Part shown: positions 1 through 37,241 of the stretch, piece after piece
How the letters are laid out: every line of letters starts with the position of its first letter
Numbering within the stretch: the first letter of the stretch is position 1
Source of the DNA: Pseudopelagicola sp.
GTDB taxonomy: Bacteria; Pseudomonadota; Alphaproteobacteria; Rhodobacterales; Rhodobacteraceae
Length of the DNA: 37,241 nucleotides
Direction: 5' to 3'
Assembly (NCBI GenBank): GCA_026195905.1
Contig: JAPHRE010000002.1
Span: 1 to 37,241 of the forward strand
Translations under genes and position numbers: made by a program
The notes under the pieces: model-generated
What the model saw: only the letters and a program-made list of their open reading frames with translations
Databases searched by the model: none
Told to the model about the DNA's origin: nothing

Positions 1-93
1 ATATGCGCCGGTGTGATGTGCGCTATGGCCCTTGCCGCCCATTTGGTCGGGGTGCTGCCCTTTGCATGGGTATGGGAAAACATGGGCGGGTAA
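1..93 (+). CDS. Host gene, 3' end only (probable membrane protein)
   Basis: Frame 1 is open from the window edge to a TAA at 91-93. It encodes 30 residues rich in Ala, Val, Leu and Trp that look like the last transmembrane segment of a membrane protein, ending VWENMGG. The rest of the gene lies outside the window, so no function can be given. The prophage target duplication begins 1 bp after this stop codon, so the insertion leaves the gene intact but separates it from whatever lay downstream. The reading is supported by the open frame and composition only. Confidence 0.5.
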   Translation: MCAGVMCAMALAAHLVGVLPFAWVWENMGG

Positions 94-94
94 A

Positions 95-99
95 GTGTG
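95..99. repeat. Target-site duplication, left copy (GTGTG)
   Basis: GTGTG lies directly outside the left prophage end and is repeated exactly at 36923-36927, directly outside the right end. Mu-family transposition makes 5-bp duplications, so length and position both fit. The local sequence is GTGTGTGTT, so the left end could be read at TG 96, 98 or 100. Only 100 both aligns with the right terminus and gives matching 5-bp flanks. Confidence 0.85.
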
Positions 100-106
100 T
101 GTTAGT

Positions 107-124
107 TGACACATATTATTACAG
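107..124 (+). other. Putative transposase end-binding site L1
   Basis: TGACACATATTATTACAG lies 7 bp inside the left terminus. It shares TGACA at the outer side and CAG at the inner side with the two right-end sites, which carry the same spacing in the opposite orientation. In Mu the transposase also binds a site just inside each terminus. The identification comes from comparing the ends with each other, not from a known consensus. Confidence 0.7.
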
Positions 125-209
125 TGATGACGGAAGACCCATGAAGAAGGCGGAAGAGGGCGGAACGAACAATAAAACAAGGGTTGTGCGGGGTGGGGAG
201 TGAATGGTC

Positions 210-227
210 GCGCGAAGAACGCTGTCA
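210..227 (-). other. Putative transposase site L2 (inverted, degenerate)
   Basis: On the minus strand this reads TGACAGCG followed by a diverged inner half; 13 of 18 positions match the right-end site at 36898-36915. It starts 103 bp inside L1, about the L1-L2 offset known in Mu, where the gap is bent by HU. It is the weakest of the left sites, and its orientation is opposite to L1. Confidence 0.45.
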
Positions 228-282
228 TGCAATGACCGGAAAAACGGGCCGATTTTAGGCTGTGCTCGGGCTCAAGGCGGTA

Positions 283-300
283 CTGCAAAAAGCGATGTCA
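283..300 (-). other. Putative transposase site L3 (inverted)
   Basis: On the minus strand this reads TGACATCGCTTTTTGCAG, matching the outermost right-end site TGACAGCGATTTTTGCAG at 16 of 18 positions. This strong match between opposite ends of the element is the main reason for assigning these sites. It lies 73 bp inside L2. Confidence 0.65.
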
Positions 301-506
301 AAAGAGCGTCAAAGGCCTGTTTAACAAGGGATTTAGCTTTGCGGGTGGGGCTGATTGTGGGTGATTTGGCCTCGCCGAACCTACACGCAGCCGTGTAAGT
401 TTCTATGTTACCGTGTTAGAATGAGAATTTCTTATAGAAAACAGATGATTGAGTGGTTGCCGGCATAGCTATATCGTGAGGCGAACTTACACGCGATTTT
501 CCTCTT
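301..506. other. Gene-free left-end segment with CGTGTAAG-type motif cluster
   Basis: No gene is seen between L3 and the 3' end of the repressor. The segment carries four related 7-8 bp motifs: CTACACG at 381-387, CGTGTAAG at 392-399, CGTGTTAG at 412-419 and CTTACACG at 486-493. The first two form an inverted pair with a 4-nt loop, and the first and last are inverted relative to the middle ones. They could be protein-binding sites (transposase, IHF-like or regulator) or part of a terminator for the leftward repressor transcript. Nothing here decides between these. Confidence 0.4.
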
Positions 507-1214
507 TCAGCTCCACTTATGGCCCGACCAGACCACCTCGCCTATGATGCTTTCAGCTATGGCATTCATGGCAGGGCCAGTGTGATACTCCGGCGGCCAC
601 GTCTTTTGATCCGGATTGTCGCTGCGGACTATGATGGTGTGGCCGGCAACGAGTTCGAGGCGTTTGATGCGGGTGCCATCACTAGGGTCATTGTAGACGT
701 AAATACGACCGTTGCGAATTTCGCGCTTACGCCGGTCGATCATGACAAGGTCGCTGTCATATATGCTCGGCTCCATGCTTTGACCACGTGCATTGATAAG
801 CACAGACTTTCCCGGCTGAATGCCGTTCTGAAGAAGCCACTCCTTTGAGAATGCCAGGTGGTCGATCGGCGGCTCATCGAAATTCACATAGCCGTCACCA
901 GCAGCGGCACAGGCATCGTGACGGGCCACGGTGGCAAACCTGTGGCCATCGACCTCTATCTCTGGGGCATGGGTGATGTCACGCGGCGGGCCGAAGTAGA
1001 GTTCAAGGTCGAGGACTTTGGCCAGCGCACTCAGGTTGTCAAACGAAGGCATGCCATAGCGCGGCCGCTTGATGTTGGAGATCAGCGTGGAATTCCCGAC
1101 AGCCTGCTGGGACGCTTCACCAGCGGTAAGGCCCATATCTTTTAGGCGGGCTTCGATGATTCCCAGTATCTCTTCCTTTTCCATGTTGGCAGAACTGCCA
1201 AGAAAAGCACTCAT
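507..1214 (-). CDS. Prophage repressor, LexA/CI-type (HTH plus S24 peptidase)
   Basis: A 235-residue repressor read leftward, opposite to the early operon. Residues about 15-70 form a helix-turn-helix region. The C-terminal half is an S24/LexA-like self-cleaving domain with GQSME (Ser146 as nucleophile) and RIKRLEL (Lys184 as general base). An Ala105-Gly106 pair in the linker suits autocleavage. The family uses RecA-stimulated cleavage, so SOS induction is likely, unlike the classical Mu c repressor. The start at 1214 is preceded by AGGAAA at 7-8 nt spacing. Longer upstream reading would run through the operators and the Ner-like gene, and the next Met (1184) has no ribosome site. One operator copy lies inside codons 5-10. 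Confidence 0.9.
   Translation of the reverse strand: MSAFLGSSANMEKEEILGIIEARLKDMGLTAGEASQQAVGNSTLISNIKRPRYGMPSFDNLSALAKVLDLELYFGPPRDITHAPEIEVDGHRFATVARHDACAAAGDGYVNFDEPPIDHLAFSKEWLLQNGIQPGKSVLINARGQSMEPSIYDSDLVMIDRRKREIRNGRIYVYNDPSDGTRIKRLELVAGHTIIVRSDNPDQKTWPPEYHTGPAMNAIAESIIGEVVWSGHKWS
1186..1201. promoter_or_regulatory. Operator O1, inside repressor coding region
   Basis: TTGGCAGAACTGCCAA is a perfect 6-bp dyad around a 4-bp centre, of the same form as the two operators upstream of the repressor. It lies within the first codons of the repressor gene, about 50 bp from O2 centre to centre. Repressor or Ner-like binding here could block elongation of the repressor transcript. A half-site TTGGCA also occurs at 1214-1219, over the start codon. 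Confidence 0.7.
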
Positions 1215-1228
1215 TGGCAAGTTTCCTG

Positions 1229-1257
1229 TTGACGGTTGGCATACGTGCCAATAATAG
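1229..1257 (+). promoter_or_regulatory. Early rightward promoter
   Basis: TTGACG (1229-1234), a 17-bp spacer, and TAATAG (1252-1257). The -35 matches the sigma-70 consensus at five of six positions; the -10 is weaker. Expected initiation is near 1264-1265, almost at the ATG of the Ner-like gene at 1266, so the transcript would be leaderless or nearly so. The spacer is occupied by operator O2. Confidence 0.6.
1236..1251. promoter_or_regulatory. Operator O2, fills the early-promoter spacer
   Basis: TTGGCATACGTGCCAA is a perfect dyad that fills bases 2-17 of the 17-bp spacer between the proposed -35 (1229-1234) and -10 (1252-1257) of the rightward early promoter. A protein bound here would shut that promoter directly. 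It is 25 bp centre to centre from O3. Confidence 0.8.
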
Positions 1258-1280
1258 ATATTGGCATGAGTGCCAAACAA
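1251..1280 (-). promoter_or_regulatory. Repressor promoter (leftward)
   Basis: On the minus strand TTGTTT (1280-1275) and TATTAT (1256-1251) stand 18 bp apart. The -10 matches consensus at five of six positions and shares its bases with the -10 of the rightward promoter, so the two promoters overlap face to face and should exclude each other. Initiation near 1244 would leave a leader of about 30 nt before the repressor ATG at 1214. Confidence 0.5.
1261..1276. promoter_or_regulatory. Operator O3, over the Ner-like start codon
   Basis: TTGGCATGAGTGCCAA, of the same dyad form, covers the expected early transcription start and contains the ATG (1266) of the Ner-like gene. It also lies between the -35 and -10 of the proposed leftward repressor promoter, so both promoters could be controlled from it. 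Confidence 0.8.
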
Positions 1281-1538
1281 CATATCGGAAACATATTGTT
1301 TCTCGCCGAGGTCTTCGGTCAGGGGCGCAGCCTCTCTCGCAAGACCGTGAGCCTGTATGCCGCTGGTCGTGGCGGATACTTTGACGACCTGAAGAGCGGC
1401 AAGCTCGGCTCTCGTTTCGGCATTTCCGAAGAGCGGCAGGTCAAGATTTTCCAGTGGTTTTCGGACAACTGGCCGCCCGATCTGGAGTGGCCCGACCATA
1501 TCGATCGCCCTGATCCGATGAAGGAGCATGCAGCATGA
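1266..1538 (+). CDS. Ner/Cro-like small early regulator
   Basis: A 90-residue protein, the first gene of the rightward operon, divergent from the repressor. I do not recognise a named family. The middle segment with SLSRKTVSLYAAG and GISEERQVKIFQWF is compatible with a helical DNA-binding fold, and position and size match Ner of Mu and Cro of lambdoid phages, which is why that role is proposed. The ATG at 1266 sits inside operator O3 and has no Shine-Dalgarno sequence. A leaderless message would explain this. The alternative is a TTG start at 1296, preceded by GGAA at 5 nt spacing, which would shorten the protein by 10 residues. Confidence 0.6.
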   Translation: MSAKQHIGNILFLAEVFGQGRSLSRKTVSLYAAGRGGYFDDLKSGKLGSRFGISEERQVKIFQWFSDNWPPDLEWPDHIDRPDPMKEHAA

Positions 1539-1831
1539 ATATCGGAAAGAGAGTGGAGTTGGCCGAATTCGCCAAGACGATCATCGAAGGTCTTTCCGAC
1601 GCCGAAAAGATCGTCGTGATGCGGGTCATTGGGTTCAGCATCACAAGTGGCGCGAGCGCCAATTCGCTGACGGCCTCCGCAGATGAGATAGGGCGTCACG
1701 CTCATATGCTTGCTCGTGACGAGCTGGCGCAACGCTCCGATGGGACGATAATCAGCCCATATGGGGCGGGCAACGGACCGGTGCGCAATCGCGTTGCGCG
1801 CTGTGCAGTCCCCGAAGGGGAGGTCAGCTGA
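1535..1831 (+). CDS. Hypothetical early protein
   Basis: A 98-residue protein whose ATG overlaps the stop of the preceding Ner-like gene (ATGA-type overlap), so the two are likely translationally coupled. The first half (residues 1-40) is predicted helical and mildly acidic/basic mixed; the C-terminal third is Gly/Arg rich. No cysteine pairs, transmembrane segment or catalytic motif was seen. It sits in the regulatory part of the early operon, where small DNA-binding or host-directed proteins are usual, but no function can be given. Confidence 0.6.
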   Translation: MNIGKRVELAEFAKTIIEGLSDAEKIVVMRVIGFSITSGASANSLTASADEIGRHAHMLARDELAQRSDGTIISPYGAGNGPVRNRVARCAVPEGEVS

Positions 1832-2088
1832 TGCCTGTCGTTCACCGTTCTTCAAATCCGCCACTCGCGGAGATCCCGCCGCGCCCCGCATCTGGGGAGT
1901 TGTTGGGCCGCGGGAAAGGCCCTGGGCCGCGTTTGTCTGTAGCGCGCGCCTGGGGCCACTTTAAGGCGGTGCTGCGCTGGATCGACGATGGCTGGGCCGG
2001 TGACATACTCGGCGGGATTGCTCTCGTCGCGATGTGTCTCCTGCTGTTTGGGTTTCTCCCGGTTTGGGAGGCGCTGCTTTTACCATGA
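1831..2088 (+). CDS. Small membrane protein, one C-terminal transmembrane helix
   Basis: An 85-residue protein. The first half is Pro/Arg/Gly rich and should be cytoplasmic; residues about 58-83 (GGIALVAMCLLLFGFLPVW and flanks) form a clear hydrophobic segment. Its ATG overlaps the previous gene's stop by one base. It is unusual to find a membrane protein this early in the operon. It could be a superinfection-exclusion or host-membrane-acting protein by analogy with other phage early membrane proteins, but that is speculation. Confidence 0.6.
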   Translation: MPVVHRSSNPPLAEIPPRPASGELLGRGKGPGPRLSVARAWGHFKAVLRWIDDGWAGDILGGIALVAMCLLLFGFLPVWEALLLP

Positions 2089-2330
2089 TGCACGCTGCCC
2101 GCATTGCCACCAGTCCGCGCTTGCGCCGCACCCTGAAGGCTCTTCAGGAGGCCGGCGGTGCGGTCAGCTCTCTTGAGTTGACCGTGAAGGCGCAGACGGT
2201 GGCGGTCGGGACTTGCATCTCTGAACTGCGCGCCAATGGCGCGGAAATCACCTGCCGACAGGAGGTTCGAGAGGGCCGCCGTGTCTGGCTCTACACCCTT
2301 GTTAAATCCCCAGAGGGCTATGAAGAATGA
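2085..2330 (+). CDS. Small winged-helix-like DNA-binding protein
   Basis: An 81-residue protein starting at one of two adjacent ATGs (2085 or 2088), overlapping the stop of the membrane protein. The pattern SPRLRRTLKALQEAG-SSLELT-VGTCISELRANGAEI followed by a basic strand region (REGRRVWLYTL) is that of a winged helix-turn-helix: helix, helix, recognition helix, wing. It was recognised by pattern only. It lies directly upstream of the ParB-like gene with a 4-bp overlap. It is a likely transcription regulator or accessory factor. Confidence 0.6.
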   Translation: MMHAARIATSPRLRRTLKALQEAGGAVSSLELTVKAQTVAVGTCISELRANGAEITCRQEVREGRRVWLYTLVKSPEGYEE

Positions 2331-3226
2331 CGACTCCCCAAACTCCCCAAATCCAACAGATTGAAATCGCTCAAATCGAGACCGGCGAGCGTATGCGCCC
2401 GGTCTCTGAGGCCGGTGTCGAGAGCCTCATGGCCTCCATTGGTGAACTCGGCGTGATGAAAGACCCGGTGCAGCTACGCCGCAAGGGGCGCGGCGACAAG
2501 GCGCGCCTGATCCTGATGGCTGGCGGTCACCGGCTAGAGGCCGCAAAGCGGCTTGGCTGGCAGACGATCCCGGCGCTGGTTTGGGTTGACGTCACCAATG
2601 ACTGGGCCGCGTTGATGGAGATCGACGACAATCTCTCCGGCTCTGACCTCAGCACTCTTGAGCTTGCCGTGTTCATGGCGCGGCGCAAGGAGGTCTACGA
2701 GCGGATGTATCCGCAAACGAAGCACGGTGGGGATCGCAAAAGCGAAGCCTATAGAAATCAAAACGACACGATGTCGCTTTGGTCCGGTGATGCAAGCGAC
2801 ACGATGTCGTTTGCATCAAGCGTGGCCGAGAAACGCGATATGAGCAAACGCTCGGTCGAGCGCCTGGTTGCCGCCGGTCAGCACCTTAGCTCGCGTGATG
2901 CGCGTGAGCTGTCACAGGCGAAGACTAGGCCGAGCCTGAAAGACCTGCTCGACCTCGCCAAGGTCGAAGAAGAACACATCCGCGTCGATGTGATTGACCG
3001 CCTGAAGCACGGCACCTCCAAGAGCGTTGCAGCCGCGCTGCGCGATTTCAAATCGTCGGATGAGGGGTCGTCGGGTCCAGTCAACCTGACGGATCAGGCA
3101 TTTCGCAAACTCTTTGAGACTTGGAAACGCACTCCGAAGCCCGCGCAGCGGATGTTTGTGAAGGAGTGCTTTGACGACCTCTATCCGATGCTTGCGACGA
3201 TCAACGCGGACGGGGGTGAGACATGA
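2327..3226 (+). CDS. ParB-like nuclease/partition-domain protein
   Basis: 299 residues. Residues about 8-110 match the ParB/Spo0J/Srx N-terminal fold, with GERMRP, a central GGHRLEAAKRLG box (the ParB box II region) and IDDNLSG. The stretch KHGGDRKSE near residue 133 and a following helix-turn-helix-like part (DMSKRSVERLVAAG) are typical of alphaproteobacterial phage ParB-like proteins. The gene overlaps the transposase start by 4 bp, so the two are probably made together. True plasmid partition is unlikely in an integrating phage with no ParA. A role in transposition-complex assembly, DNA binding near the ends or CTP-dependent DNA sliding is more plausible but unproven. Confidence 0.85.
   Translation: MTTPQTPQIQQIEIAQIETGERMRPVSEAGVESLMASIGELGVMKDPVQLRRKGRGDKARLILMAGGHRLEAAKRLGWQTIPALVWVDVTNDWAALMEIDDNLSGSDLSTLELAVFMARRKEVYERMYPQTKHGGDRKSEAYRNQNDTMSLWSGDASDTMSFASSVAEKRDMSKRSVERLVAAGQHLSSRDARELSQAKTRPSLKDLLDLAKVEEEHIRVDVIDRLKHGTSKSVAAALRDFKSSDEGSSGPVNLTDQAFRKLFETWKRTPKPAQRMFVKECFDDLYPMLATINADGGET
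2764..2809. repeat. Two copies of palindromic 13-mer CGACACGATGTCG inside the ParB-like gene
   Basis: CGACACGATGTCG occurs at 2764-2776 and 2797-2809, 33 bp apart (exactly 11 codons), giving the repeated peptide DTMS. Each copy is a 5-bp dyad around CGA. In-phase spacing could simply reflect a repeated protein motif. The perfect dyad form also allows a protein-binding site, for example for the ParB-like product itself. Confidence 0.5.
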
Positions 3227-5379
3227 CCCCGACACAGCCCGATAAACTCTGGTGGTCTGCCCGCGAAATCGCCGAGGCGTCGTTGCCCGATTGCCCGACA
3301 ACGCAGCAAAACGTGGATGCCATGGCCAAGCGGTTCGCATGGCGTGAGCACCCGACCCATGCCCGCCGCCGTGCGGGCCGTGGTGGGGGCTGGGAATACA
3401 ATTGGGAGCTCCTGCCAATGCGGGCGCGCACTAAGTTGTTGCGCGATGCGACTGTGACCGCTGCCAAGAAAGCCCCCTCCGAAGATGAGCGCAATGCACA
3501 ACATGCCGCCTTCGATGCGCTGCCGGAGAGCGCCAAGGCCAAGGCGCGGGACCGCCTGCGCATACTGCAGGCGGTAGAGGCGCTGGTTCAGCCTGAGAGC
3601 GGCACGACGAAGTTCCAGGCGGTCGAGTTTTTTGCCGCGCGTGAGGGTGTCAGCCCGCGCACGATCTGGGGCTGGTTCTCGATGGTGGATATGATCCCTG
3701 CCTCGGACTGGCTCTTTTACCTCGCGCCTCGCCACCGCAATGCAGCAAGGCCCTGCCGTAAATCGGCCAGTGAAAAGCGGTTTATGGACCTTTTGAAGGC
3801 CGATTATCTGCGTCTTTCCGGGCCGACCTTCACTTCCTCTTACCAGCGCGCCAAGCGGGCCTGTCAGGCTGAGGGTATTGATGTCCTGCCCGAGCGCACC
3901 GCGCGCCGCCATCTACATGCACAGGTGCCACGTGTGACACAGGTCTTTGCCCGTGAGGGCGAGCATGGCCTTGCCAAATGCTTCCCGGCGCAGACCCGTG
4001 ACCGCACATCAATGGCGGCCATGGAAGGTGTCAACGCCGACTGTCACAAGTTTGACGTCTTCGTAAAATGGCCCGGTGAGAAGAAGCCTGGCCGCGCCCA
4101 AATCGTGGCTTTCCAAGACCTCTATTCGAGTAAAATCCTGTCGTGGCGGGTTGATACTGCGCCAAACAAGGTCGCGGTGATGTCCGCGTTCGGAGACATG
4201 ATTGAGGAATACGGCATTCCTCAGCATTGTCTCTTCGACAACGGGCGCGAGTTTGCGAACAAATGGCTCACTGGCGGTGCGCCGACGCGTTTTCGCTTTA
4301 AGGTGCGCGAAGATGATCCGCTTGGGGTGCTTACGCAGCTCGGGATCAAAATCCACTGGGCCACGCCGGGTCATGGCCAGGCAAAGCCGATTGAGCGCGC
4401 TTTCAGGGATTTCGCCGATCATATCGCCAAAGACCCGCGCTTTGACGGTGCATGGACCGGCAATCGCCCTGACGCCAAGCCCGAGGACTATGGTTCTCGC
4501 GCCATCCCGATCGACGAGTTCATCGCGGTGGTAGCTGAGGGGGTTGCAGACCACAATGCCCGCCTTGGACGGCGTTCCGAGGTTGCACTGGGCGGCTCTT
4601 TCGATGAGGCTTTTGCCAAGAGCTACGAGACCGCCGCGATCCGCAAGGCGACCGACGAACAGCGTCGGCTCTGGCTGATGGCGGCGGAGACGCGCCAACT
4701 CCACAAGGGCGATGGCGGCGTGACGCTCTACGGCAACCGATACTGGTCGGCCTGGATGAATGAGTTTGCAGGCCAGAAGGTCACGCTGCGGTTCGATGCG
4801 GAAGACCTTCATGCGGGGCTCTATGTGTATGGTCTCGACGGCGCGTTCCTCGGCATGGCTGCGGCCATCGAGAAGGTTGGCTTCTTCGATGTCACTGGTG
4901 CGCGCGAGCATTCGCGTAAGGTGGCACAGATCAAGAAGGCGGAGCGCCAGGCGCTGGACCTGCACCGCGAACTGCGGGCTAAGGACGTTGCGACGGCGCT
5001 TGATGCGATCGAGACGCCTGAGCCGGTCAAGCCTGAGGCCAAGGTCGTGCAGATTGCGCGCGGCGATCAGCGCCCGGCAGCGTCCCGTGTGCGCCGCCCT
5101 CAGTACCGCGACGAGCAGTCGGCCGAGGAAAAGGCCGAGGTGCTGACCTTCCAGAAAAAGGTTGCCGCCGAGCAGGCGGCGGAAGCCGCCAAACCGGCCG
5201 AAGACACTCCCGAGGACCGCTATATGCGCGCTCTTGACTTGGAGCGCCGCTCGGAGGCCGGGGAGCGCCTTGGCGAGGCCGAGGTGCGCTGGCTGGGCCG
5301 GTATCAACAGACGCCGGAATATCGCGGCCAACGCCGCATGATGGAGAGTTTTGGGAGCGATGCGTTCTCAAAAGAATGA
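3223..5379 (+). CDS. A: Mu-type DDE transposase/integrase (MuA-like)
   Basis: 718 residues, a little longer than MuA (663). The N-terminal part (WWSAREIAEASLPDCPTT) matches the winged-helix end/enhancer-binding domain of Mu transposases. The catalytic RNase H-like core shows Asp273 (NADCHKFDVF), Asp339 (LFDNGREF) and Glu391 (GQAKPIERAF), almost the numbering of MuA D269/D336/E392. The C-terminal 150 residues are Lys/Arg/Glu/Ala rich, as expected for the region that meets the B protein. It acts as a tetramer on the two phage ends, cutting next to CA-3' and joining to target DNA with a 5-bp stagger, which agrees with the duplication seen here. Confidence 0.97.
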   Translation: MTPTQPDKLWWSAREIAEASLPDCPTTQQNVDAMAKRFAWREHPTHARRRAGRGGGWEYNWELLPMRARTKLLRDATVTAAKKAPSEDERNAQHAAFDALPESAKAKARDRLRILQAVEALVQPESGTTKFQAVEFFAAREGVSPRTIWGWFSMVDMIPASDWLFYLAPRHRNAARPCRKSASEKRFMDLLKADYLRLSGPTFTSSYQRAKRACQAEGIDVLPERTARRHLHAQVPRVTQVFAREGEHGLAKCFPAQTRDRTSMAAMEGVNADCHKFDVFVKWPGEKKPGRAQIVAFQDLYSSKILSWRVDTAPNKVAVMSAFGDMIEEYGIPQHCLFDNGREFANKWLTGGAPTRFRFKVREDDPLGVLTQLGIKIHWATPGHGQAKPIERAFRDFADHIAKDPRFDGAWTGNRPDAKPEDYGSRAIPIDEFIAVVAEGVADHNARLGRRSEVALGGSFDEAFAKSYETAAIRKATDEQRRLWLMAAETRQLHKGDGGVTLYGNRYWSAWMNEFAGQKVTLRFDAEDLHAGLYVYGLDGAFLGMAAAIEKVGFFDVTGAREHSRKVAQIKKAERQALDLHRELRAKDVATALDAIETPEPVKPEAKVVQIARGDQRPAASRVRRPQYRDEQSAEEKAEVLTFQKKVAAEQAAEAAKPAEDTPEDRYMRALDLERRSEAGERLGEAEVRWLGRYQQTPEYRGQRRMMESFGSDAFSKE

Positions 5380-5452
5380 CCGCCGCGCGGGGGGCATCCC
5401 GTGCGACGGCCGATCGAGCCGGCCCCGAGGGGCCAAACAAGTGGAGGTGACA

Positions 5453-6202
5453 ATGACAGACCAAATCGAGCCAATCAAGACCATTGCGCCGCTTCGCAAC
5501 GTGCGGGCGATGGTGACACTTCTGGAGCGGCTTCAGAACCGTACCTATGGGTTGCCGGGCATGGCAACCTACTACGGGTTTTCCGGCTACGGGAAATCCA
5601 CCGCCGCGATCTACGCGATCAATCAGTTCGGCGCCTGCTATGTCGAGGTGCGCGAGACCTGGACGACCAAGTTTCTTCTGGAAACGATCCTCCGCGAACT
5701 GGGGGTGGCCCCGAAAGGGCGCCCTTCGATTGCCCGTATGGCAGAGCAGGTCGCCAAGGAGCTTGCGATCCGCGATATCCCCCTCTTGATCGACGAGGCC
5801 GATATCCTTGTTCGCAAGAACATGATCGAGGTGGTGCGCGGTCTGCACGAAGACAGCCAAGCCCCGGTGCTGCTGATTGGTGAAGAGCAGATGCCCCAGA
5901 AGCTCCAGCAATGGGAGCGGGTGCATGGGCGGATGCTCGACTATGTCGCGGCGCAGCCTGCCTGCATGGATGACCTCAATCATCTGGCGCAGATCTACGC
6001 GCCCGAGGTCGATCTCGACGAGGCATTTCGCAAGCGCCTTTTGGTAGAGAGCCATCACTCTCTGCGCCGTCTCGTGGTCAACCTCGCCAAGGTGCAGGAA
6101 CTGGCAATGACGCATGATTTTACGGTGATCAATCTCGACAACTGGCGCGACCGGGCCTTTCAGGCCATCGCTGCACCGGCGCCGCGTCGCAATCTCGCAT
6201 AA
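5453..6202 (+). CDS. B: AAA+ ATPase, target-capture protein (MuB-like)
   Basis: 249 residues from the ATG at 5453, chosen because GGAGG stands 5 nt upstream; an in-frame extension to 5351 would overlap A and lacks a ribosome site. Walker A is GFSGYGKST (residues 42-50) and Walker B is LLIDEAD (111-117). In Mu, B coats target DNA in an ATP-dependent way, delivers it to the transpososome and gives target immunity. The gene follows A after a 73-bp gap that contains a short GC-rich inverted repeat (GGCCCC at 5421, GGGGCC at 5429). Confidence 0.95.
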   Translation: MTDQIEPIKTIAPLRNVRAMVTLLERLQNRTYGLPGMATYYGFSGYGKSTAAIYAINQFGACYVEVRETWTTKFLLETILRELGVAPKGRPSIARMAEQVAKELAIRDIPLLIDEADILVRKNMIEVVRGLHEDSQAPVLLIGEEQMPQKLQQWERVHGRMLDYVAAQPACMDDLNHLAQIYAPEVDLDEAFRKRLLVESHHSLRRLVVNLAKVQELAMTHDFTVINLDNWRDRAFQAIAAPAPRRNLA

Positions 6203-6217
6203 GGGAGAATTGGAGGG

Positions 6218-6811
6218 ATGAGCAGCAAGAACAACAAAGACCTTGACGTCGAGAATGAACTCACTGGCCGCGAAGCTGAAGAGGCGCTTTGGGCCGTGAT
6301 TAGGGAAGCCAAGAGTTTTACCGCCGATACCCTTTGGGGGAAGGTGAACATCCGTATGGCGACAATCCTCGTCTATCTCGGTGTTCTGGAAGAGGGGAAA
6401 TACATCTGGCGTGATACCGCTTTTGAGGAGAACCGCCTCTATCATCGCTACACCGACCGCAAGTCTAAGAGGGCACCCAATCCAAAGCGGGCGGCGCCGG
6501 TTAAACCGCGCTCTCCGGCGTTACAGAATATGTGGACAGTGATGCGGCGGCTCAACAGTTTCACGCCAAAGGATGTGGAGGTTTATGCTGGGACGCCGGA
6601 GGTGGCGATCACATCTGTTCAAGCGTCAAATTACTGTCGCTTGCTGCTGCGTACCCGCTACCTCAAGTGCGTCGAGAAGGCCGACCCTCCGCATCGCCTG
6701 CCGCGCTACCGTCTGATCGATGACACAGGCCCACTCGCCCCCGAGCCGCGCCGCCAGCCCTCGGTGTTTGACCCCAATGCCTCCCGGCACCGTATTCCGG
6801 AGGCGTGGTGA
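6218..6811 (+). CDS. Hypothetical early protein with two similar winged-helix-like repeats
   Basis: 197 residues. Residues 24-60 (LWAVIREAKSFTADTLWG...) and 105-150 (MWTVMRRLNSFTPKDVEV...) resemble each other: aromatic start, helix, SFT, helix, and a Leu/Tyr-rich third helix. This suggests an internal duplication of a small helix-turn-helix unit, joined by a basic Pro/Lys linker (residues 82-100). DNA binding is a reasonable inference. The gene follows B by 15 bp with a GGAGG ribosome site (6210-6214). Confidence 0.65.
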   Translation: MSSKNNKDLDVENELTGREAEEALWAVIREAKSFTADTLWGKVNIRMATILVYLGVLEEGKYIWRDTAFEENRLYHRYTDRKSKRAPNPKRAAPVKPRSPALQNMWTVMRRLNSFTPKDVEVYAGTPEVAITSVQASNYCRLLLRTRYLKCVEKADPPHRLPRYRLIDDTGPLAPEPRRQPSVFDPNASRHRIPEAW

Positions 6812-6812
6812 T

Positions 6813-7175
6813 ATGGCTCAGCTTGCAATCGTTGAGGAGGCATGGGGTGAGGATGTCCCGGATTGGGTGCTCCGCCTGGCAAAGGAGTGCGAAGCGTCTT
6901 CCCAGAACAAGGTCGCGGCGGCGCTAAGGATTTCCGCTGCCGTGGTGAGCCAGAGCCTGCGTAACTGCTACGCCGGCGACATGGAGATGGTCGAGGACCG
7001 GGTGCGCGGCCTCTACATGTCTGAAACGGTCAAATGTCCGGCTCTTGGGGTGATCGAAACCCACCGCTGTCGCGACTGGCAGAAAAAGGCCAAGCACTTC
7101 GTGCCGAGCTACTCGGGCCGGGTGCGCATGTTCAAGACTTGCCAGAAATGTACCCGGTTCAAGGAGGACAAATGA
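6813..7175 (+). CDS. Small DNA-binding regulator with helix-turn-helix and Cys-rich C-terminus
   Basis: 120 residues from the ATG at 6813. The stretch SSQNKVAAALRISAAVVSQSLRN (about residues 27-50) reads as a helix-turn-helix of the LacI/Cro style. The second half carries Cys and His residues (VKCPALG, HRC, TCQKC) that could bind zinc. Proteins of this shape are common in alphaproteobacterial Mu-like phages and are usually called transcriptional regulators. The start overlaps nothing and follows the previous stop by 1 bp. Confidence 0.65.
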   Translation: MAQLAIVEEAWGEDVPDWVLRLAKECEASSQNKVAAALRISAAVVSQSLRNCYAGDMEMVEDRVRGLYMSETVKCPALGVIETHRCRDWQKKAKHFVPSYSGRVRMFKTCQKCTRFKEDK

Positions 7176-7537
7176 TGCAGTATCGCGACCACGTGAGCTT
7201 AGCCTCTGTGCTCGATGCCGTTTCAAAGCATCGCCATGTTTCGATCAAAGCGCTGAAAAGCCCCTTGCGAGAGCGTCGCATCGCTTGGCCACGGCAGGAG
7301 TTCATGTTCCTGGCGCATGAACTCACCGGCTTTTCCTTGTCCGTTATCGGTAATCGTGTCTTTCGGGACCATACGACGGTGATGCATGGAATCGCCGCCG
7401 TTCGCCACCGGATGCGAGACCCTGAATACAAGAGCGAAATGGAAGCGATCATGGGCGATCTCGGGGTGGCAGTGCTACCGCGCTTCTATCGCTCCGGTGC
7501 TCTCGAGTTCGTTTCCCGGAGGTCAGCGCATGGTTAA
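7172..7537 (+). CDS. Stand-alone DnaA domain IV-like DNA-binding protein
   Basis: 121 residues. Residues about 18-80 reproduce the C-terminal DnaA-box-binding domain: VSIKALKS, RIAWPRQEFMFLAHELTGFSLSVIG and the signature RDHTTVMHG. Full DnaA has about 450 residues with an AAA+ domain; here only the DNA-binding part exists. In the family, domain IV reads the 9-bp DnaA box. A phage copy without ATPase could occupy host oriC or DnaA-regulated promoters and so compete with host DnaA, or bind phage DNA. Starts at ATG 7172 or 7175; GGAGG at 7163-7167 favours 7172-7175. Confidence 0.85.
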   Translation: MMQYRDHVSLASVLDAVSKHRHVSIKALKSPLRERRIAWPRQEFMFLAHELTGFSLSVIGNRVFRDHTTVMHGIAAVRHRMRDPEYKSEMEAIMGDLGVAVLPRFYRSGALEFVSRRSAHG

Positions 7538-7850
7538 CCTCAACCCCAAGATCGTGGCTATGGCCAAGGACGGGACACGCCCTAAGCAGATTGCGCATAT
7601 CCTCGGCCACACCCAGGACCATGTATATTACGAGATCAGCAAGGCTCGTCGCGCGGGAGAGCATATCCCTCCATTTCGTAGCTTCGCACCGGACAAAGGG
7701 AGTTCGGCCTGCACGGTTGCGTTGCCATCGAGGCTCTACAACCTGCTTTCCGATCATGCGGAACGTCGAGGTCGTACTCCCGCAGAAGTCGTCGCATCGG
7801 TGCTCGAGGCGGCCCTCCTTCTCGAAGAGGGGAGCGAAGCTGATGCCTAG
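7530..7850 (+). CDS. Small regulator: helix-turn-helix plus ribbon-helix-helix-like C-terminus
   Basis: 106 residues. The N-terminus (PKIVAMAKDGTRPKQIAHILGHTQDHVYYEISKAR) is a helix-turn-helix resembling recombinase/resolvase-type HTH units. The C-terminus (TVALPSRLYNLLSDHAERRGRTPAEVVASVLEAALL) has the strand-helix-helix pattern of ribbon-helix-helix proteins. It overlaps the DnaA-like gene by 8 bp. It is probably an early transcription regulator; its target is unknown. Confidence 0.6.
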   Translation: MVNLNPKIVAMAKDGTRPKQIAHILGHTQDHVYYEISKARRAGEHIPPFRSFAPDKGSSACTVALPSRLYNLLSDHAERRGRTPAEVVASVLEAALLLEEGSEADA

Positions 7851-8040
7851 ACGATTTTCACAACAGGAGATGCTTCGTCTCGCGGCTTCGGGCGTGACCA
7901 AAGTGGACCTTCTCGGGCCACGCGGCACCACACTTTGCTCAATGGATGAAATCGAAGCCATGGCCGGGCTCATTGCCTCGGCCGGGCTCTTGCCGCCGCT
8001 TTCTGAGCGGCTCGAAAACAAGGAAGAAACCAATGTCTGA
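7843..8040 (+). CDS. Small hypothetical early protein
   Basis: 65 residues, overlapping the preceding gene by 8 bp and the following DUF3164 gene by 8 bp, which fits the tight packing of this operon. It has a short basic start (MPRRFSQQEMLRLAA), a Gly-rich middle and an acidic tail. No family was recognised. Continuous overlap on both sides is the main support for its being a real gene. Confidence 0.5.
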   Translation: MPRRFSQQEMLRLAASGVTKVDLLGPRGTTLCSMDEIEAMAGLIASAGLLPPLSERLENKEETNV

Positions 8041-8857
8041 CACCGATCTGACGGTATTCAAGGATCTGATGGAAACCTGTCCGCATGACATACGTCGCCA
8101 GCCTTTTGCTTGGGCGAAGTGGATGCGCAACAAGGGGTTCGTGGCGCGGATGCGCGCGGATCTGCTGCACCAGTATATCACCGACCATATTGCTCAGATG
8201 GCCGACTGGGGTGGCCCGGACACTTGCGGGATCAGCTCGGGAATCGTGGAGGTTCATGGGCAGAAGCACCTTCGCGATGCCAAGGGGGCGCTCGTGCCAA
8301 TGTCCATGGTCAAGGCGCAGGATCAGCTCGAAGACGAGACGGTGCGCAAGATCATTGGCTACGCAGAGGCGCTCTCCGATCAGGTTACGCGCTTCAAGGA
8401 ACACACCTTCAATGATCTCGGAGACTTCGAGGCAGTCCTGATGCAGGACTATGACCTCAAGAAGGGCGGGGCGAAGGGCAACAAGACGTTCTTGTCTTTC
8501 GATGGCTGCCAGAAAGTGCAGGTCGCGGTTGCCGATCACATCGACTTTGGTCCGCAGCTTCAGATTGCCAAAGAGCTCATCGATGAGTGTCTCAACGAGT
8601 GGGCCGCTGACGCCCGCGACGAGATCCGCACCATCGTCACCCGCGCTTTCAACACCGATAAGGCGGGCGCCGTGAACCGCTCTGAAATCTTCATGCTCCT
8701 GCGCCTCGATATCACGGATGAGCGTTGGCAGAAGGCGATGAGCGCAATCCGTGATGCCATGCGCGTGGTGGGTTCGAAGACCTATGTCCGGTGCTACAAG
8801 CGCGAAACGCCTGACGCAGCCTGGCAGCCGATTACCATCGATCTGGCGAAGGCGTGA
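8033..8857 (+). CDS. DUF3164 family phage protein
   Basis: 274 residues. It is a conserved early protein of Mu-like phages found between the transposition genes and GemA. Recognisable elements are the central segment with IIGYAEALSDQVTRFKEHTFNDL and DYDLKKGGAKGNKTF, then the helical C-terminal half ending with VRCYKRE. It is cytoplasmic, with no membrane segment. Molecular function is not established for the family. The start at 8033 overlaps the previous stop region; GGAAGAAACC precedes it. Confidence 0.85.
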   Translation: MSDTDLTVFKDLMETCPHDIRRQPFAWAKWMRNKGFVARMRADLLHQYITDHIAQMADWGGPDTCGISSGIVEVHGQKHLRDAKGALVPMSMVKAQDQLEDETVRKIIGYAEALSDQVTRFKEHTFNDLGDFEAVLMQDYDLKKGGAKGNKTFLSFDGCQKVQVAVADHIDFGPQLQIAKELIDECLNEWAADARDEIRTIVTRAFNTDKAGAVNRSEIFMLLRLDITDERWQKAMSAIRDAMRVVGSKTYVRCYKRETPDAAWQPITIDLAKA

Positions 8858-8861
8858 TCCG

Positions 8862-9128
8862 ATGACAGATGACCCATTGAAAGCCGCCGCTGTGGAGCGT
8901 GTCACCGCCGGAGAACTGCGCCAGTTCGTTGAACGGTTCGAACGGCTGGAGGTCGAGAAGACAGACATCGCGGATCAGCAAAAGGAGGTCATGGCAGAGG
9001 CCAAAGCGCGCGGCTACGACACCAAGGTGATGCGGAAGATCATCGCCCACCGCAAACGCGACAAGGACGACATTGCCGAGGAAGAGGCGGTGTTTGAGAT
9101 GTATCGTGAAGCTTTGGGGATGGGCTGA
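8862..9128 (+). CDS. GapR-type nucleoid protein (DUF2312)
   Basis: 88 residues, the usual GapR length. The pattern LRQFVERFERLEVEKTDIADQ, EAKARGYDTKVMRKIIAHRK and EEEAVFEMYREALG matches the alphaproteobacterial GapR family throughout. Host GapR forms a clamp-like tetramer around overtwisted DNA ahead of forks and RNA polymerase and stimulates type II topoisomerases. A phage copy next to transposition genes could handle supercoiling during replicative transposition, a job done in Mu partly by a gyrase site, or it could displace host GapR. It is joined to GemA by a 1-bp overlap. Confidence 0.9.
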   Translation: MTDDPLKAAAVERVTAGELRQFVERFERLEVEKTDIADQQKEVMAEAKARGYDTKVMRKIIAHRKRDKDDIAEEEAVFEMYREALGMG

Positions 9129-9580
9129 TGAGCCGCGCCCTTCAGCAGACCATTCATGTCGCTTGCCGCCAACTCGGCCTGGACGGGGAGGCCCGTCGGG
9201 ATCTGCAGGTCGCGGTGACTGGCAAGGCTTCCATGCGCGACATGGACGAGGCCGACCTGAAGCTGGTCATCAAGCGGCTTGAAGATGATGGGTTCGAGCG
9301 GGCCAAACCGCGTCACCGCACCAAGCGATCCGACAATGGTTCAATCCGGCTCATCCATGTGCTCTGGCGCAAGCTCGGCGAAAAAGGGGTTTTGAAAGAC
9401 CCTTCAAAGGCCGGTTTGAACAAGTTCATCCGCTCCCGGTTCTCCGAGAAATGGGGCTATGAACTGCTTGATATCAACCAGCTCCGCGAGTGGTCGGAGA
9501 TCGAAGATGTGGTCGAGGCCCTGCGTGCCTGGGGCAATCGGGTCAACATCGACTTTGACTGGGGGCAGCACCGTCGATGA
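9128..9580 (+). CDS. gemA: GemA-like regulatory protein (Mu gp16, DUF1018)
   Basis: 150 residues. The family pattern is clear: IHVACRQLGLDGEARRDL, TGKASMRDMDEADLKLVIKRL, then HVLWRKLGEKGVLKD and FIRSRF near the middle. In Mu, gemA affects host DNA topology and gene expression, and the gene always lies just upstream of mor, as here. It overlaps the next gene by 4 bp. Confidence 0.9.
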   Translation: MSRALQQTIHVACRQLGLDGEARRDLQVAVTGKASMRDMDEADLKLVIKRLEDDGFERAKPRHRTKRSDNGSIRLIHVLWRKLGEKGVLKDPSKAGLNKFIRSRFSEKWGYELLDINQLREWSEIEDVVEALRAWGNRVNIDFDWGQHRR

Positions 9581-9831
9581 AACACCGCCGCCACCTCGTC
9601 ACCGACCATGCCGTGATCCGTTATCTAGAGCGGGTCAAGGGCGTGGATATCGACGCCGTGCGTGCCGAGGTAGCCGGGCTTGTGGAAACGGCGCGGGATC
9701 TTGGCGCGAGCGGCGCAGTGGTGGCGGGTTGGTCCTACAAGATCAAGGATGGCTATGTGGTGACGGTCCGGGCGACGCATTCGCCCTGCATTCGCACGGG
9801 CTGCGTGAAAGACAAACGGAGGGTGCGGTGA
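9577..9831 (+). CDS. Hypothetical early protein
   Basis: 84 residues with the start HRRHLVTDHAVIRYLERVKGVDIDAV, a helix with His and Arg residues seen in many small phage proteins, followed by a short beta-rich part (GYVVTVRATH). It overlaps both neighbours by ATGA-type junctions. The fold could resemble small toxin/nuclease proteins (RelE/BrnT-like shape), but no catalytic set can be named. Confidence 0.5.
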   Translation: MKHRRHLVTDHAVIRYLERVKGVDIDAVRAEVAGLVETARDLGASGAVVAGWSYKIKDGYVVTVRATHSPCIRTGCVKDKRRVR

Positions 9832-10427
9832 TGGGCTGGCCCTTTGGTGAACTGACCCCCGGCAAATACGGTGCGATCCTCGCGGATTATCCGTGGGCCT
9901 ATGCGATGCGGTCTGAGAGGGGCTATGCAAAGAGCCCTGAGGCACACTATCAGACGTTGTCGTTGGAGAACGGGGCGAAACTGCCGGTTTCGCAGCTTGC
10001 TGGACCGGATTGCTATCTCTTCATGTGGTCGACTTGGCCGCACCTCTCGGACGCGCTTTGGCTCATGCAGGAATGGGGCTTTAGCTATGTGACCGGCGGC
10101 TCCTGGCACAAGGTCACGAAGACGGGCAAATCAACATTCGGTACCGGATACGTGCTGCGCTCATCTACCGAACCCTATCTTGTCGGCAAGATCGGTCGGC
10201 CGCAGATCGCCTCGCGCTCCGAGCGCAACGTGATCCTTGCGCCCGAAGAGATCCCGGATGGCATCGAGGCAATCCGCCGTGAGCATTCCCGCAAGCCGCC
10301 CCAGATGCGTGAGATGATAGATCGGCTTCTGCCGAACCAATGGTTCTGTGAACTCTTTGCCCGAGAGCCTTGGGGGAGACATGATATCTGGGGCAACGAA
10401 ACCGGCAAGTTCGAGGGGGCGACATGA
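9831..10427 (+). CDS. MT-A70-type adenine methyltransferase
   Basis: 198 residues. ILADYPWAY at residues 17-25 occupies the place of the DPPW catalytic motif of MT-A70 N6-adenine methyltransferases, here with Tyr for the first Pro. Other matches are CYLFMWSTWPHLSDALWLMQEWGF, the GTGYVLRSSTEPYLVGKIG strand region and HSRKPPQMREMI near the end. Proteins of this kind methylate DNA adenine and can protect phage DNA from restriction. It lies at the end of the early operon before the Mor-like gene, with 4-bp overlaps on both sides. Confidence 0.88.
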   Translation: MGWPFGELTPGKYGAILADYPWAYAMRSERGYAKSPEAHYQTLSLENGAKLPVSQLAGPDCYLFMWSTWPHLSDALWLMQEWGFSYVTGGSWHKVTKTGKSTFGTGYVLRSSTEPYLVGKIGRPQIASRSERNVILAPEEIPDGIEAIRREHSRKPPQMREMIDRLLPNQWFCELFAREPWGRHDIWGNETGKFEGAT

Positions 10428-10810
10428 GCAACCTCCCCGGAATCGCAGGCGAAATCGAAGAGGCGATTGGCCTTGATCTGGCGGTCAAGCTCCTGGAGGC
10501 GCGCGGCGGGACTGAGATCGTAATCCCTGTGCGCGCCACTGGCACGGCACTGGCCGAGATCATTGGAGCGGCGGCAGCCGAAAAAGTGATTGCGGAGATT
10601 GGTTCTGGCAAGGTGCTTTTGCCCTGTGCCTCAATGCGAGGCGAAGGTGCCCGGCGCGCCCGCGCCATAGAACTTCTGCGGTCTGGGCAGTCTTTGCGCG
10701 CGGTCGCGTTGGAATGCGATATCCACATCCGCACCGTGTCGCGATACCGCGCTCAGATCGATGCTGAAGCCGCCGATCTGGCGCAGCCCGGATTGCCATT
10801 TGACAACTAG
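10424..10810 (+). CDS. mor: Mor-like activator of middle/late transcription
   Basis: 128 residues, about the size of Mu Mor (129). The N-terminus (IEEAIGLDLAVKLLEARGGTEIVIP) matches the Mor/C dimerisation part, and residues 91-112 (LRAVALECDIHIRTVSRYRAQI) form the helix-turn-helix. In Mu, Mor turns on the middle promoter and C the late ones; here only one such gene is seen, immediately before the lysis genes. It is the last gene of the early operon and is followed by 128 bp without a gene. Confidence 0.78.
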   Translation: MSNLPGIAGEIEEAIGLDLAVKLLEARGGTEIVIPVRATGTALAEIIGAAAAEKVIAEIGSGKVLLPCASMRGEGARRARAIELLRSGQSLRAVALECDIHIRTVSRYRAQIDAEAADLAQPGLPFDN

Positions 10811-10938
10811 GGCAGAGGGCTGCGAGTGTGGCCCGCGAAGCCGCACCACCTTCTCCAATCCAGTATCATGACATCTGTCGAGGGCTACTCACCCCGGCGC
10901 ATCTGACATTTTCGGGATGATTTCTCCCGGAGGTAAAA
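10811..10938 (+). promoter_or_regulatory. Gap between early and late blocks, expected late promoter region
   Basis: 128 bp between the activator gene and the first lysis gene. It contains an RNA-capable hairpin at 10826-10846 (GTGTGGC/GCCGCAC with one wobble) without a T-run, and a strong ribosome site GGAGGTAAAA before the ATG at 10939. By Mu analogy the activator-dependent promoter should lie here, but I could not identify a convincing -10 or activator dyad. Confidence 0.4.
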
Positions 10939-11571
10939 ATGCGTCACGTCTATCAGCTCGCCCGCCAGCATCTTGGTTTGAAAGAATGGCCCGGTGCGAA
11001 GCACAATCCCGAAATCGTCGAGATGTTTGCCGAAGTCGGTCACGACTGGGTGCAGGATGATGAGACGCCCTGGTGCGCGGCCTTCGTTGGGGCCGTTCTG
11101 GGTCAAGCCGGTCTGCGCGGGACCGGTAAGCTCAATGCGCGCTCCTATGAAAGCTGGGGCGAAAAAGTCGCGCTCGAGGATGCGGAGCCCGGCGATGTCG
11201 TGGTGTTCTGGCGGGAGTCTCCGGAAAGCTGGAAGGGGCATGTTGGTTTCTTCGTGAGCGAAGATTCCAGCGGAGATATTCACGTTCTCGGAGGCAACCA
11301 AGGCGATGCTGTTTCGGTCGAGCCCTATTCCGATGAACGTTTCCTCTCGGTGCGCCGTGCCAAAGCCCCGCGCAAGACGCAGCTCCTCTCCACAACCCAT
11401 CAAGCGGCAACCGCAGGTCAGCTCGGGAACGCTCTGACAGCCTGGCAGGTGGTGCCTCAGTTGGATGCCGAACTTCAGCCCTTTGCGTTGGCCGGGTTTG
11501 TCCTGGTCGCTCTGGCGCTTCTTTGGGTGAGCCGTGAACGCTCGCGCAAATGGCTCGCGGGGGATCGCTGA
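10939..11571 (+). CDS. Endolysin, CHAP/NlpC-type (TIGR02594-like) with C-terminal membrane anchor
   Basis: 210 residues. The start (ARQHLGLKEWPGAKHNPEIVEMF) and PWCAAFVG with Cys46, GHVGFF with His101 and GGNQGD with Asn120 match the Cys/His/Asn peptidase family called TIGR02594 in phages. These cleave peptidoglycan amide or peptide bonds. There is no signal peptide; instead residues 181-197 are strongly hydrophobic and followed by RERSRKW, a tail anchor. Typical members end after about 150 residues, so the extra 60-residue tail with membrane segment is unusual. Confidence 0.85.
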   Translation: MRHVYQLARQHLGLKEWPGAKHNPEIVEMFAEVGHDWVQDDETPWCAAFVGAVLGQAGLRGTGKLNARSYESWGEKVALEDAEPGDVVVFWRESPESWKGHVGFFVSEDSSGDIHVLGGNQGDAVSVEPYSDERFLSVRRAKAPRKTQLLSTTHQAATAGQLGNALTAWQVVPQLDAELQPFALAGFVLVALALLWVSRERSRKWLAGDR

Positions 11572-11795
11572 TGTGGGGCTGGGTGCCGAGCCGGGCGAAA
11601 CTCTGGGCTGTTCTCACCACAATTGCCTTGGGGTTTCTGGCTTGGTTTCGGCTCGACGCCAAACGCGATGCCCGCGCCGAGCTTGAAGAAAAGGATCTGA
11701 AACATGCGAAGGATATTCGCGACGCCGCTTCTGATGCTCGCGCTGACCATGACAACGGGGTGCGCCCCTATGCCGATCACGGGTGGCGCGACTGA
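11571..11795 (+). CDS. Probable inner-membrane spanin (Rz-like)
   Basis: 74 residues: a transmembrane segment at about 10-27 (KLWAVLTTIALGFLAWF) and then a charged Ala-rich coiled coil (AKRDARAELEEKDLKHAKDIRDAA). This is the build of an i-spanin, which with an outer-membrane lipoprotein fuses the two membranes at lysis. Size is small for Rz. A lipoprotein gene begins inside it in another frame, the classical Rz/Rz1 arrangement. Start overlaps the endolysin stop by 1 bp. Confidence 0.65.
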   Translation: MWGWVPSRAKLWAVLTTIALGFLAWFRLDAKRDARAELEEKDLKHAKDIRDAASDARADHDNGVRPYADHGWRD

Positions 11796-11952
11796 GAACG
11801 AGATTTGCCGCATCTGGGCGGAATCCCTTCCGACGCGCAGTCGGCAGGATACGCCTCAGACCACCAACGAAATCGAACTGGCCTACGCCGTCTTCGCCGC
11901 AACCTGCCCTGACTTCATCCACCTGATCCCCAAAGGAGGGACTACGATTTGA
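11704..11952 (+). CDS. Probable outer-membrane spanin lipoprotein (Rz1-like)
   Basis: 82 residues, starting within the i-spanin gene in another frame (92 bp overlap). The N-terminus MRRIFATPLLMLALTMTTGC is a lipoprotein-like signal with Cys20 as the acylation site, although the -3 position is Thr rather than Leu/Val/Ile. Two later cysteines could make a disulfide. The pattern ENEICRIWAESLPTRS...DT...TNEIELAYAVFAATC resembles small phage lysis lipoproteins. It ends overlapping the next gene's TTG start. Confidence 0.62.
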   Translation: MRRIFATPLLMLALTMTTGCAPMPITGGATENEICRIWAESLPTRSRQDTPQTTNEIELAYAVFAATCPDFIHLIPKGGTTI

Positions 11953-12410
11953 CCCGCGTTCTTTTGCTGATCGGAATGATCGCTCTGTATGTACTGTTGC
12001 TTGTGTTCTTTCCGGTTTGGCCGGCTCAAGCGGTAGAAGCTGGGGCGGTTATTCCGTTTGATCCGACGATTTCGGTTTCGGTGTTGCTTTCTGTCGGCAC
12101 GATTATTTTCACGATCTTCAAAACACGGGCGCGCGCGCTGGATGATCGGTTCGACGTGCTCAATGAGCGCCTGAAGGACGGTTCAAAAAGGATGGATCGC
12201 CATGACGGACGGCTCGGGGCGATCGAACAGACAGTCCAGTCGCTTCCTGCGCAGTCGGACATGCACAATTTGCAACTGCGCTTGGCCGAGATGTCCGGTG
12301 ATCTGAAAGCGATCAACGCATCGATGGAAGGCAACGGCAAGATCATGGAGCGACTGGAAACCATTGTTAGTCGCCACGAAGACCATTTGCTCGAAGGAGG
12401 CCGTAAGTGA
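11949..12410 (+). CDS. Membrane/coiled-coil protein, DUF2730-like (possible holin-type role)
   Basis: 153 residues from a TTG at 11949 that overlaps the preceding stop by 4 bp. It has two hydrophobic segments (about 4-23 and 44-58) followed by a long coiled coil ending IMERLETIVSRHEDHLL, the pattern of the DUF2730 proteins in Mu-like phages. Family members are usually about 100-120 residues with one membrane segment. Its position among lysis genes makes it the best holin candidate here, but the family has no proven function. Confidence 0.7.
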   Translation: MTRVLLLIGMIALYVLLLVFFPVWPAQAVEAGAVIPFDPTISVSVLLSVGTIIFTIFKTRARALDDRFDVLNERLKDGSKRMDRHDGRLGAIEQTVQSLPAQSDMHNLQLRLAEMSGDLKAINASMEGNGKIMERLETIVSRHEDHLLEGGRK

Positions 12411-12709
12411 GCAGCTATTCCGATACCCTGCGCAAACATGCGCGTATTGCGATCCTGCGTATCCTTGAAGGCGCGCCACGCTATACATCGAACGCGTCGA
12501 TGATGCAGACCATCCTGCCTGCCGTCGGCATCTCTTTTACCCGTGCTCAGATTGTGACCGAACTTGCCTGGCTGGAAGAGCAAGGCATGGTGGAGACGGA
12601 AGAGCATCGCGAAGGTTTTGTGGTTGCGACTGCGACAGTGCGTGGTGTCGAGATCGCCCAGGGCATCGCGACCCACCCGGAGATCCAGCGCCCCCGGCCG
12701 GGAGCGTGA
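12407..12709 (+). CDS. Small winged-helix phage protein (VpaChn25_0724-like)
   Basis: 100 residues from a GTG overlapping the preceding stop. The sequence LRKHARIAILRILEGAPRYTSNASMMQTIL...RAQIVTELAWLEEQGMVE is a winged-helix DNA-binding fold of ArsR/MarR shape, as in the family found just upstream of the DUF3486 gene in Mu-like phages. Role unknown; perhaps a packaging or regulatory accessory. Confidence 0.75.
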   Translation: MSSYSDTLRKHARIAILRILEGAPRYTSNASMMQTILPAVGISFTRAQIVTELAWLEEQGMVETEEHREGFVVATATVRGVEIAQGIATHPEIQRPRPGA

Positions 12710-12710
12710 T

Positions 12711-13259
12711 ATGCCGCCACCCCGCAAAATCGATCTCATCCCGACCGAGTTGCGCGAGCGCCTGAAAGAGACGCTGGCGCATCGTGGTTTCGGCGACATT
12801 GTTGAGGTCACGGATGAGCTCAATTTCTGGCTCGAAGAAGAAGGGCTTGAGCTGCGCATCGGCAAGACGGCCGTGGGCAATTTCTCGAAGCTCCTGAAAG
12901 ACCAGCGTGAAGCCTTTGCGATGGCCGAAACCTTGCTTGGCGACATGGATATCGAGCAGGAGGGCGAGATGCATCGCGTCCTGATGCAGATGATCGCCAC
13001 AAGCGCCATGCAACTGATGCAGCACGTCCGGGAACAGAACGGTCACCTCGACCCCAAGGACCTGATGAGCCTCGGCCGGATGCTGAAGGACCTGATGAGT
13101 TCCGCCGGCATCCGCGAGAAAATCCGCGAAGACGAGAGGGTGCGCATCGCGCGAGAGGCCCGAGAGAGTGCTGCGGAGGATGCAGATACCGTGGCGCGGG
13201 AGCTTGGCATGACGAGTGAGACGGCCGCGGCCATCAAAGCGCGCATTCTGGGGGTTTGA
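12711..13259 (+). CDS. DUF3486 protein, small terminase-like (Mu gp27)
   Basis: 182 residues from the ATG at 12711, 1 bp after the preceding stop. The N-terminus (IDLIPTELRERLKETL...DIVEVTDELNFWLEEEGLELRIGKTAVGNFSKLL) is an HTH region typical of this family, followed by a helical domain. In Mu-like phages it precedes the large terminase and is taken as the small terminase subunit that recognises the packaging start near the left end. Confidence 0.85.
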   Translation: MPPPRKIDLIPTELRERLKETLAHRGFGDIVEVTDELNFWLEEEGLELRIGKTAVGNFSKLLKDQREAFAMAETLLGDMDIEQEGEMHRVLMQMIATSAMQLMQHVREQNGHLDPKDLMSLGRMLKDLMSSAGIREKIREDERVRIAREARESAAEDADTVARELGMTSETAAAIKARILGV

Positions 13260-13260
13260 G

Positions 13261-13581
13261 ATGTCGCACTGGGGAGGTGAAATCAGAAAGGTGCATGGCT
13301 TCCGGGTCTTTGTCGATGACAGGCAGGGGCATTTGGCGGTCGAGCATAACGGCGCGATCACCTGGGATGACCTTCAGGCGATCAAGAATGACATCTGGGG
13401 TGCCGAAGCTCGTGCCATCGAAGTCTACCCAAAGCAGAGCCAACTCGTGAACAGTGCCCAGATGCGGCACCTTTGGCGGCTGGGGGAAGCAGACTTTGCG
13501 CCAGACCTCCTCGGGGATGAGCCTCAGTATGACAGCCTGCAGGCGCGCTATGCCGCCTGCTGGGGCGAGGCACGACGGTGA
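13261..13581 (+). CDS. Hypothetical packaging-region protein
   Basis: 106 residues. It has a compact conserved look: ITWDDLQAIKNDIWGAEARAIEVYPKQSQLVNSAQMRHLWRLG, a pattern I associate with a small conserved phage family without known function. No membrane segment or catalytic motif is visible. It lies between small and large terminase genes and starts 1 bp after the preceding stop. Confidence 0.65.
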   Translation: MSHWGGEIRKVHGFRVFVDDRQGHLAVEHNGAITWDDLQAIKNDIWGAEARAIEVYPKQSQLVNSAQMRHLWRLGEADFAPDLLGDEPQYDSLQARYAACWGEARR

Positions 13582-13775
13582 TGGCTACACCTGCACAGAT
13601 CGCCAATGACCTTGATGCCCAGGCTGAACGCCTGAAGCATTCTCACGATAAGATACTCGCAACATCTCTGATGCGCGGGGCCCAGTGTATCCGGGAACTT
13701 CTGGCAGAGAACCAAGTGCTGGCTGAGAACACCACGGTTACTGCGATCGTGACCATGCCGGAGCGTGAGGCATGA
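13581..13775 (+). CDS. Small helical hypothetical protein
   Basis: 64 residues from ATG 13581; a GTG at 13578 is an alternative that adds one residue. The predicted structure is a helix pair (AQIANDLDAQAERLKHSHDKILATSLMRGAQCIRELLAENQVLAEN). It overlaps both neighbours, which supports translation. No function assigned. Confidence 0.55.
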   Translation: MATPAQIANDLDAQAERLKHSHDKILATSLMRGAQCIRELLAENQVLAENTTVTAIVTMPEREA

Positions 13776-14035
13776 CGCTGCTTTGGACAACAGTGAAGGG
13801 TGCCGCTTGGGAAAAGCATCACCTCTCCACATGGTGGGGCGAGATGCTTGTATATGAGGACCATTGGACATGTTTCGCGAATGTGCGCAGCCAATCCGGC
13901 AGCTTTGATCGCAATATCAAAATATCCAACATCCAAGAGGGTATTCGGCGGTGTGAGGATTTCTACTACCGATACCACGCGCATTTTACCGGGGCACCGC
14001 ATCCTGATGTGCAGCGGATTCTGGGGGCGGCATGA
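13772..14035 (+). CDS. Small hypothetical protein before terminase
   Basis: 87 residues, rich in aromatic residues and His (LLWTTVKGAAWEKHHLSTWWGEMLVYEDHWTCF). It overlaps the previous gene and the terminase gene by 4 bp each. Not recognised; the composition suggests a small folded domain of alpha/beta type, not a membrane protein. Confidence 0.5.
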   Translation: MTLLWTTVKGAAWEKHHLSTWWGEMLVYEDHWTCFANVRSQSGSFDRNIKISNIQEGIRRCEDFYYRYHAHFTGAPHPDVQRILGAA

Positions 14036-15627
14036 CACAAACCCTCTCCGAAACCGAATGGCGCGAGATCCGCGACGAGAGCCGCCAGAACCTGCCTGAT
14101 GCGCTGGCCGACAGGGATGACCTGCCAGCGGTCCTCCTGAGCTACCAGGCCGAGCTTCTGCAGACCACAGCGATTTACCAGCTCGTGGTGTGTGAGAAGT
14201 CCCGCCGGATTGGGATGACCTGGGCAGTGGCGGCAGATGCTGTTTTGTCGGCGGGTCTCAAACGCTCGGCCGGGGGCATGGACGTGCTCTATATTGGTTA
14301 CAATCTCGACATGGCGCGCGAGTTCATCGACACCTGTGCGATGTGGGCCAAGGCCTTCATCCCCGCCGCCTCGAGCGTTGAGGAGTTCCTGTTCAAGGAC
14401 CAGGATGAAGGCGGCGAGGAAAAGGACATCAACGCCTTCCGAATCCGGTTCGCCTCCGGCTTCGAGATCGTTGCGCTCACCTCCAAGCCGCGTAGCTTGC
14501 GCGGCCGGCAGGGCTACGTGATCTTTGATGAGGCGGCGTTCCATGACGAACTGGGCGAGCTCCTGAAGGCGGCGATGGCGCTCCTTATGTGGGGTGGCAA
14601 GGTTCTGGTGATCTCGACCCATGATGGCGTCGATAACCCATTCAACGAATTGATCCAGGACGTGCGCGGCGGCAAGCGTGCCGGCAAGGTCGTTAAAGTG
14701 ACCTTTAACGAGGCCGTTGAAGCCGGTCTCTACGAGCGGATCGCGCTGGTCACGGGCAAGCCCGACACGGTTGAGGCCAAACAGGATTGGGTGGATTCGA
14801 TCCTCGCCTTTTACGGTGATGATGCCGACGAGGAACTTCACTGTATTCCGAAGGCCGGGTCGGGCCGGTACCTGACCGGCGCGGCGATCGAGGCTTGTAT
14901 GCACGACGAGCACAAGGTGGTGCGCCTCACCTGTCCTGACGGCTTTGAGCTGCGCCCTATGCAGGAGCGCAAGACATTCGTCGATGATTGGCTTGAAGAG
15001 TTTGTCGAGCCTGAACTGAAGCGGCTCAACCCCAAGCTCCTGACCGGTCTGGGCGAGGACTTTGGCCGCAATATCGACCTTTCGGTTTTGGCGGTAGGGC
15101 AGGAGGAAAGCGACCTCTCGATCACAGTGCCGCTCATGGTCGAGATGGCAAACACGCCGATCAAGCAGCAAAAGCAGGTGGTGCGCTACATCGTCGAGCG
15201 CATCGATCGTTTCCTCGGGGCCAAGTTTGATGCCACCGGCAACGGCCTTGCCTTGGCGGAATGGGCGCAGGACGAGTTCGGCTATGACTATGTCGAGGCG
15301 GTAAAACTCTCGCAGTCCTGGTATCTCGAGAACGCCCCGCTCCTGAAGCAGCACGTGGATGACCAGACCGTCGCGCTGCCGCGGGACAGCGATATCAAAA
15401 GCGACCTGCGCGTGGTGCGCTTGGTGCGCGGTATCCCGTCGATACCCGACAGTCGCAAGGAAGGCCGGCACGGCGATGGCGCGGTGGCGCTGATGATGCT
15501 GATCGCCGCGATGAAGAGCGAATATCAATCATTCGGATATCGCCCCGTCCCGAAAGGCGGGGGCGAAGGCGTTGAGCGTCAGATCCGCACCACCGGCGGG
15601 TTCAATGCGCAGAAAGGACTGTTCTGA
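14032..15627 (+). CDS. Large terminase subunit (Mu gp28-like)
   Basis: 531 residues. ATPase motor: Walker A-like CEKSRRIGMTW (54-64) and Walker B VIFDEAAF (about 163-170). Nuclease domain of RNase H fold: acidic residues in GEDFGRNIDLSVLAVG (about 342-356), in KFDATGNGLALAEW (about 400) and in GDGAVALMML (about 481). It packages phage DNA into proheads by a headful mechanism starting from the left end, taking host DNA at the right in Mu. It overlaps the portal gene by 1 bp. Confidence 0.95.
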   Translation: MTQTLSETEWREIRDESRQNLPDALADRDDLPAVLLSYQAELLQTTAIYQLVVCEKSRRIGMTWAVAADAVLSAGLKRSAGGMDVLYIGYNLDMAREFIDTCAMWAKAFIPAASSVEEFLFKDQDEGGEEKDINAFRIRFASGFEIVALTSKPRSLRGRQGYVIFDEAAFHDELGELLKAAMALLMWGGKVLVISTHDGVDNPFNELIQDVRGGKRAGKVVKVTFNEAVEAGLYERIALVTGKPDTVEAKQDWVDSILAFYGDDADEELHCIPKAGSGRYLTGAAIEACMHDEHKVVRLTCPDGFELRPMQERKTFVDDWLEEFVEPELKRLNPKLLTGLGEDFGRNIDLSVLAVGQEESDLSITVPLMVEMANTPIKQQKQVVRYIVERIDRFLGAKFDATGNGLALAEWAQDEFGYDYVEAVKLSQSWYLENAPLLKQHVDDQTVALPRDSDIKSDLRVVRLVRGIPSIPDSRKEGRHGDGAVALMMLIAAMKSEYQSFGYRPVPKGGGEGVERQIRTTGGFNAQKGLF

Positions 15628-17150
15628 TGACACAGCTTCTCGATCAATATGGCCGCCCGGTGCGCCGCGCCGAGCTGACACGCCTTCATGCAGAGCCCGG
15701 CCTGACCTCCGTGCGTCAGGCGTGGGCAGGCACGGTGGCATCGGGGCTGACGCCTCAGCGTTTGGCTTCGATCCTTCTTGCGGCTGACGAAGGCGACCTT
15801 GAAAGCTTTCTGATCCTTGCCGAGGAGATGGAAGAGCGCGATCAGCACTATTTCTCGGTGCTTGGGACGCGCAAACGCAAGATTTCCGGCATCCGTCCGA
15901 CGGTTAAGCCGGTATCCGATAGCGCGGGTGACAAGAAGATCGCCGCCGCCGTGCAAGAACACATTGTGGAGCATGACGGCTTTGCCGACCTGATCGAGGA
16001 TATGCTCGATGCGCTGGGCAAAGGTTTCTCAGTGATGGAGATCGACTGGGATCGCTCGGCGCGGGAGTGGTCGCCAGGCGAGTTTATTTATCGCACACCG
16101 CGTTTCTTCCGCTTCGATCGGGAAACCGGGCGCGAGATCCGTCTGATTGATGAAGCCGATATGCTTGATGGCGTGCCTCTCGCGCCGTTCAAGTTCATCA
16201 CGCATCGCGCTAAGCTGAAGTCGGGCCTGGCTTGCCGCTCCGGCCTGGCTCGCGTGTCGGCTTTTGCCTGGATGTGCAAGGCCTACACGGTCAAAGACTG
16301 GATGGCGTTTATTGAGACCTATGGTCTGCCACTGCGTCTAGGTCGGTATGATCCGCGAGCGACCAAGGAAGACGTGGAAAAACTCTTCCTAGCGGTTGCC
16401 AATATCGGCACCGATGCCGCAGCGGTGCTGCCCAAGTCGATGGATATCGACTTCCAAGAGACCATGCGTGGTGGCACAGGCGACAAGGTGTTCGAGAACT
16501 TCGCGCGATGGGCGGATGAACAAACATCGAAAGCGGTACTTGGTCAAACCATGACCTCGGATGATGGCTCGTCCATGGCGCAGGCGAATGTCCACGATGA
16601 GGTGCGTCATGATATCGCCGAGGCCGACGCCCGAAGTGTGATGGGGTCGCTCAATCGTGACCTGGTTAAGCCCTTTGTGGATCTGAACTACGGGGTGCAG
16701 GATCGCTATCCACGCCTGCTGCTTGAAATTACCGAAGCCGAAGACATCGACATGATCATGACCCATACGGCCGCGATGGTCGAACGTGGCATGACGGTCA
16801 AGACATCTGAGGTGCGCTCCAAGCTCGGCTATAGCGAGCCGGATGCGGATGACGAGGTGATCGGTGGTGCGCCGAAGACTGAGACCGATGAGACCGCGAA
16901 GAACCGTGCAGATGACGGCCCTGCCGACGAGCTCGACGAGATCGAAGCAGAGATGCTGGCGGAATGGCGGGATGTCTCTGAAGACCTGCTCGCTCCTCTT
17001 GAGGCCGCAATCGCCGGGGCGTCGAGCTATGAAGATGCCATGGCCGCACTGGAGGCGGCTGCGCCGGACATGCGCTCTTCAAAGCTCGTTGAAACCCTCG
17101 TTAAGGGCATGTTCATGGCGCGGGCGACAGGGGATGTGAATGATGGCTGA
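15627..17150 (+). CDS. Portal protein, DUF935 family (Mu gp29)
   Basis: 507 residues, the normal size. Family patterns include the N-terminal LLDQYGRPV, LTPQRLASILLAADEGDLESFLILAEEMEERD, the VMEIDWD and TPRFFRFD strands, and the FIETYGLPLRLGRYD segment. It forms the 12-fold channel at the head vertex through which DNA passes and to which terminase binds. The last 130 residues are acidic. It overlaps gpF by 11 bp. Confidence 0.95.
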   Translation: MTQLLDQYGRPVRRAELTRLHAEPGLTSVRQAWAGTVASGLTPQRLASILLAADEGDLESFLILAEEMEERDQHYFSVLGTRKRKISGIRPTVKPVSDSAGDKKIAAAVQEHIVEHDGFADLIEDMLDALGKGFSVMEIDWDRSAREWSPGEFIYRTPRFFRFDRETGREIRLIDEADMLDGVPLAPFKFITHRAKLKSGLACRSGLARVSAFAWMCKAYTVKDWMAFIETYGLPLRLGRYDPRATKEDVEKLFLAVANIGTDAAAVLPKSMDIDFQETMRGGTGDKVFENFARWADEQTSKAVLGQTMTSDDGSSMAQANVHDEVRHDIAEADARSVMGSLNRDLVKPFVDLNYGVQDRYPRLLLEITEAEDIDMIMTHTAAMVERGMTVKTSEVRSKLGYSEPDADDEVIGGAPKTETDETAKNRADDGPADELDEIEAEMLAEWRDVSEDLLAPLEAAIAGASSYEDAMAALEAAAPDMRSSKLVETLVKGMFMARATGDVNDG

Positions 17151-18372
17151 GACTGATCGGCCGGGTTACAGTTTCGATCCGGGCCCACCGCCCGAGGTCA
17201 GCCGGTTTCTAAAGAACAAGGGCTACATGCCTGCCTTTTCCTGGCAGGATGTGGAGCCTGAAGAACATGCTGTCGCCTTTTCGGTGGCCAAGGCGACGCA
17301 GCTCGATGTGCTAAAGGACATTCGCGAAGAACTGCAGGCGGCAATTGACGAGGGGCTGCCGTTCGCAGAGTTTCAGAAGCGCCTGCGGCCCCGTCTTGAG
17401 GCGCGTGGCTGGTGGGGTCGCAAGAAGCAGATCGATCCCCAGACCGGCAAGATCAGGGAGGTGCAGCTCGGCTCTCCTCGCCGCCTGAAGACGATCTACC
17501 GCGCCAACATCCGCACCGCGCGCGCGGCGGGGCAGTGGGAACGCATTGAGCGCACCAAGAAGGCGCTGCCCTATCTGGTCTACCTTCTTGGCCCGAGCGA
17601 GCGGCATAGGCCGCACCATGCGGCTAAGGAGGGGCTTGTTCTGCCCGTCGATGATCCGTTCTGGGATACATGGATGCCGCCGAACGGTTGGGGTTGCAAG
17701 TGTCATGTGCGCCAGATCACGCGGCGCGAGGCCGAGGAACGCGGCATCTCTGAGAGTCCCGAGACGCCGATGCGCGAGGTGTTCAATTCCCGCACTGGTG
17801 AAATCAAAAGCATCCCTTCCGGCATTGACCCCGGCTGGGAGCGCAATCCGGGCAAGCTAAGACGTGAGGCCATGGACCGGCTTTTGCATGACAAGCTCAT
17901 TGCGGCCGACCCGCAGATCGCAACTGCCGCTATGCGGGACATGGCATCAAGCTGGATGGTGCGCCGGATCGCCGAGGGCGATGCAGGCTCGGTTCCGATT
18001 GCCATACTGCCGAAGAAGATTGCGGCGCGCATTGGAGCTCATCGAGTCGTCGTGTTCAACGATCGCACCTCTCGTCATCTGTTTGAGGACAAGACAGATC
18101 GCCTGATGGATGATCTGCCTGAAATCGGCCTATTGGCGCGCGCCGAGAAGTTTGCGCTGAGGACAGATGAACACGGCCGCCGCGCACTGCATGTTCTCAT
18201 TGAAGAGTCGGCAGATCCGCATGGTCGAATTCGACATCAACGAAACCCGCTCTCTGCGATCTTCTATTTTCAGGATGACGGCCATCTCGCACTTGTTACC
18301 AAACATCGCGTGCGCGGGCCGAAATGGATGCGGCGCGCATCTCAGAAAGGCTGGCAGTTGTTGTGGGAGTAA
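17140..18372 (+). CDS. F: gpF-like head morphogenesis protein with C-terminal nuclease-like domain
   Basis: 410 residues. The first 200 match the Mu F / SPP1 gp7 family: DIREELQAAIDEGLPFAEFQKRLRP, RLKTIYRANIRTARAAGQWERI and the hallmark GWGCKCHVRQ at 183-192. Residues about 270-410 form a separate domain (VVVFNDRTSRHLFEDK...HVLIEESADPHG...WQLLWE) that I compare to the phage PBECR/colicin-type nuclease folds often fused to gp7-like proteins. Mu F itself is of similar length. Starts at ATG 17140 or 17143. A long gene-free gap follows. Confidence 0.9.
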   Translation: MMAETDRPGYSFDPGPPPEVSRFLKNKGYMPAFSWQDVEPEEHAVAFSVAKATQLDVLKDIREELQAAIDEGLPFAEFQKRLRPRLEARGWWGRKKQIDPQTGKIREVQLGSPRRLKTIYRANIRTARAAGQWERIERTKKALPYLVYLLGPSERHRPHHAAKEGLVLPVDDPFWDTWMPPNGWGCKCHVRQITRREAEERGISESPETPMREVFNSRTGEIKSIPSGIDPGWERNPGKLRREAMDRLLHDKLIAADPQIATAAMRDMASSWMVRRIAEGDAGSVPIAILPKKIAARIGAHRVVVFNDRTSRHLFEDKTDRLMDDLPEIGLLARAEKFALRTDEHGRRALHVLIEESADPHGRIRHQRNPLSAIFYFQDDGHLALVTKHRVRGPKWMRRASQKGWQLLWE

Positions 18373-18705
18373 GCATCTGGAGGGACGGCACCCCCTCGCG
18401 GCTCAAAGACCGGTTGACCGAGTATGGCTCAGATGCAGGTATCACCTAAGCCCTGCGGTCGCGAAATTCAACCGAATTCCCCCGCCATAGCCCTCCTGGT
18501 GCAACCTGCATCTGGGGAACGCTTTGAATTTCGCCGTTAAACACCCTTTAAAGGGGGTAGGAAGCGCGTTACGGTCTTTTCCGGGCCATGAGCCACGGAG
18601 CGCGGTTTCGCGCCCAGAGGCGCGCTGAGCGCCTGATCTCCCCCAAGCACTCCCTGACAACTGTCGAGGCTTACCCCTCTGTCGCGCCCTGCCATCTTCT
18701 GGGGC
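18373..18705 (+). other. 333-nt gene-free gap inside the head operon
   Basis: No gene on either strand is convincing here, although every other junction from 12407 to 21003 is under 15 bp. Short open frames present on both strands have no homologous look and no ribosome site. The gap is instead filled with inverted repeats, described in the next entry. The Mu gene order has gpG at this place; here gpG is found at 21607 instead, so a gene relocation could have left the gap. Confidence 0.7.
18428..18633 (+). ncRNA. Candidate structured RNA with interleaved (pseudoknot-order) stems
   Basis: Stem a: AGATGCAGGT (18431-18440) pairs with ACCTGCATCT (18504-18513), extendable outward by three pairs including a wobble. 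Stem b: GCGAAATTCAA (18461-18471) pairs with TTGAATTTCGC (18524-18534). The order a-b-a'-b' means the two can form a pseudoknot or are mutually exclusive. Then follow a 12-bp palindrome CCCTTTAAAGGG (18544-18555), a bulged hairpin (18580-18599), GCGCG/CGCGC (18600-18613) and GGCGC/GCGCC (18619-18633). On the minus strand the same elements would also pair. Function unknown; a trans-acting RNA, an mRNA processing site, a ribozyme or a translation control element are all possible. Confidence 0.5.
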
Positions 18706-19671
18706 ATGGTGAATGCGACTGTTATCAACTTCGAAGCGATGGCCCTCAATGTCGAGGATGGCTCTGTGCCCGATTGGGTTCAGCTCCTCCCCGCTGGGCG
18801 GTCGGTTCGCGGTGTTGATGGTCGATCTTGGACGATGGAGGATGCAAATGCGCTGATCGATAGTTTTCTCGCTCGCAACAACGACCTTCCTGTTGACCTT
18901 GAGCACGCGACCCAAATCAAGGGCGCGCAAGGTGAGCCTGCTCCGGCCGTGGGCTGGATCAAGGAACTTGAGGCCCGCGACACTGGGCTTTGGGGGCGCG
19001 TTGAATGGAACGGGGAAGGCGAGACGCTCCTGCGCCGTCGCGCCTATCGCTACCTGTCGCCCGTGTTCAAGTTCGCCAAACGCACCGGAGAGATCACGCG
19101 GATGGTTTCCGCCGGTCTCACCAACAATCCAAATCTTGACCTGGTCGCGCTGAACTCGGCCGACGATCTCACTGAGGAGACCACGATGGACCCTGCAGTC
19201 CTGGAGGCGCTTGGCCTCAACTCCACCGCCACCTCGGCCGACGCCGTGCTGGCAATTCAGAAACTGAAGGCCGCCGAGACCACTGCGCTCAACCGCGCGG
19301 AGCACCCGGACCCGAAAAAGTTCGTACCCAAAGCGGATCACGATCTCGCGCTGAACCGTATCTCTGGCTACGAGGCCGAAGCGAAAGAGCGCGAAGACGA
19401 AGCGATCAACACCGCGCTCGATGACGCGATCGAGGCGGGCAAAATCGCACCGGCCAGCCGCGACTATCATCTCGCGGCCTGCCGCGAAGAGGGCGGTCTC
19501 GATCGCTTCAAGGCGATGGTCGATGCCTCGCCCGTGATCGCCGACAAATCGGGTCTCGACCAGAAAGACCCGACCAAGAAAACCGCCACGCTGAGCGCCG
19601 ATGAAGAAGCGGTCTGCCAGCAAATGGGCATCACCGCCGAGGAGTTTCTCGCGGCCAAGAAGGAGGCCTAA
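18706..19671 (+). CDS. I: Mu gpI-like prohead protease with in-frame scaffold
   Basis: 321 residues. Residues 1-150 match the Mu I protease: EDGSVPDWVQLLPAG, DGRSWTMEDANALIDSF, LPVDLEHATQ (His68), APAVGWI, YRYLSPVF and VSAGLTNNPNL (Ser135 likely nucleophile). Residues 160-321 are helical and charged, as in scaffolds. In Mu the protease matures the head and removes the scaffold. Start ATG 18706 has only a weak ribosome site (CTGGGG), which could be relevant to control by the structured leader upstream. Confidence 0.92.
   Translation: MVNATVINFEAMALNVEDGSVPDWVQLLPAGRSVRGVDGRSWTMEDANALIDSFLARNNDLPVDLEHATQIKGAQGEPAPAVGWIKELEARDTGLWGRVEWNGEGETLLRRRAYRYLSPVFKFAKRTGEITRMVSAGLTNNPNLDLVALNSADDLTEETTMDPAVLEALGLNSTATSADAVLAIQKLKAAETTALNRAEHPDPKKFVPKADHDLALNRISGYEAEAKEREDEAINTALDDAIEAGKIAPASRDYHLAACREEGGLDRFKAMVDASPVIADKSGLDQKDPTKKTATLSADEEAVCQQMGITAEEFLAAKKEA
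19186..19671 (+). CDS. Z: Nested head scaffold (Mu gpZ-like), internal start in protease gene
   Basis: An ATG at 19186 (Met161 of the protease) is preceded by GAGGAG at 19174-19179, 6 nt away, a far better ribosome site than that of the full-length gene. The product would be 161 residues: helical, charged, with KLKAAETTALNRAE and ADEEAVCQQMGITAEEFLAAKKEA near the end. In Mu the scaffold Z is made in exactly this way from within I, so both products are expected here. Confidence 0.75.
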   Translation: MDPAVLEALGLNSTATSADAVLAIQKLKAAETTALNRAEHPDPKKFVPKADHDLALNRISGYEAEAKEREDEAINTALDDAIEAGKIAPASRDYHLAACREEGGLDRFKAMVDASPVIADKSGLDQKDPTKKTATLSADEEAVCQQMGITAEEFLAAKKEA

Positions 19672-19674
19672 GGA

Positions 19675-20589
19675 ATGGCTGTCATCACCCCTGCAATTCT
19701 CTCGGCCCTGTGGACCGGGGCCAAGAAAAACTTCAACGATGGTTACGAGGCCATGGTGGCCAAGTCCTTCTACAAGGACGTCTGCACCATCGTGAACTCC
19801 AACGATGCCAAGGAAACCTACGACTGGCTTGGTGATGCGCCCGAGATGCGCGAATGGATTGGCGATCGTGTGATCAAGGATCTGAAGGCGCATGGCTACG
19901 AGATCGCCAATGTGCAGTTCGAAGCCACGATTGGCGTCAAGGCAGTGGATATCAAGGATGACCGCCTCGGCACTTACGGCCCGCGGTTCCGCCGCCTCGG
20001 AGAATCGGCCGCGCGCAAGCCCGACCAGATGGTGATCGATCTTATCACCGGCGGGACGGCTGCGACCTGCTATGACGGGCAGTATTTCTTCGATACCGAT
20101 CACCCGGTCTATCCCAACCACGATGGCACGGGCGTTGCGACGACCCAATCCAACATCACCGCTGGTGCCGGCGCGCCCTGGTATCTCCTGGACCTCAATT
20201 CGGTCCTGCGCCCCTTCATCTTCCAGGAGCGCGAGAAGGTGAACCTGGTCGCCAAGGAAGACCCACGTCAGTCCGATCATGTCTTCATGAAGAACGAATA
20301 CCTTTATGGCGCGGATGCTCGCTGGGCGGCTGGTTACGGCTTCTGGCAGATGGCGCATATGTCGCAGGCAGCGCTCGATGGCGACGGCCTGGACGCCGCG
20401 ATCGCTGCGATGATGGGCATTGAGGGCGATGGCAACCGCAAGCTGGGCATCATGCCGACCCACCTCATGGTCGGTGCCTCAAACCGGGCCGCAGCCAACA
20501 AGACCGTCAAGGTCATGTTCGGTGAAGGTGGTGCTTCGAATTCCAACTACCAGGAAGTCGAAGTCATCGTGAACCCGTTCCTGCCATAA
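19675..20589 (+). CDS. T: Major capsid protein, Mu gpT-like
   Basis: 304 residues, close to Mu gpT (305). Family patterns: TPAILSALWTGAKKNFNDGYE at the start, STYDWLG-like ETYDWLGDAPEMREWIGDR, YFFDTDHPVYPN in the middle and MVGASNRAAANKTVKV near the end. It builds the icosahedral head shell with an HK97-type fold. It follows the scaffold stop by 3 bp with an AGGAGG-rich ribosome site (AGGAGGCCTAAGGA). Confidence 0.97.
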   Translation: MAVITPAILSALWTGAKKNFNDGYEAMVAKSFYKDVCTIVNSNDAKETYDWLGDAPEMREWIGDRVIKDLKAHGYEIANVQFEATIGVKAVDIKDDRLGTYGPRFRRLGESAARKPDQMVIDLITGGTAATCYDGQYFFDTDHPVYPNHDGTGVATTQSNITAGAGAPWYLLDLNSVLRPFIFQEREKVNLVAKEDPRQSDHVFMKNEYLYGADARWAAGYGFWQMAHMSQAALDGDGLDAAIAAMMGIEGDGNRKLGIMPTHLMVGASNRAAANKTVKVMFGEGGASNSNYQEVEVIVNPFLP

Positions 20590-20601
20590 GGAGAGACTGA
20601 C

Positions 20602-21003
20602 ATGAGCAAGGTTCTTATTGCTGCCACTCAGGCCGTTGGTTTCTTCCGCTGCGGTGTGCATTTCCCCGAAGAAGGTGTGGTCGTTGATCTGGCCAATTTC
20701 ACCGACACGCAGATTACGCGCCTGAAATCCGAGCCCAAGCTGCGGATCACCAACCCGACCGAAGAGCAACTCGCCGTGGCCAATACCGATGCGCGCAAAT
20801 CGGCCTTCACGGGCGACGAGAAGGAAGCGGTGGCCGAAGTGATCCGGGCACTAAGCCCGGAGGACTTCTCGAAGTCGGGCGAGCCCAAGGTCAAGGCGAT
20901 CGAGGTTCTGCTCGAAGATACGCCGATCTCCGCAGCTCTGCGCGACGAAGTCTTTGCCGAGATGAAGGAAGAAGGGTTCGAGGCTCCCAAGGCCTCGGAC
21001 TGA
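20602..21003 (+). CDS. Mu gp35 / HI1506-like head-region protein
   Basis: 133 residues. The N-terminus (VLIAATQAVGFFRCGVHFPEEGVVVDLANFTDTQITRLKSEPKLRI) matches the short HI1506-type family found directly after gpT in Mu-like phages. The second half is acidic and helical and may be an added domain. Role in head completion or decoration is inferred from position only. Confidence 0.75.
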   Translation: MSKVLIAATQAVGFFRCGVHFPEEGVVVDLANFTDTQITRLKSEPKLRITNPTEEQLAVANTDARKSAFTGDEKEAVAEVIRALSPEDFSKSGEPKVKAIEVLLEDTPISAALRDEVFAEMKEEGFEAPKASD

Positions 21004-21163
21004 AGAATACCTGACGCGCCCGCCGACAGGCGCGAGTAGATCGAGAGCTGTAGCGGCGGGGCGGCTCTCATTTTCCCGACGCTTCCACGTTTCCGGCGTT
21101 GGGCCCGGCCCGGTCAGATCGCTTCACCTCCCCTGACCGGGTCAAACTTCAATGAGGACGGAT
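21004..21163 (+). other. 160-nt gap between head and connector genes with three hairpins
   Basis: No gene. Perfect hairpins: CGCGCC/GGCGCG at 21015-21034; GAGAGCTG/CGGCTCTC at 21043-21069 followed by ATTTT; and CCCGGTCAG/CTGACCGGG at 21109-21117 and 21133-21141, extendable by two pairs, ending 22 bp before the gp36 start. The middle one resembles an intrinsic terminator; the last could shape the leader of the downstream transcript. Confidence 0.6.
21043..21073 (+). terminator. Possible intrinsic terminator after the head genes
   Basis: An 8-bp stem (one wobble) with an 11-nt GC-rich loop is followed by ATTTT. The T-run is short, so termination may be partial, giving different levels of head and tail messages. 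No separate tail promoter was identified after it. Confidence 0.4.
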
Positions 21164-21607
21164 ATGGCCTACGCCGCGCTTGATGACATCACAACGCTTT
21201 ACTCGGAGGATGCGCTCTATGTGGCGGATCGTGACGGGGATGGCGTTGCAGATGTGGCTGCAGTTGAGCGGGCGCTTGATATGGCGTCCGGTGAAATCGA
21301 CAGTTACCTCGGTGTGCGCCATAGCCTGCCATTGGATGAGCCGTTTGATCCGATCCTCACTCAGTTTGCTGTCGATATCGCGATCTACCGCTTGGCGCTT
21401 GCGCGTGACGTGCTCTCGGATGAACACCGCCGCCGCTATGAAGATACAATCAAGCACCTGACCAAGATCTCCGAAGGCAAGGCCGCGATCAAGCTGCCGG
21501 CCTCGAGTGATCCTGAAACCGGCGAGGCGGAGAGCACCGCCCCACGCCCGATCGTCATGGGCGGCCCTGAACGCATGTTCACCCGTGAAAAGATGCGGGA
21601 TATCTGA
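21164..21607 (+). CDS. Mu gp36-like (DUF1320) head-tail connector protein
   Basis: 147 residues from ATG 21164, chosen because GAGGA lies 5 nt upstream; an ATG at 21152 would add four residues but lacks a site. Family patterns: YAALDDITTLYSEDAL at the start, VERALDMASGEIDSYLGVRHSLPL and FAVDIAIYRLA. DUF1320 proteins join the portal to the tail. Followed by gpG with a 1-bp overlap. Confidence 0.88.
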   Translation: MAYAALDDITTLYSEDALYVADRDGDGVADVAAVERALDMASGEIDSYLGVRHSLPLDEPFDPILTQFAVDIAIYRLALARDVLSDEHRRRYEDTIKHLTKISEGKAAIKLPASSDPETGEAESTAPRPIVMGGPERMFTREKMRDI

Positions 21608-22050
21608 TGGCCGGTCTGACAACATCCCTCACCACTCTGGGCCTGGACGAAGCGATCCGCCGCCTGTCGCGGCTCGAAGGGTTCGCAATGGCGGAACTGG
21701 CAGATGGCGCCGGTGCGATCCTTGAGAGTTCCACCCGCGATCGATTCGACACGAAGCTCGCGCCTGATGGAACGCCCTGGGAGCCCTGGTCTGAAGCATA
21801 TGACGAAACCCGCGAAGACTGGCATTCGCTCCTGGTCGAAGAGGGCGGCCTGCGTGACAGCATCGCCAGCTACAGCTCCGGCACAGAAGTCGAGGTCGGT
21901 TCCAACCTGATCTACGCCGCGCACCAACACTTTGGTGGCGACGAGACTGGCAGCGGCATCCCGGCACGTCCGTTTCTGGGCATATCGGATCAGGATGAGA
22001 GCGATTTGAGAGAGCTGGTCACCGGACGATTGGAGGACCTTCTCCAATGA
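21607..22050 (+). CDS. G: gpG-like virion morphogenesis/tail completion protein
   Basis: 147 residues. The patterns LAPDGTPWEPWSEAY, LRDSIASYSSGTEVEVGSNLIYAAHQHFGG and IPARPFLGIS are the signature of the phage virion morphogenesis family (Mu G, P2 S). It completes the tail or joins head to tail. In Mu the gene lies before the protease; here it sits between gp36 and gp37. Confidence 0.92.
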   Translation: MAGLTTSLTTLGLDEAIRRLSRLEGFAMAELADGAGAILESSTRDRFDTKLAPDGTPWEPWSEAYDETREDWHSLLVEEGGLRDSIASYSSGTEVEVGSNLIYAAHQHFGGDETGSGIPARPFLGISDQDESDLRELVTGRLEDLLQ

Positions 22051-22592
22051 GCGCGACATTGCTTTCTGACCTTCCACAAACGATCTGCAACCGGATTGAT
22101 GAGGTCCTGCCGGACCTGAAAACCTGCGAGCCTCACGCGGGGAAGTTTTCACTCGAAGAACTGAAGAAGTCCGGTGTCTCGGCCCCTGCTGTACTGGTCT
22201 CCGTTCTCGGTGCGAAACAGGGCCAGACCTTTGCGGGCCCGGCGCATAGCTTCAATCTGAGCATGGCGGCTTATGTCGTGACTCGGGACCAACTTGGCTT
22301 GTCCCGCGATGTTGCCGCGGCCAATATTTGTCAGCTCCTCATGGCCCTGATCCCGGATGAGACTTGGGGATTTGAGGCGCTCGGCGCTGCGGCCAACCTG
22401 AGCATGGTGACTCTCGTGTCATCGAGCAGCAGGAATCTTGCTGTTTCGCTGTGGGCGGTGACGTGGGACCAGCCCATCAGTTTCTTCCAGCCAGACAACA
22501 CCCCGCTCGGCGTTGAACTGTATGTTGCTCATGTGCCTGAAGGCGAGGCCGGGATCGAAGGTGACTATACTCGAGTCGGAGGGCACGGCTGA
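22047..22592 (+). CDS. Mu gp37-like (DUF1834) tail-terminator-type protein
   Basis: 181 residues. It lies where Mu-like phages carry gp37 and shows a matching alpha/beta pattern: LPDLKTCEPHAGKFSLEELKKSG, SAPAVLVSVLG and MAAYVVTRDQLGLSRD. Probably a connector or tail terminator. It overlaps gpG by 4 bp and gpV by 1 bp. Confidence 0.78.
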   Translation: MSATLLSDLPQTICNRIDEVLPDLKTCEPHAGKFSLEELKKSGVSAPAVLVSVLGAKQGQTFAGPAHSFNLSMAAYVVTRDQLGLSRDVAAANICQLLMALIPDETWGFEALGAAANLSMVTLVSSSSRNLAVSLWAVTWDQPISFFQPDNTPLGVELYVAHVPEGEAGIEGDYTRVGGHG

Positions 22593-23020
22593 TGTCTGAA
22601 TCGCTCGCCGAAGCGGATCGCCGCATTGAGAATGTCGTCCGGGTTGGGCGGATTGCTTCGGTAGATCCGGGCACGGCAACTGCAATTGTCGATTTCGGCA
22701 GCCTCCAGTCGCCGCCATTGCCGGTTGGGCAACTCAGTGCCGGTGCCATCCAGTTCTGGTGGATGCCATCTGTCGGAGAGCAAGTTCTCGTGGCCTGCGA
22801 AGGGGGCGATATCGCCCAGGGTGTGATCGCCACCTCGCTTTATGCCGGCAACGCGCCCAGTGCTGATGGAGCCGTGCCCCAGATCAACCTAGCAGGCGGC
22901 AAGATGATCGTGAACGGCACGCTCGAGGTCACTGTCGATGTGATCGCGGCGGGCGTCAGCCTTGTGCATCACACCCATCCCGAAAGCATCGGAACCAATA
23001 CGGGGGAGCCGAACAAATGA
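22592..23020 (+). CDS. V: Baseplate spike protein V (P2 gpV / Mu gp45-like)
   Basis: 142 residues. The OB-fold start (RVGRIASVDPGTATAIVDFG...LPVGQLSAG...WWMPSVGEQVLVAC) is followed by a short beta-helix and the tip motif HHTHP at about residue 128, the His residues that bind iron at the apex of P2/Mu spikes. It is the membrane-piercing tip of the contractile tail. It is shorter than P2 V (211), as in some Mu-like phages. Confidence 0.92.
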   Translation: MSESLAEADRRIENVVRVGRIASVDPGTATAIVDFGSLQSPPLPVGQLSAGAIQFWWMPSVGEQVLVACEGGDIAQGVIATSLYAGNAPSADGAVPQINLAGGKMIVNGTLEVTVDVIAAGVSLVHHTHPESIGTNTGEPNK

Positions 23021-23295
23021 GCGAGAAACAAGAATACACCGTCAAGGCAGATGGCTGGGTTGCCGGTAAATGGCGCCCTAAGGGCAGCACCGTGCCCATG
23101 ACTTCTGCCGAAGCCAAATACGAGAATGTCGCCCTGGAGACGGAAGAGGGGCCGAAGGTCGAGCTGACTGGCTCCCTCGATGACCCGACGGTCAAGTCCA
23201 CTGGCCTCGCAGAGAAGGCCAAAGCGGAAACCACCAAACGGAGCCGCCGCGCGCCATCAAGTAGCAAAGCGGTAGGGCAAAAGAAAAACTCATGA
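23017..23295 (+). CDS. Small basic hypothetical protein in the baseplate block
   Basis: 92 residues. The N-terminus (YTVKADGWVAGKWRPKGSTVPMTSAEAKYENV) could be a small beta domain; the C-terminal 30 residues are Lys/Arg/Ser rich and likely disordered. It overlaps V and W by 4 bp each. No family recognised. Confidence 0.55.
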   Translation: MSEKQEYTVKADGWVAGKWRPKGSTVPMTSAEAKYENVALETEEGPKVELTGSLDDPTVKSTGLAEKAKAETTKRSRRAPSSSKAVGQKKNS

Positions 23296-23633
23296 TCGGC
23301 ATGAACAGGCATACAGGTCGGCAGATCGATGGGGCGGCGCATCTGGCGCAGTCGATCCACGATATTCTGACAACGCCCAAAGGCTCGCTGGTGATGCTGC
23401 GCGACTACGGCTCCGATTTGCCTGACGTGATCGACCAGCCGCTCAATGGCGAGACCATGATCGAAGCCTACTTGGCGACGGCCGAGGCGCTCGATCTTTG
23501 GGAGCCGCGCATTGATCTCGCCCGGATCGAGTTGGTCGCGACTCGTCCCGGATATGCCGAGTTTGAGCTTTATGACGCGACCGGCAACGTGATCCCGATG
23601 CCCATCGATCTGACTGGGGAGAGTGTTGCATGA
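23292..23633 (+). CDS. W: Baseplate wedge protein W (GPW/gp25 family)
   Basis: 113 residues with the family hallmarks IHDILTTPKGSLVMLRDYGSDLPD and EPRIDLARIELV. It is a lysozyme-like fold without activity that links the sheath to the baseplate in contractile tails. It overlaps J by 4 bp. Start at ATG 23292 or the second ATG four codons in. Confidence 0.93.
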   Translation: MIGMNRHTGRQIDGAAHLAQSIHDILTTPKGSLVMLRDYGSDLPDVIDQPLNGETMIEAYLATAEALDLWEPRIDLARIELVATRPGYAEFELYDATGNVIPMPIDLTGESVA

Positions 23634-24538
23634 GCGGGTTCACCTCGATCGATCTGAGCAAACTGCCTGCGCCTGAGGTCATCAGCACCGTCGAGTATGA
23701 GGTGCTGCTGGACGTGATGAAGGCCGAGGCCATCCGCCTGATGCCCGGTATCGAAGCCTACCTGTCACTTGAAAGCGAGCCGACCACGCAGCTCCTGCGC
23801 GTCTGTGCCTATTATCGGATGCTCGATCGGCTGGAGTTCAATGACGGGGCGCGGGCGTGTATGCTGGCGCTCTCGACCGGAACCAATCTGGACGGGCTGG
23901 CGGCCTTCTGGGGTGTCGAACGCCTGATCGTCCAAGAAGCTGACGCTACGGTCACACCGCCGATTGCAGAGATCAAGGAGAGCGATGAGGCGTTCCGGAG
24001 CCGCATTCAGCTTTCGCTTGAAGGCCATACCACGGCGGGGCCACGCGGTTCATATATCTTCTGGGCGCGTTCGGCATCCGGCGAGGTCAAAGACGCCAGT
24101 GTGGCCAGCCCGACCCCCGGCGAAGTGGTTGTGACCGTGCTCTCCTATGCCGGCGATGGCATTCCTTCAAACGCCCTTTTGAACACCGTTGAAGCGGCGT
24201 TGAATGACGAAGATGTACGCCCGCTGACCGATCATGTCACAGTCCAGGCGGCGACGATCATTCCTTATCAGATCGAGGCGAGCTTGATCCTCTATGAGGG
24301 GCCAGACGCGGGCGCGGTTGAGGCCGCAGCTGAAGCGGCACTTGAAAGCTACATCGAGACGCATCATCGCCTCGGCCACGACATCACCCTTTCCGGCCTC
24401 CATGCCGCGCTGCACCAGCCCGGTGTTCAGAATGTGCTGATCACTCAACCTGCCAATGATATCGTAGTCGGCCCGGCCGAGGCTGCGTTCTGTGCGGCTG
24501 ATGCCCTGGCGCTCTCCGTGGGAGGCCGCGATGTTTGA
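23630..24538 (+). CDS. J: Baseplate wedge protein J
   Basis: 302 residues, the P2 J size. Patterns: NLDGLAAFWGVER, GPRGSYIFWARSASGEVKDA, PGEVVVTVLSYAGDG and YIETHHRLGHDITLSGLHAALHQPGV. It forms the baseplate wedges with W and the tail protein I. It overlaps the next gene by 8 bp. Confidence 0.95.
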   Translation: MSGFTSIDLSKLPAPEVISTVEYEVLLDVMKAEAIRLMPGIEAYLSLESEPTTQLLRVCAYYRMLDRLEFNDGARACMLALSTGTNLDGLAAFWGVERLIVQEADATVTPPIAEIKESDEAFRSRIQLSLEGHTTAGPRGSYIFWARSASGEVKDASVASPTPGEVVVTVLSYAGDGIPSNALLNTVEAALNDEDVRPLTDHVTVQAATIIPYQIEASLILYEGPDAGAVEAAAEAALESYIETHHRLGHDITLSGLHAALHQPGVQNVLITQPANDIVVGPAEAAFCAADALALSVGGRDV

Positions 24539-25184
24539 TCTGCCCACGATCCTGAAGCCAAACGCCACAGAACACGACCGCGCGATCGAGCAGGCGATCC
24601 GCAAGGGTAATCCCGACCTCGCACCTATCGCGACGCTCATGAACCCGGATACCTGCCCATCCCATCTTCTTGGCTGGCTGGCTTGGAGCTTCTCTGTCGA
24701 TATCTGGGAGAGAGACTGGCCGGAAGCGACCAAGCGCGAGGTGATCCGCGAGGCGATCCAAATCCACCGCATCAAGGGGACGCGCGGGGCCGTGGCGCGC
24801 TCGTTGGCGACGCTGGGTATGGAGGTGAAAATCTCCGAATGGTTCGAGCATGGCGGCGCGCCTCATACGTTCTGGCTGGAAATGCCCGTTTCGACCGTAT
24901 TTGATGCCGGGTTCCGCATCGACCAAGCGTTGGTCAACGAGGTGGATCGGGTGATCCGCAACGTCAAGCCGGTGCGCGCGCATTACGAACTGCGCGTTGG
25001 AGAGGGCATGGAGACCGATGCCTACGCCCGCACCGGCGTCCGGGCGTCGTTGCGCCACCGCACAACCCATGAAGCCTTGCCGCGCACGGTTCCGGCTCCG
25101 GTGACTGCGCCCCTGCGCACCGGTCTGCGCCTGCGGCAAGTTTCGCGGATTGATCATGACATTCTGACAAGGAGCGCCGCCTGA
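24531..25184 (+). CDS. Baseplate/tail protein I (P2 gpI-like)
   Basis: 217 residues from the ATG at 24531, preceded by GGAGG. Family patterns: LPTILKPNATEHDRAIEQAI, HLLGWLAWSFSVDIWERDWPEATKREVI and HRIKGTRGAVARSLATLG. It attaches fibres to the baseplate wedge. The last 45 residues are Arg/Thr rich. Followed by the fibre gene with a 1-bp overlap. Confidence 0.93.
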   Translation: MFDLPTILKPNATEHDRAIEQAIRKGNPDLAPIATLMNPDTCPSHLLGWLAWSFSVDIWERDWPEATKREVIREAIQIHRIKGTRGAVARSLATLGMEVKISEWFEHGGAPHTFWLEMPVSTVFDAGFRIDQALVNEVDRVIRNVKPVRAHYELRVGEGMETDAYARTGVRASLRHRTTHEALPRTVPAPVTAPLRTGLRLRQVSRIDHDILTRSAA

Positions 25185-26236
25185 TGCCCGTCACTCTTCT
25201 GACCGATCTGGCCGAAGCCAAAATCACCGTTGCCGCCGGGTCCAATGCCGAGGTGGCCATCACCCATGTCGCGCTGGGCGATGGGGGTGGCGCGGCCTAT
25301 GATCCGACACATGACCAAACGGCCCTGGTCAACGAGCTTGCGCGCCTGCCCGTGACGAGCCGTATCCAGGCCGATTCCAATACCTGGCTGATCAAGGTCG
25401 AGTTCCCGCCCGAGACCGCTGCCTTCGATGTCTACGAGATGGGCTTCATCGACGCGGATGGGGATCTGATCGCGCTCTGGGCGGGCGCAGATGTCACCGC
25501 GCGCCGCACCGGTGTGGTCTCCTACCTTGTCGAGCAGTCGCTCAATTTCAGCCGCATCGCCGATGGTGTGGTGATTGTCGATGCGCCCGACGATGAGTTG
25601 TTCGAACACGCGGCCGCCGATCTGGTGACGCATGCGCTTGATGTGACCTCGCAGACGGATGCGCTCCTGGATCGCCGCGCGAAGGATGCGGCGCTGGCCC
25701 GTCTCGAGGCGGACCATGCGACCGACATGGCGCAGGTGTCGCGGGATATTGCGGCTGTCTCGCAGAACATGGTGGCCGCTCTGGAAGCCCGCGACCGCGC
25801 CACGGCCCTGATGGCTCCGGTCGGTATGATTGTGCCGATGGCGCGCACCGGTGTGCCCGAAGGCTGGATCGAGTGTGATGGGCGTGCTCTGACCCGTGCC
25901 GACTATCCGGCGCTGTTTGCCGCGATCGGCACCGCTTTTGGCGCGGGTGACGGGGCCACGACCTTCACGCTCCCTGATCTGCGAGGCGAGTTCCTGCGCG
26001 GCTGGGACAACGGGCGGGGCGTTGATGTGGGGCGTGAATTTGGGTCGGTGCAGGCCGATGAGATCAAGAGCCACACGCACGCAATCCAATCAAACTCGAA
26101 CGACGGCGCTGGCGGAACATATGTTGACGCGGCGAGCGACAGCTCGGGCACGATCCACTCGCCGATCACCGGCGCGACCGGCGGGGCCGAGACCCGTCCG
26201 CGCAACATCGCCCTCAAATTCTGCATCCGCCACTGA
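25184..26236 (+). CDS. Tail fibre with phage tail-collar domain
   Basis: 350 residues. Residues 1-150 match the tail-fibre N-terminal attachment domain (ITHVALGDGGGAAYDPT, LVNELARLPV, FDVYEMGFIDADGDLIALW). The middle (170-220) is a coiled coil. Residues about 222-350 are a collar domain: PVGMIVPMARTGVPEGWIECDGR, ADYPALFAAIGTAFGAGDG, FTLPDLRGEFLRGWD and a final SHTHAI and RPRNIALKFCI. It binds the host surface. No inverted repeats or invertase that could switch fibres were seen. Confidence 0.9.
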   Translation: MPVTLLTDLAEAKITVAAGSNAEVAITHVALGDGGGAAYDPTHDQTALVNELARLPVTSRIQADSNTWLIKVEFPPETAAFDVYEMGFIDADGDLIALWAGADVTARRTGVVSYLVEQSLNFSRIADGVVIVDAPDDELFEHAAADLVTHALDVTSQTDALLDRRAKDAALARLEADHATDMAQVSRDIAAVSQNMVAALEARDRATALMAPVGMIVPMARTGVPEGWIECDGRALTRADYPALFAAIGTAFGAGDGATTFTLPDLRGEFLRGWDNGRGVDVGREFGSVQADEIKSHTHAIQSNSNDGAGGTYVDAASDSSGTIHSPITGATGGAETRPRNIALKFCIRH

Positions 26237-26253
26237 CCGGAAAGGACACCAAC

Positions 26254-27054
26254 ATGAGTATGAACGACCTGATCGCCGCCACGCAGGCGATGAACGAACA
26301 AAGCGACCGCATGCGCACCTTCATGGATGGGTTCGATGCTGAGATCGCGGCCCGCGCCGCCAGTTATGATGCCCTTGCCGCGAACTTGAGTGCCGTTGCC
26401 GACAGCCGATTGTTTTTTTCGGCGGTGGTTGATCCATCGGAGACCGCCCCCAGCAATGAGCGTGGCGGCACATTCAACTCCATTGCGGCAGCAATCGCCG
26501 CAGCGCCGCGAAATTCGTATGTCGTCCTTGAGCTTGCCGGTGGGCAAAATCACAACATGGATGTTAGTGTGCCGGTGTATGGTCAGTATATCCACTTGAA
26601 GGGTCCGAGCGCGGCCAACCGCGCGATTTTGCAGGTGGCGGCTTATTCGACTGGCGCGTTTAACAGTCTTTATGTCTTCGAACCCCACGGCAATCCGCGC
26701 TTCCGCTTCGAAAATGTGGATATTGTGTTTCCTGATGCGTTGCCCGACCCGGTCCTGCCGTGGTCGAGCCGACAAGGGCTCATCCATTTTGAACCCGCTG
26801 GTGTTTTGGCTGCGGCATTTGAGGGCTGTAACATCAGCGGGGGTGTCATCGGGGCGGAGCCTGCATTGGTCAGCGGAGCCTATCAAACCAATAACGTCGC
26901 ACTCTACTCGGTCGATCTGGACGGGCCTGTGCGCGTCATACGCGGCGTCGATGCAGGCGTGGCGACTATCCAGACACGCATTGTGACACTGGCCAACGGC
27001 GCGGCTCTTAATGAGGGCGGCACCCTCGGAACCAATCTTCTTTTGCAAAACTGA
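26254..27054 (+). CDS. Putative second fibre/receptor-binding protein
   Basis: 266 residues. A short helical start (LIAATQAMNEQSDRMRTFMDGF) is followed by a beta-rich region with turns typical of a right-handed beta-helix (RFRFENVDIVF, LAAAFEGCNISGGVIG, VALYSVDLDGPVRVIRG). No known domain was recognised. Its codon use looks less GC-rich than that of its neighbours, suggesting recent exchange, as is usual for receptor-binding genes. It lies right after the collar fibre. Confidence 0.6.
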   Translation: MSMNDLIAATQAMNEQSDRMRTFMDGFDAEIAARAASYDALAANLSAVADSRLFFSAVVDPSETAPSNERGGTFNSIAAAIAAAPRNSYVVLELAGGQNHNMDVSVPVYGQYIHLKGPSAANRAILQVAAYSTGAFNSLYVFEPHGNPRFRFENVDIVFPDALPDPVLPWSSRQGLIHFEPAGVLAAAFEGCNISGGVIGAEPALVSGAYQTNNVALYSVDLDGPVRVIRGVDAGVATIQTRIVTLANGAALNEGGTLGTNLLLQN

Positions 27055-27062
27055 GGTGACCC

Positions 27063-27569
27063 ATGAACTTTGATGTAACCCACGAGGGCCGCACGACGCT
27101 GGCCGTAGACTATGCCGGGGCGCTCGACATTGGCTACCCCGCCGCCATCGCCGGGGCCGCGCTCAAGTCTGCCGCGCGCGCGCAGGTCGCGGCTTTTGCC
27201 GATGGCTACCGCCATCGCCTGTCGCTGGCGTCGGCTGGCAAGCTGACGGCCTACCGGATCAAGGAAGAGGTCGCCGCCGATACCGATAATGCCGATCCGG
27301 CAGAACTTGCCTTGATCGACCGCGAGGCGACGGCGCGCGGCCTGACCCGTGAGGCGCTCCTTGCCGAGATCACCGCCCGCGCCACTGCCTACCGTCAGAT
27401 CGCCCTCCTGATCGAGTGCATCGAGGCCGAAACCAACGCGGGCCTCACCGCCATCCCCGACGATGCCGCCGACATCGAAACCCAAATCCACACCGTCCTG
27501 GACGCGGCGAAAGCCCAGGCCGAAGCGGCCTTCGTCGAGGCCGTCGCGCTCATCAACGGAGGTTCCTGA
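27063..27569 (+). CDS. Hypothetical fibre-region protein (possible assembly factor)
   Basis: 168 residues, Ala-rich and helical (AYRIKEEVAADTDNADPAELALIDREATARGLTREALLAEI). It lies between fibre and sheath genes, where Mu-like phages often carry fibre assembly chaperones, but it does not clearly match the usual chaperone families. The repeated short helices suggest a coiled-coil or helical bundle protein. Confidence 0.55.
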   Translation: MNFDVTHEGRTTLAVDYAGALDIGYPAAIAGAALKSAARAQVAAFADGYRHRLSLASAGKLTAYRIKEEVAADTDNADPAELALIDREATARGLTREALLAEITARATAYRQIALLIECIEAETNAGLTAIPDDAADIETQIHTVLDAAKAQAEAAFVEAVALINGGS

Positions 27570-27571
27570 CC

Positions 27572-28756
27572 ATGCCCGAGCAATTTCTCCACGGCGTTGA
27601 AGTCATCCAGATCGATGACGGCATTCGTCCCACCCGCACTGTCAAAAGCTCGGTGATTGGCCTGGTTGGCACCGCTCCCGATGCTGACGCCGCTGTGTTC
27701 CCTGAAAATACCCCGCTTTTGATCGAGGGGCCGCGCAAGGCGGCGCTGCTTGGCGATGCGGGCACTCTGAAAGACGCCTACGAGGCGCTCTATGCTCAGG
27801 GCGCATCCGTGGCCGTGATGATCCGCGTAGCCGAAGGCGCAGACGCCGCCGCCACGCTGGCCAATGTGGTGGGTGACGCAACCCAAGGCACCGGTCTCTG
27901 GGCGCTTGAAGCTTCCGCCTCCAAGCTGGACCTGACGCCGCGCATCCTTGTCGCACCTGGCTTTACCCAGACTACGCCCGGCGATCCTGCCAGCCCGGTC
28001 ACCACCAACCTGATCGCAGTGGCCGAGAAGCTGCGCGCAATCGTGGTGATCGACGGCCCGAACACCAACGAGACCGACGCCAAGGCCGAGCGCCAGAATT
28101 GGGGTTCCGACCGCCTCTTCATCGTTGATCCGGCCGTGACCGTTTTTGACACCGTGTCTGCTTCCTACGTGACCCGGCCGTCTTCGGGCTATGTCGCTGG
28201 CCTGATCGCCAAGCGCGACATCGAGAAAGGCTTCTGGTGGTCGCCGTCCAACCAGGTGATCAACGGGATCTCTGGCACTGCGCGCCCAGTGAGTTTCCAC
28301 CTCAGCTCGACCGAGACCGAGGCCAACCGGATGAATGAGGCTGAAGTTGCCACGATTATCCGGCGCGACGGCTTCCGCCTCTGGGGCAACCGCAGCGCAG
28401 GGTCGGATGCTCAATGGGCCTTCCTGTCGGTGCGTCGCACGGCCGACATCATCTACGAGAGCATCGAGGCGGCGCACCTTTGGGCCATGGATCGGCCGAT
28501 GTCGAAGCAGCTTTTTGAAGACATCCGTGATGGTGTCCAGGCTTTCGGCCAACGCCTCGTAAACCAGGGCGCACTTTTGGGCTTTCAGTGCTGGCTCGAT
28601 GGTGAGCTCAACACAGAAGACACGCTGAAGGCGGGCAAGCTCTATCTCGACTTTGATTTCGAGCCGCCGGCGCCGCTTGAGCACCTGGTGTTCCGCGCCC
28701 ACCGCAACGGCGAATACTATGAAGAGCTGATCTCCTCGGTCAGCACCTCGTCCTGA
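27572..28756 (+). CDS. L: Contractile tail sheath protein (P2 FI / Mu gpL type)
   Basis: 394 residues from ATG 27572 (GGAGG 9 nt upstream). Signature parts: FLHGVEVIQIDDGIRPTRTVKSSVIGLVG at the start, RILVAPGF, AIVVIDGPN, SSGYVAGLIAKRDIEKGFWWSPSN and the C-terminal LWGNRSAG, IYESIEAAHLWAMDRPMS. It wraps the tube and contracts at infection. The tube gene follows 13 bp later. Confidence 0.97.
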   Translation: MPEQFLHGVEVIQIDDGIRPTRTVKSSVIGLVGTAPDADAAVFPENTPLLIEGPRKAALLGDAGTLKDAYEALYAQGASVAVMIRVAEGADAAATLANVVGDATQGTGLWALEASASKLDLTPRILVAPGFTQTTPGDPASPVTTNLIAVAEKLRAIVVIDGPNTNETDAKAERQNWGSDRLFIVDPAVTVFDTVSASYVTRPSSGYVAGLIAKRDIEKGFWWSPSNQVINGISGTARPVSFHLSSTETEANRMNEAEVATIIRRDGFRLWGNRSAGSDAQWAFLSVRRTADIIYESIEAAHLWAMDRPMSKQLFEDIRDGVQAFGQRLVNQGALLGFQCWLDGELNTEDTLKAGKLYLDFDFEPPAPLEHLVFRAHRNGEYYEELISSVSTSS

Positions 28757-28769
28757 AGGAGGATGCACC

Positions 28770-29270
28770 ATGATGCAGTACCCGCGTAAAATCGTTAATT
28801 TCAATGCCTTCATCGGAGGGGTCAGCTATGCCGGCCGTGCGACCGAGGCCAAGATCCCCGAGGTGAAGATCCAAACCGCTGCACACCGGGGGTCCGGCAT
28901 GGATGGTTCCTCGGCTGTCGATATGGGGCTGGAGGCCATGCAGGCCGAAGTCACGCTCGCTGAATGGGTGCCGGGCCTGATCACCTTGCCCGGAACACGT
29001 GAGCGCATGGTCCTGCGCCCCGTTGCCAAGGCGCAGGAGACCAATGAGGCGGATGGCTATATCGCCACTTTGGGCGGGCTCTGGACGGTCGTGAACTTTG
29101 CCGATCTCAAGCCCGGCTCTGATGTGCCGATCAAGCTCACGCTCGAGGTTGACTATTTCCGCATGGTCAAGGACGGCGATGAGCTTTTTGAGATCGACAT
29201 CCAAGCCGGAAAGCGGGTGATCGGTGGCGTCGATCAGCTTGCCGAAATCCGCGACAAGATGGGCTTTTAA
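28770..29270 (+). CDS. M: Major tail tube protein (P2 FII / Mu gpM type)
   Basis: 166 residues, normal for the family. Patterns: YPRKIVNFNAFIGGVSYAGRA at the start, MDGSSAVDMGLEAMQAEVTLAEW in the middle and KLTLEVDYFRMVKDGDELFEIDI near the end. Starts at 28770 after GGAGG at 28757-28761. Followed by an intrinsic terminator. Confidence 0.96.
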   Translation: MMQYPRKIVNFNAFIGGVSYAGRATEAKIPEVKIQTAAHRGSGMDGSSAVDMGLEAMQAEVTLAEWVPGLITLPGTRERMVLRPVAKAQETNEADGYIATLGGLWTVVNFADLKPGSDVPIKLTLEVDYFRMVKDGDELFEIDIQAGKRVIGGVDQLAEIRDKMGF

Positions 29271-29286
29271 CAGCCGCGATTGTCAC

Positions 29287-29313
29287 ACCGGGCGCACTGC
29301 CGCGCCCGGTTTT
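29287..29313 (+). terminator. Intrinsic terminator after sheath/tube genes
   Basis: A perfect 9-bp stem ACCGGGCGC/GCGCCCGGT (29287-29295 and 29302-29310) with a 6-nt loop is followed directly by TTTT. Sheath and tube are needed in many copies per virion, so a terminator (probably leaky) after them would lower expression of the tape measure and hub genes. Confidence 0.75.
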
Positions 29314-29338
29314 ATCTCTCCGTTAAACAGGTGTTAAA

Positions 29339-29641
29339 ATGTCCAAGAAACCCGATCCGGTTGTCACTCTCGCCGACCCCATCAAGGTAGGAGATGAGAA
29401 AATCTCCACCGTGACTCTGCGCAAACCGCAAACCGGCGATCTGCGCGGCCTGAAGCTCGCCAATATCCTTCAGCTTGATGTCAACGCGATGGTGACCCTT
29501 CTGCCACGCATCACCAGCCCGGCACTTTCGCCCGATCAGGTGGCCGGCCTTGACCCGGCCGACTTTACCGATCTGGCGTCGCAGGTCGTGGTTTTTTTCG
29601 CGCGCCCGGAGCAGCTTCAGGATCTGAAGACGCTCCAATAG
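29339..29641 (+). CDS. E: Tail assembly protein E (P2 E / Mu gp41-like)
   Basis: 100 residues. VTLADPIKVGDEKISTVTLRKPQTGDLRGLKLANI and the helical end match the short E-type tail assembly chaperone that precedes the tape measure gene. AGGTG lies before the ATG. Ribosomes that do not shift at 29593 make this product and stop at the TAG at 29639-29641. Confidence 0.9.
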   Translation: MSKKPDPVVTLADPIKVGDEKISTVTLRKPQTGDLRGLKLANILQLDVNAMVTLLPRITSPALSPDQVAGLDPADFTDLASQVVVFFARPEQLQDLKTLQ

Positions 29642-29796
29642 GGCTGCCTGATGATGTGGCAGAGGCAATGGCGGATATCGCGATTGCCTTCCACTGGTCA
29701 CCCGATGTCATGAACGCGATGGGTGTCGAGGAGCTCGCGATGTGGCGCGAAAAAGCCCGCCGCCGGATGGAGTCAGACGGGGGCGGGGAAACCTGA
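29339..29796 (+). CDS. E+E' tail assembly fusion made by -1 frameshift
   Basis: The zero frame reads GTT TTT TTC at 29591-29599, giving the canonical slippery heptamer T TTT TTC (29593-29599). After a -1 slip the next codon is at 29599 and the frame stays open to TGA 29794-29796. It adds about 65 residues, including DIAIAFHWSPDVMNAMGVEELAMWREKARRRM, the pattern of GpE' proteins. The fusion is about 152 residues. P2 and other long-tailed phages make the same pair to guide the tape measure. The E' part has no start of its own with a ribosome site. Confidence 0.88.
29593..29599 (+). promoter_or_regulatory. Programmed -1 frameshift site (T TTT TTC)
   Basis: The heptamer sits in the correct frame for simultaneous slippage of two Phe tRNAs within the E gene, 40 nt before its stop. 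A GC-rich stretch follows. P2 uses a comparable T-rich slippery site at the same place in its E gene. Confidence 0.85.
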
Positions 29797-29810
29797 AGAG
29801 GGCATAGGCG

Positions 29811-32147
29811 GTGTCGGCTGGTAATCTCAATATTGCTCTTGTCCTGAAGCTCGTGGACGAAGTGACCAAGCCGTTGCGCAAGGTCACGGGGGCATTGGGC
29901 AAGGTTGGCGAATTGTCTGACAAGACCGGCCGCGCTGGTGTCGCCTGGTCGAACCGTCAGATTGAGGCCAATCGCGCCCGCCAAGCCGCTATGCAGGGCG
30001 AGATCCTCGGCCTTGCGGCGATGGGGGCGGGGCTTGTTGCTCTGACCGAACCCGCAGTGCAGGCCGAAGCGCGGATGGCCGAGATATCCAAGGTGGTCGA
30101 ATTCAAGGATGCGAACGGGTTGAAGCTCCTTCAGCGCGATATTCGTGATCTTGTGACGTCTGGTGGATTGGCCGCGACGGCAGATGGCGTAGCGGATATC
30201 GTTGCCGCTGCCGGTCGCATGGGGGTGGTGGATGCAAACCTCCCAGACGCAGCCAAGCGGGCTCAGCTTCTCGAGTTTGCTCAGGCCGCTTCCAAAATGT
30301 CGGTTGCGTTCGGTATCTCGGCCGAGGAAGCGGGCACCAGCCTTGCGAGGTGGCGGCAGAACCTCGGCCTGTCACAAGAGCAGGCTATGGCCCTTGGTGA
30401 CACGGTCAACCTCTTGGGCAACACCATGGCCACGAATGAGGCCGATATTCTCCAAGTTATCAATCGACAGGGGGTTGTCGCCAAAACGGCGGGGCTTGCT
30501 GCGAATGAGATTGCCGCCCTCAGCGCCACGTTCCTTGCGGCTGGCGCCAGCCCGGAGATCGCCGCCACAGGGCTAAAGAACTTTACCAACGTGATGGTGA
30601 AGGGTGAGAGCATGACCAAGCGCCAAAGCGCTGTGATCGATGCGCTTGGGATTGACGCGGTGGAGCTCGCGAAACGGATGCAAGTCGATGCGACCGGCGG
30701 CATCCTGTCGGTGCTCGATGCCTTCCAAAAGATCGAACCACACCGCCGCAACTCTATGGTGGGCGATCTATTTGGCGAAGAGGCCAAGGGTGCGATTATG
30801 CCGCTCATCGCCAATACAGACCTTCTGCGCGAGACTTTCGAGCGCACGGCCGACACGGCCGCGCTTCTTGGTCTTATGGAGGCAGAGTATCAGCGCCAGG
30901 CCGAAACCACACTGGCGCAGCGCCGCCGCCTGATGGAGTTCGTCAAGGGGCTTTCGGTTACCATCGGTTCGGTGTTGTTGCCCGTTCTCAACGATCTGAT
31001 GTCCGCACTGATGCCGCTGATCTCGCAGATGACCGAATGGGCCGAGGCGCACCCGGAGTTGATCCGCATCGTCTTTGTGCTGGCCGGGGGGCTCCTTTTG
31101 CTCAAGGGGGCCGCCCTTGTGGCGGGGTTCGCCTTCACCACGTTGGCCGGACCGATCCTGCGCGTGATCTGGGCGGGCAGTTGGCTCTTGCGTATCGTGC
31201 CTGGCATCGGTCGGGTTTTGCTTTGGGTGACCAAGGGGCCGATGCGATTGGCTTGGGCTGGTCTGGGGCTATTGACCAAGGGTGTGAAAGCGCTTGGTCT
31301 TGCCTTTATGAAACTGCCGGTTGTGGTGATCTTCGCGGCCATCGCAGCGCTCGCCTATGCGATCTACGACAACTGGGATCAGATTGTCGCCTATGTGACC
31401 GAGAAGATCGACGCTGTCAAATCGGCCTTCGACGAAGGGCTGTTGAACGGAGTGTTCAAGCTATTGGCTGAGTTCAACCCGTTCACGCTTGCGATTGACG
31501 GGATGCAGGGCCTTGTCGCTTACGTGATGGACCTCTTAGGGGTGCCGGAAAAGATCGTTTCTGCCTTTGCTGAGTTCAGCCTGTTTGATACCGGGGTGGC
31601 CCTCTTGCTGTCGCTCTGGGATGGTATGGCCTCACTCGTACCGCAGATGGTGGCTGCGATTTCTGCAAAGCTTTCGGCGATTGTTCCCGACTGGATGAAG
31701 AGCGCATGGAATTGGGTTGCCGGTGACAGCGAAGAGGCCGCCGCAGGACCGAGTGTCGAGGGCAAGCGTGATGGTGGCGGTCCGGTGCGCCCGGGTTTTC
31801 TCTACCGGATCAACGAGCGTGGGCAGGAATTCTTTCAACCCGGCACGTCAGGGACCGTCCTGCCGGCACGGGCGTTGAAGGTCGCCACGGCGGCGGCGGC
31901 CATGACGTCCATCTCTGCGCCGCTTCTGGCGGATGCGGTGCCGATGCTCAGACACCTGGACCGCCGGCCGGCACTTTCCATGCCGACCTCTGCGCCGCAA
32001 GTGACGCGCCAGGGCGATACGATCACCATCAATATTGCCCCATCGCCGGGCGTAAGAGCCGAAGATATTGCGCGCGAGGTTGAACGGGTTCTGGCCCAGA
32101 GAGAGGATGAAAAGCGCGCAGACCTTCATGATGGGGTGGACTACTGA
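29811..32147 (+). CDS. Tail tape measure protein (P2 T / Mu gp42-like)
   Basis: 778 residues from a GTG at 29811. Pattern NIALVLKLVDEVTKPLRKVTGALGKVGELSDKTG at the start, a TP901-type core (EARMAEISKVVEFKDANGL, SVAFGISAEEAGTSLARW, GAIMPLIAN), then membrane-active hydrophobic segments at about 415-470 and 500-515. The C-terminal 120 residues carry GFLYRINERGQEFFQPGTSGTVLP. It sets tail length and helps DNA cross the host membrane. It overlaps U by 1 bp. Confidence 0.95.
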   Translation: MSAGNLNIALVLKLVDEVTKPLRKVTGALGKVGELSDKTGRAGVAWSNRQIEANRARQAAMQGEILGLAAMGAGLVALTEPAVQAEARMAEISKVVEFKDANGLKLLQRDIRDLVTSGGLAATADGVADIVAAAGRMGVVDANLPDAAKRAQLLEFAQAASKMSVAFGISAEEAGTSLARWRQNLGLSQEQAMALGDTVNLLGNTMATNEADILQVINRQGVVAKTAGLAANEIAALSATFLAAGASPEIAATGLKNFTNVMVKGESMTKRQSAVIDALGIDAVELAKRMQVDATGGILSVLDAFQKIEPHRRNSMVGDLFGEEAKGAIMPLIANTDLLRETFERTADTAALLGLMEAEYQRQAETTLAQRRRLMEFVKGLSVTIGSVLLPVLNDLMSALMPLISQMTEWAEAHPELIRIVFVLAGGLLLLKGAALVAGFAFTTLAGPILRVIWAGSWLLRIVPGIGRVLLWVTKGPMRLAWAGLGLLTKGVKALGLAFMKLPVVVIFAAIAALAYAIYDNWDQIVAYVTEKIDAVKSAFDEGLLNGVFKLLAEFNPFTLAIDGMQGLVAYVMDLLGVPEKIVSAFAEFSLFDTGVALLLSLWDGMASLVPQMVAAISAKLSAIVPDWMKSAWNWVAGDSEEAAAGPSVEGKRDGGGPVRPGFLYRINERGQEFFQPGTSGTVLPARALKVATAAAAMTSISAPLLADAVPMLRHLDRRPALSMPTSAPQVTRQGDTITINIAPSPGVRAEDIAREVERVLAQREDEKRADLHDGVDY

Positions 32148-32578
32148 TGCAAGTTGGCATGGTCATGATGGCGTTGGGGGTATTCCGGTTCGGCATGTCC
32201 TCTTCGAACTACCAGAAGATGTCGCGCACGGCGGCCTATCGCTGGGGCAAGGTTGTCCGGATAGGGCGTGAACCCGCGCTGCAATATGCAGGTCCGGATA
32301 CGCAGGAGATCACTCTTGAAGGGGTGATTTACCCGCATTTCAAAGGTGGCCTTCGACAGATTGAGTTGATGCGTCTCAAGGCAGGCGGCGGACAGCCGAT
32401 GATGATGGTCGATGGTCTTGGTTGGGTCTGGAAGCGCTGGGTGATCGTGCGGGTGGAAGAGCGCAAGAGCTACTTCATGCGTGATGGGGCTCCGCGCAAG
32501 ATTGAGTTCAGCATGACACTTCAGAGTTATGGGCCTGATGCGGGTGGCCTCAGTTCATTCCTGGGGAGCCTGCTATGA
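32147..32578 (+). CDS. U: Tail protein U (P2 gpU-like)
   Basis: 143 residues with the family signature ALGVFRFGMSSSNYQKMSRTAAYRW, QYAGPDTQEITLEGVIYP and SMTLQSYGPD. It lies between tape measure and X as in P2. It acts at the tail end or baseplate assembly. It overlaps X by 4 bp. Confidence 0.94.
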   Translation: MQVGMVMMALGVFRFGMSSSNYQKMSRTAAYRWGKVVRIGREPALQYAGPDTQEITLEGVIYPHFKGGLRQIELMRLKAGGGQPMMMVDGLGWVWKRWVIVRVEERKSYFMRDGAPRKIEFSMTLQSYGPDAGGLSSFLGSLL

Positions 32579-32787
32579 CCACTTACAGAACGATCGACGG
32601 GGACATGGTTGACGCGATCTGCAAGGCTCACTACGGCACCGAAGCAATGGTGGTCGCTGTCTATGAGGCCAATCCCGGGCTTGCAGAGCTGGGTCCGGTC
32701 CTGGACAAGGGTCATCTCATTTCCCTGCCTGAAATGCCCGCACACGCGGACGACGCCGTTGTCCGCCCGGTTCGGCTTTGGGGGTGA
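32575..32787 (+). CDS. X: Tail protein X (P2 gpX-like, LysM fold)
   Basis: 70 residues, the usual size. DGDMVDAICKAHYGTEAMVVAVYEANPGLAELGPVLDKGHLISLPE is a LysM-like domain used in the baseplate hub, not for enzymatic activity. It overlaps U, and D starts 3 bp after it. Confidence 0.94.
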   Translation: MTTYRTIDGDMVDAICKAHYGTEAMVVAVYEANPGLAELGPVLDKGHLISLPEMPAHADDAVVRPVRLWG

Positions 32788-32790
32788 CTT

Positions 32791-33771
32791 GTGAAGCTTG
32801 CGTTTCGTATCATCGCCGATGGCTCGGATGTCACCGAGAAGTTTCAGGACCGCCTGGTGAGCCTGACGGTCACTGATGAATCCGGGCAGAAGTCCGATCG
32901 GGCCGAGATCGCAATTGATGATCGCGATAACCTTGTCAGCCTGCCGGAGACCGGTGCAAAGCTCGAGATCGCGTTGGGACTGGAAGGCAAGCTTGTCGAA
33001 CTTGGCACTTTCGTGGTCGACGATCTGAGTGGCAATCTCACCCCGGCCACCATGCAGATATCGGCAAAGGCCGCAGATATGCTGGGTGGAATCCGCGCGC
33101 GCAAAACGCGCTCCTGGCGAGATGTGACCGTCCTCAATATCGTGGAGAAGATCGCCGCAGAGCAGGGATTGGTCGCATCGGTTGCCGAGAGCCTTAAATC
33201 GGTGCGCTTCAGTTATCTTGCACAGACCTCCGAGAGCGATCTTAATTTTCTGACCCGGATGGCGCGGGACCTTGATGCAGTTGCCAAGCCTGCAGGCGGC
33301 TATCTCGTGCTTGTAAAGCGGGGCGAGGGGAAGACGCCGACCGGCAAACCACTCCCGGTCTTCAAAGTAGACATCTCCCAGATACAGCGCGGCTCATGGA
33401 AGATCACTGGTCGTGGTCAACACGGTCGTGTCTGTGCCGAATGGGGCGAACGGGGCACGGCGCAGCGTCACAAAGTGATCATCGGCAAGGATGAGCCGCA
33501 GCTCAACCTGCGCCATCCCTTTGCCACCAAGGAGGAGGCCGAGCGGGCCGCGAAGGCTGCTCTGGATCGAGGCAAGAGAGCCAGTGGCTCGATCAATATT
33601 GATCTCGGCGGATTCTGGGGGGAATTGATGGCCGAAGCCAAGGTCGATCTCTCCGGCGTCAAGCCAGAGCTCACCGGAGAATGGCTCATCACGCAGGTCA
33701 GTCATCGGCTTTCAAACACCCTACAGACCTCGTTTCGGGCCGAGAGAGACAACAAGGGCAGCGGATCATGA
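32791..33771 (+). CDS. D: Baseplate hub protein D (P2 gpD / late control D type)
   Basis: 326 residues from a GTG at 32791. Family patterns: GSDVTEKFQDRLVSLTVTDESGQKSDRAEIAIDD, IGGIRARKTRSW, VLNIVEKIAAEQGL, QTSESDLNFLTRMARDLDAVAKPAGGYL and GEWLITQVSHRLS near the end. It forms the hub that carries the spike V. It overlaps the next gene by 4 bp. Confidence 0.95.
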   Translation: MKLAFRIIADGSDVTEKFQDRLVSLTVTDESGQKSDRAEIAIDDRDNLVSLPETGAKLEIALGLEGKLVELGTFVVDDLSGNLTPATMQISAKAADMLGGIRARKTRSWRDVTVLNIVEKIAAEQGLVASVAESLKSVRFSYLAQTSESDLNFLTRMARDLDAVAKPAGGYLVLVKRGEGKTPTGKPLPVFKVDISQIQRGSWKITGRGQHGRVCAEWGERGTAQRHKVIIGKDEPQLNLRHPFATKEEAERAAKAALDRGKRASGSINIDLGGFWGELMAEAKVDLSGVKPELTGEWLITQVSHRLSNTLQTSFRAERDNKGSGS

Positions 33772-34151
33772 AGGCGTCGCCGGATACATCCTGGTGCCGC
33801 AAGGGCGGGTCACGCGGTTACGTGACGACGTGCGAGATTACTTGGGCGATCGGCAAGAAGGAGAGCGGCTGGGTGCTCTGTATCCCGGTGGGTCGGGAGT
33901 TTGAAAGCTCTGTGCCGCGCTCGATGCGCTGGCTCTGGTCGCCGGAGGATCCGTTTTTCCTCAAATCCGCTGTGATTCATGACCTGCTGCTCGAGGAGGG
34001 GTTTCGCCCCGCTTTTGCCGACAGCCAATGGTTCGAAGCTGCGCTCAGCGTTCATGCACCGGAACTGCGCACCTGGCTGGCCTATGGCTTCATGAGATCA
34101 AGGCGCTTTCTTTTTTGGTCTGCACTGAAACTTCGGGCCTCTCTGCCCTAG
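33768..34151 (+). CDS. DUF1353 family protein
   Basis: 127 residues from ATG 33768. VLCIPVGREFESSVPRSMRWLWSPEDPFFLKSAVIHDLLLEEG and FADSQWFEAALSVH match DUF1353, a small family of phage proteins of unknown function with a conserved HD pair (AVIHD) that resembles a metal-binding site. It is the last gene of the tail block; hairpins follow. Confidence 0.8.
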   Translation: MKASPDTSWCRKGGSRGYVTTCEITWAIGKKESGWVLCIPVGREFESSVPRSMRWLWSPEDPFFLKSAVIHDLLLEEGFRPAFADSQWFEAALSVHAPELRTWLAYGFMRSRRFLFWSALKLRASLP

Positions 34152-34280
34152 CAGGAGGCCACAGGGCGCGCCAACGCCCTGCAGCACGGGGTTCTGCTCT
34201 CATACATAGCCCCGCCGACCCAGACTAGCTTCAGGCCGCTCCCTTCCCGATCGGGAGACGGCAGATTGAGGCGATTCTAG
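34152..34280 (+). promoter_or_regulatory. Gap before cargo genes: hairpin and 12-bp palindrome
   Basis: 129 bp without a gene. A perfect 7-bp hairpin CAGGGCG/CGCCCTG (34161-34180, 6-nt loop) lies 10 bp after the DUF1353 stop, without a T-run. A perfect palindrome TCCCGATCGGGA (34245-34256) lies 25 bp before the com start and is placed like an operator or a regulator/methylation site; it contains GATC. A promoter for the cargo genes is likely here, but no clear -35/-10 pair stands out. Confidence 0.45.
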
Positions 34281-34484
34281 TTGACAAACAATGAGCACCG
34301 TTGCGGCCGATGCCGCCGTCTTCTCTTCAAATCCGCCCCTGGCGCCATCGCTGGGCCGATTGACATCAAGTGCCCGAGGTGTAAGGCTTACCTCACATTG
34401 AGGCCTCCGAGCCCTTCACCAGATCGCCCCGAGCGAGACGGAAAGGAAGCGGAGTGTGGCTCTTCGTTCCCCCCCAAGACATGA
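34281..34484 (+). CDS. com: Com-like zinc-finger translational regulator
   Basis: 67 residues from a TTG that directly follows an in-frame stop (TAG 34278-34280), so it is the earliest possible start. HRCGRCRRLLFKSAPGAI...DIKCPRCKAYLTL reproduces the two CxxC pairs of Mu Com (Cys8, Cys11, Cys31, Cys34). In Mu, Com binds the mom message and opens its ribosome site. Here the gene overlapped at its 3' end is a cytosine methyltransferase (start 34456), not mom, suggesting the same control applied to another DNA-modifying enzyme. Confidence 0.85.
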   Translation: MTNNEHRCGRCRRLLFKSAPGAIAGPIDIKCPRCKAYLTLRPPSPSPDRPERDGKEAECGSSFPPKT

Positions 34485-35361
34485 CGACTTTCGCGGCATC
34501 AGCCTTTGCGCCGGTGTCGCAGGACTGGATCTCGGACTTCACATCGCGGAACCGGGATATCGAACTGTGTGCTATGTCGAGCGAAACGCTTTCGCCGCGG
34601 CCGCTCTCGTGGCGCGGATGGCGGACGCGTCCTTGGCTGCAGCTCCTGTCTGGGACGATCTCAGATCCTTCGACGGCCGACCTTGGCGTGGCAAGGTTCA
34701 TCTCGTCTCAGCCGGATATCCCTGCCAGCCCTTTACCCTCTCAGGCCTCAGAAAAGGAGAGGATGATCCCCGTCACCTCTGGCCCGATGTTGCCCGGATC
34801 GTCGAAGAGGTCCGCCCCGAATGGTGCTTCTTCGAAAACGTACAAGGCCATCTCACCCTTGGTCTCAGAGACGTCGTGGGAGACCTTCAACGAATGGGCT
34901 ACCGGGTTGCTGCGCGCATCCAATCAGCGGCTGAAGTTGGCGCGAGCCACCAGCGCAACCGGCTCTTCATTCTGGCCCACGCCGACGTTCAAGGGCTCGG
35001 GCAATCGGGCCTGCCTGATGGTGGGGCCGGAGGGTTTGAGGTTTCAGAACGACCTCAATCAGACCGGCACGCAGATCGGAATCCGGAATGCGACGAGCGC
35101 CTGGACCCTTCTGTGGGATATCTTGATGGCGAGCGGCTGGGAGCCGGGACCGTTCCCCTCTTCGCACCGGGTCCGGGTGAGTTTCGGATCTGGGGCAAAA
35201 CGCTCAAGCGATGGCCCGAGCTTAAATCCTGCCTTTACCGACTGGATGATGGGTTGGCCGATGGGTTGGACCGATGCGCGGCGGCCGGCAACGGGGTGGT
35301 CCCGCTGGCTGCAGCGCGCGCGTTCAATGAATTGAAGAAGGAGCTTCTGTCGAGAGACTGA
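34456..35361 (+). CDS. DNA (cytosine-5) methyltransferase
   Basis: 301 residues from a GTG at 34456, 29 bp inside com. Motif I ISLCAGVAGLDLGL (15-28), motif II CYVE (Glu42), motif IV GYPCQPF with catalytic Cys90, motif VI FENVQG (Glu127), motif VIII HQRNRLF (165-171) and a motif X-like AAAGNGVVP near the end are all present. It transfers methyl groups from SAM to cytosine C5 at an unknown target and should protect phage DNA from restriction. It is short for the class, so the target-recognition region is small. No matching restriction enzyme is seen. A second long frame overlaps it throughout. Confidence 0.9.
   Translation: MALRSPPRHDDFRGISLCAGVAGLDLGLHIAEPGYRTVCYVERNAFAAAALVARMADASLAAAPVWDDLRSFDGRPWRGKVHLVSAGYPCQPFTLSGLRKGEDDPRHLWPDVARIVEEVRPEWCFFENVQGHLTLGLRDVVGDLQRMGYRVAARIQSAAEVGASHQRNRLFILAHADVQGLGQSGLPDGGAGGFEVSERPQSDRHADRNPECDERLDPSVGYLDGERLGAGTVPLFAPGPGEFRIWGKTLKRWPELKSCLYRLDDGLADGLDRCAAAGNGVVPLAAARAFNELKKELLSRD
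34481..35335 (+). CDS. Possible overprinted protein inside the methyltransferase gene
   Basis: A 284-residue frame starting at an ATG that overlaps the com stop (ATGA), the standard junction in this phage; it may also be read from a GTG at 34454. It lies in a different frame from both com and the methyltransferase. It carries GSSFWPTPT (161-169) and LNPAFTDWMMGWPMGWTD (248-265), which resemble motifs of phage proteins I know from methyltransferase neighbourhoods, plus a helical segment WETFNEWATGLLRASNQRLKLA. Long chance frames are frequent in GC-rich DNA, so this is a candidate only. Confidence 0.35.
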   Translation: MTTFAASAFAPVSQDWISDFTSRNRDIELCAMSSETLSPRPLSWRGWRTRPWLQLLSGTISDPSTADLGVARFISSQPDIPASPLPSQASEKERMIPVTSGPMLPGSSKRSAPNGASSKTYKAISPLVSETSWETFNEWATGLLRASNQRLKLARATSATGSSFWPTPTFKGSGNRACLMVGPEGLRFQNDLNQTGTQIGIRNATSAWTLLWDILMASGWEPGPFPSSHRVRVSFGSGAKRSSDGPSLNPAFTDWMMGWPMGWTDARRPATGWSRWLQRARSMN

Positions 35362-35397
35362 TCACCCTACAGTGGCTTTTTGTGTGATGAAGGAGCG

Positions 35398-36393
35398 ATG
35401 GCGGTGAGCGACGATAACAGCAACGGAAATTCCCCTCTAGTAAAGATTGAGAATGTTCATCTGTTTGGGAAAGAGACGGATGCAGCATTGGCTGAAATCG
35501 TCCGGGGCGCCCTTGGAAAACCCACATCGGCTGTTGGAGACCTTGTGGAATCCGGTGTCGGCATCCTCCACGACCACGTGCGGATTTTCAGGATGGCCAA
35601 CACTGCGGACGGCGTGCTCAAAGTAAAGAGAAAACTAGAGGCAAAAGGCATCAACGCTCACGACGCTCAAAGGATTTCTGAGGGGAATTTCTATGAGTTG
35701 CTTGATGGCATGAGCCGAACGGATGATGCCGGTTTGCAGGATATGTGGTCTCAACTCATTGCGGAGGCGATGGACCCGAAAACAAGCACCAAGGCTGACC
35801 GTTCCTTCACTTCTGTGTTGAACCAGATGACACCGATGGATGCCAAAGTTCTTAACTTCATTGGTTTCGCAGAAGCGGCGCTTCGCCAAGCAGAGGGCGA
35901 GCACAGGCGTAAGGGGAATGCCGTGCTTCAAAAGCGCGGTTCAGCTGATGAAATGATGAAAAAGGCGCAGGAGTTGTCGCGTGATGGAATGAAGAGTGCC
36001 AACATGACGATGTCAGAAATGGGGCGGTACATTAGCGAACATGGGCTTGAAACGGATGATGTGATCGACTCCGTAGTCAACCTGGTTAGGTTGGGCGTGA
36101 TCGCGGAAAGCCTTGCACCGGTATCTGGCCCGAGCCTTCACGCGCCGAGGGGGAACTCGTCTCGAGACATTCAGCATATGGCACAACAAATGCAGCGAGA
36201 ACTCGAACGTTTTGGTGAGTTGGAGCGCAAGCGGCAAAGCCCGGTTGAGGAACCTAAAAAGCTCTTCGAATACTTTAGCCCATTGCAACTTGGTCTGCCT
36301 GCAGAAGAGGTAGAGCACTGGGTGCGCGTCAATTATGTCTTCACACAGTTTGGCCTGAGGTTGGGACGTGGTTGTGGGTTCGCGGCTCTATAG
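35398..36393 (+). CDS. Abi-alpha (DUF4393) family protein, probable phage-defence cargo
   Basis: 331 residues from ATG 35398; AAGGAG is only 2 nt upstream, so GTG 35404 is a possible alternative. The segment VGILHDHVRIFRMANTADGVLKVKRKLEAKGI, then MSRTDDAGLQDMWSQLIAEAMDP and FTSVLNQMTPMDAKVLNFI matches Abi-alpha/DUF4393. The C-terminus (HWVRVNYVFTQFGLRLGRGCG) also fits. Family members are linked to abortive infection. Base composition is visibly lower in GC than the virion genes, as expected for a transferred cargo gene. It probably blocks superinfecting phages in the lysogen. Confidence 0.78.
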   Translation: MAVSDDNSNGNSPLVKIENVHLFGKETDAALAEIVRGALGKPTSAVGDLVESGVGILHDHVRIFRMANTADGVLKVKRKLEAKGINAHDAQRISEGNFYELLDGMSRTDDAGLQDMWSQLIAEAMDPKTSTKADRSFTSVLNQMTPMDAKVLNFIGFAEAALRQAEGEHRRKGNAVLQKRGSADEMMKKAQELSRDGMKSANMTMSEMGRYISEHGLETDDVIDSVVNLVRLGVIAESLAPVSGPSLHAPRGNSSRDIQHMAQQMQRELERFGELERKRQSPVEEPKKLFEYFSPLQLGLPAEEVEHWVRVNYVFTQFGLRLGRGCGFAAL

Positions 36394-36487
36394 TCAGGTC
36401 TTGGATGCCTAGCTGCATGTTGTTACGATGTGGTCCAGTTTGCTGCCCGGGTACGGATGAGGCGCGAGATTGAAGAAAGGGGATTAA
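36394..36487. other. Gap between the two cargo genes
   Basis: 94 bp without a gene. I see no clear promoter; the 3' part supplies the ribosome site (AAAGGGG) for the following gene. Confidence 0.4.
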
Positions 36488-36814
36488 ATGCGTTCTGCTC
36501 TTCTGAGCCTCTTCACTCTTGCCTTTGGCGCAACCACGGCAGTGGCTGAGGATGTTGCTCCCGCTGATTGGGTGGGGCAGGCGACATGTGCCCAGTTCGC
36601 GAGTATCATGGCGGACCCAATGAAGGCAGACGGGGTTTCCTCCCCCTTCACGGGCATTGCATACGTCGGCGCTGTGATGGGCTACATCGAGGCCCACCGA
36701 GAGTTGAAGCAAAGCGCCCTCGCTTGGGGGCCTGCCCTTGGTGCCATCAGCACAGACTGCCGCGCCAACCCAGATCAGCTCTTTAAAGAGGCTGTTAAAA
36801 CGGCCTTTAAGTGA
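36488..36814 (+). CDS. Small exported protein (Rap1a/HdeA-like pattern), cargo
   Basis: 108 residues. The first 20 residues (MRSALLSLFTLAFGATTAVA) form a clear Sec signal peptide with an AVA cleavage motif, so the mature protein of 88 residues is periplasmic or secreted. Two cysteines (TCAQF, TDCRANP) probably form a disulfide. The pattern GIAYVGAVMGYIEAHRE...C...PDQLFKEAVKTAF resembles Rap1a/Tai-type and HdeA-like periplasmic proteins, but only loosely. It lies within the prophage, 108 bp from the right end, in the usual place for lysogenic-conversion genes. Confidence 0.65.
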   Translation: MRSALLSLFTLAFGATTAVAEDVAPADWVGQATCAQFASIMADPMKADGVSSPFTGIAYVGAVMGYIEAHRELKQSALAWGPALGAISTDCRANPDQLFKEAVKTAFK

Positions 36815-36875
36815 TCTTGCACCGGACGGTCTAAGGCGACCGCTCCAGACCCTTCTCCCTTAGAAAATCGAGTTG

Positions 36876-36893
36876 CTGCAATTTTGCGTGTCA
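36876..36893 (-). other. Putative transposase end-binding site R2
   Basis: On the minus strand this reads TGACACGCAAAATTGCAG. It has the same outer TGACA and inner TTGCAG as R1, 22 bp further inside. Tandem sites at a 22-bp step are also the arrangement of R1 and R2 in Mu. A weaker AAAATCG-containing stretch at 36859-36875 could be a third site. Confidence 0.65.
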
Positions 36894-36897
36894 ATCA

Positions 36898-36915
36898 CTG
36901 CAAAAATCGCTGTCA
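36898..36915 (-). other. Putative transposase end-binding site R1
   Basis: On the minus strand this reads TGACAGCGATTTTTGCAG, starting 7 bp inside the right terminus, the same distance as L1 at the left. It matches L3 at 16 of 18 positions. Between it and the end lies CGCTACA, giving the CA-3' terminus at 36921-36922. Confidence 0.72.
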
Positions 36916-36922
36916 CGCTACA

Positions 36923-36927
36923 GTGTG
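36923..36927. repeat. Target-site duplication, right copy (GTGTG)
   Basis: GTGTG directly follows the CA-3' terminus and equals the 5 bp before the left terminus (95-99). A 5-bp match by chance has low probability and both ends were fixed independently from the inverted site pattern. Confidence 0.85.
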
Positions 36928-37241
36928 GCGCCGGTGCGAGGCGAATCAACGTGACGTGAATGGCTGCGATTTCTTCGGGAATAAGGGCATACCGCCAAGG
37001 TTTAGCGGTGGTTCTGTGGTTCCGTAGCGCAAAATTGTAAAATCTTTTGGGAAAACATGGGTCGCATGGAGGTGTGAGTGGCGCATCTACATGTCGCTTG
37101 AAATTGCTGATAGTCGTCTACATTTAGTGTTGGCGAAGGCGCCTTTCGATACTTCATCTTACGAGCACCCCCTCTTGAGGGCAGTATCTGGAGCTTTTGC
37201 GTACATATTTTTGTTGTTTCCCAAATAATCCCATGTCATAC
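36928..37241. other. Host flank, no gene recognised
   Basis: 314 bp of host DNA right of the prophage, noticeably richer in AT than the phage genes. No open frame with a protein-like look was found. A small hairpin ACCGC/GCGGT lies near 36991-37009. A 14-mer TGGGAAAACATGGG at 37048-37061 repeats one in the left host flank (73-86). It probably is the intergenic region after the host gene ending at 93. Confidence 0.5.

Follow-up and report, generated by a model that had tools for sequence, protein, structure and literature searches.

A phage C5 cytosine methyltransferase that appears to be encoded as two subunits in overlapping frames of the same DNA

The small chain of the C5 methyltransferase M.EcoHK31I is read from a different frame within the gene for its large chain. 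The enzyme reportedly consists of two polypeptides, an account attributed to Lee, Kam and Shaw in 1995. PMC3404938 places motifs I-VIII and X together with a predicted target-recognition domain (TRD) in the larger subunit, which leaves motif IX as the sole motif of the smaller one; PMC3439449 also treats the enzyme as a two-polypeptide C5 methyltransferase. The locus studied here, in a window of 37,241 nucleotides (the whole stretch of DNA that was analyzed), resembles M.EcoHK31I, the likeness being one of description rather than of compared sequences: a large chain, alpha, has motifs I-VIII and X, and motif IX would be on a second chain, beta. Because the alpha/beta pair matches that design and extends it, we regard it as a variant of the M.EcoHK31I kind, and we consider it probable that two polypeptides read from the same stretch of DNA at this locus assemble into a single C5 cytosine methyltransferase. 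Behind the two-chain reading stand conservation, codon-position constraint, the partition of motifs, and the predicted structure of alpha by itself. Feature coordinates are collected in Table 1.

Table 1. Features of the methyltransferase locus in window coordinates, and three canonical loci from other phages that are open in the +1 frame over codons 60-160.
Feature	Position	Strand	Details
com homologue (Mu Com zinc ribbon)	34281..34484	+	PF10122 E 7.3e-9; phrog_6417 E 3.1e-12
Shine-Dalgarno-like AAGGA, 6 nt 5' of beta start	34443..34447	+	
Staggered starts: beta GTG 34454-34456 / alpha GTG 34456-34458, one base in common	34454..34458	+	
Beta, +1-frame protein, 293 aa, with motif IX-like C-terminus	34454..35335	+	GTG start proposed; phrog_1008 match; open in relatives
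Alpha, C5 cytosine methyltransferase frame (frame 0)	34456..35361	+	GTG start; 301 aa
Beta WPTPT motif, overlapping alpha motif VIII (FILAHAD)	34973..34987	+	
Target-recognition-like region, constraint follows beta frame	35002..35151	+	codon-position differences
Beta motif IX-like LNPAFTDWMMGWPMGWTD, overlapping alpha just 5' of motif X	35222..35275	+	LNPxFxxWxMGWP
Canonical loci open in +1 over codons 60-160	L404 (1309-2172), L416 (1300-2181), L408 (1492-2538)		

The earlier note on this DNA had described two long frames on the same strand, and both are present: alpha at 34456-35361 and a +1 frame running to 35335. It had begun the second frame at an ATG overlapping the com stop. That ATG does exist, at 34481, and would give the 284 residues described, but as a start it is the later alternative; GTG 34454, the earliest start of the +1 frame in the window (protein reading MWLFVPP...), is favored by the window's clade and seems to us better placed. 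In this clade NTG-TGG is followed in the beta frame by M-W-[LI]-[FYH]-x-P. Across 39 distinct start-anchored sequences of the clade, the first two bases of the proline at beta codon 6 are invariant, and beta codon positions 1, 2, and 3 are conserved at 0.81, 0.85, and 0.60 over codons 2-7, of which codons 2-4 are partly conditioned because the start-anchored loci were chosen by a W-L-aromatic pattern. The NTG-TGG start pair was present in 51 of 133 complete relatives. In 31 of the 45 start-anchored loci having the pair, no earlier start precedes the alpha GTG in its frame; for the beta NTG this holds in only 12, the beta frame having an earlier possible start in the other 33. A Shine-Dalgarno core lies at most 20 nt from the start in 35. 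Another clade gives beta its own ATG, mostly read M-A-W-C-H-V-P, and in several low-GC phages beta can begin only beyond the first ∼60 codons.

The com homologue lies directly upstream, and its last 31 nt (34454-34484) overlap the starts of both alpha and beta, so that all three forward frames are used there. A com-like CxxC..CxxC frame overlaps the starts in 32 of the 45 start-anchored loci. In phage Mu, Com activates translation of the modification gene, opening an RNA stem over the mom start. The position of both starts within the end of com suggests that Com switches alpha and beta on together, as in phage Mu, a role that it would have by likeness to the Mu system. RNAalifold, applied to 23 start regions, predicted no base pair of a conserved stem or hairpin at the alpha/beta start. 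The element also carries transposase, terminase, portal, tail sheath, and tape-measure genes; we read the transposase as Mu-type from phrog_310 beside com. The gene 3' of the methyltransferase (35380-36393, + strand) encodes an Abi_alpha protein (PF14337, E 1.7e-18) that also matches the PADLOC candidate PDC-S47 (best E 6.8e-9), and is a possible phage-borne abortive-infection gene.

The first relatives were found by searching with alpha alone, a choice blind to the +1 frame, and expected stop counts were derived by shuffling synonymous codons within each gene. In 142 distinct relatives (39,809 codons), 27 stops were observed in +1 against 395 expected, and the +2 frame of the same genes was ordinary (1149 vs. 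1199). The earlier proposal of a conserved protein in the second frame is borne out, and these alpha-found relatives carry it inside C5 methyltransferase genes. The window alone, with 1 stop vs. 2.4 expected (p 0.24), is non-significant; the signal stems from the relatives. A wider set was built by adding alpha queries from Paenibacillus, Acinetobacter, and Mycobacterium phages, host-family genomes, and named phage records. Its 240 non-redundant dual-frame genes (73,589 codons; no two of a class with more than 60% of 5-mers in common) have 166 stops in +1 where 1016 would be expected, and 163 of the 166 fall within the first 60 codons. The earlier note had taken second-frame stops in relatives as telling against the frame; beyond codon 60 and before motif IX, only 3 of the 166 occur in these 240 genes. 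Over codons 60-160 the dual-frame genes have 3 stops vs. 483 expected, and 32 canonical genes have 113 vs. 120.

As a set, canonical C5 methyltransferases (n = 31, a count covering both strands) had 367 +1 stops vs. 355 expected, and none was open throughout. Canonical enzymes from the same host family are likewise closed in +1 (199 stops vs. 177 expected), in a control that took in 15 of 30 canonical and 19 of 20 partial loci. GC content is not the cause of the openness, because the dual-frame class stays stop-poor below 50% GC (91 stops vs. 236.5 expected, n = 31). Judged from these comparisons between sequences, the second frame is genuinely coding. Among the 32 canonical enzymes there are three that lack any +1 stop over codons 60-160 (5-7 expected) and have motif IX in frame 0; they come from Streptococcus phages pST and Javan318 and Brochothrix phage BtpYZU03 (41-42% GC). 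Openness of the +1 frame and loss of motif IX are therefore not strictly coupled. In pST a nested CDS is annotated in the +1 frame. Candidate explanations for the open stretch in these three are a relic, a separate protein, or something else.

Alpha is a PF00145 catalytic domain with motifs I-VIII at about 34489-34983 and motif X (GNGVVP) at 35287-35304. No motif IX was found in the window's alpha by a phage-type pattern (a narrow one, which also found none in 133 relatives), a canonical pattern, or an HMM. Modeled alone, alpha has the large domain of M.HhaI without the small domain, and residues 179-236 and 259-278 have pLDDT values below 50. In beta, the motifs GSSFWPTPT and LNPAFTDWMMGWPMGWTD occur where the earlier note had placed them, and residues W174, T176, and P177 are conserved in at least 90% of 66 beta proteins. 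Beta matches phrog_1008 (E 5.1e-16), as do all 66 aligned family members. The beta tail matches a canonical motif IX profile weakly but in the right place (single-target E 0.016). An HMM built from the +1 tails matches four single-chain actinophage enzymes in frame (E 7e-12, 1.9e-9, 6e-7, and 0.019), in which the motif IX-like module sits between motifs VIII and X. Beta had no significant Pfam match (one to PF01828, E 0.031 and below the cut-off, was taken as chance) and no meaningful match among PDB sequences, where short matches to MS2 coat protein (best E 0.00075) were also attributed to chance. A tblastn search of beta against the phage collection, with the low-complexity filter on, returned nothing at 1e-5, and beta modeled alone gave a poor structure (pLDDT 46).

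Among 396 methyltransferase cores from 408 loci, motif IX was found only in +1 in 343, only in frame 0 in 35, and in both in 1. By class, the 396 comprise the 343 with motif IX in +1 only, 33 canonical, 2 fused, and 18 unassigned cores; the last are 7 that run off a contig end, the 6 loci L394-L399, the two-ORF loci L402 and L406, and L043, L185, and L149 (motif IX in both). Because of how loci were gathered (by similarity to the window's alpha and three phage alphas, from host-family TIGR00675 matches, and from named phage records), 343 of 396 is a biased frequency; 27 of 423 ORF matches were left out as partial, and 10 cores were moved to the canonical class by eye after the motif pattern had missed them.

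Codon-position differences indicate which frame is selected where. The reduced synonymous variation that the earlier note had predicted for dual coding was found in alpha: at 60-80% protein identity its four-fold sites differ by 26.7%, compared with 47% in com; the one other control at this identity, a single pair of the gene at 32147-32578, differs by 64%. At comparable protein identity (0.54-0.63), canonical enzymes differ by 0.65 at third positions and three dual-frame groups by 0.39-0.51. Along the gene, third-position differences are flat in canonical enzymes (0.61-0.70), and in alpha of group A (43 sequences, 735 pairs) they range from 0.23 to 0.52. In the target-recognition-like region of the same 43 sequences, alpha codon positions 1/2/3 differ by 0.54/0.53/0.43 and 0.51/0.43/0.36, and amino acids by 0.78 and 0.72 in alpha vs. 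0.66 and 0.57 in beta; alpha positions 1 and 2 are thus more variable than position 3, unlike the pattern of coding in frame 0 only. A second clade (45 of 70 sequences used, identity 0.81) has the frame-0 pattern over motifs I-VIII, with third positions differing by 0.20-0.37. Past motif VIII its alpha positions 1/2/3 vary by 0.28-0.32/0.05-0.06/0.05-0.09, the pattern of a +1 gene, and amino acids differ by 7-9% in beta and 31-34% in alpha. Constraint thus shifts to the other frame immediately past motif VIII, with a partial return at motif X. The per-group scan used at most 45 sequences each, and the groups with identities of 0.81 and 0.84 are unmatched to the canonical set at 0.62. A stricter, paired-codon test on 150 pairs gave a modest BLOSUM excess (mean z 2.6 in +1 vs. 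0.9 in +2), with 66% of pairs in +1 and 7% in +2 exceeding all 60 nulls; in raw identity the excess in +1 (0.499 vs. 0.492) did not surpass that in +2 (0.443 vs. 0.434).

In the explanation that we propose, alpha would make the large catalytic domain, consisting of the AdoMet and catalytic motifs I-VIII, a poorly conserved bridge, and motif X. Beta, from its own start 2 nt upstream of that of alpha, would supply motif IX along with what is probably a large part of the target-recognition region; the N-terminal half of beta, which lies over motifs I-VIII, may keep the subunits joined. Both chains would then assemble into an active enzyme marking phage DNA against host restriction. Two assembled subunits are proposed because of the motif partition, the constraint, and the precedent; translation of beta, assembly, activity, specificity, and control by Com are the steps that we infer. 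The earlier note had suggested a partner or an inhibitor of the methyltransferase. The partner role is supported; we found no evidence in support of inhibition. Its idea that the second protein arose by overprinting probably holds for the N-terminal half of beta, which looks overprinted on motifs I-VIII, but the C-terminal half seems to be a part of the enzyme that has been displaced, because some phage methyltransferases carry the motif IX module in frame in one chain.

Three other explanations were weighed. On the first, the second frame is open by chance because the DNA is rich in GC, and its motifs are shadows of conserved alpha motifs. This would account for WPTPT as the +1 reading of alpha FILAHAD and for the non-significant stop count of the window alone, and very GC-rich members of the family expect few stops anyway. 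Yet the stop deficit among relatives is confined to +1, same-host-family canonical enzymes are closed in that frame, openness persists below 50% GC, and in the recognition region third positions are more conserved than first. We reject a chance frame as extremely improbable on the relatives' stop deficit, the low-GC openness, and the codon-position pattern, which contradicts it. The handover of constraint just past motif VIII and its partial return at motif X would also be expected if ribosomes were programmed to leave frame 0 for +1 once past motif VIII and to return ahead of motif X, yielding one canonical chain, and single-chain in-frame relatives exist. This we consider very unlikely: two shifts would be needed, in the window's clade the separate start of beta is conserved and its N-terminal half is under constraint, neither of which a shift product would require, and M.EcoHK31I is two polypeptides (PMC3404938).

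It is likewise unlikely, if less sharply so, that beta, in whole or at least in its N-terminal half, is an independent protein such as a regulator or inhibitor that shares the gene and is no methyltransferase subunit. The lack of a significant Pfam or PDB sequence match, the poor model of beta, and the three low-GC phage enzymes that are open over codons 60-160 with motif IX in frame 0 are in its favor. Against it, the motif IX absent from alpha has its like in beta, the two locations are nearly exclusive over the 396 cores, and the same motif IX-like module stands in frame in single-chain enzymes.

In a maximum-likelihood tree of the catalytic region (106 rows, with L165 entered twice; root not fixed and some branches long), 24 canonical sequences stand apart with branch support of 99/99. 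Dual-frame, in-frame, two-ORF, and fused sequences all lie across that branch from them, and the actinophage forms that are in frame or have two ORFs branch from within the dual-frame sequences. The simplest reading of this topology would be one old origin of the dual-frame arrangement with later re-fusions. We think it likely that dual coding characterizes an extensive and ancient clade of phage C5 methyltransferases whose hosts belong to Pseudomonadota, Bacillota, Actinomycetota, and Cyanobacteriota, with catalysis evolving in frame 0 and target recognition and motif IX in +1, that annotation usually records one subunit, and that the nested single-chain actinophage forms may be re-fusions. 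The 22 named phage records comprise 12 dual-frame, 4 single-chain in-frame, 2 two-ORF, and 4 canonical enzymes. Ten of the 12 dual-frame records annotate alpha only, one beta only (Acidovorax phage Alfacinha1 gp46, L167, where beta is called 'cytosine-specific methyltransferase' and the catalytic frame is unannotated), and one, Escherichia phage K1ind3, both.

Several further arrangements were observed. A third dual-frame clade (LNPxFVEALMGWPT; L198-L209 and L211-L213) has two loci each in some host-family genomes, e.g., G023. In L394-L399 alpha stops soon after motif VIII and +1 stays open, possibly another two-ORF form. In the single-chain actinophage enzymes L409 and L411 the +1 frame stays open for a long way across motif VIII and beyond it and contains LPTPRATDG-like repeats; it may be what remains of an earlier beta frame. 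The viral contigs L231 and L297 have motifs I-VIII and the motif IX module in one frame, but the chain ends without motif X, which could be due to indels or assembly errors.

Among known systems, PMC3404938 describes M.AquI as an enzyme split after motif VIII with motif IX on the second chain, as is proposed here; it differs in that motif X is also on its small subunit. Mycobacterium phages Hammer and Pioneer are closer to M.AquI, with two annotated ORFs of which the second has the motif IX-like segment and motif X. In these loci (L402, Hammer gp91/gp90; L406, Pioneer) the ORFs overlap, motifs I-VIII are in the first, and the frame of the second extends upstream inside the first. The enzymes of prophiFSIL01-1, Philonius, Rothia phage Spartoi, and Gordonia phage MelBins share the motif IX-like segment followed by motif X but are single chains with all motifs in one frame. 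In ShiLan a second protein is also hidden in another frame of an actinophage methylase gene, but in PMC11855218 it is an HNH homing nuclease encoded by a mobile insertion and no methyltransferase subunit. Among the matches listed in the plasmid searches, no record was named as the M.EcoHK31I gene. No title or abstract opening in the literature searched, which took in few subscription papers, described an overlapping subunit in phage C5 methyltransferases generally; absence is not thereby proven.

A long same-strand overlap in which both proteins are seemingly parts of one enzyme is, in our judgment, unusual, and since hundreds of natural sequences exist, the constraint shared between the frames is directly measurable. 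Cloning or scoring of phage C5 methyltransferases as single genes may in many cases have left out a subunit that they need. Compared with M.EcoHK31I, whose predicted TRD is in the larger chain (PMC3404938), the recognition region here is constrained in beta, beta overlaps nearly all of alpha, and the starts are staggered (GTGTGG) and overlap com. This near-whole-gene overlap, the staggered starts within com, the beta-constrained recognition region, and the wide distribution are what is new here relative to M.EcoHK31I.
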